A DNA stretch of 39,389 nt, taken from the NCBI GenBank assembly GCA_027306655.1, contig DAHUZL010000111.1:1-39389 (forward strand), written 5' to 3'. Each line of letters starts with the position of its first letter. The first letter of the stretch is position 1. The DNA comes from Candidatus Dormiibacterota bacterium (GTDB lineage: Bacteria; Chloroflexota; Dormibacteria; Aeolococcales; Bog-877). Position numbers and translations under genes: made by a program. The notes under the pieces were generated by a model that was given only the letters and a program-made list of their open reading frames with translations, did no database searches and was not told the DNA's origin. This document shows, in pieces, positions 1 to 39,389 of the stretch.

Positions 1-372
1 GGCGCCGCGGCCCGGGTCATCGCACGGCGCCGGGCTGCGCAGGCGGAGCTGGTGGCGCGGGCGCGCGACTTCGCCGCCGGCCTGGACCCGTCGCTGGGGA
101 CGGTGGCCGCGGTCGTGGTGGGGTCGGTGGCGAGGGGCGACTTCAACCTGTGGAGCGACCTCGACCTGCTGGTCGTGGCGGAGAGCCTCCCCCGACGGTC
201 ATGGGACCGTGCTCTGGTCATCGGTCTCGCCGCCCCGCCGGGGCTGTCCCCGATGGCGTGGACCCCTGCGGAGTACCTCGGCCGGCTCGACCAGGGCGAC
301 CTGATCGCGGTCGAGGCGAGGGCCGCTGGCATCGTCGTCCGCGGCCGGCTGCCCGAGCCCCCAGCCGCCTGA
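1..372 (+). CDS. Nucleotidyltransferase (MNT/NTP_transf_2-like) domain protein, 5' end outside window
   Basis: Frame is open from base 1; motif GSVARGDFNLWSDLDLLVV matches the GSxARG...SDxDLxV nucleotidyltransferase signature. Confidence 0.75.
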   Translation, partial: GAAARVIARRRAAQAELVARARDFAAGLDPSLGTVAAVVVGSVARGDFNLWSDLDLLVVAESLPRRSWDRALVIGLAAPPGLSPMAWTPAEYLGRLDQGDLIAVEARAAGIVVRGRLPEPPAA

Positions 373-436
373 TCATCGTGCGGTCCGGCAGGTCCGGCAG
401 GCCCGGCACGCCCGGGCCGCCCCGGATGCCCCGGCT

Positions 437-1396
437 ATGATCGGCGCGCCGATGCGTCTTCGCCGAGCGGTCCTTGCCTGCCCCGGGTCGAATCCCCGGA
501 TGATGGAGCGCGCCGCCGCCAGCGGTGCCGACGAGGTCTTCCTCGACCTCGAGGACGCCGTCGCCCCCAGTGAGAAGGTCGCCGCCCGAGGGCGGGTGGT
601 GGCCGCCCTCCGCCGCCACGACTTCGGCCGCACGCTCCGCTGCGTCCGCGTGAACCAGATCGGCTCCGCGCTGATCCTGGGTGACATCGAGGAGGTGGTG
701 CGCGGAGCGGGGGACCGCCTCGACACCCTGATGCTGCCCAAGGTGCAGGACGCCCTCGACATCGCCTTCGCCGACCGGCTCCTCACCGGCCTCGAGGCCG
801 AGCTCGGGCTCGCCCGCCGGATCGGCCTGGAAGCGCAGATCGAGGACGCCCGCGGGCTCGTCAACGTCGATGCGATCGCCGCCCAGGACCGGGTCGAGAC
901 GGTGATCTTCGGCCCGGGGGACTTCGCCGCCTCGATGGGCCTTCCCCAGCTCACGGTCGGGGCCGAGTCCGCCGACTATCCCGGCGACCTCTGGCACTAC
1001 CCCCTGGTCCGGATCGTGGTGGCGGCGCGCGCCGGCGGCAAGCAGGCGATCGACGGGCCGTTCGCGGCGATCCGCGACCTGGAGGGGCTGCGCCGGTCCG
1101 CCCTCCGCGCGGCGGCGCTCGGCTACGACGGCAAGTGGGCCCTGCACCCGAGCCAGCTGGAGCCGGTCACCAGCGCGTTCACCCCGCGCCTGGAGGACTA
1201 CCGGCGCGCCCAGGCGATCCTGGAGGCGTACCGCGCCGCCGCCGAGGACGACCATCGCGGGGCGGTGATGCTGGGGGACGAGATGATCGACGAGGCGTCG
1301 CGCAAGATGGCGGCCCAGCTGGTGGCCCGCGGCGCCGCGGCCGGGCTGGACCGGGCCCCGGACCAGGCGTCGCCGCCGGTCGCCGCCGTCCCGTGA
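437..1396 (+). CDS. HpcH/HpaI aldolase / citrate lyase beta-like CoA-ester lyase (malyl-/beta-methylmalyl-CoA lyase-like)
   Basis: Motifs CPGSNPRMMERAAASGADEVFLDLEDAV, MLPKVQ, IGLEAQIEDARGLVNVDAIA, VIFGPGDFAASMG typical of the CitE/Mcl family. Confidence 0.85.
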   Translation: MIGAPMRLRRAVLACPGSNPRMMERAAASGADEVFLDLEDAVAPSEKVAARGRVVAALRRHDFGRTLRCVRVNQIGSALILGDIEEVVRGAGDRLDTLMLPKVQDALDIAFADRLLTGLEAELGLARRIGLEAQIEDARGLVNVDAIAAQDRVETVIFGPGDFAASMGLPQLTVGAESADYPGDLWHYPLVRIVVAARAGGKQAIDGPFAAIRDLEGLRRSALRAAALGYDGKWALHPSQLEPVTSAFTPRLEDYRRAQAILEAYRAAAEDDHRGAVMLGDEMIDEASRKMAAQLVARGAAAGLDRAPDQASPPVAAVP

Positions 1397-2571
1397 CCGC
1401 CGGCGAGGGGCCAGGCGGCGCGGCCGGCGCGCGGGCCGCAGACTGGGCCCTCGCCACCCGGGCGGTCCATGCCGGGATGAGCCCCGACCCGGCGACCGGC
1501 GCGATCGTCCCGCCCCTCGTCACCACCTCGATCTACGCCCACGACCACCCCGCCCCGTACAGCTACGGACGCGACCACAACCCCACCTGGGAGCGTCTGG
1601 AGGAGGCGCTGTCCGAGCTGGAGAGCGGGGCGGGGGCGGTGGTCTTCGGGTCCGGGATGGCGGCCCTCAGCGCGGCGGTGGCGACGGTCCCCCTGGGAGG
1701 GACGGTGGTGGCGCCGGCCGACTCGTACACCGGCCTGCGCCGCCTCCTCGGGGAGCTCGAGGCGGCGGGACGGCTGCGGGTGCGGCTGGTCCAGTCGGCC
1801 GACACCGAGGCGGTGGCCCGGGCCTGCGGCGGCGCGCAGCTGGTGTGCCTGGAGACCCTCACCAACCCGCTCCTGCGGGTTCCCGACATCGCCGCCGTCG
1901 TCGCTGCAGCCCACGCCGCCGGCGCCCGCTGCCTGGTGGACAACACCTTCGCCACGCCGATCGGGTGCCGGCCGCTTAGCTTCGGCGCGGACATCGTGGT
2001 GCACTCCGCCTCCAAGTACCTGGGAGGCCACAGCGATCTGGTCCTCGGCGCCGTCGTGGCCGGGTCGGCGGAGCTGGCCGAGACGCTGCGGGTCTATCGG
2101 ACGGACCACGGCGCGATTCCGGGACAGCTGGAGGCGTGGCTGGCGCTTCGCGGCCTGCGCACGCTCGCCCTCCGGGTGCCGCGACAGATGGCCAGCGCCG
2201 CGTGGCTCGCCACCCGTCTCGAGGCCGATCCCCGGGTGGTGCGGGTGCATCACCCGGCGCTGCCCGGGCACCCCGACCACGATCGCGCCCAGCGCCAGCT
2301 CCCGGCGGGGTTCGGGGGAGTGATCTCGATGGAGCTGCACGGCACCGCCGACGACGCGGAGGCGGTCTGCCGCGGCACCCGACTCTGGTCGCACGCCACC
2401 AGCCTTGGAGGGGTGGAGTCAACCCTGGAGCGCCGCGCCCGCTGGCCCGGCGACGACCACCTGCCCCCCTCCCTTCTGCGCCTGGCGGTCGGGATCGAGG
2501 ACCGCGAGGACCTCCTGGATGACCTGGTCGGTGCCCTGGACCGGGTCGGGGCCGCGGGCGGCCAGGACTGA
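1393..2571 (+). CDS. Cys/Met metabolism PLP-dependent enzyme (cystathionine gamma-synthase/lyase family)
   Basis: GTG start at 1393 overlaps the previous stop (GTGA). LATRAVHAGMSPDPATGAIVPPL, YSYGRDHNPTWERLE and the PLP lysine motif VHSASKYLGGHSD are present. Confidence 0.9.
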   Translation: MTAGEGPGGAAGARAADWALATRAVHAGMSPDPATGAIVPPLVTTSIYAHDHPAPYSYGRDHNPTWERLEEALSELESGAGAVVFGSGMAALSAAVATVPLGGTVVAPADSYTGLRRLLGELEAAGRLRVRLVQSADTEAVARACGGAQLVCLETLTNPLLRVPDIAAVVAAAHAAGARCLVDNTFATPIGCRPLSFGADIVVHSASKYLGGHSDLVLGAVVAGSAELAETLRVYRTDHGAIPGQLEAWLALRGLRTLALRVPRQMASAAWLATRLEADPRVVRVHHPALPGHPDHDRAQRQLPAGFGGVISMELHGTADDAEAVCRGTRLWSHATSLGGVESTLERRARWPGDDHLPPSLLRLAVGIEDREDLLDDLVGALDRVGAAGGQD

Positions 2572-2583
2572 CCGCGCCGGCCG

Positions 2584-3573
2584 TCAGCTCGGGCCGGAGG
2601 CCCCGGCCTGCCGGACCGCGACGTGGCAGGCCACCGCCCGCCCGCCCGGCAGCGCCCCGAGGTCCGGATCCACCTCCCGGCACACCGGCTCCGCGAGGGG
2701 GCAACGGGGCTGGTAGGGGCAGCCCCGGTCGGGCTCGCGAAGGTCGACCGGGGCCCCGACCGACCGGCCCCGCCGGCGCTCGGCGTCGACCCCAGGGTCC
2801 GGCACCGGCACCGCGGCGGCCAGCGCCTCGGTGTAGGGGTGGAGAGGCCGGTCGAGGACGGCGTCGTAGGGGCCGGCCTCCACCACCTTGCCCAGGTACA
2901 TCACCAGGATCCGGTCGCTGAGGTGGCGAATCATGCTGACGTCGTGACTGATGAACACGTAGGCGAGGCCGAGCCGGTCCTGCATCCCGACGAGGAGATT
3001 GAGCAGCTCGGCCCGCACCGACACGTCCAGGGCGGAGGTGGGTTCGTCGAGGACCAGGACCCCGGGCTGGACCGCCAGGGCCCGGGCGACCGCCACCCGC
3101 TGGGCCTGGCCGCCGGAGAGCTCATGGGGGTAGCGGTCCGCGAACCGTGTTCCCAACGCCACCATCTCGAGGAGCTCCGTCACCCGCTGCCGTCGGCCGT
3201 CCGCCCCCTCCCCGAGGCGATGGACCTGGAGGACCTCCGCCAGGGTTCGCCCGACGGTGCGACGCGGGTCGAGCGAGGAGAAGGGGTCCTGGAACACGAG
3301 CTGGATCCGCCGGGCCAGCTGGAGGCGGGCGTCGCCGGCGCGGGTCGTGACCGGCACCCCATCCACCTCGGCGCCGCCCCGGCTGGGCGCCTCGAGGCCG
3401 ACGAGGAGCCGGGCCAGGGTGGACTTGCCGCAGCCACTCTCGCCGACGATGCCCAGGGTTCCTCCCGAGGGCACCTCCAGGGAGACCCCTCGGAGCGCCC
3501 GCACCGGCGGTCGACCGCCGGTGCCGCGATAGGTCTTGACCAGGTCCCAGCCCCGGACCGCTACCCCTGCCAT
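2584..3573 (-). CDS. Oligopeptide/dipeptide ABC transporter ATP-binding protein (DppF/OppF type)
   Basis: Walker A GESGCGKST, signature LSGGQAQRVAVARAL, Walker B VLVLDEPTSALD, C-terminal oligo_HPY-like CPYQPRCPLAEPVC. Start placed at MAGVAVRGWDLVKTY. Confidence 0.92.
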   Translation of the reverse strand: MAGVAVRGWDLVKTYRGTGGRPPVRALRGVSLEVPSGGTLGIVGESGCGKSTLARLLVGLEAPSRGGAEVDGVPVTTRAGDARLQLARRIQLVFQDPFSSLDPRRTVGRTLAEVLQVHRLGEGADGRRQRVTELLEMVALGTRFADRYPHELSGGQAQRVAVARALAVQPGVLVLDEPTSALDVSVRAELLNLLVGMQDRLGLAYVFISHDVSMIRHLSDRILVMYLGKVVEAGPYDAVLDRPLHPYTEALAAAVPVPDPGVDAERRRGRSVGAPVDLREPDRGCPYQPRCPLAEPVCREVDPDLGALPGGRAVACHVAVRQAGASGPS

Positions 3574-4547
3574 CGGTCCCGAGGCTTCCAGCAGGCGGAC
3601 GCTCGTCCGGGCCCCCGATCCAGGAGGTCCGGCTCCGCTACCCGGCACTCCTGGTCGCCCTGGGGGCAGCGGGGGAGATAGGGACACCCGGACCCGAGGC
3701 GGGCCGGGTCGGGGGGGGATCCCGGGATCTGACGCAGGGTGGCCCGATGTGCCGTCCCCGGGCGCGGGAGCGAGGCGAGCAGGGCGGCCGTGTACGGGTG
3801 CTGGGGGCGCGCGAAGAGGTCCGGGGTCGAGGCGTGCTCGACCACGCGGCCGGCGTACATCACCGCCACCCGGTCGACCAGCCGGGCCACCACCCCGAGG
3901 TCGTGGGTCACCCAGACGACGGCCATTCGGTTCTGGGCCTGCAGCTCGCCCACCAGGCTGAGGATCTGCTCCTGCACGGTCACGTCCAGGGCCGTGGTCG
4001 GCTCATCGGCGATGAGGACCTCGGGCTGGGTGGACAGGGCCATCGCGATCATGACCCGCTGGAGCATGCCCCCCGAGAGCTCGTGGGGGAACGCGCCCTC
4101 GACCCGGGCGGCGTCGCGCAGCCCGACCTGGGACAGGACCTCCCGGGTCCGCTCGCGGGCCCGCCGACGGTCGACGCCATGGGCCACCAGGGTCTCGACG
4201 ATCTGGGTGCGCACCCGAAGGAGCGGATTGAGCGAGCTCATCGGGTCCTGGTAGATCATGGCGATCCGGGCCCCCCGCACCCGCCGGAGGTGCGGCTCGT
4301 CGAGATCGAGGAGCTCCACCCCACCGAGACGGACGCTGCCCCCGAGCACCCGCAGGGCGGGGGTGGGCAGGAGGCCGAGGACGGCCAGCATCGAGAGCGT
4401 CTTGCCGGACCCGCTCTCGCCGACGATGCCGACCTTCTCACCGCCGTCGACGTCGAGATCGACCCCGCGGACGATCTCCACCGGGACGCCGCGTCCGACG
4501 CCGACCCGCAGCCCTCGGATGGTGAGGAGAGGGTGCGCCATTAGCAT
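3561..4547 (-). CDS. Oligopeptide/dipeptide ABC transporter ATP-binding protein (DppD/OppD type)
   Basis: Walker A GESGSGKT, signature LSGGMLQRVMIAMAL, Walker B VLIADEPTTALD, C-terminal CPYLPRCPQGDQECR. Confidence 0.92.
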   Translation of the reverse strand: MLMAHPLLTIRGLRVGVGRGVPVEIVRGVDLDVDGGEKVGIVGESGSGKTLSMLAVLGLLPTPALRVLGGSVRLGGVELLDLDEPHLRRVRGARIAMIYQDPMSSLNPLLRVRTQIVETLVAHGVDRRRARERTREVLSQVGLRDAARVEGAFPHELSGGMLQRVMIAMALSTQPEVLIADEPTTALDVTVQEQILSLVGELQAQNRMAVVWVTHDLGVVARLVDRVAVMYAGRVVEHASTPDLFARPQHPYTAALLASLPRPGTAHRATLRQIPGSPPDPARLGSGCPYLPRCPQGDQECRVAEPDLLDRGPGRASACWKPRDRWQG

Positions 4548-5764
4548 CCCCCGCCCGCAGGGAGAGGCGTGCGGACCACCAGCCGTCGCGGCGGGCGGCC
4601 CCCTCCGGTGAGCGGCAGCGGGCGGGTGCCGGGGGTGACGGCGCCCAGGACCGTCGGGTGGCGCGCACCGGTGCAGGAGGGCAGGGTCCCGGCCCAGCCA
4701 TGAACGGTGAGGTACCCGATCACGGCCATGAGGAGGGCCTCCTTGGCCGCCTCGTCGACGCCGAGGGAGTCAAGACGCTCCAGCGACACTCCCGGGAGGT
4801 GTCGGCTGAGGGCCGCCATCAGGGTGGGATTGCGCGTGCCCCCGCCCGAGACGACGAGCCGCTCCACCCCGTGTCGGACAAGGGCGTCGGCCACCGTGCG
4901 TGCGGTGAGCTCGGTCAGGGTCGCGAGGAGGTCGTCCGGGGCCAGCCGTCGACCGCCGAGGTGCTGCTGCACGTGGCCGAGGTGGAAGTGCTCCTTCCCG
5001 GTCGACTTGGGCGGGGGCGCTGCGTAGTACGGGTCGTGCAGGAGGGACGCGAGGAGCTCGGCGTCGACGCTCCCGCGAGCGGCGCCGCGACCGTCCTCGT
5101 CGCGGTCGACGGCGCCGGCCGCGAGCCAGCCTGCAGCAGCGTCGATGAGCGCGTTGGCGGGGCCGATGTCGAAGGCGACGGGGTCGCGGACCGGCCCCAC
5201 CACGGTGACGTTCGCGATTCCGCCCAGGTTGAGCGCCCCGGTCACCCGGGACGGGTGGGAGCCGAAAAGGAGGACGTCGAGGAGGCTGGCCAGCGGGGCC
5301 CCCTGGCCGCCCGCGGCGATGTCCCGGATGCGGACGTCACTGACGACGGTGGCCCCGGTGCGCTCGGCGATCCAGGCAGCCTGGCCGAGCTGGAGCGTGC
5401 CCAGGGCGCGGCCACCGTCGACCCAGTGGTAGACGGTCTGGCCGTGGCTGCACACGAGGTCGGGCCGACCGCCAGGGTGGCGGTGGACGAGGTCAGCGGC
5501 CACCCCGGCGAAGCACTGGCCGACCCGGGCGTCCAGCGCACAGAGGGCGGCCGCCGTTGTCCGCGCCGGTGGCAGGACCGCCAGCAGGGCATCGCGGACG
5601 GCCGTCGGGTAGGGCACGGACATATGTCCTCTGAGGTCCGCCACCAGTCGGGTGCCGGCCCGGCTCAGCTCCACCAGCACGGCCTCGATCGCGTCGTGCG
5701 AGGTGCCCGAGATCATTCCGATGGTGCGGAGCGGCCGCCCTGCTCCAGCGGTCTGGGCGCTCAC
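4541..5764 (-). CDS. anmK: Anhydro-N-acetylmuramic acid kinase
   Basis: GMISGTSHDAIEAVLVEL, VCSHGQTVYHW, LQLGQAAWIAERTGATVVSD, GGQGAPLASLLD, NLGGIANVTV, FDIGPANALIDA, APPPKSTGKEHFHL, VSGGGTRNPTLM - full AnmK motif set. Confidence 0.92.
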   Translation of the reverse strand: MSAQTAGAGRPLRTIGMISGTSHDAIEAVLVELSRAGTRLVADLRGHMSVPYPTAVRDALLAVLPPARTTAAALCALDARVGQCFAGVAADLVHRHPGGRPDLVCSHGQTVYHWVDGGRALGTLQLGQAAWIAERTGATVVSDVRIRDIAAGGQGAPLASLLDVLLFGSHPSRVTGALNLGGIANVTVVGPVRDPVAFDIGPANALIDAAAGWLAAGAVDRDEDGRGAARGSVDAELLASLLHDPYYAAPPPKSTGKEHFHLGHVQQHLGGRRLAPDDLLATLTELTARTVADALVRHGVERLVVSGGGTRNPTLMAALSRHLPGVSLERLDSLGVDEAAKEALLMAVIGYLTVHGWAGTLPSCTGARHPTVLGAVTPGTRPLPLTGGGRPPRRLVVRTPLPAGGGC

Positions 5765-6663
5765 CGGGTCCGACTCCGGGGATCGGCGGCGTCGCGCAGG
5801 CCGTCACCCAGGAAGTTGAAGCCGATCACGGCGAGGACGATCGCCAGCGAGGGCCCGACCAGCGTCCACCAGGCCACTCCAGCCAGGCTGCTCGACTGGC
5901 TCACCATCTCGCCCAGCGACGCGGTCGGAGGCGGCGGGCCCAGACCGAGGAAGCTGAGGCCGGCCTCGGCCAGGATCGCCCAGGCGAAGGCGAGGCTCGT
6001 CTGCACCGCCACCGCGCCGCCGACATTGGGGAGGATGTGGCCGAAGAGGAGCCGCCGCCGGGAGAAGCCGAGGACGCGCCCGGCCCGGATGAAGTCCGCC
6101 TCGCGCAGGGCCAGGACCGGCCCCCGCACCACCCGCACGAAGATGGGGACGTAGCCGACCCCGATGGCGAGGGCCGAGTCGATCACGCTGGCCCCGAGGG
6201 AGGTGACGATGGCGAGGGCGAGGAGGATGGCGGGGATGGCGAAGATGATGTCCGAGCCCCGCATGATCAGGGCCTCCGGCCACCGTCCCAAGAGCCCGGC
6301 GGTGATCCCTCCGAGCGTGCCCACCACCGCCGCGATCGCCACCGCGATGCCGGCGATCTCGAGCGACACCCCCATCCCCTGGAGGACGAGGGAGAACACG
6401 TCTCGGCCGAACTGGTCGGTTCCGAAGAGGTGGGGCGGCGACGGCCCCCGAAGCACCGCGCTCGAGCTCTGGACCCCGGGGTTCTCCGGCGTGAGACCGA
6501 CCCCGCCCAGGATCCCGGCCAGGCTGACGACTCCGACCAGGACGAGCCCGACCCGTCCGCTCCGGCTGCGCCAGAGCGTGCGCAGCCAGCCCGCCCGGCG
6601 GCGCTCCAGCCCGACCTCCGCGGCGTCGGGATGCCCGAGCAGGCCGCCGCCCACGGCCGTCAT
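5761..6663 (-). CDS. ABC transporter permease (DppC/OppC type)
   Basis: LFGTDQFGRDVFSLVL N-terminal motif and EADFIRAGRVLGFSRRRLLFGHILPN EAA loop of DppC-type permeases. Confidence 0.92.
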   Translation of the reverse strand: MTAVGGGLLGHPDAAEVGLERRRAGWLRTLWRSRSGRVGLVLVGVVSLAGILGGVGLTPENPGVQSSSAVLRGPSPPHLFGTDQFGRDVFSLVLQGMGVSLEIAGIAVAIAAVVGTLGGITAGLLGRWPEALIMRGSDIIFAIPAILLALAIVTSLGASVIDSALAIGVGYVPIFVRVVRGPVLALREADFIRAGRVLGFSRRRLLFGHILPNVGGAVAVQTSLAFAWAILAEAGLSFLGLGPPPPTASLGEMVSQSSSLAGVAWWTLVGPSLAIVLAVIGFNFLGDGLRDAADPRSRTR

Positions 6664-7616
6664 CGAGCCCGGGTCCGCGGGTCGATGACGGTGTAGAGGA
6701 TGTCGGTCAGCATGTTGACGACGACGAAGGCGGCGGCGAAGAGAAGGGTCACACTCTGCACCACCGGGAAGTCACGGTTGGCGATCGATGTGACCAGGAG
6801 CCGCCCCAGCCCGGGAAGGACGAAGATCTGCTCGACGATGACCGTGCCGCCCAGCAGGTAGCCGAGCTGGATCCCGGTCATGGTCACGATCGGGATGGAG
6901 CTGTTGAGGAAGAGGTGGCGCCAGGACACCGTCCGAGGCGCCAGGCCCTTGCCCCTCGCGGTTCGGACGAAGCCCTGACCGCTCACCTCCAGGATGGCGG
7001 CCCGGGTCGTCCGCATGATCGCGGCCCCGATGCCGAGGCTGAGGGCGAGGGCGGGGAAGATGATCTGCTGCAGGTTCAGCCAGGGGTTCTGGAAGAATCC
7101 GGCAAAAGACTGGGAGGACGGAAAGTAGTGGAGGACCGAGGCGAGCAGGGTGACGATGCCGGTGCCGAGGACGAAGCTGGGCACCCCCAACCCCACCACC
7201 GCCACCCCCTGGCCGACCGAGTCGGGTAGCCGCCCGGGATGAAGGGCGCCCAGCATGCCCAGGCCAACGCCGATGAGGAGTCCGAGGACAATCGCCACCA
7301 GGGCCAGCTCGACCGTGACGGGCAGAGCCGCCCCGATCAGGGTCGCCACCGGCTCCCGCGAGGCGAGGGACACGCCCAGGTTGCCGGTGAGGACGGCGAC
7401 CAACCAGGAGACGAACTGCTGGACGGCTGGCTGTCCCACTCCGTAGTAGCGATCCAGCGCTGCCAGCTGCGCGTGGCTCAGAAGCCCGGCGCTCACCCCG
7501 AGGGAGGCGGTGACCGCATTGCCGGGAAGCAGGCGGAGGATGACGAAGATGACGACCGATACCCCCAGCAGGGTGATGACCATGCTGAGGAGGCGCCGGG
7601 CGACCCCGAGCAGCAA
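6660..7616 (-). CDS. ABC transporter permease (DppB/OppB type)
   Basis: Multi-TM protein; MRTTRAAILEVSGQGFVRTARGKGLAPRTVSWRHLFLNSSIPIVTMTGIQLGYLLGGTVIVEQIFVLPGLGRLL is typical of DppB. Confidence 0.92.
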   Translation of the reverse strand: MLLGVARRLLSMVITLLGVSVVIFVILRLLPGNAVTASLGVSAGLLSHAQLAALDRYYGVGQPAVQQFVSWLVAVLTGNLGVSLASREPVATLIGAALPVTVELALVAIVLGLLIGVGLGMLGALHPGRLPDSVGQGVAVVGLGVPSFVLGTGIVTLLASVLHYFPSSQSFAGFFQNPWLNLQQIIFPALALSLGIGAAIMRTTRAAILEVSGQGFVRTARGKGLAPRTVSWRHLFLNSSIPIVTMTGIQLGYLLGGTVIVEQIFVLPGLGRLLVTSIANRDFPVVQSVTLLFAAAFVVVNMLTDILYTVIDPRTRAR

Positions 7617-7645
7617 TGGGGACCTCCCGCTGGACGGAACGGCCA

Positions 7646-7678
7646 GGGTCCGGCCGCGCCGCGGGCGCGGCCGGACCC
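7646..7678. other. Strong intercistronic hairpin (14-bp perfect arms, 5-nt loop) between the SBP gene and dppB
   Basis: GGGTCCGGCCGCGC - CGCGG - GCGCGGCCGGACCC; located between the SBP stop (7687) and the dppB start (7616); no T-tract. Confidence 0.8.
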
Positions 7679-7686
7679 CTCGCGAA

Positions 7687-9252
7687 CTATGAGACGGTCG
7701 TCGAGCTGAGCGCGCGCAGGGAGGTCGAGGTGCTGGGCGAGAGGCTGAACCCGTGCACGCCGGGAGCCAGCACCGCGTAGTCGAAGCTGTCGAAGAGCCA
7801 GATCCAGACCGCGTTGCCGGTCAGCGTGGAGGACAGCTGGCTCCAGATCCGTGACCGCGTCACCGCCGCCGCGGCCTCGTCGCCCTGGACCAGGAGCCGC
7901 TGAAGGGCGGTCGAGCTGTAGCCCGCGGGAACCCCGAGGTTGGCGCCGGGTCCGAAGTACCGCCCGTACATCGTGTAGGGGTCGGGATCGGCGCCATTCT
8001 CGGCGAAAGCGGCCTGGAAGTCACCCTTGAGCCAGTCCTGGATGTAGGCGTCGCCCGCCAGGTTCTGAATGCTCATCTTGATCCCCACCCGGGCCAGCTC
8101 CAGCTGGACCGCGATCGCCTGGGCGCTGCTGGTGGGGTCGAGGTCGGTGGAGGTGATGGCGGTGAAGCTGAACCCGCTCGGGTCGCCGGCGGCCGAGAGG
8201 TAGCGCCGAGCCTGGGCGAGGTCAGGGGTCGCGCAGATCGCCGACACCGGCTTGGAGGCGTAGGGACCGAGGGGCACGGGCCCGACCACCCGGCCCTGGC
8301 CGAAGACGGAGTCGCCCAGCACCTGGCTCCGGTTGACGGCGCAGGCGATGGCCCGCCGGTTGTTCACATTCGCCAGCGGTCCGTGGTGGTCCTGCAGCAT
8401 GAGCGCGCGATAGGAGAGGTCCAGCACCCGGTCCACGTGGAAGGATGAGGGCAGATGGTCGGCCACCTGGGGCTGGGTGAGCAGGCCCAGCTGGACCGTG
8501 TTCGCCTGCAGCGCCGAGGCGATCGACTGCTCCGACGCGATGGTCTTGATCTCGATCCGCGCCAGCGACACCCGGCCGCCCCAGTAGTGGGGATTGCGCT
8601 TGACCACGAAGGAGTTGCCGGGGCTCCAGCTGACGAACTGGAAGGGCCCGGTGCCGTCCGGCCTGGTCGCGATCGAGCCGCTGGCGATCGCCTTCGCGGG
8701 CAGCATGGCCAGGTTCATCGACGTGAGCCCGTAGAGGAGGGACACGTCGGGACGGCTCAGGATGAGCTTCACCGTGTACGGGCCCTCCGCCACCACCTGC
8801 TTCATCGCCGCCAGGTAGGAGGCGGCGGCATCTCCCGTCTTGGGATTGACCACCCGGTTCAGCGAGGCGACCACGTCGGCTGAGGTGAAGGCGGAGCCGT
8901 CGTCGAAGGCGACGCCCTGGCGGAGCTGGAAGGTGATGGAGCGATTTCCCGGGCCGAACTGCCAGCTGGTCGCCAGGTTGGGGACGATCTGCAGCTGGCG
9001 GCTGAGCTGGACCAGGGTGTCGTAGATCAGGCCGAGCGACTGGAAGTCAAGGAAGTTCGTGACCACATCGGGGTCCAGCTTCTGGACGCTCGAGGTGTTG
9101 GCCACGACGAAGGTGGAGCCGGCGCTGCGGGGGTGGGCGGCCGGGTGGCGCTGGGCCGCGGTCGTCGGCACCCCCACCAGAAACAGTCCGCCCAGCCCGA
9201 TTGCGGCCGCGACCGCGGCCATGGGTCGAAGTCGTCGCAGTGGACGGTGCAT
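7687..9252 (-). CDS. Peptide/oligosaccharide ABC transporter substrate-binding protein (SBP family 5)
   Basis: Secretion signal-like N-terminus; SBP_bac_5 features (VVTNFLDFQSLGLIYDTLVQLSRQLQIVPNLATSW, ITFQLRQGVAFDDGSAFTSADVVASLNRV, GTGPFQFVSWSPGNSFVVKRNPHYWGG). Purine-rich RBS upstream on the minus strand. Confidence 0.9.
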   Translation of the reverse strand: MHRPLRRLRPMAAVAAAIGLGGLFLVGVPTTAAQRHPAAHPRSAGSTFVVANTSSVQKLDPDVVTNFLDFQSLGLIYDTLVQLSRQLQIVPNLATSWQFGPGNRSITFQLRQGVAFDDGSAFTSADVVASLNRVVNPKTGDAAASYLAAMKQVVAEGPYTVKLILSRPDVSLLYGLTSMNLAMLPAKAIASGSIATRPDGTGPFQFVSWSPGNSFVVKRNPHYWGGRVSLARIEIKTIASEQSIASALQANTVQLGLLTQPQVADHLPSSFHVDRVLDLSYRALMLQDHHGPLANVNNRRAIACAVNRSQVLGDSVFGQGRVVGPVPLGPYASKPVSAICATPDLAQARRYLSAAGDPSGFSFTAITSTDLDPTSSAQAIAVQLELARVGIKMSIQNLAGDAYIQDWLKGDFQAAFAENGADPDPYTMYGRYFGPGANLGVPAGYSSTALQRLLVQGDEAAAAVTRSRIWSQLSSTLTGNAVWIWLFDSFDYAVLAPGVHGFSLSPSTSTSLRALSSTTVS

Positions 9253-9293
9253 GGGCCCTCCCCCAAATCGACTGGTCAGCCAGGTTCCGAGCG

Positions 9294-9322
9294 ACTCTAC
9301 AACTTCTTCATGGTACGGTCAA
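9294..9322 (-). promoter_or_regulatory. Predicted sigma70-type promoter for the ABC/anmK operon
   Basis: Minus strand TTGACC (9322-9317) - 17 bp - TAGAGT (9299-9294). Confidence 0.65.
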
Positions 9323-9423
9323 CTCCGACCCGCCCACAGGGGAATCGGCCGCTCATCCCCGAGATCACCGGTGCACCCTCTCGCTCCTCCAGGCAACCGA
9401 TGGGTCCCAGTTGACCGGACCAT
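9310..9423. repeat. Inverted repeat pair: 9310-9324 ATGGTACGGTCAACT and 9409-9423 AGTTGACCGGACCAT (14/15 match)
   Basis: Reverse complement of the first arm is AGTTGACCGTACCAT, differing from the second by one base. Each arm contains the -35 of one divergent promoter. Confidence 0.8.
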
Positions 9424-9439
9424 GATCTCTTGGTACTGT
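9411..9439 (+). promoter_or_regulatory. Predicted sigma70-type promoter for the gntR-gnat operon
   Basis: TTGACC (9411-9416) - 17 bp - TACTGT (9434-9439). Confidence 0.65.
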
Positions 9440-9489
9440 GCCTCTCGGCCTCGGCGCTCGTGGGGGCGCCCGAAGCAGGGGAGGGGCAG

Positions 9490-10809
9490 GTGCGCGAGAC
9501 CGCCGGCCAGCCGAAGTATCGCCGGCTGCGCGACACCCTGACCGCGCTGGTCCGAGACCTGCCCGACGGGGCCGCCCTCCCCACCGAACGCGAGCTCTGC
9601 CAGACGTTCGCGGTGTCGCGGTCGACGGTTCGCCAGGCCCTCCACCAGCTCGAGGTCGAGCAGAAGGTGGTGCGTCGTCAGGGCAGGGGAACCTTCGCGG
9701 CCCGGCCCAAGGTCGAGCAACCGCTCGAACTCACCAGCCACACCGAGGACATGCAGGCCCGCGGCATGGTCCCCGGCTCCAAGCTGATCGACGTGAGGCG
9801 GGTCGCTGCCGAGGGCGAGCCGGCGGCGATGCTGGGGGTGGCGGTCGGATCGGAGCTGCTGCGAATCGAGCGCCTGCGCCTGGCCGACGGGGATCCAATG
9901 GCGATCGAGGTGCTCTTCGTCGACGGGGCCCGATTCGATGGGATCTCGGCCGCCCTGGGCGAGCACGCATCCTTCTATCAGCTGCTCCACGCCACCTATG
10001 GGGTTGAGCTGGCATCGGCCGAGGAGACCATCGAGGCGGTGGTCGCCGGGACCCGCGAGGCGGAGCTGCTGGGGTCGCGACCCGGCGCCCCCCTCCTCCT
10101 CCTCTCCCGCCGCACCCTCGACACGGCCGGCCGCCCGACCGAGTTCGTCCGCTCGCTCTACCGAGGCGACCGCGTCCGCTTCCGTACCAACCTGCGGCGC
10201 CCGCCGGGCGGCTCGGACCGGACCCCGGGGACCCTTCTCCGCGATGCCGTTCCCGCCGACGCCCCGGCCCTGGGCTCGGTGTTCATCGCGGCATGGAGGG
10301 AGGCCTACCCCGGGATCGTGGACGCCGCCATCCTGGCCGCCCTGGACCCGGACGAGGTCACCGATTGGCTCCAGAGCCTGCTCGACTCGGTCGGACGGAC
10401 GATGGTCGTGGCCGAGGATCCAGCCGGGCGGGTCGTGGGCTTCACCCGCTTCGGCGAGGATCCCGATGACCCGCGCCGGGGGCAGGTCTACGCCCTCTAC
10501 GTCCATCCGGGCGCCGCCCACCGGGGCATCGGGCACGCCCTGCTCGGACACGCCGTGGAGCGATTGTCCGCCGATCGTCCCGCGTCCGTGTCGCTCTGGG
10601 TGTTCGAGCGCAACCATCGGGCCCGTCGCCTCTACGCATCGCTGGGTTTCACCCCCGACGGTGCCCGCCGGATCGATCCGCGCTATCGGGCCGAAGAGGT
10701 CAGGCTGCTTCGGCCCTGGGACGGACGGCCTGCGATCCGGGAGCTGCCCCCCGCCCCTGCAGCCGTCGGCCTCCAGGCGATGGACGGGCCCCGACGGACG
10801 CACGGGTGA
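9490..10809 (+). CDS. GntR (HutC/UTRA) transcriptional regulator fused to a C-terminal GNAT acetyltransferase domain
   Basis: N-terminal wHTH LRDTLTALVRDLPDGAALPTERELCQTFAVSRSTVRQALHQLEVEQKVVRRQGRGTFAA; UTRA-like middle; C-terminal GNAT with acetyl-CoA loop VYALYVHPGAAHRGIGHALLGHAVERL and WVFERNHRARRLYASLGF. GTG start with GGAGGGG RBS. Confidence 0.85.
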   Translation: MRETAGQPKYRRLRDTLTALVRDLPDGAALPTERELCQTFAVSRSTVRQALHQLEVEQKVVRRQGRGTFAARPKVEQPLELTSHTEDMQARGMVPGSKLIDVRRVAAEGEPAAMLGVAVGSELLRIERLRLADGDPMAIEVLFVDGARFDGISAALGEHASFYQLLHATYGVELASAEETIEAVVAGTREAELLGSRPGAPLLLLSRRTLDTAGRPTEFVRSLYRGDRVRFRTNLRRPPGGSDRTPGTLLRDAVPADAPALGSVFIAAWREAYPGIVDAAILAALDPDEVTDWLQSLLDSVGRTMVVAEDPAGRVVGFTRFGEDPDDPRRGQVYALYVHPGAAHRGIGHALLGHAVERLSADRPASVSLWVFERNHRARRLYASLGFTPDGARRIDPRYRAEEVRLLRPWDGRPAIRELPPAPAAVGLQAMDGPRRTHG

Positions 10810-10819
10810 TCCACGCGGG

Positions 10820-11920
10820 ATGAGGACCGCGGCCGGCTCCGGGTCTCAGCTGGAGTTGATCGAGGACGGCCCCCCGGGGCGACGATCCGGGCGGTTCCTG
10901 GGCGAGCTGGCCGGGGCGGTCGCCGCCGGACATCCCCCGAGCCTGCAGCTGGCGGTGGTGGGCCCGGCGGGGACGGCGATGCAGGCCTGGGGAGGGCTGG
11001 CCTGTGCGGTGGGCGATCCGACCCCGTCCACCCGCTCGACGCTCTATGACCTGGCCTCGCTGACCAAGGTGACCGTCACCGTTCCGCTCGCGGTCTGGCT
11101 GGAGCAGCGCGGCAGCTGGGCGCTCGACGACGCGGTGGCGAGGTGGGTCCCCCGCTTCCCTCGCACCGAGATCACCCTCCGCCATCTCCTCACCCACACC
11201 TCGGGGCTCCCCGCCCATCGACCCTTCTACCACCTCGGCCGGGGGCGTCCGACCGTGGAGCGGGCGCTGTTCGCCGAGGCGCGGTCGGCGGGTGCTCCGG
11301 GCCCGGTCCTCTACAGTGACCTGAACTTCATCCTCCTGGGATGGGCCGTGGCCCGCTGCGCCGGCACCCCTCTCGACCGCCTCACCGCCCTGCGCATCGC
11401 GGCGCCCCTGGGGATGACAACCGCCCGCTTCCGCCCGCCCGCGGGTCGGCGGACCGCGACCGCCGCCACCGAGCTGGACGGTGACCAGCGGCTGGAGCCG
11501 GGCCTCATCTGGGGGACGGTCCATGACGGCAACGCGGCGGCGCTGGGCGGGGTGGCGGGCCATGCCGGCCTCTTCGGCACCGCCTGGGACCTGGCCGCCT
11601 TCGCCCGGCCGCTGCTGGGCGGGCCGCCCCATCCACTGCTGAGCCCGTCGTCGATCGCGGCGATGTCCACGGCCCAGGCCGGCCGTCCGCCGGAGGTCCG
11701 AGGGCTGGGATGGCGGATCGGAGCGCCGGCCGAGTGGGGCCGGTGGCCTGCCTCCACCCTCTGGCACACCGGGTTCACCGGGACCTCGCTCCTGATCGCC
11801 CCCGCGGTCCCGGTCGCGGTCGCCCTTGTCAGCAACGGCGTCCACCCGCACCGGGCCCCGGCGGAGCAGGCGGCCCTCCGCGAGCACGTGCATCGCTGGG
11901 TGGCGCGGGCGTGGGGATGA
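10820..11920 (+). CDS. Serine hydrolase, class C beta-lactamase/PBP4*-like (YbbE-like by context)
   Basis: SLTK (SxxK) in LYDLASLTKVTVTVPLAVWLEQRG, LRHLLTHTSGLPAHRPFY, YSDLNFILLGW, HTGFTGTSLLI. Confidence 0.85.
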   Translation: MRTAAGSGSQLELIEDGPPGRRSGRFLGELAGAVAAGHPPSLQLAVVGPAGTAMQAWGGLACAVGDPTPSTRSTLYDLASLTKVTVTVPLAVWLEQRGSWALDDAVARWVPRFPRTEITLRHLLTHTSGLPAHRPFYHLGRGRPTVERALFAEARSAGAPGPVLYSDLNFILLGWAVARCAGTPLDRLTALRIAAPLGMTTARFRPPAGRRTATAATELDGDQRLEPGLIWGTVHDGNAAALGGVAGHAGLFGTAWDLAAFARPLLGGPPHPLLSPSSIAAMSTAQAGRPPEVRGLGWRIGAPAEWGRWPASTLWHTGFTGTSLLIAPAVPVAVALVSNGVHPHRAPAEQAALREHVHRWVARAWG

Positions 11921-14013
11921 GGGGACCGGCGGATTCCCCCGCCGGCCTGGTTGGGCTCGCGACCGAGCAGGTTCGGGACGACGTGGGCGACCTGGATACG
12001 CTGACGGTCGACGCCATCGTCGGCCTCATGTGCGCCGAGGCGAGGCGGGCGCCCGCGGCGGTGGCGGTGGCCGGGCCCGCGATCACCCGTGCCGTCGAGG
12101 CCGTCGTCCTCCGCCTCCAGGCGGGCGGGCGTCTCGTCTATGTCGGGGCGGGGACCGCGGGACGGCTCGGCATGCTCGACGCGGCCGAGGCGGGACCCAC
12201 CTTCAGCGCTCCGCCGGGGCAGGTGGTGGCCGTGCTGGCGGGGGGAGACGGCGCCGTCAGCGTGCCGGCCGAGCGGGCCGAGGACGATCGGGACGCGGGG
12301 TCCCGGGCGATGACGGAGCTCGGAATCGGCCCGGCCGATGCGGTGGTGGGGATCTCGGCCAGCGGTCGGACCCCGTACGTGGTGGCGGCGGTGGAGACCG
12401 CCAGGGGCGCCGGCGCCGTCACCGTGGGCCTTGCCTGCAACGTCGGGTCCCCGCTGGGGCAGGCGGCGGAGCTCGCGATCGAGGTGGCGGTGGGGCCCGA
12501 GGTCATCGGCGGGTCGACCCGGCTCAATGCCGGCACGGCGCAGAAGATCGTGCTCAACATCATCTCGACCGCCGCCATGGTCAGGCTCGGCAAGGTCCAC
12601 GGGACCCTGATGGTGGAGCTCCGTCCCACCAACCAGAAGCTACGCGACCGGGCGGTCCGGATCGTCGCCGCGGTCGCCGCGGTCAGTCTCTCCGAGGCGC
12701 GCGCGGCCCTGGGCCAGGCGATGTGGCAACCCAAGGTGGCCGCGGTGATGCTGGTCGGGAGGACGGACCGCGATCGGGCGCTGGCACTGCTGGCGGAGCG
12801 CAACGGTCGCCTGCGGCCGGTCCTCGACGCACTGTCCGCTCCGGCGGGGGCGAGGCCCGCCGCGGCTCCCGCCGTTCCGACGCAGCGCTCGCGGCGGCTG
12901 GGGGTGGGGGCGGCGGTGGTCGACGGCACCCTGGTCCGCGGCGACGTCGCCGTCCGTGCCGGACGGATCGTGGCGGTGGGGCTGCCCGGCTCGGGCCAGG
13001 ACCTGGCCATCCCTGGGCTGGTCGACCTCCAGGTGAACGGCTACGCCGGCGTCGACATCCTCGAGGCCGATCCCGACGCGCTCCGGTCCATGGGCGCGGC
13101 CCTGATCCGCGCCGGGGTCTTCGCCTACCTGCCCACCCTGGTCAGCGGCGAGGTGGCCCCGACGGTCGAAGCGATCCGCCGCATCACGCAGTACATCGAG
13201 CACCCCGGGCAGGGTGGGGGCCCGGTCGCCTCCCCGCTCGGCGTCCACCTGGAGGGGCCGTTCCTCGCCCCCGGGCGAGCCGGAGCCCACCGGCTCCGCC
13301 ACCTGCGCCCGCCCGACCCGGTCCTCCTCGCGGAGCTGCTGGGCGCGGGCCGGGTGAGCCTCCTCACCCTGGCGCCGGAGCTGCCGGGGGCGCTTGCGCT
13401 CATCGCCGACGCGGTGGCGCGGGGGGTGGTCGTCTCGCTCGGACACAGCGCGGCCACCGCTGAGGAGGCCCGGGCCGCCCACGCCGCTGGGGCCACCGCC
13501 GTCACCCACCTCTTCAATGGGATGCCCCCGCTGGCCTCGCGGTCACCGGGGCTGGCCGCGTCCGCGCTCCTTCTTCCCGGACTCACCCCCCAGGTCATCG
13601 CCGATGGGCTCCACGTCGCCGACGAGATGGTGCGCCTGGCATTCCAGGCCGCCCCCGGCCGCTGCACCCTGGTCAGCGATGCGATCGCGGCCGCCGGCGT
13701 GGGAGACGGCCCGTTCCGGCTCGGAGACCTCGACATCGAGGTGCGCGACGGGGTGGCCCGTCGGTCGGACGGGACACTGGCGGGGAGCGCCCTGGGACTC
13801 GCCACCGGGCTGGTCACCCTTCACCGCCTCGGCGTCAGCCTCACCGACTCCGTGGACGCGGCCACCCGGCGACCGGCTCAGCTGCTGGGTGAGCCTCGGG
13901 TCGGGCGTCTCATCCCGGGCGGTTCCGCGAACCTCATCGTGGTCGACGGGGCCCTGAGCCTCCGCCGGGTCCTGGCCGCTGGACGGGAGCTCGACCCGCC
14001 CGCGCCCCGCTGA
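11917..14013 (+). CDS. murQ-nagA: Bifunctional N-acetylmuramic acid 6-phosphate etherase (MurQ) - N-acetylglucosamine-6-phosphate deacetylase (NagA) fusion
   Basis: Start ATGA overlaps the previous stop. N-half: GAGTAGRLGMLDAAEAGPTF, LAGGDGAV, AEDDRDAG, VGISASGRTPYVV, GGSTRLNAGTAQKIVLNIISTAAMVRLGKVHGTLMVELRPTNQKL. C-half: IPGLVDLQVNGYAGVD, GVHLEGPFLAPGRAGAH, VSLGHSAATAEEA, VTHLFNGM, VIADGLHV, LVSDAIAAAG. Junction near 12840-12890. Confidence 0.9.
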   Translation: MRGPADSPAGLVGLATEQVRDDVGDLDTLTVDAIVGLMCAEARRAPAAVAVAGPAITRAVEAVVLRLQAGGRLVYVGAGTAGRLGMLDAAEAGPTFSAPPGQVVAVLAGGDGAVSVPAERAEDDRDAGSRAMTELGIGPADAVVGISASGRTPYVVAAVETARGAGAVTVGLACNVGSPLGQAAELAIEVAVGPEVIGGSTRLNAGTAQKIVLNIISTAAMVRLGKVHGTLMVELRPTNQKLRDRAVRIVAAVAAVSLSEARAALGQAMWQPKVAAVMLVGRTDRDRALALLAERNGRLRPVLDALSAPAGARPAAAPAVPTQRSRRLGVGAAVVDGTLVRGDVAVRAGRIVAVGLPGSGQDLAIPGLVDLQVNGYAGVDILEADPDALRSMGAALIRAGVFAYLPTLVSGEVAPTVEAIRRITQYIEHPGQGGGPVASPLGVHLEGPFLAPGRAGAHRLRHLRPPDPVLLAELLGAGRVSLLTLAPELPGALALIADAVARGVVVSLGHSAATAEEARAAHAAGATAVTHLFNGMPPLASRSPGLAASALLLPGLTPQVIADGLHVADEMVRLAFQAAPGRCTLVSDAIAAAGVGDGPFRLGDLDIEVRDGVARRSDGTLAGSALGLATGLVTLHRLGVSLTDSVDAATRRPAQLLGEPRVGRLIPGGSANLIVVDGALSLRRVLAAGRELDPPAPR

Positions 14014-14165
14014 CGCAGATGGTCGATGCCGGGTCGGCGCGGTCTGTTCGGGGTGCCCGCGCCATTGGTCTCGGGCCCGCCGGCAGGTCCAACCCACCCG
14101 CTCGGCACCCGAAGTAGTGACCGTTGAGATCAGCCATGCGGCGTAGGGTCCAATACCGGGGAAGA

Positions 14166-14186
14166 TAGCACCTATTGTGCTACACT
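14166..14186 (+). promoter_or_regulatory. Predicted leaderless vapBC-type promoter with overlapping inverted repeat operator
   Basis: TAGCAC-ctatt-GTGCTA (14166-14182) overlapping an extended -10, TGC-TACACT (14178-14186), 7 nt before the GTG start at 14194. Confidence 0.55.
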
Positions 14187-14193
14187 TCACCCC

Positions 14194-14472
14194 GTGACGC
14201 GGATTGGTGTGCGCGAACTGCGGCAGCACGCGAGCCGGTACCTCGACCTGGTCAAGGCAGGCGAGACGGTGGAGGTGTCTGAGCGAGGGGAGCTGGTCGC
14301 GCTGCTGGTCTCACCGCGTCCGGCGGTGGCGGCGCGCGATCGCCTGGTGGCCGCGGGTCGGCTGGCACCGGCCCCGGCTCGGTTCCAGCTACCGGCTCGC
14401 CGGGTCCGCCCGGACAGGGAGGAGACGGCGTCCGCGGTCCTCGACCGGCTGCGTGGAGAGCGGTTGGCGTGA
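14194..14472 (+). CDS. Phd/YefM-type antitoxin (VapB-like)
   Basis: VRELRQHASRYLDLVKAGETVEVSERGELVALLV is a Phd/YefM N-terminal DNA-binding motif; overlaps the downstream PIN gene. Confidence 0.88.
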   Translation: MTRIGVRELRQHASRYLDLVKAGETVEVSERGELVALLVSPRPAVAARDRLVAAGRLAPAPARFQLPARRVRPDREETASAVLDRLRGERLA

Positions 14473-14861
14473 TCTACCTCGACACCTCTGCGCTGGTGAA
14501 GCTCGTCTTCGAGGAAGCCGAGAGCGAGGCGTTGGAGCGGTGGCTGGTGGAGCGAGACGACTCGCCGAAGGTGACCAGCGAGCTCTCGACCATCGAGCTC
14601 CTTCGTGCGTGCCGCCGCGTCGACGAGGGGGCCGTGACGGCAGCACGGCAGGTCCTGGCCGGCCTTGACCTGCTCCCGATGACCGGCGAGCTCGTGGGAC
14701 AGGCGGCCTTGGTCGGCCCTGCCGAGCTGCGCAGCCTCGATGCCATCCACCTGGCAAGCGCCCTGATGTTGACCGGGACCCTCGACGCCTTCGTCGCGTA
14801 CGACACCAGGCTGGGCACGGCCGCTCGCGACGCCGGCCTCGAGGTCGCGGCACCCGCGTGA
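14469..14861 (+). CDS. PIN-domain ribonuclease toxin (VapC-like)
   Basis: MIYLDTSALVKLVFEEAESEAL N-terminus, TSELSTIELLRA, LRSLDAIHLASAL, FVAYDTRLGTAARDAGLEV - canonical PIN acidic residues. Confidence 0.92.
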   Translation: MIYLDTSALVKLVFEEAESEALERWLVERDDSPKVTSELSTIELLRACRRVDEGAVTAARQVLAGLDLLPMTGELVGQAALVGPAELRSLDAIHLASALMLTGTLDAFVAYDTRLGTAARDAGLEVAAPA

Positions 14862-15159
14862 GGGGTGCTCCCGTCTCCGGTCTTCGCATCGGCGGCCCAC
14901 CGAGCATCCGCTGCTGCCGGTGACACGTATCGGACACTGTCCCCGAGTGGTTCCTCGCCGAGGTCGTCGCGGTGGCGGCGGGACCCCGGACCGGCGCGGA
15001 CGACACCGATCGACCGCGCTGCACCGATACGACCACCCGATGCCGATACCTGCCCGTCAGGGATGTCACACTCGCGTGCACCCTGGCCAGATGCCCGCGG
15101 GCACGGTCATACTGCGACGCATCGATCCGGGGGAGCTGTGACGTCCCCACCGAGGAGTC

Positions 15160-17508
15160 GTGGTGTTCGCCGCACTGGGCCGCTTCATCTACCGCCACCG
15201 CCGCCCCATCCCGCTGGTCATGCTGGGGGTGGCGGTCGCCGCCTTCTCCATGTCCGCGGCCTTCGGCGGGCAGCTCAGCCCCGGTGGGTTCACCATCCCG
15301 GGTTCCAACTCCGCCCGCGCCGAGGCGCTGCTCGCCCGCTCCTTCGGGAGCGGGCGCACGTCGCTTGTCGTCGTCTATGTCAGCCCGCTCCCCGATGCCG
15401 CCGGCGCAGCGGTGCAGCGGCAGGTCGACCAGAGCCTCCGACGACTCCGCGGCCACAGCCCGGTCAGCTCCATCCTCACCTACGCCTCGACCGGCGATCG
15501 CACCTTCGTCGGCGATCAGGGGCGGGCGACGTTCGCCGTGGTCAACCTCTCGATCTCGGAGACCCAGGCGATCACCCGCCTCCCCGCGCTGGAGGCCCGG
15601 ATCGGCCACCCCCGGGCCCTGAGGACGTACGTCACCGGTGCCCCTCCGGTCGACGCCCTCTACAACTCGACCCTGCAGCGCGACCTGGAGCGGACCGAGG
15701 TGATCACCCTCCCGATCTCCTTGGTGCTGCTGCTCTTCGTCTTCGGCTCGCTGGTGGCGGCGGCGCTCCCGCTCCTCACCGCGGGGCTGGCGCTGCCGAC
15801 CGCGCTGGCGATCGTCTCCCTGCTGGCGGCCCATCTCCAGATGTCGATCTTCGTCACCAATGTCGCCACCGTCATCGGCCTCGGCCTCGCGATCGACTAC
15901 GCGCTGTTCCTGGTGCGGCGGTTCCGCGAGGAGCTGGCGGCGGGCGACGTGGAACGGGCGCTGGAGCGGACCATGGCCACGGCCGGCAAGGCGATCGCGA
16001 TCTCGGGCACGGCGGTCGCGATCGGGCTCAGCTCGCTCATCCTCTTCCCCGCACCGGGGCTGCGCAGCATGGGCATCGGTGGCGTCGTCGTCGCCTGCTG
16101 CACGCTCCTCTTCGGCCTCACCGCCCTGCCCGCGGTGCTGGCGCTGCTCGGCACCCGGGTGAATCGCATGCGCGTGGGGTGGCCGCGGCTGGGCTCGCGG
16201 CGGCGCTCCGCCGGGGCCGCCGGCGCCGCCGCGGCGGTCGCGGCGGTCGCGGAGAGCCCGGGGCGGTCGGCTCCGGGCGGGAGAGGGTTCTGGGCCGGGG
16301 TGGCGCGGCTGGTGATGCGCCACCCGCTTCCGATCGCGCTGCCGGTGGTGGCACTCCTGGTGGCGGTGGGGACCCCCTTCCTCTCCCTCCAGCTCTCCAC
16401 CGGCGGGAGCATCGCCGACATCCCGCCGGGCCCAGCGCGGGTGGGATTCGCGCTCCTCACCCGCGACTTCCCCAGCGCCGGCGGCGGCGACGTCCTCACC
16501 CCCGTGATCGCGTACCCGACCCCGGGACTCACCGCGTCCCGGGCGCGCCAGCTGGCCGCCTACACCGCCCGGCTGCTCCAAGTCCCGGGCGTGACGTCGG
16601 TGCAGAGCGTGCTCGATCCCCCCCCGCATGTCTCGAGGGCGGCCTACCGCCGCTGGCTCGCGCTCCCCGCCGACCGCCGGCCCCCCGCCGTCGAGTCCTA
16701 CGTCAACGCCTTCCTCGCAGGCCGGGTGACGCAGCTGCAGGTGGGCAACGACGCCAACGCCAATGGCGCCGCCGGCAATCGCCTGGTGGTGCGGGTCCGG
16801 CGCGTGCGGCCACCCGCCGGAGCGCGCACCTACGTCACCGGTGGCGCCGCCGATGCGGTCGACTTCACCCAGGCTTTCCAGCACACCATGCCGCTGGCGG
16901 TGGTGGTGGTGATGGGGGTGACCGCGCTGGTGCTGATGCTCACGTTCGGCTCCCTGCTGCTGCCGCTGCAGGCGGTGGCGATGAGCCTGCTCTCCCTGAG
17001 CGCGGCCTTCGGCGCCCTGGTCTGGATCTTCCAGCAGGGCCACCTCGCCTCGGTGCTGGGCTTCACGCCAGCCGGGTCGATCGTCGCCACCGACCCCGTC
17101 CTCATCTTCGCGATCGTCTTCGGGCTGTCGATGGACTACGAGGTGTTCCTGCTCTCGCGCATCCGCGAGCGCTACGTGGCGACCGGCGACACCCGCCGCG
17201 CGGTCGCCGAGGGCCTGTCGGCCACCGGCGGCCTGATCACCAGTGCCGCGCTGATCATGATCACCGTCTTCGGCGCCTTCGGCCTCAGCAACATCCTCGA
17301 GCTCAAGGCGCTCGGATTCGGGATGGCGCTGGCGGTGGCGGTGGATGCCAGCCTGGTCCGCGGCGTGCTGGTGCCCGCGCTGATGCGCCTGCTCGGCCGC
17401 GCCAACTGGTGGGCGCCCCGCCGGCTGCAGCGCTGGGTCGAGCGGCTGGGGTTCTACGAGCCGCCGGCCGCGGTCGCCGACCGCGGCGAGCTCCCGGTCG
17501 CCGGCTGA
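15160..17508 (+). CDS. MMPL family (RND-type) membrane transporter
   Basis: Two repeats of large extracytoplasmic domain plus TM block; GLGLAIDYALFLVRRFREEL and VFGLSMDYEVFLLSRIRERYVATGD are MMPL signature motifs. GTG start. Confidence 0.93.
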   Translation: MVFAALGRFIYRHRRPIPLVMLGVAVAAFSMSAAFGGQLSPGGFTIPGSNSARAEALLARSFGSGRTSLVVVYVSPLPDAAGAAVQRQVDQSLRRLRGHSPVSSILTYASTGDRTFVGDQGRATFAVVNLSISETQAITRLPALEARIGHPRALRTYVTGAPPVDALYNSTLQRDLERTEVITLPISLVLLLFVFGSLVAAALPLLTAGLALPTALAIVSLLAAHLQMSIFVTNVATVIGLGLAIDYALFLVRRFREELAAGDVERALERTMATAGKAIAISGTAVAIGLSSLILFPAPGLRSMGIGGVVVACCTLLFGLTALPAVLALLGTRVNRMRVGWPRLGSRRRSAGAAGAAAAVAAVAESPGRSAPGGRGFWAGVARLVMRHPLPIALPVVALLVAVGTPFLSLQLSTGGSIADIPPGPARVGFALLTRDFPSAGGGDVLTPVIAYPTPGLTASRARQLAAYTARLLQVPGVTSVQSVLDPPPHVSRAAYRRWLALPADRRPPAVESYVNAFLAGRVTQLQVGNDANANGAAGNRLVVRVRRVRPPAGARTYVTGGAADAVDFTQAFQHTMPLAVVVVMGVTALVLMLTFGSLLLPLQAVAMSLLSLSAAFGALVWIFQQGHLASVLGFTPAGSIVATDPVLIFAIVFGLSMDYEVFLLSRIRERYVATGDTRRAVAEGLSATGGLITSAALIMITVFGAFGLSNILELKALGFGMALAVAVDASLVRGVLVPALMRLLGRANWWAPRRLQRWVERLGFYEPPAAVADRGELPVAG

Positions 17509-17617
17509 GCTCGCGCCGCCCCGGCGGCCGGTTCACGGACCGCCGGCCCGTGGCATGCTTGGGGGCGGCCGGCGGCCACCCCGCCGCCGGCACCCCAAGG
17601 GAACGGAGAGTCAGCCC

Positions 17618-18112
17618 ATGCAGTACGGACGCTACCTGGAGGAGTTCACCGTCGGCGCCACCTACCGGCACTGGCCCGGCAAGACCATCACCGAGTCGGA
17701 CGACCACCTGTTCTGCGCCCTCACCCTGAACCACCACCCGCTCCACACCGACGCCGCCTACGCCGCCGAGCGGACCCAGTTCGGGCGCAATGTCGTGGTC
17801 GGCAACCTTATCTACAGTCTCGCCATCGGGATGAGCGTCGCCGACGTCAGCGGCAAGGCGATCGCCAACCTGGAGGTGGACGAGCTTCGCCACCTCGCCC
17901 CCACCTTCCACGGCGACACCGTCTATGCCGAGTCGACCGTGCTGGCGGTGACGCCGTCCGCGAGCAAGCCCGACCGCGGCGTGGTCACGGTCGCGACCCG
18001 GGTGCGCAACCAGCGGGGTGAGCTGGTGTGCTCGTTCCGCCGCAAGGTGATGGTGCCGTCGCGGGCGGCCCACCCCGACCTCCAACCCCCCGACCTCGTC
18101 GCCGGCGGCTGA
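17618..18112 (+). CDS. MaoC-like hot-dog dehydratase (candidate mesaconyl-CoA hydratase)
   Basis: YLEEFTVGATYRHWPGKTITESDDHLFCALTLNHHPLHTDAAYAAERTQFGRNVVVGNLIYSLAIGMSV; hydratase motif with NHHPLHxD; RBS GGAGAG. Confidence 0.88.
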   Translation: MQYGRYLEEFTVGATYRHWPGKTITESDDHLFCALTLNHHPLHTDAAYAAERTQFGRNVVVGNLIYSLAIGMSVADVSGKAIANLEVDELRHLAPTFHGDTVYAESTVLAVTPSASKPDRGVVTVATRVRNQRGELVCSFRRKVMVPSRAAHPDLQPPDLVAGG

Positions 18113-18157
18113 CGGCCAGGGTGCGGCCGAGGGCGGCCTGCGCCGCCGCCGCCCGGC

Positions 18158-20002
18158 TCAGCCGGAGATCGACCAGTCCTGCGGGTAGATGTTGAGGGTG
18201 GGGTCCTGGGGGAGCGCCCCGTGCAGTCGGGTGCTGATCTCCGAGATCTGGTTCACGCTGTTGGGGAACCAGAGCACCGGCAGCATCCTGGCGGCGTAGT
18301 CCTCATAGCGATAGAGCGGCTCCAGGCCCTGGGCGAGGTGCGTCGCCGCGATCAACCGATTCATGGTCGGGTCGCAGTAGTTGCCGGCGTTGGAGCCGGC
18401 GTTGCAGGCGAAGATCTCGCCCCCGGTGGGATAGATGTCGGGGGTGTAGATCCAGTCGGGCGGCCCGTTGTTGCCGAGGCCCCAGGCGCAGCCGGTGCTG
18501 CTGGTGGGCTCCTCGCAGGGGACCTCGGCGGCGAGCACGGTGGTCCCCGGTACCCCGCTCGGCACCACCGTGATCCCAGCCTCCGAGAACGCGGATTGGA
18601 GAGCCTCCATCTCCGCCTCCAGCGACGGCGACCCGGTCGGGTAGAGGAGGAGCAGGCGCAGCGCTGCGCCCCGGTGGATGCCGGCCCCGCACTCGCTCGG
18701 TCCGGCGCCCGGTCGGACACAGGTGTCGGTCCCCCGCGGCGCCACCCGCCAGCCGTGCTCGGACAGCAGTCCGCGGGCCGCGGCGACGCTGAACGGGTAC
18801 GGGTCGGAGCGCTCGTAGCGGGTGGCAAAGGGGGTCAGGGGCCGGATCGGCACCGGCCCGTAGGTGGGGTAGCCGCCGACCTTGAGCAGGTGCGTGATGT
18901 AGGCAGGCTGGTCGATCAGATGCTGCATCGCCTGGCGGACGTAGAGCTGACGCAGGATCACTCCCACCTTCGGATTGGTGAAGTTGACGGCGATGAAGGA
19001 GATCGACCACGCGGTCCAGGGGGCCGCGCGGTAGCCGATCCGGTTGAGCGCCGACTGCTGGCTCAGATCGGTGGTCGGCAGGTAGCCGTAGTCGATCGTT
19101 CCCTCGCGCAGGGAGTCGAACTCGGCGGTGGCGCTGGTGAAGGGAACGAGGTCGACACGCCCCACGTTGCCGTGACGGGGCCCGGAGTAGGCGGGGTTGC
19201 GGACCAGGGTCGCCGCTCCCGTGCTGGGGTCGAAGCCGACGCCGCGGGCGAGCCGGAAGGGACCGTCCACCACCTGCCAGAGCGGATTGGTGCTGTAGCT
19301 GTTGAGCGTCTGAGACTCGAGGTTGAGGAACCGGTACACCGCCACCGCGCCGGCGCGGGTCGCATCATAGGCGCCGACCCGACCCCCGGCCCGCAGCCGA
19401 TCCCAGGCATGCTGCGGGATCGGGGTGATCTGGCTCAGCTCGTTGTAGAGGAGCCAGTGCTGGCTGTAGGCCTTGTTGAAGGTGAAGCTGATCCGGGTGG
19501 GGCCCTCCACCTGGACCCGGACGATGTTGTCGGGGTAGCCCCCGGGGACGTAGCCGGCCCAGTCGGCCTTGTTGGCGACGACCAGGTTCTCCCAGAATGC
19601 CACGTCGCGGCTGGTGATGGGGGACCCATCCGACCACCGCCACGGTTTCAGCGTGATCGTCACCCGGCGGCCCCCGTCGGAGAAGACGGGCATCCGGGCG
19701 AGGCTCTCGGACGGATTGACGAGGGGCTGACCGGCCCGCCCGAACCAGTAGAGCGGGCGGTACATGAGGGTGGCGAAGAACTCCCCGTCGGTGGGGCTGA
19801 AGTAGGCGAGCGACTCGAGCGGGAAAATGTAGTTGGGGGTGGTCGCCGTGGGGTCGGCGATCGTCACCGTGGCGGTGGCGGCGGGGCCCCGGGCTGCGAC
19901 CGCGAGCCCGCATCCGGCCAGAACGAACCCGGCGGCGGCCACCAGCGCGCCGATGGCCATCCCGCGACCGCTGCGATCCACCCTGCGCCCCCCTGCGCCC
20001 AT
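18158..20002 (-). CDS. ABC transporter substrate-binding protein (SBP family 5), orphan
   Basis: N-terminal TM/lipobox-like segment (VLAGCGLA); PNYIFPLESLAYFSPTDGEFFATLMYRPLYWFG, GDGS/SDGSPITSRDVAFWENLV, VDGPFRLARGVGFDPSTG; no permease genes adjacent. Confidence 0.88.
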   Translation of the reverse strand: MGAGGRRVDRSGRGMAIGALVAAAGFVLAGCGLAVAARGPAATATVTIADPTATTPNYIFPLESLAYFSPTDGEFFATLMYRPLYWFGRAGQPLVNPSESLARMPVFSDGGRRVTITLKPWRWSDGSPITSRDVAFWENLVVANKADWAGYVPGGYPDNIVRVQVEGPTRISFTFNKAYSQHWLLYNELSQITPIPQHAWDRLRAGGRVGAYDATRAGAVAVYRFLNLESQTLNSYSTNPLWQVVDGPFRLARGVGFDPSTGAATLVRNPAYSGPRHGNVGRVDLVPFTSATAEFDSLREGTIDYGYLPTTDLSQQSALNRIGYRAAPWTAWSISFIAVNFTNPKVGVILRQLYVRQAMQHLIDQPAYITHLLKVGGYPTYGPVPIRPLTPFATRYERSDPYPFSVAAARGLLSEHGWRVAPRGTDTCVRPGAGPSECGAGIHRGAALRLLLLYPTGSPSLEAEMEALQSAFSEAGITVVPSGVPGTTVLAAEVPCEEPTSSTGCAWGLGNNGPPDWIYTPDIYPTGGEIFACNAGSNAGNYCDPTMNRLIAATHLAQGLEPLYRYEDYAARMLPVLWFPNSVNQISEISTRLHGALPQDPTLNIYPQDWSISG

Positions 20003-20043
20003 CCGGCGCCGCCAACCGGCACGAGCGGCGCGCGCGTGGGGTC

Positions 20044-20072
20044 ACTCTACCACCGGCCGCGGGACGCCACAA
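20044..20072 (-). promoter_or_regulatory. Predicted promoter of the orphan SBP gene
   Basis: Minus strand TTGTGG (20072-20067) - 17 bp - TAGAGT (20049-20044), 41 nt upstream of the ATG at 20002. Confidence 0.5.
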
Positions 20073-20137
20073 CCCGCCCCCGGCCCGGGGTGCGGGACGG
20101 CCTTGCCCGGAGCGCGGATCCGGCGTCGCCCCGGGGC

Positions 20138-20441
20138 TCACTGGGCGGCCAGTCCCTCGCCGCGGGCGGCAGCCTCGAGGGTGGCGTCGAAGGTGAGCAG
20201 CACGGTCGAGGGGACGGTGTCAGCCAGGGTGGTGGTGGCGGCGAGGTGCCAGAGGTCGGCGGAGGTGTTCCAGCACGGCGGTGCTCTCGGCGAATGTGAG
20301 CGAAGCGAGGAGATGAGCCGCCTCCCGGCTTCGCCACTCGCGCGCCACACCCTGTCGGGGATCGTCGGTGAGGGCGGCGAGGACCATCGAGCTGTCCCAA
20401 TAGACGGCAGCGGGAGCCTCAGCGGCCGTTGCGATCCTCAT
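20138..20441 (-). pseudogene. Decayed PIN-domain (VapC-like) toxin
   Basis: PIN N-terminus (AVYWDSSMVLAAL...LLASLTFAESTAVLEH) in one frame and PIN C-terminus (ADLWHLAATTTLADTVPSTVLLTFDATLEAAARGEGL) in another; the middle region expected for the fold is missing. Confidence 0.7.
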
Positions 20442-20721
20442 CGAGCGTCCTCCGAGCGTGCCCAGGGGGCAGGACGCCGGTCGGGGCCAGCTCGGCGGCC
20501 CGTCGCGGCAGCGGACCGATCAGCCCGCGCCGCTCGAGGTCCTCCAGGCCGGAGCGGTGAGCAGGGACCGGGACGGGTGAGAGCTGGGCCACGGCCCGCC
20601 CGCGATCCGTGATCACGACGGAGTTGCCGCTCTCGACCAGGCGCACCAGCTTGGACCGTTGCGCCTTCGCCTCACGGATTCCGACGCGCGCGTCCCCCGT
20701 CGTCGGACTGGATGTGGTCAT
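20419..20721 (-). CDS. Phd/YefM-type antitoxin of the second TA pair
   Basis: VGIREAKAQRSKLVRLVESGNSVVITDRGRAVAQLSPV N-terminal motif; 3' end overlaps the PIN remnant start. Confidence 0.8.
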   Translation of the reverse strand: MTTSSPTTGDARVGIREAKAQRSKLVRLVESGNSVVITDRGRAVAQLSPVPVPAHRSGLEDLERRGLIGPLPRRAAELAPTGVLPPGHARRTLDEDRNGR

Positions 20722-20900
20722 GATCGCTACATGACACGAGCGACCACGCGGTGTGGTTCCGCGCCCGCTGGAGCGGTCCCGACGTGCCGACTGCCCCGCT
20801 GGCTCGCCACCCGGCGGGGCACCGGGGTGTGCGACGGCAGCCCCCGGCATGCCGTCGGCGAGGGGTCCGGTTCACTGGCCCTGAGGCCGCGCCCATGCCC

Positions 20901-20931
20901 TTGACCCTCACGTTGGGTGACGGTGTAGGGT
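20901..20931 (+). promoter_or_regulatory. Predicted MerR-type autoregulated promoter with 19-bp spacer
   Basis: TTGACC (20901-20906) - 19 bp - TAGGGT (20926-20931); outer inverted half-sites ACCCT (20904-20908) / AGGGT (20927-20931); ATG at 20939. Confidence 0.6.
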
Positions 20932-20938
20932 GGGCGCG

Positions 20939-21709
20939 ATGGCTCCGAGAAGCGGGTACACGGTGGGCGCCGTCGCCCGCTTGGCGCGGGTGACGGTGCG
21001 TGCGCTGCACCACTACGACGAGACGGGCCTGCTCCGTCCCAGTGGTCGCACGCCCTCCGGATACCGGACGTACTCGCGGGCCGACCTGGAGCGGCTGCAA
21101 CGCATCCTCTGCTACCGGCAGCTGGGCCTTCCCCTGCGCGCGATCGGCGCCTTCCTGGACGCCCCCGCTGCCGACCGGATGGACCAGCTGGCACGCCAGC
21201 GTCAGCTGCTGGGGGCGCGTATCGAGGAGCTGGGTCGGATGCTCGAGACGGTGGACAAGATGATGGAGGCGCACCGTATGGGACTGACGCTCGATCCCGG
21301 AGAGATGCTGGAGGTATTCGGCGACGATGACCCCGCCCTGCACGCCGCAGAGGCGGAATCGCGCTGGGGCACGACCGACGCATGGGCGGACTCGCGGCGG
21401 CGCACGGCGCGGTACGGTAAGCCCGATTGGCTGCGCATCCGCGCCGAATGGGACGAGATCTGCCTTCGCTACGCCAAGGCGCAGGCGGCCGGCGCCGTCG
21501 CCGCCGGCGCCGATGCGGTCGCGGTCGCGGAGGCGCACCGGCAGTACCTGACCCGCTGGTTCTACCCCTGCTCGCCGCCGATGCACGCCCGCCTGGCTGA
21601 GCTCTATGTCAGCGACGCCCGCTTCGCCGACCACTTCGACCGCCGTGCTGCCGGCCTCAACACCTACATCCACGACGCCATCTGCGCCAACGCCGCCGCC
21701 CGGGGCTGA
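20939..21709 (+). CDS. MerR family regulator with C-terminal TipAS-like antibiotic-binding domain
   Basis: YTVGAVARLARVTVRALHHYDETGLLRPSGRTPSGYRTYSRADLERLQRILCYRQLGLPL (MerR); C-terminal helical region ending TRWFYPCSPPMHARLAELYVSDARFADHFDRRAAGLNTYIHDAICANA (TipAS-like). Confidence 0.88.
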   Translation: MAPRSGYTVGAVARLARVTVRALHHYDETGLLRPSGRTPSGYRTYSRADLERLQRILCYRQLGLPLRAIGAFLDAPAADRMDQLARQRQLLGARIEELGRMLETVDKMMEAHRMGLTLDPGEMLEVFGDDDPALHAAEAESRWGTTDAWADSRRRTARYGKPDWLRIRAEWDEICLRYAKAQAAGAVAAGADAVAVAEAHRQYLTRWFYPCSPPMHARLAELYVSDARFADHFDRRAAGLNTYIHDAICANAAARG

Positions 21710-21721
21710 CGGGGCGCCGGC

Positions 21722-23803
21722 TCAGCCGGGCGTCGCCATGAGATAGCGGTCGAGCCACTCCACCAACCGCGTCATGCGGTCGATGCGGCGGTCGGGGCGC
21801 CCGGTCGCCATGTACGTGTGCGACTCCTCGGGGTAGAGGATGTACTCCACGGTGCGGCCGAGCAGGCGCAGGGCGATGAAGAGCTGTTCGTTGTCCTGCG
21901 GGGGACAGCGCAGGTCGGCCTCTCCCTGGAGCATCAGCAGCGGGGTGCGGAGGTCCTCGACATGGGCCAGCGGGGATTGCCGCCAGAGGGTGGCGACCCC
22001 GGCCGCGGTGAGGGGGCTGCCCAGGCGCGCGCTCCGGTTGTAGAGCGGCCCGGTGTCGGAGTTGGCGAAGGCGCTGACCTGGTTGGTGACCCCGTTCTCG
22101 GCCACCGCGGCCCGGAAGCGCGGGCTGGTCGCGGCCAGCCACTGGGTGAGGAAGCCGCCGTAGGAGAGGCCGATCACACCGAGCCGGTCGGCGCTGGCGA
22201 GGCCGGCGGCGCAGCAATGGTCGACGACGGCGTGGACGTCGGCGGCATCGACGTCGCCCCATCGTCCGCCCAGCAGCGCCGCGGTCCAGGTCCTCCCGTA
22301 GCCGGCCGACCCCCGGATGTTGGGGAGAGCCACCCGGTATCCGCGCCCGGCGAGGAGGTACGCCTCGAGGGGCGGGGTCGGGCCCCATGCGCCCACCGGT
22401 CCGCCGTGCACGTCGACCACCAGGGGGAGAGAGTGGCCCGAGGTCCCGGGCGGCGAGACGACGAAGGTGTGGATCGGGCCCCCCGGGCCGGGGGCCTCCA
22501 GCTCATCGACCGCGACCGGGGGCAGGTACCGCTGCCATGACGAGCCGAGCCGGGTCGGCCGGCCGGCGAACGGGGTCGGGGCGGTGCCGGGGGACTCGGC
22601 CGGTCCGATGGGGAGAAGCTCCGGCGCGCGATCGCCGCAGGCCGCGATCACGGTCACGGCGGGGCCCTGGACGGCGAGGCTCCAGGCCAGCTGGTCGGCC
22701 GGGCCGAGCGGGTGGGGGGGGCCGGCGGGTCCCCCGGTGGCGGGATCGACGGGGAAGCGCCACGGCCGAGTGCGGCCACGACTGGTGACGAGGGCGACCA
22801 GCCCGTCGTCGCCGCTCCAGGCGGGGCCCGGCCTGGGGTCGCTGGTCCAGCCTGCCAGGTCGGTGTCGGCGAAGACCCCGACCGGGCGGTCCAGGGCCGG
22901 GGCGAGCGCCTGCGGGATGCCGCCGCCGCCGGCGGGGCCCACGAAGATGCCGGGGAGCGCGTCGTCCGGGGGGTCCTCCTCGTCGGTGCCGATCACCGCC
23001 AGCCAGCGACCGTCCGGCGAGACCGCGGGGGCGGCGGCGGGTCCGGCCAGCGCCAGCACCTCGCGCACCTCACCGCCGCCGTCGGGGACCCGCCAGATCG
23101 TGGAGCGCGGGTGCTGCTCGCTGTCGGGGCCGCGGTCCGCCGCGAACACGAGGGTGGCGCCGTCGGGAGCCCAGACCGGGTCGCGCACGTCGAAGTCTCC
23201 CCGGGTCAGCTGGCGGGGCCGCGCCCCCTCGTGCACCCTCACCACGAAGAGGTGAGCGCGACGATCCAGATGGCCGACGCCGTCGAGCCGCCAGTCGATC
23301 CGGGTGATCCGGCGGGCGGTGGGGCTCCGCCTGCTCGCCGTGCCGCCCACGATGAAGCGCGGCGGGTCAACCGGGGCGGTGAACGCCAGCCGGCCCCCAT
23401 CCGGCGACCAGGCCGGAGCCCCGGCCCCATGGGGCGGCCGTGCCGCCACCCACGGTTCGCCACCGCGGAGGTCGAGCACCATCAGCCGCGGCCCGTCATC
23501 CGGCCGATCCGGGAGGGCCCGCAGGAATGCCAGGCGCCGTCCGTCGGGGCTGATCCTCGGGACGGTGTCCCGGACCGGACCCCGGGTGAGCGGGCGGGCC
23601 CGCCCGGATGGCAGCTCGACCCGCCAGCAGTGCGACCGGTAGCCGTCGCCGTGGGTGGTCCGCCGGCCCACCACGGCGAGGTCGGCCGAGGGGGCGAGGT
23701 CGTGGCCCTCCAGCACCACCTGGCTCCGGATCGCCCGCTCGGCCAGGAGGGCCGCGCCGGCCATGGGGGCCGGGGCGGTCCGGCGAGAGCGGTCGGGGGC
23801 CAT
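21722..23803 (-). CDS. S9 family prolyl oligopeptidase-like serine peptidase (acylaminoacyl-/dipeptidyl-peptidase type)
   Basis: Beta-propeller repeats followed by alpha/beta hydrolase; nucleophile GLSYGGFLTQW, acid GEADLRCPPQDNEQL, His EESHTYM. Confidence 0.9.
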   Translation of the reverse strand: MAPDRSRRTAPAPMAGAALLAERAIRSQVVLEGHDLAPSADLAVVGRRTTHGDGYRSHCWRVELPSGRARPLTRGPVRDTVPRISPDGRRLAFLRALPDRPDDGPRLMVLDLRGGEPWVAARPPHGAGAPAWSPDGGRLAFTAPVDPPRFIVGGTASRRSPTARRITRIDWRLDGVGHLDRRAHLFVVRVHEGARPRQLTRGDFDVRDPVWAPDGATLVFAADRGPDSEQHPRSTIWRVPDGGGEVREVLALAGPAAAPAVSPDGRWLAVIGTDEEDPPDDALPGIFVGPAGGGGIPQALAPALDRPVGVFADTDLAGWTSDPRPGPAWSGDDGLVALVTSRGRTRPWRFPVDPATGGPAGPPHPLGPADQLAWSLAVQGPAVTVIAACGDRAPELLPIGPAESPGTAPTPFAGRPTRLGSSWQRYLPPVAVDELEAPGPGGPIHTFVVSPPGTSGHSLPLVVDVHGGPVGAWGPTPPLEAYLLAGRGYRVALPNIRGSAGYGRTWTAALLGGRWGDVDAADVHAVVDHCCAAGLASADRLGVIGLSYGGFLTQWLAATSPRFRAAVAENGVTNQVSAFANSDTGPLYNRSARLGSPLTAAGVATLWRQSPLAHVEDLRTPLLMLQGEADLRCPPQDNEQLFIALRLLGRTVEYILYPEESHTYMATGRPDRRIDRMTRLVEWLDRYLMATPG

Positions 23804-23917
23804 CGGAAGAGTATCGGTCGCCCGGCGGGCGCGCCGCCTCCGGGCGGGAGGCCGCGCCGGACCCGTGCTACCATCTGCGCCCAGGATCGGCAGCCCGCTC
23901 GATCGGAGGTGCTCCGG

Positions 23918-25735
23918 ATGATCCGCGTGCGCGAGCGTGGCGGACTCGGGGGCCGCCTGGCGGCCCTGGGGATCGGCCTGGGGATGGCGCTGGTCGCCAC
24001 CGCGAGCGTCGCCGGGGCGGCGCCGGGCGCGGCAGCGGTGCGGGCGGCGGCCGGCTCCGGCACCGTGACCTTCGCGCTCCCTTCCGGCGCCAGCCCGAAC
24101 TACATCTTCCCGATCACCCCCGGCGCCGAGTACAGCATCGGCAACCTCACCGACTTCCAGCCGCTGATGTTCCGGCCCCTCTACTGGATCGGCAGCGGCA
24201 CCCAGCTGGTGCCGAGCCGGGCCCTGAGCCTGGCCCAGCCGCCCCGCTTCCTCAACGGGGACCGCGCGGTGCAGATCACCCTGAACCACTACGTCTGGTC
24301 CGACGGGGCCCCGGTGACGGCGCGCGACGCCCAGTTCTACTTCAACCTGCTGCGGGCCAACAAGGCGCAGTGGGGCGGCTACGTGACCGGGGACTTCCCC
24401 GACTTCATCACCCGGTTCACGATCAACAGCACCCGCACCTTCACGCTCACCTTCAATCGGTCGTATGCGCCGGCGTGGCTCATCAACAACGAGCTCCCGA
24501 TCATCACCCCCCTCCCCCAGCAGGCCTGGGACAAGACCTCGGCCCGCTCCGCGGTGGGCAACTACGACCTCACCACCAAGGGGGCGGTCGCCGTCTACAC
24601 CTACCTCAGCCACCAGTCCGCCTCGCTGGGCACCTATGCCACCAACCCGCTCTGGCAGGTGGTCGACGGGCCCTTCCGCCTCACCTCCTACATCACCTCC
24701 ACCGGCTACAGCGTCTTCGTGCCGAACGCCCGCTACGCGGGCCCGGTGAAGCCCCGGATCGCCAAGCTCATCGAGCTGCCGTTCACCAGCAATTCGGCCG
24801 AGTTCGACGCGCTCCGCGCCGGCCAGGTCGACTACGGGTACATCCCCACCACCGACCTCAGCCTGAAGGGGTACTTCACCAGCCGCGGCGCCGTGGTCCA
24901 GGCGTGGCCCGACGTCGGCATCAACTATGTGGTCCTCAACTACACCAACAAGCAGATGGCGCCGTTCTTCCGGCAGCTCTACATCCGCCAGGCACTTCAG
25001 CTGATGGTCAATGAGCCGCTCTGGATCAAGCGGATCCTGAAGGGGTATGGCTACCCCGACTACGGCCCGGTGCCGGTCCTGCCCAAGGGCCCCTACGTCA
25101 GCCGCTACGAGCAGGACAACCCGTACCCGTACAGTCCCGCCCGCGCCGCCCGCCTGCTGGTGGCGCACGGCTGGAGGGTGGTGAAGAACGGGACCAGCAC
25201 CTGCACCCGCCCGGGGTCGGCCGCCAACGAGTGCGGCGCCGGCATCCGTGGCGGCGCCCCGCTCACCTTCAATGTCGTCTACGCCTCGGGGAGCGTCCAG
25301 TACGAGCAGGAGATGGAGGATTGGAAGTCGGCGGCGACCGCGGTCGGCCTCACCCTCAACCTCTCCGCCGTCCCCTTCAACACCGTCATCAGCATCGCCA
25401 ACCCCTGCACCAAGGGACCGACCTGCACCTGGGACCTGGCGATGTGGGGCGGCTGGAGCTTCGGCAGCCCCTACCCCACCGGGGGCCAGGTGCTCTCCCC
25501 CGCCAACGCCGGCGGCTACTCGGATCCCATCAACACCGCCAACGTGCGCGCGACCCACGTCAGCAGCCGTCCCACCGCGATGTTCACCTATGAGAACTAC
25601 GTGGCCCGGACCCTGCCGATGATCTTCTGGGTGAACAACCCCCTGCAGATCTCGGTGATCGCGAAGCAGCTCCACGGGGTGGTCCAGAACGCGGTCTCGG
25701 CGCTCACCCCGGAGTACTGGTCGATCGGACCGTAG
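23918..25735 (+). CDS. ABC transporter substrate-binding protein (SBP family 5), orphan paralog
   Basis: Signal peptide; PNYIFPITPGAEYSIGNLTDFQPLMFRPLYWIG, VWSDGAPVTARDAQFYFNLL, VDGPFRLTSYI; closely resembles the 18158-20002 product; RBS GGAGG. Confidence 0.9.
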   Translation: MIRVRERGGLGGRLAALGIGLGMALVATASVAGAAPGAAAVRAAAGSGTVTFALPSGASPNYIFPITPGAEYSIGNLTDFQPLMFRPLYWIGSGTQLVPSRALSLAQPPRFLNGDRAVQITLNHYVWSDGAPVTARDAQFYFNLLRANKAQWGGYVTGDFPDFITRFTINSTRTFTLTFNRSYAPAWLINNELPIITPLPQQAWDKTSARSAVGNYDLTTKGAVAVYTYLSHQSASLGTYATNPLWQVVDGPFRLTSYITSTGYSVFVPNARYAGPVKPRIAKLIELPFTSNSAEFDALRAGQVDYGYIPTTDLSLKGYFTSRGAVVQAWPDVGINYVVLNYTNKQMAPFFRQLYIRQALQLMVNEPLWIKRILKGYGYPDYGPVPVLPKGPYVSRYEQDNPYPYSPARAARLLVAHGWRVVKNGTSTCTRPGSAANECGAGIRGGAPLTFNVVYASGSVQYEQEMEDWKSAATAVGLTLNLSAVPFNTVISIANPCTKGPTCTWDLAMWGGWSFGSPYPTGGQVLSPANAGGYSDPINTANVRATHVSSRPTAMFTYENYVARTLPMIFWVNNPLQISVIAKQLHGVVQNAVSALTPEYWSIGP

Positions 25736-25840
25736 CGGGAGCGCCGTCCCCCGACCCGGCCCGGGGCCCGATGCGCTCCGTCGCCCCCCGCCCTACACTC
25801 GGGACCGGGGGCGGGACCGGGACCGGAGGACCAGGCGGGC

Positions 25841-26158
25841 ATGCGCGAGCTCCTCGACGACATCGACCGTTGGCGGGGGGAGGGCCGCAGGGTCGCCCTC
25901 TGCCGGGTGGTCGACCTTGAGGGCTCCGGTCCGCGCCTGCCGGGGGCGGCGATGGCGGTCAGCGACCGGGGCGAGGTGTCGGGCTCGGTCTCGGGCGGCT
26001 GCGTCGAGGGGGCGGTGGTGGAGGAGGCGCTCGCCATGCTGCAGGGCGACCAGGGCGCCCGCATGGTCCGCTACGGGATCAGCGATGACGACGCCTTCGC
26101 GGTCGGGCTCACCTGCGGTGGCACCATCCACCTGCTCGTCGCCCCCCTCGACTGGTGA
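25841..26158 (+). CDS. XdhC/CoxI family protein, N-terminal domain as a separate ORF
   Basis: LCRVVDLEGSGPRLPGAAMAVSDRGEVSGSVSGGCVEGAVVEEA is the XdhC_CoxI N-terminal motif. Confidence 0.88.
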   Translation: MRELLDDIDRWRGEGRRVALCRVVDLEGSGPRLPGAAMAVSDRGEVSGSVSGGCVEGAVVEEALAMLQGDQGARMVRYGISDDDAFAVGLTCGGTIHLLVAPLDW

Positions 26159-26937
26159 GCGGCCTCTACCAGGCCCTGAGCGGGGCGCTGCGCCTGGGTC
26201 ACCCGGCGGCGCTGGCGACCACGGTGGAGGGGCCGCGGGTGGGCGCCACCCTCCTGGTCCGCCCCGGCGCCGATCCCATCGGCAGCCTCGGCGATGACGA
26301 GCTGGACCGGGTCGTGAGCCGCGACGCCCTCGCGGCGCTGGCGGTGGGACGGACCGGGATCCGCCACTACGGGCCGCACGGCGAGGCACGGCAGGAGGGG
26401 GTGACGGTCTTCGTGGACGCGTTCGCCCCGCCGCCGCGGATGGTGATCTTCGGGGCGGTGGACTTCACCGCGGCCTTGGTGCGGGTGGCGGTGCTGCTCG
26501 GCTACCGGGTCACCGTGTGCGACCCCCGCTCCGCCTTCGCCACCCCGCATCGATTCCCCCAGGCCAACGAGGTGGTGGTGGAGTGGCCCGAGCGCCACCT
26601 GGAGCGGGTCGGCGCCGGGCTCGGGCCGCGCGATGCGGTCTGCGTTCTCACCCACGATCCCAAGTTCGACGTTCCGGCGATCGTGGCCGCGCTGCGGACC
26701 GGAGTCGGGTACCTGGGCGCGATGGGGTCGCGCCGCACCCACGCCCGCCGGCTGGAGGCGCTCCACGCGCTGGGGGTGACCGACCGGGACCTGGAGCGGC
26801 TGATGGCACCGATCGGGCTCGACCTCGGGGCCCGCACTCCGGAGGAGACCGCGGTGGCCATCGCCGCCGAGGTCATCGCCCGGGGGGCGGGCCGACCGGT
26901 TCCGGGCCTGCGCGACCGGAGCGGGCCGATCCACTGA
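26155..26937 (+). CDS. XdhC/CoxF family protein with Rossmann C-terminal domain
   Basis: MVIFGAVDFTAALVRVAVLLGYRVTVCDPRSAFATPHRFP ... VCVLTHDPKFDVPAIVAALRTGVGYLGAMGSRRTHARRLE; overlaps the preceding stop (GTGA). Confidence 0.88.
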   Translation: MSGLYQALSGALRLGHPAALATTVEGPRVGATLLVRPGADPIGSLGDDELDRVVSRDALAALAVGRTGIRHYGPHGEARQEGVTVFVDAFAPPPRMVIFGAVDFTAALVRVAVLLGYRVTVCDPRSAFATPHRFPQANEVVVEWPERHLERVGAGLGPRDAVCVLTHDPKFDVPAIVAALRTGVGYLGAMGSRRTHARRLEALHALGVTDRDLERLMAPIGLDLGARTPEETAVAIAAEVIARGAGRPVPGLRDRSGPIH

Positions 26938-28079
26938 GGCTGGCTTGCGCGAGCGGGCGGCGGTGGCGCGCCCGCTCCACCACCCCCACCAGCTGCTCCA
27001 GGCTGTCCAGGGTGTGCACCGGGTGGAGGAGGTCCACGTGCGGCAGCGCCGCCCGCATCCCCTGGGTGACCGGGGCGAAGTCGGGGTCGCCCATCAGCGG
27101 GTTGCACCACACGAGCCGCCAGCTGGACCGGCGCAGGCGCTGGAGGGCTGCCGCCAGCCGCTCCGGGCTCCCGGTCTCCCAGCCGTCGCTGATCACCAGC
27201 GTGACCGGCCCGTGGCTCAGCACCCGTGGGCCCCAGCGGATCAGCAGCTCGTGGAGGGCGTCCCCGATCCGGGTGCCCCCGGCCCAGCCCGGCGCTGCGC
27301 CGCCGACGGCGGCGAGCGCCCGGCTCGGGTCACGATCGCGGAGCTGGTGGGTGACCCGGTTCAGGCGCGTACTGAAGACGAAGGTCTCCACGCCGCCGGG
27401 CCCCTGCTGGAGGGCGTGGCAGAACCGGAGCAGGATCCGGGTGTACCGCTCCATCGACCCGCTGGTGTCGCACAGGACCAGCAGCGGACGGCGGCGCACG
27501 CTCGGGCGCGCCCGGACCAGCCGCAGCCACTCGCCCCCCGATCGCAGCGCCAGCCGCTGGCTTCCCGGCCAGTCGATGCGGGAGCCGTGGGGCCCGCGGC
27601 GCCGGCGGCGGCCGGGCCGCTCCGGGGCGCAGGTGGCGAGGGCGGCCACCGCCCCCGCCAGCTCGGTCAGCTCGGCCGGGCTGCAGTGGCCGAAGTCGAC
27701 CGCCCGGAGGCCAGGGTCCGCGCTCGGCTCGAGCCGGTGCTCGCGCCGGGCCCGTGGGGGCAGGTCGTCCCGGGGACCCCCCTCCCCGCCCACCGCCGGG
27801 TGGAGGCGGACACCGCCGTCCGTCGGGACGCCGGACGCCGGCGGGGCGGAGGGCGGGCGGCCCCACCACGTCGCGAACACCCGGTCGAAGAGGTCGAGGT
27901 CGGCGTGGGCATGGCACCAGCAGCAGCGCAGGGCACAGGCCAGCCTCCCCGGATCGCCCACCCCCACGGCCGCCGCCGCGCGCAACCCCAGGAGGGTGTC
28001 TCCCGGCCCGACCGCGATCCCCGCCTTCCGGAGGCGGCGGGCGAGTACGACCAGCTGTCCGGCGAGCCCTCCGCCCCCG

Positions 28080-28093
<14 letters not shown>
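26873..28093 (-). CDS. coxE: VWA domain protein, CoxE-like
   Basis: LVLCDTSGSMERYTRILLRFCHAL (MIDAS DxSxS), FSTRLNRVTHQL, GGTRIGDALHELL, ISDGWETG; adjacent to a MoxR-type ATPase. Confidence 0.88.
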
Positions 28094-28985
<892 letters not shown>

Positions 28986-29006
28986 CGCCGCCCAGGCCGC
29001 CGCCCC

Positions 29007-29816
29007 TCAGGCGGCGGCCTGCTCCAGCGCCCGGCGGGTCAGGACCCGGGCCAGGTGGCGGCGGTAGTCGCTGCTGGCGCGGAGGTCGCTGGGCGGGGTG
29101 AGCCCCTCCGCCGCCTGCAGGGCGGCCTCTGCCATCGTCCGACCCTCGGCCAAGGCCGCCTCCGCCGCCCGCGCCCGCATCGGGGTGGGGCCGCAGTTGG
29201 TGAGGCCGAGGCGCCAGCCCCCGTCGCTCTGCTGCACTGCCGCCCCGACGATCGCCCAGTCGCAGCGACGGCGGCGGAACTTGATGTACCGGTGGGGGCC
29301 CGCGGCCACCGGGAAGGTCACCTCCCGGATCACCTCGTCGGGCTGCAGCGGGGTGGTGAAGAGGTGCTGGAAGAAGTCGCGGGCCGGGTGCGAGCCGTGG
29401 GTGGTGACGATCTCCGCGTCCAGCATCAGGGCCAGGGTGGGATAGTCGCCGGCCGGGTCGGCATGGGCGATCACGCCGCCCAGGGTGCCGCGCGCCCGCA
29501 CCTGCTGGTCGCCCACCTCCGCCGCCATCTCGGCCAGCAGCGGCAGCGCGCGCCGCACCACCTCGGAGCGGGCCAGCGCGGCGTGGCGGACCAGGGCGCC
29601 GATGCGGAGCCGGTCGCCGTCCACCCGGATGGTGTCGAGTCCGGGCACCCGACCGATGTCGACCAGGGCCGAGGGCTGGGCGAGGCGCAGCCGCATCAGC
29701 GGGATGAGGCTGTGGCCGCCCGCCAGCACCTTGGCCTCCGGCCCCAGCTCCCCAAGCCACCGGGTCGCCTCGTCGAGGTCGTGGGCGCGACGGTAGTCGA
29801 AGCTGGCCGGGATCAT
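29007..29816 (-). CDS. coxM: Molybdenum hydroxylase FAD-binding (medium) subunit, CoxM-like
   Basis: AKVLAGGHSLIPLMRLRLAQPSALVDIGRV and ARGTLGGVIAHADPAGDYPTLALML FAD-binding motifs. Confidence 0.93.
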   Translation of the reverse strand: MIPASFDYRRAHDLDEATRWLGELGPEAKVLAGGHSLIPLMRLRLAQPSALVDIGRVPGLDTIRVDGDRLRIGALVRHAALARSEVVRRALPLLAEMAAEVGDQQVRARGTLGGVIAHADPAGDYPTLALMLDAEIVTTHGSHPARDFFQHLFTTPLQPDEVIREVTFPVAAGPHRYIKFRRRRCDWAIVGAAVQQSDGGWRLGLTNCGPTPMRARAAEAALAEGRTMAEAALQAAEGLTPPSDLRASSDYRRHLARVLTRRALEQAAA

Positions 29817-32161
29817 GGGCGTCGGACCTCCTGCAGCTGCTGCCAGAGCCGGTCGGGGCTGGCCGGCATGTCGACGTGGCGGATGCCGAGGGGCTGGAGG
29901 GCATCGCAGATGGCGTTGATGACGGCGACGCTGGCGGCGATAGTCCCCGCCTCGCCCACCCCCTTCACCCCCAGCTCGTTGGTGGGGCTCGGCGTCACCT
30001 GCCGGCTGCACTCGGGAACCGGCAGCTCGCTCATGGTGGGGACCAGGTAGTCGAGCAGGGTGCCCGTCCGCAGCTGTCCGGAGTCGGGGTCGTAGACCAC
30101 CTCCTCGAAGAGCGCCTGCGCGATCCCCTGGGCGATCCCGCCCTGAACCTGACCCTCCACGATCATGGGGTTGATGACGGTGCCGCAGTCGTCGACCGCG
30201 ACGTAGCGCTCGATCGTCACCTGGCCGGTGTCAGGGTCGACCTCCACCACGCACACATGGGCGCCGAAGGGCCAGACGAAGTTGGCGGGGTCGAAGTAGT
30301 GGACCGCCTCCAGGCCCTGCTCCATCCCACTGGGCAGGTTGGCCCCGTAGGCGGCGAGCGCCACCTCCTGGAAGCTCCTGGAGCTGGCCGGGCTGCCGCG
30401 GACGGCGAAGCGCCCGCGCTCGACCAGGACGTCCGCCTCCGCCGCCTCCAGCAGGTGGGCGGCCAGCCGCCGGGCCTTCTCGCGCACCAGCAGGCTGGCG
30501 CCGCGCACCGCCATCCCGCCCACCGAGAGGCTGCGACTGCCGTAGGTGCCGTACCCGAAGCCGGTGCCCTCATCGGTGTCGCCGTGGTGCAGCTCGACCT
30601 GCTCCATCGGGACGCCGAGGGTGTCGGCGACGATCTGGGCGAAGGTGGTGTCGTGCCCCTGACCGTGGGCGTGGGTGCCGACGTACACGGCGACCGAGCC
30701 GGTGGGGAAGACCCGCACCTGGGCCCCCTCCACCAGCGCGATCCCGCCGGTGGCGCCGGCGGTCGGCGCGCTGGGGCCGAAGCCGCAGATCTCGACGTAG
30801 GTGGAGAGGCCGATGCCGAGGTACCGCCCGGCCGCCCGCCCCTCGGCCTGGCGGCGGCGCAGGCTTGGGTAGTCGACCGCGGCCAGGGCCAGGTCCAGGC
30901 TGCCGTGGTAGTTGCCGGAGTCGTAGACGAAGCCGAAGGGATTGGTGAAGGGGAAGGCGGTGACGAAGTTGCGGCGGCGGACCTCGGCCTGGTCCATCCC
31001 CAGCTCGCGGGCGACCAGGTCCACCATCCGCTCGACGAGGTGGGTGCCCTCGGGACGCCCGGCGCCGCGGTAGGGGTCGGTCGGGACCCGGTTGGTGAGG
31101 ACGCCGATCGTGCGGCCCTCGACGCCGCGCCATCGGTACGCCCCCGGCGCCATGTACACGGCGACCGCCTGGAAGGCGCCGAAGGTGCCGCAGTAGGCGC
31201 CGACGTCGAGCGTCTGGGTGAGGCGCATGCCGAGCAGGGTGCCGTCGCGCCTCACCGCCACGTCGGCCTCGAAGACCTGACCCCGGCCGTGGGTGGTCCC
31301 CGCCATCGCCTCGGTCCGGGTCTCCACCCACTTGACCGGACGGCCCACCAGCTTGGCCGCCGCCGGCACCAGGTAGTCCTCGGGATAGGGGCTGATCTTG
31401 CTGCCGAACCCGCCGCCGACATCCCGGGAGACGACCCGCACCTGGGTCTCCGCCATCTGCAGCGCCTGGCTCACGAAGAGGCGGATGAAATGCGGATTCT
31501 GGCTCCCCAGCCAGATCGTCATCCGCTCGTCGTAGGGGTCGTGCTCGGCCACCACCACCCGCCCCTCGATCGGTGTGGGGGCCAGCCGCTGCTGCACGAT
31601 CCGCCCGTGGACGACCAGCTCCGCGTCCGCGAAGGCCCCGGCGACGTCGCCGCCGGTGTAGGTGACGTCCCAGCAGACGTTGTCGGGGGCGCCGGCATGG
31701 GCCCGCGGGCCGGCGGGATCGAGGGCGGCGATCGGGTCGACCACCGCCGGCAGCGGCTCGTAGTCCACCACCACCCACTCCGCCGCGTCTACGGCGGCGG
31801 CCCGGTCGCGGGCCACCACCACCGCGACCGGCTCGCCCTGGTAGACGACCTCCTCGGTGGCGATCGGGAACCGCTCCGGGACCTGGCGCTTCTCGGCCAC
31901 GAAGGACGGGGTGACCGGCATCGCCCCGTGCAGGACAGAGCGGAAGTCGGCGGCGGTCAGCACCCGCAGGACGTCGGGGTGGGCCGCCGCCCGGGCAGTG
32001 TCGATCGAGCGGATCCGGGCGTGCGGGTGCGGGCTCCGCACCACCTGGAGGACGCAGCACCCCCGCGGGCTGCGGTCGTCGGTGAAGCGGCCGTGGCCGG
32101 TGACGAGGCGCGGGTCCTCGCGGCGCTGGATCCGGGCGCCGATGAGCTGGGTGACGGCCAT
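29813..32161 (-). CDS. coxL: Molybdenum hydroxylase large subunit, form II CoxL-like aerobic CO dehydrogenase family
   Basis: GDVGGGFGSK, active-site loop DPYRGAGRPEGTHLVER (31055-31075) instead of form I AYxCSFR, GVKGVGEAGTI C-terminal motif. Confidence 0.92.
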   Translation of the reverse strand: MAVTQLIGARIQRREDPRLVTGHGRFTDDRSPRGCCVLQVVRSPHPHARIRSIDTARAAAHPDVLRVLTAADFRSVLHGAMPVTPSFVAEKRQVPERFPIATEEVVYQGEPVAVVVARDRAAAVDAAEWVVVDYEPLPAVVDPIAALDPAGPRAHAGAPDNVCWDVTYTGGDVAGAFADAELVVHGRIVQQRLAPTPIEGRVVVAEHDPYDERMTIWLGSQNPHFIRLFVSQALQMAETQVRVVSRDVGGGFGSKISPYPEDYLVPAAAKLVGRPVKWVETRTEAMAGTTHGRGQVFEADVAVRRDGTLLGMRLTQTLDVGAYCGTFGAFQAVAVYMAPGAYRWRGVEGRTIGVLTNRVPTDPYRGAGRPEGTHLVERMVDLVARELGMDQAEVRRRNFVTAFPFTNPFGFVYDSGNYHGSLDLALAAVDYPSLRRRQAEGRAAGRYLGIGLSTYVEICGFGPSAPTAGATGGIALVEGAQVRVFPTGSVAVYVGTHAHGQGHDTTFAQIVADTLGVPMEQVELHHGDTDEGTGFGYGTYGSRSLSVGGMAVRGASLLVREKARRLAAHLLEAAEADVLVERGRFAVRGSPASSRSFQEVALAAYGANLPSGMEQGLEAVHYFDPANFVWPFGAHVCVVEVDPDTGQVTIERYVAVDDCGTVINPMIVEGQVQGGIAQGIAQALFEEVVYDPDSGQLRTGTLLDYLVPTMSELPVPECSRQVTPSPTNELGVKGVGEAGTIAASVAVINAICDALQPLGIRHVDMPASPDRLWQQLQEVRRP

Positions 32162-32165
32162 GGCC

Positions 32166-32696
<531 letters not shown>

Positions 32697-32986
32697 GCCG
32701 TCCCTCCGCGGTGAGCCCACGACCGATCCCGCCGCTCCGGTCCCGGCCGACCCGGGGCCGTGAGCCGCCCATCCTCCGGGCCGAGTATCGCGCCCGCGAA
32801 GCCGGTCCGCAAGCGGGGGTCGTGGCGGCGGCCCCGTCACCCTTGGCAGCGGGTGCGCGGGCCGCTACCCTGGGGGGACCGGCGACGGGGGCGCCTCGGC
32901 TGCCGGGGCGTCCGGGGCGTGTGCCGGGGCGCGCGGATCGTCGGGCGCGGTGCCGTGCGGGCCGCGCCGCTCCCGGAGGTGGTGCC

Positions 32987-34189
32987 GTGACCGCGACCGT
33001 CGCCGACCCCCTCGCCCTGGGCACGCTGCCGCCGGCAATGCCGGCGTTCGTCATCCGGCCCGAGACGGAGGGGGAGCCGGAGCAGGCGATGCGCCTGGAG
33101 GAGGTCCCCACCCCCGAGCCCGGCCCCGACGACGTCATCGTCCGGGTGATGGCGGCGGGCGTCAACTACAACGGGGTGTGGGCCGCCCTGGGCGAGCCGG
33201 TCTCGGTGTTCAAGATCCACCAGGAGCCCTTCCACATCGCCGGCTCGGATGCCAGCGGGGTCGTCTGGCGGGTGGGGGCCAACGTCCGCCGCTGGCAACC
33301 CGGGGACGAGGTGGTGGTCCACTGCAACCAGTCGTGCGGCCAATGCCCGGAGTGCAACGGGCTGGACCCGATGGCGTGCAGCGAGCAGCGGATCTGGGGG
33401 TACGAGACCTCGTGGGGCTCATTCGGCCAGTTCTGCCGGGTCCAGGCGCAGCAGCTGCTGCCCAAGCCCCGCCACCTCACCTGGGAGGAGGCCGCCTCCT
33501 ACGGCCTCGTCTACTTCACCGCCTACCGGATGCTGGTCGACCGGGCTCGGATCCGGGCCGGCCAGAACGTCCTGGTCTGGGGCGGCGGGGGCGGTCTGGG
33601 CTCGATGGCGGTGCAGATCTGCCGTCTCTACTCCGCCAATGCGATCGCGGTCGTCTCCTCCGACGAGAAGGCGGCCCTCACCCGCGCCCTGGGGGCGACC
33701 GCGGCGATCAATCGCAGCGAGTTCGACCTGGTGAAGCGCCCATCGGAGACGGCTGAGCAGGGCCGCCACCGGGTCGCCGAGATGCGCCGCTTCGGCAAGC
33801 GCATCCGCGAGCTCACCGGGGGCCGTGACGTCGACATCGTCTTCGAGCACGTCGGCTCGGCCACCTTTCCGACCTCCGTCTTCGTCTGCTCCCGATTCGG
33901 CCAGGTGGTGATCTGCGGCGCCACCGCCGGCTACAACCTGGAGTTCGACGTCCGCTACCTGTGGATGCGCCAGAAGTCGATCATCGGCTCCCATTTCGCC
34001 AACGCCTACCAATGCCAGCAGGCCAACGAGCTCGTCATCCAGCGCAAGATCCAGCCGGTGGTGGGCGACGTCTTCCCCTTTGCGGACATCCCCCGAGCCC
34101 ATCAGGTGATGCGCCACAACCAGCACGCCGGCAAGATGGTGATCCTGGTCGGCGCCGCCCGGCGCGGGACCGGCGCCCATGGCGGCTGA
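32987..34189 (+). CDS. ccr: Crotonyl-CoA carboxylase/reductase
   Basis: AAGVNYNGVWAALGEPVSVF, HCNQSCGQCPECNGLDPMACSEQRIWGYETSWGSFGQFCRVQAQQLLPKP, ASYGLVYFTAYRML, VLVWGGGGGLGSMAVQICRLYSANAIAVVSSDEK - Ccr-type MDR signature. GTG start with GGAGGTGG RBS. Confidence 0.9.
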   Translation: MTATVADPLALGTLPPAMPAFVIRPETEGEPEQAMRLEEVPTPEPGPDDVIVRVMAAGVNYNGVWAALGEPVSVFKIHQEPFHIAGSDASGVVWRVGANVRRWQPGDEVVVHCNQSCGQCPECNGLDPMACSEQRIWGYETSWGSFGQFCRVQAQQLLPKPRHLTWEEAASYGLVYFTAYRMLVDRARIRAGQNVLVWGGGGGLGSMAVQICRLYSANAIAVVSSDEKAALTRALGATAAINRSEFDLVKRPSETAEQGRHRVAEMRRFGKRIRELTGGRDVDIVFEHVGSATFPTSVFVCSRFGQVVICGATAGYNLEFDVRYLWMRQKSIIGSHFANAYQCQQANELVIQRKIQPVVGDVFPFADIPRAHQVMRHNQHAGKMVILVGAARRGTGAHGG

Positions 34190-35906
34190 GGTCGTGGGCG
34201 CCGCCCCCGGGGCCGGCCCGGGCGCACCGGCGGACGGGGAGGGTCAGCTGGCGGAGGATCGGGCCGCCTGGGCCGCCGGCCCCCTCGCCGCGGCCCAGGC
34301 CCGGGGGGAGCGCCGGGAGGCCTTCTGGACCCCGTCGGGCCTGCCGATCCTCCCCTGCTACACGCCGCTCGATGTCGCCCCCGGCCGCCACCGCGCCCGC
34401 GTCGGGCTCCCCGGCCAGCCTCCCTACACTCGCGGCCTGCGCGCCAACGGCTACCGGGGGCGTCCCTGGAGCATCCGCCAGTACGCTGGCTACGGGACCG
34501 GGGCGGAGACCAGTCGGCGCTTCCGCTTCCTCCTCGCGGAGGGTCAGACCGGGCTCTCGCTGGCCTTCGACCTCCCCACCCAGATGGGGCTGGACTCCGA
34601 TGACGCCCGCTCGCGCGGCGAGGTCGGCCGGCTCGGGGTGGCCGTCGACACCGTCGACGACCTCGCCGGCTGCTTCGAGGGGATCCCGATCGGGGCGGTC
34701 AGCACCTCGATGACGATCAACGCGCCGGCGGCGGTGCTGGTGGCGATGTACGCGGTGGCGGCCGAGGCCCAGGGGGTGGAGCCGGCCCAGCTGCAGGGCA
34801 CCGTCCAGAACGACGTGCTGAAGGAGTATGTCGCCCGGGGAACCTACATCTTCCCGCCCCGGCCCTCGCTGCGGCTGGCCGCCGACCTCGTCTGCTGGTG
34901 CGCCCGGTCGGCGCCGCGCTTCAACCCCATCTCCGTCTCCGGCTACCACCTCCGCGAGGCGGGCAGCACCGCGGTCCAGGAGATGGCCTTCGCGCTCGCC
35001 AACGCTTGTGCCTACGTCGACGCGGTGCGGGAGCGCGGGCTCGCCGTTGACGACTTCGCCCCGCGCCTCTCCTGGATCTTCAACACCCACAGCCATCTCT
35101 TCGAGGAGGTGGCCAAGTTCCGGGCCCTGCGCCGGATCTGGTGCGCCTTGATGCGGGATCGGTACGGGGCCCGGGACCCGGCCTCCTGGCAGCTGCGCAC
35201 GCACACCCAGACGGGGGGATCGGTGCTCACCGCCCAGGAGCCCCTCACCAACATCGTCCGGGCCGCCTACCAGGCGCTGGCCGCGGTCCTCGGCGGGGTG
35301 CAGTCGCTGGCCCTGTCCTGCTACGACGAGGCGCTCGGGATCCCCTCGGAGGCGGCCCAGCTGCTGGCCGTCCGCACCCAGCAGGTCCTGCTTGAGGAGA
35401 CCGGGGCGGCGGATACCGCGGACCCGCTGGCGGGGTCCTACGTGATCGAGGCCCTCACCGACCAGCTGGAGGCGCGGGCCCTGGCGCTGCTCGGGGAGGT
35501 GGAGGCCCGCGGCGGAGCGGTCGCCTGCATCGAGAGCGGCTGGATGCAGGGGGAGATCCAGGAGGAGGCGGTGCGGGCCGAGCGCGAGCTCGCCACCGGG
35601 GAGCGGCGGGTGGTGGGGCTCAACGTCGCGGTTGCCAGGGGGGGCGGTGGCGCCGCCACATCCGACTTCCGGGTCGACCCTGCCATCGAGCCGCAGCAAC
35701 GAGCGCGACTCCGGCAGGCGCGCGCCGACCGCGCCGCCGGGCCGGTGACGGACGCCCTGGGCCGGCTCGAGGCGGCCGCCCGCGATCCGGGGGCGGACCT
35801 GATGCCGCCCATCCTCGAGGCGGTGCGGCGGCGCGCGACGGTGGGTGAGGTCTGCCGGGTGCTGGCCCTTGTCTTCGGCCGCTACCGTGCCCCGGCCGTG
35901 ATCTGA
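34179..35906 (+). CDS. Acyl-CoA mutase large (catalytic) subunit, methylmalonyl-/ethylmalonyl-CoA mutase family, without B12-binding domain
   Basis: RQYAGYGTGAETSRRFRFLL, GLSLAFDLPTQMGLDSDD, STSMTINAPAAVLVAMY, GTVQNDVLKEYVARGTYIFPP, ISVSGYHLREAGSTAVQEMAFALA; ends without the DxHxxG cobalamin domain. Confidence 0.9.
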   Translation: MAAEVVGAAPGAGPGAPADGEGQLAEDRAAWAAGPLAAAQARGERREAFWTPSGLPILPCYTPLDVAPGRHRARVGLPGQPPYTRGLRANGYRGRPWSIRQYAGYGTGAETSRRFRFLLAEGQTGLSLAFDLPTQMGLDSDDARSRGEVGRLGVAVDTVDDLAGCFEGIPIGAVSTSMTINAPAAVLVAMYAVAAEAQGVEPAQLQGTVQNDVLKEYVARGTYIFPPRPSLRLAADLVCWCARSAPRFNPISVSGYHLREAGSTAVQEMAFALANACAYVDAVRERGLAVDDFAPRLSWIFNTHSHLFEEVAKFRALRRIWCALMRDRYGARDPASWQLRTHTQTGGSVLTAQEPLTNIVRAAYQALAAVLGGVQSLALSCYDEALGIPSEAAQLLAVRTQQVLLEETGAADTADPLAGSYVIEALTDQLEARALALLGEVEARGGAVACIESGWMQGEIQEEAVRAERELATGERRVVGLNVAVARGGGGAATSDFRVDPAIEPQQRARLRQARADRAAGPVTDALGRLEAAARDPGADLMPPILEAVRRRATVGEVCRVLALVFGRYRAPAVI

Positions 35907-35914
35907 GCGGGCCG

Positions 35915-37069
35915 ATGGCCGCCGCCGTGACCGACGAGCAGGCGGCGATCGTCGCCACCGTCCGCGACTTCGTCGAGCGGGAGGTGATCCCGACCGCCTC
36001 CGAGCTGGAGCGCGAGGACGTCTTCCCCGACGCGATCGTGGCCGGGATGCGCGCCCTCGGCCTCTTCGGGCTCACCATCCCGGAGGCCTACGGCGGCGCC
36101 GGGCTCGACCTGGTCACCTACGCCCTCGTGGTCGAGGAGCTGGCCCGCGGGTGGATGTCGGTGGCCGGGATCCTCAACACCCATGTGATCACGGCCCACC
36201 TGATCACCGCCTTCGGCACCGCGGCCCAGCGGCAGCGCTTCCTGCCCCGGCTGGCGTCGGCGGAGCTGCGCGCCGGGTTCAGCATGAGCGAGCCCGGTGG
36301 GGGCAGCGACGTGCAGGCGATCCGCACCCGGGCGGAGCGCCGCGGCGATGCGTACGTCGTCAACGGGACCAAGATGTGGGCCACCAACGGCGCCCGCGCC
36401 GGGTTGGTGGCGACCCTGGTCCGGACCGCCACCGACATCGAGCCCTCCCACCGCCAGCTCTCCTGCCTGCTCTGCGAGAAGGGGCCCGGGTTCGAGGCCG
36501 GCCGCTCCATCGGCAAGCTCGGCTACAAAGGCGTGGAGACCACCGAGCTCCTGTTCCGCGACAACCGCCAGCCGGCCCACAACCTGCTCGGCGGTGAGGA
36601 GGGCCAGGGCTTCCGTCAGATGATGTCGGGGATCGAGGTGGGACGGATCAACGTCGCCGCCCGCGCCGTCGGGGTCGCCCGCGCGGCCTTCGAGCACGCC
36701 CTCCGCTATGCGCGCGAGCGACGCACCTTCGGCCGTCCGATCGCCGAGCACCAGGCGATCCAGTTCAAGCTCGCCGACATGGCGACCAAGATCGAGGCGG
36801 CGCGGCTGCTCACCCACCGGGCGGCGGCGCGCAAGCAGGAGGGCCGGCGCAGCGACGTGGCGGCGGGGATGGCCAAGCTGTTCGCGTCCGAAGCCTGCCA
36901 GGAGGTGGTGCTGGAGGCGATGCGGATCTTCGGGGGGTACGGGTACAGCACCGAGTACCCGATCGAGCGGCTCTACCGGGACGCGCCCCTGCTCATCGTC
37001 GGCGAGGGAACCAACGAGATCCAGCGCCTGATCATCGCCCGCGGGCTGCTCGCGGGGGCGGATGACTGA
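35915..37069 (+). CDS. Acyl-CoA dehydrogenase (candidate methylsuccinyl-CoA dehydrogenase)
   Basis: GFSMSEPGGGSDVQAIRTRAERRGDAYVVNGTKMWATNGARA, RRTFGRPIAEHQAIQFKLADMA, RIFGGYGYSTEYPIERLYRDAPLLIVGEGTNEIQRLIIAR. Confidence 0.92.
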   Translation: MAAAVTDEQAAIVATVRDFVEREVIPTASELEREDVFPDAIVAGMRALGLFGLTIPEAYGGAGLDLVTYALVVEELARGWMSVAGILNTHVITAHLITAFGTAAQRQRFLPRLASAELRAGFSMSEPGGGSDVQAIRTRAERRGDAYVVNGTKMWATNGARAGLVATLVRTATDIEPSHRQLSCLLCEKGPGFEAGRSIGKLGYKGVETTELLFRDNRQPAHNLLGGEEGQGFRQMMSGIEVGRINVAARAVGVARAAFEHALRYARERRTFGRPIAEHQAIQFKLADMATKIEAARLLTHRAAARKQEGRRSDVAAGMAKLFASEACQEVVLEAMRIFGGYGYSTEYPIERLYRDAPLLIVGEGTNEIQRLIIARGLLAGADD

Positions 37070-37206
37070 CGCCGATCCCCTCGCCGCCAGGGTTGGGGTG
37101 GCCGTGCGTGGCACAGCCGTCACCGATCACGGACGCGGATGGAGCCGATCGCGACACCGATCTGGTAGCCGGGCCCGGTCCGACCGGGCCATAATCCCCT
37201 GGTCCT

Positions 37207-37548
37207 ATGCAGGCCGACACGGACGGGCCCGAACGGCGCCAGTTCCTGCGGCGCCTCGACGACATCCTCGAAGCGCTGGAGCAGCTGAACCTCCAGGAGC
37301 GCCCCCAGCTCCCGGAGGCGGTGCGGCGGTCCCTGTTGGCACAGGGGATCGTCTTCGACGACGCGCCCGACGTTCGGGCGCTGATCGAGCGGGTGTGGCG
37401 CAAGCAGGAGCCCTACCTGCTCCGGCTCGGGCCGGAGCGGCGGTCCGCCACGTCCCGCCGGGGTGGGGTCCGGCGACCGCCGCGGCACCAGGTGGTCGAG
37501 GGCATCCTCCGCCAGCTCGCCGAACCGCCGCGCCCGGCCCGCTCCTAG
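37207..37548 (+). CDS. Hypothetical protein (113 aa)
   Basis: ORF with an ATG start 11 nt after a CATAAT element; no family recognised. Confidence 0.5.
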   Translation: MQADTDGPERRQFLRRLDDILEALEQLNLQERPQLPEAVRRSLLAQGIVFDDAPDVRALIERVWRKQEPYLLRLGPERRSATSRRGGVRRPPRHQVVEGILRQLAEPPRPARS

Positions 37549-37573
37549 CCGGCGGAACGGGGCCGGGCCGGGC

Positions 37574-38497
37574 GTGACCGCGGACGACAGGGCCGATCGC
37601 CCCCCCGCCCTGGAGGAGCGCTACCTCGCGCTCCCGCACGGCCGCGTCTTCACCCGCAGCGTGGGGGCGGGCGGCGTGCCGCTGCTCTGCCTCCACGGCG
37701 GACCGGGCTCCCCCCACGACTATCTGGAGGCCCTGGAGGGGCTGGCCGACCAGCGTCGGGTGGTCTTCTACGACCAGCTCGGCTGCGGACGCTCCGACCG
37801 CCCCGACAATCCCGAGCTCTGGACGGTGGAGTACTTCGTCGGCGAGCTGGCCCAGGTCCGCGAGCAGCTGGGGCTGGAGCGCTGCCATCTCTTCGGCAGC
37901 TCCTGGGGCGGGATGCTGGCGATGGCCGCCGTCCTCGACGGCGCCCGCCCGCCGCTGAGCCTGGTCCTGGCCAGCAGCCCGGCCAGCATTCCCCGCTGGA
38001 TCGCGGACTGCAACCGGCTGCGGGCCGAGCTGCCCGACGACGTCCGCGCCACCCTCGACCACCACGAGGCGACCGGGCACACCCTCTGCCCCGAATACCA
38101 GGGCGCGGTCGCCGCCTTCTACCGGCGCCACCTGTGCCGGCTGCAGCCCTGGCCGGCGGGCTTGGAGCGCAGCCTCGCCGGGATGGGGGTGCAGGTGTAC
38201 GAGACCATGAACGGCCCCAACGAGTTCACCACCACCGGGCGGCTGCGGGCGTTCGACGTCACCGACCGTCTCCCCGAGATCCGGCTTCCCACCCTCATCA
38301 CCGGGGGGCGCCACGACGAGTGCCGTCCCGAGCATCTGGCGGCGATGCAGCGCCTGATCCCGGGCGCCGAGCTGGTCATCTTCGAGCACAGCGCCCACCT
38401 CGCCTTCGCCGAGGAGACCGACCGCTACCTGGAGGTGGTGGCGCGCTTCCTGCATCGGGTCGAGGCCACCCTCGGCGGCGCGGCCGCCGCGGGCTGA
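37574..38497 (+). CDS. Proline iminopeptidase-type alpha/beta hydrolase (S33)
   Basis: LLCLHGGPGSPHDYLEAL, VVFYDQLGCGRSDRP, LFGSSWGGMLAMA (GxSxGG), RHDECRPEH, FEHSAHLAFAEE. Confidence 0.9.
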   Translation: MTADDRADRPPALEERYLALPHGRVFTRSVGAGGVPLLCLHGGPGSPHDYLEALEGLADQRRVVFYDQLGCGRSDRPDNPELWTVEYFVGELAQVREQLGLERCHLFGSSWGGMLAMAAVLDGARPPLSLVLASSPASIPRWIADCNRLRAELPDDVRATLDHHEATGHTLCPEYQGAVAAFYRRHLCRLQPWPAGLERSLAGMGVQVYETMNGPNEFTTTGRLRAFDVTDRLPEIRLPTLITGGRHDECRPEHLAAMQRLIPGAELVIFEHSAHLAFAEETDRYLEVVARFLHRVEATLGGAAAAG

Positions 38498-38500
38498 GTC

Positions 38501-39389
38501 TCAGACCCGGTCGTCGCCGCCCGACCCGGCACCCCCGGCCGGTCCCTCCAGGCTCTCCTCCAATCGGAGGGTGCGCCGGTAGGCGGCCCACACGGCGTCG
38601 CCGACCACCGTCCGCAACCCGCCCCGCTCCAGCGCCGCCAGCGCCTCCGCCGAGGTGCCGCCCGGCGAGGTGACCATGTCGCGGAGCTCGGCGACGTGCC
38701 GGCCGCTCTGGAGGGCGAAGGCCGCCGACCCCTGGATCGTGTCCAGCACCAGCGCCCGCGCCACGTGGCGGGCGAAGCCGATGTGGACGGCCGCGTCGAT
38801 CAGGGCTTCGATGAACAGGAAGATGTAGGTGGGGCCGGTGCCGCTCACCGCCGTCGCCATCGCCACCTGCCCCTCATCCTCCACCTCCACCTCCCGTCCC
38901 AGGGCCGAGAGCAGGCCCCGGGTGCGCGCCTTGCCGGACGCCGTCACCACGTCAGTGGCGTACCAGACCGTGACCCCCTGGCCGATCTGGGCGGGCGTGT
39001 TGGGCATCGCCCGGACGATCGCGGGATGGCGCAGGCCGGTGCCGAGGGCTCGGGTGCTGGCCCCGGCGACGATGCTGACCACCAGCTGGGCGGCGGTCAG
39101 CACCGGGGCCAGCTCGGGCAGCACCTGCGGCAGCACCTGCGGCTTCACCGCCAGCAGGCAGAGGTCGGCGTCCCGGGCGGCGGCCGCATTGCTGGCCGCG
39201 ACCGTGACCCCGTAGGTGTCGCCCAGGTGGGTCGCGCGGGCGGCCCGCGGGTGGCTGCACACCACCTGGTCGGCGGTGAGGAGCCGCTGGCGGAGCATCC
39301 CGGCCAGCATCGCCTCCGCCATCGCCCCGGCGCCGACGATGCCGACCCGCGCCCCGGCGAGGGGGCTCGGCCCGGAGGGACGGGGGGCG
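38501..39389 (-). CDS. proC: Pyrroline-5-carboxylate reductase, 5' end likely outside window
   Basis: Minus-strand frame continues upstream of the listed start as ARVGIVGAGAMAEAM (Rossmann); LLAVKPQVL, RAMPNTPAQIGQG, AVSGTGPTYIFLFIEAL, MVTSPGGTSAEAL. Confidence 0.92.
   Translation of the reverse strand, partial: APRPSGPSPLAGARVGIVGAGAMAEAMLAGMLRQRLLTADQVVCSHPRAARATHLGDTYGVTVAASNAAAARDADLCLLAVKPQVLPQVLPELAPVLTAAQLVVSIVAGASTRALGTGLRHPAIVRAMPNTPAQIGQGVTVWYATDVVTASGKARTRGLLSALGREVEVEDEGQVAMATAVSGTGPTYIFLFIEALIDAAVHIGFARHVARALVLDTIQGSAAFALQSGRHVAELRDMVTSPGGTSAEALAALERGGLRTVVGDAVWAAYRRTLRLEESLEGPAGGAGSGGDDRV

Follow-up and report, generated by a model that had tools for sequence, protein, structure and literature searches.

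A predicted bifunctional MurQ-NagA fusion protein in a probably horizontally acquired muropeptide-recycling cluster

The order in which MurQ and NagA act in peptidoglycan recycling is established, MurNAc-6-P being converted to GlcNAc-6-P and then to GlcN-6-P (PMC5061867, PMC13041923). The murQ operon of Escherichia coli contains PBP4B and has a divergent regulator, and murQ of Bacillus subtilis adjoins the amidase gene amiE (PMC5061867). In Agrobacterium, muropeptides are imported by an ABC transporter (PMC9790009).

In known systems MurQ, with about 300 amino acids, and NagA are made as separate proteins. By comparison, the window analyzed here (the whole stretch of 39,389 nucleotides from a Candidatus Dormiibacterota genome) encodes one protein of 698 amino acids in which MurQ is the N-terminal half and NagA the C-terminal half, with a linker between them. 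Taken singly, each half is a typical member of a known family; what is new is the domain architecture. We found no earlier report of a MurQ-NagA protein in the literature searched, which lay mostly outside subscription journals, and examples may exist unannotated in sequence databases. By joining two consecutive recycling steps in one protein, the architecture provides a natural experiment on whether coupling of the MurQ and NagA steps matters. It also points to the adjoining ABC transporter and hydrolase as likely recycling components, both in Actinomycetota and in a lineage that resembles Chloroflexota, where this process has been little studied.

A single reading frame and its recurrence

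The fusion gene (Table 1) begins with an ATG that overlaps the stop codon of the upstream hydrolase gene (ATGA, 11917-11920). G+C at third codon positions is 0.82-0.98 from one end of the frame to the other, the junction block at 12817 included, as expected if all of it is coding. The original prediction of a single uninterrupted frame is borne out by its stop-free translation, by this continuous composition, and by recurrence in six other genomes; the motifs quoted for each half and the position given for the linker were correct on re-inspection. The source genome, a draft in 233 contigs (92% complete, 3% contamination), was searched for further copies, and the fusion is its sole MurQ and its sole full-length NagA.

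Table 1. Features of the fusion gene and its surroundings (window positions; dot, no strand)
Feature	Position	Strand	Basis
OppF-type ATPase	2584..3687	-	Profile matches
OppD-type ATPase	3561..4547	-	Profile matches
AnmK, anhydro-MurNAc kinase	4541..5764	-	539 bits, cut-off 440
OppC-type permease	5761..6663	-	Profile matches
OppB-type permease	6660..7616	-	Profile matches
Family 5 solute-binding protein (SBP_bac_5)	7687..9252	-	Profile match
Divergent intergenic region, presumed control region for both operons	9253..9429	.	Position
GntR/UTRA regulator fused to GNAT acetyltransferase	9430..10809	+	Profile matches
Beta-lactamase-fold serine hydrolase (provisional start codon)	10766..11920	+	Nearest NCBIfam PBP4B, below cut-off
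MurQ-NagA fusion, 698 aa	11917..14013	+	Translation, NCBIfam profiles, PDB matches, structure model, Foldseek
MurQ half, residues 1-306	11917..12834	+	NCBIfam, PDB alignment, fusion alignment
Ala/Pro-rich linker, residues 307-325 (about 20 residues)	12835..12891	+	Structure model, fusion alignment
NagA half, residues 326-698	12892..14010	+	NCBIfam, E. coli NagA alignment, fusion alignment
Phd-like antitoxin and PIN toxin pair	14194..14861	+	Antitoxin just below Pfam cut-off
Island, probably acquired	2572..15150	.	Nucleotide comparison with same-genus genome G001

The predicted order of domains was recovered with NCBIfam, in which MurQ and then nagA profiles matched within the one protein. Residues 14-306 match the MurQ family PRK05441 (NF003915) at 345 bits against a cut-off of 168; the same half scores 311 bits with NF009222 (cut-off 255) and 294 with TIGR00274, just under the equivalog cut-off of 302. 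Residues 365-684 match nagA TIGR00221 over model positions 55-374 of 380 (E 9e-65), scoring 219 bits, slightly short of the cut-off of 225.65. In a sequence search of the PDB, the best matches were MurQ 4s12 for residues 13-302 (E 1.9e-69) and NagA 1o12 for residues 335-687 (E 8e-54), and Foldseek on a predicted model gave TM-scores to target of 0.97 with 4s12 (rmsd 0.9) for the MurQ half, and of 0.91 with 1o12 and 0.87 with 2p50 for the NagA half. No single NCBIfam or Pfam match spans both halves, nor does any of the PDB chains listed. The model, with a mean pLDDT of 92.6, low confidence only at residues 1-9 and 309-322, and a pTM of 0.63, depicts two well-folded domains whose mutual orientation is uncertain, and the structure therefore gives channelling no support.

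No second fusion was found among 400 genomes of the same phylum or 110 of the same class; in these genomes the murQ and nagA genes frequently lie side by side. When GTDB contigs were scanned, one fusion came to light in a metagenome-assembled genome of Acidimicrobiaceae (PMWT01000197.1, L058), and searches around that genome, among others of its class and order, added five more (L165, L219, L220, L221 and L222). All seven fusions, that of the window included, are encoded as one open frame each, and the window protein is 53-64% identical to the other six in the MurQ half and 51-57% identical in the NagA half. With six further genomes carrying the fusion, both chance and a local sequencing error at the junction can effectively be dismissed: the architecture is genuine, if rare.

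Elsewhere the unfused state was seen, with murQ-anmK-nagA or murQ-nagA as separate neighbouring genes. Loci of Bacillus with matches to each half (L059, L063-L073 and others) and one further candidate (G276/L024) were rejected as fusions since they, too, are separate neighbours, and a search of plasmids yielded only separate murQ and nagA genes among the matches listed. A different fusion, AnmK-MurQ, was observed with AnmK first and in one frame in three genomes of a single family of the same phylum (L030 334-2400, L040 262-2430 and L050 217-2391), where consecutive recycling steps are likewise joined.

Origin of the fusion and of the surrounding island

In a tree of MurQ halves the fusions form one clade (support 100/99), and in a tree of NagA halves they again form one clade (100/99) that also includes one standalone NagA; the nearest outgroups are Actinomycetota-type sequences. 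These sequence trees indicate a single fusion event among Actinomycetota (Acidimicrobiia-type) sequences. The standalone NagA (L223 12086-13453) has no MurQ nearby and probably lost its MurQ half.

The nesting of that protein within the fusion clade is one of three points in favor of an unlikely alternative, that the chain is processed, or NagA made also from an internal start, and that the fusion brings no functional coupling. The others are in-frame GTG codons at 12904 and 12916, and a linker that is poorly conserved (10-40% identity between the window and other fusions). However, we noticed by eye no clear ribosome-binding site near either GTG, initiation at these codons would truncate the RLGV segment, which every fusion conserves, and the fused state has been kept in seven divergent genomes.

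The cluster that contains the fusion gene lies between genes for a Cys/Met PLP enzyme and an MMPL transporter. Nucleotide similarity to the same-genus genome G001 stops at position 2553 of the window and restarts at 15151. The site is empty in five relatives from the same family, the Cys/Met PLP and MMPL genes being about 700-950 bases apart, and the cluster was thus probably gained horizontally. Judged from sequence comparison, the simplest account is that the whole island was probably acquired in this way, and the fusion architecture appears to have moved between distant bacteria.

Mis-assembled actinobacterial DNA, with no true horizontal transfer, is a quite unlikely source of the island. 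The nearest fusions do come from genomes in the class and order of the Acidimicrobiaceae genome, and the source genome carries some contamination (3%), but both flanks are native and lie on the same contig, with 76% identity for MMPL in the same-genus genome and, on either side, an unchanged gene order of HpcH, Cys/Met enzyme, MMPL, MaoC.

Two further observations concern the edges of the island. In G001 the corresponding gap holds a TetR-like gene (recognized by eye), which the island replaces beside the MMPL transporter, so this transporter may have been deprived of a local regulator. The antitoxin-toxin pair of Table 1 lies at the island's right edge.

Active-site residues of the two halves

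Glu91 and Glu122 of the fusion align with Glu89 and Glu120 of Haemophilus influenzae MurQ, the catalytic glutamates of that enzyme. In the NagA half, Q372, N374, E446, H458, H510, H531, R542, H566 and D588 align with Q59, N61, E131, H143, H195, H216, R227, H251 and D273 of E. coli NagA, among which E131, H195, H216 and D273, together with H143, R227 and H251, are metal and catalytic residues. The fusions do not vary at either glutamate or at any of the nine NagA active-site residues checked, so that the eleven catalytic or ligand residues are identical in seven of seven.

This conservation argues against a dead or regulatory half, for instance a SIS half that acts as a sugar-phosphate sensor like GKRP. 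Pfam labels the MurQ part by GKRP domains, and SIS domains can be regulatory; yet by PDB sequence search the MurQ half is much nearer to true MurQ structures than to GKRP, and the genome has no other MurQ, which leaves such a reading very unlikely. An assembly or sequencing error that joined adjacent murQ and nagA genes is barely credible, and was rejected on the six further fusions: genomes of the same class commonly carry murQ and nagA in tandem, and the assembly is a fragmented draft, but the other fusions have varied linkers (17-25 residues over the aligned stretch) within the same cluster, and coding composition continues over the junction.

The recycling cluster and comparison with known systems

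In all seven clusters a GNAT gene and the beta-lactamase-fold hydrolase gene precede the fusion, which is oriented away from a divergent operon that encodes the binding protein, OppB, OppC, AnmK, OppD and OppF. The hydrolase has SLTK, YSD and HTG motifs in each of the seven, and no signal peptide was noticed by eye on that of the window. GNAT is fused to GntR/UTRA in five of the seven; L219 and L222 have GNAT without GntR at that position. No operator was identified in the divergent intergenic region of the window, nor any site shared across the three loci compared, and a conserved operator between the divergent operons was rejected, the palindromes of L058 and L165 being different. A related cluster (L170 1198-9744) has the same importer, hydrolase and AnmK genes, with MurQ unfused and NagA absent.

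The proposal that two consecutive recycling enzymes are fused is supported by families, motifs, fold, context and comparison, and on these same grounds the protein most likely performs both reactions. We consider it very probable that it is a bifunctional enzyme converting MurNAc-6-P to GlcN-6-P within a module for muropeptide import and recycling, gained horizontally with the cluster. The Opp-type importer would take in muropeptides or anhydro-MurNAc and the hydrolase would trim peptide, both substrates being suggested by context, and AnmK would yield MurNAc-6-P. In the cytoplasm, the N-terminal half would convert MurNAc-6-P to GlcNAc-6-P and D-lactate and the C-terminal half GlcNAc-6-P to GlcN-6-P and acetate, the latter sugar feeding GlmM/GlmU and new wall synthesis. 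MurQ-NagA would thus form the terminal part of a self-contained module, the fusion having presumably arisen once among Acidimicrobiia-type sequences and entered the source genome with the whole cluster. Neither GH3 NagZ nor NamZ was detected when sought in the source genome (92% complete). This points to an imported fragment that carries no GlcNAc on arrival, to removal of GlcNAc by another enzyme, or to a gene located in the unrecovered portion of the genome.

The benefit of fusion most likely lies in a fixed 1:1 stoichiometry, in deacetylation pulling the etherase step, and in low free GlcNAc-6-P; direct channelling between the halves is a further, more speculative possibility. A more speculative and somewhat doubtful idea is that the fusion is the hub of a horizontally mobile, self-contained module for muropeptide import and recycling, in which GlcNAc-6-P, a signal metabolite, would pass straight from MurQ to NagA and never accumulate. 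If true, the pairwise fusions along the chain (AnmK-MurQ and MurQ-NagA) would show repeated selection for coupling.

Both parent enzymes, MurQ and NagA, function as oligomers. Likeness of the N-terminal half to MurQ (E. coli, H. influenzae 4LZJ, Yersinia enterocolitica 4S12) extends over the whole fold and both catalytic glutamates, and that of the C-terminal half to NagA (E. coli 1YMY, Thermotoga maritima 1O12) over the whole fold and the metal and substrate residues, with a QxN motif of the E. coli type. The neighbourhood is also alike, a PBP4B/AmiE-like hydrolase and recycling genes being near MurQ in known systems and here. With the murQ divergon of E. coli (murR / murQ-murP-yfeW) and the murQRP-amiE-nagZ-ybbC cluster of B. 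subtilis, the present locus shares genes for MurNAc-6-P recycling, a penicillin-binding-type hydrolase or amidase, a dedicated importer and a regulator. YejBEF-YepA of Agrobacterium is likewise a peptide-type ABC importer in peptidoglycan recycling, its likeness to the window importer being by analogy only. Unlike the E. coli and B. subtilis clusters, the locus described here has an Opp-type ABC transporter in place of the PTS, a GntR/UTRA regulator with a GNAT domain, AnmK, and MurQ and NagA as one protein.
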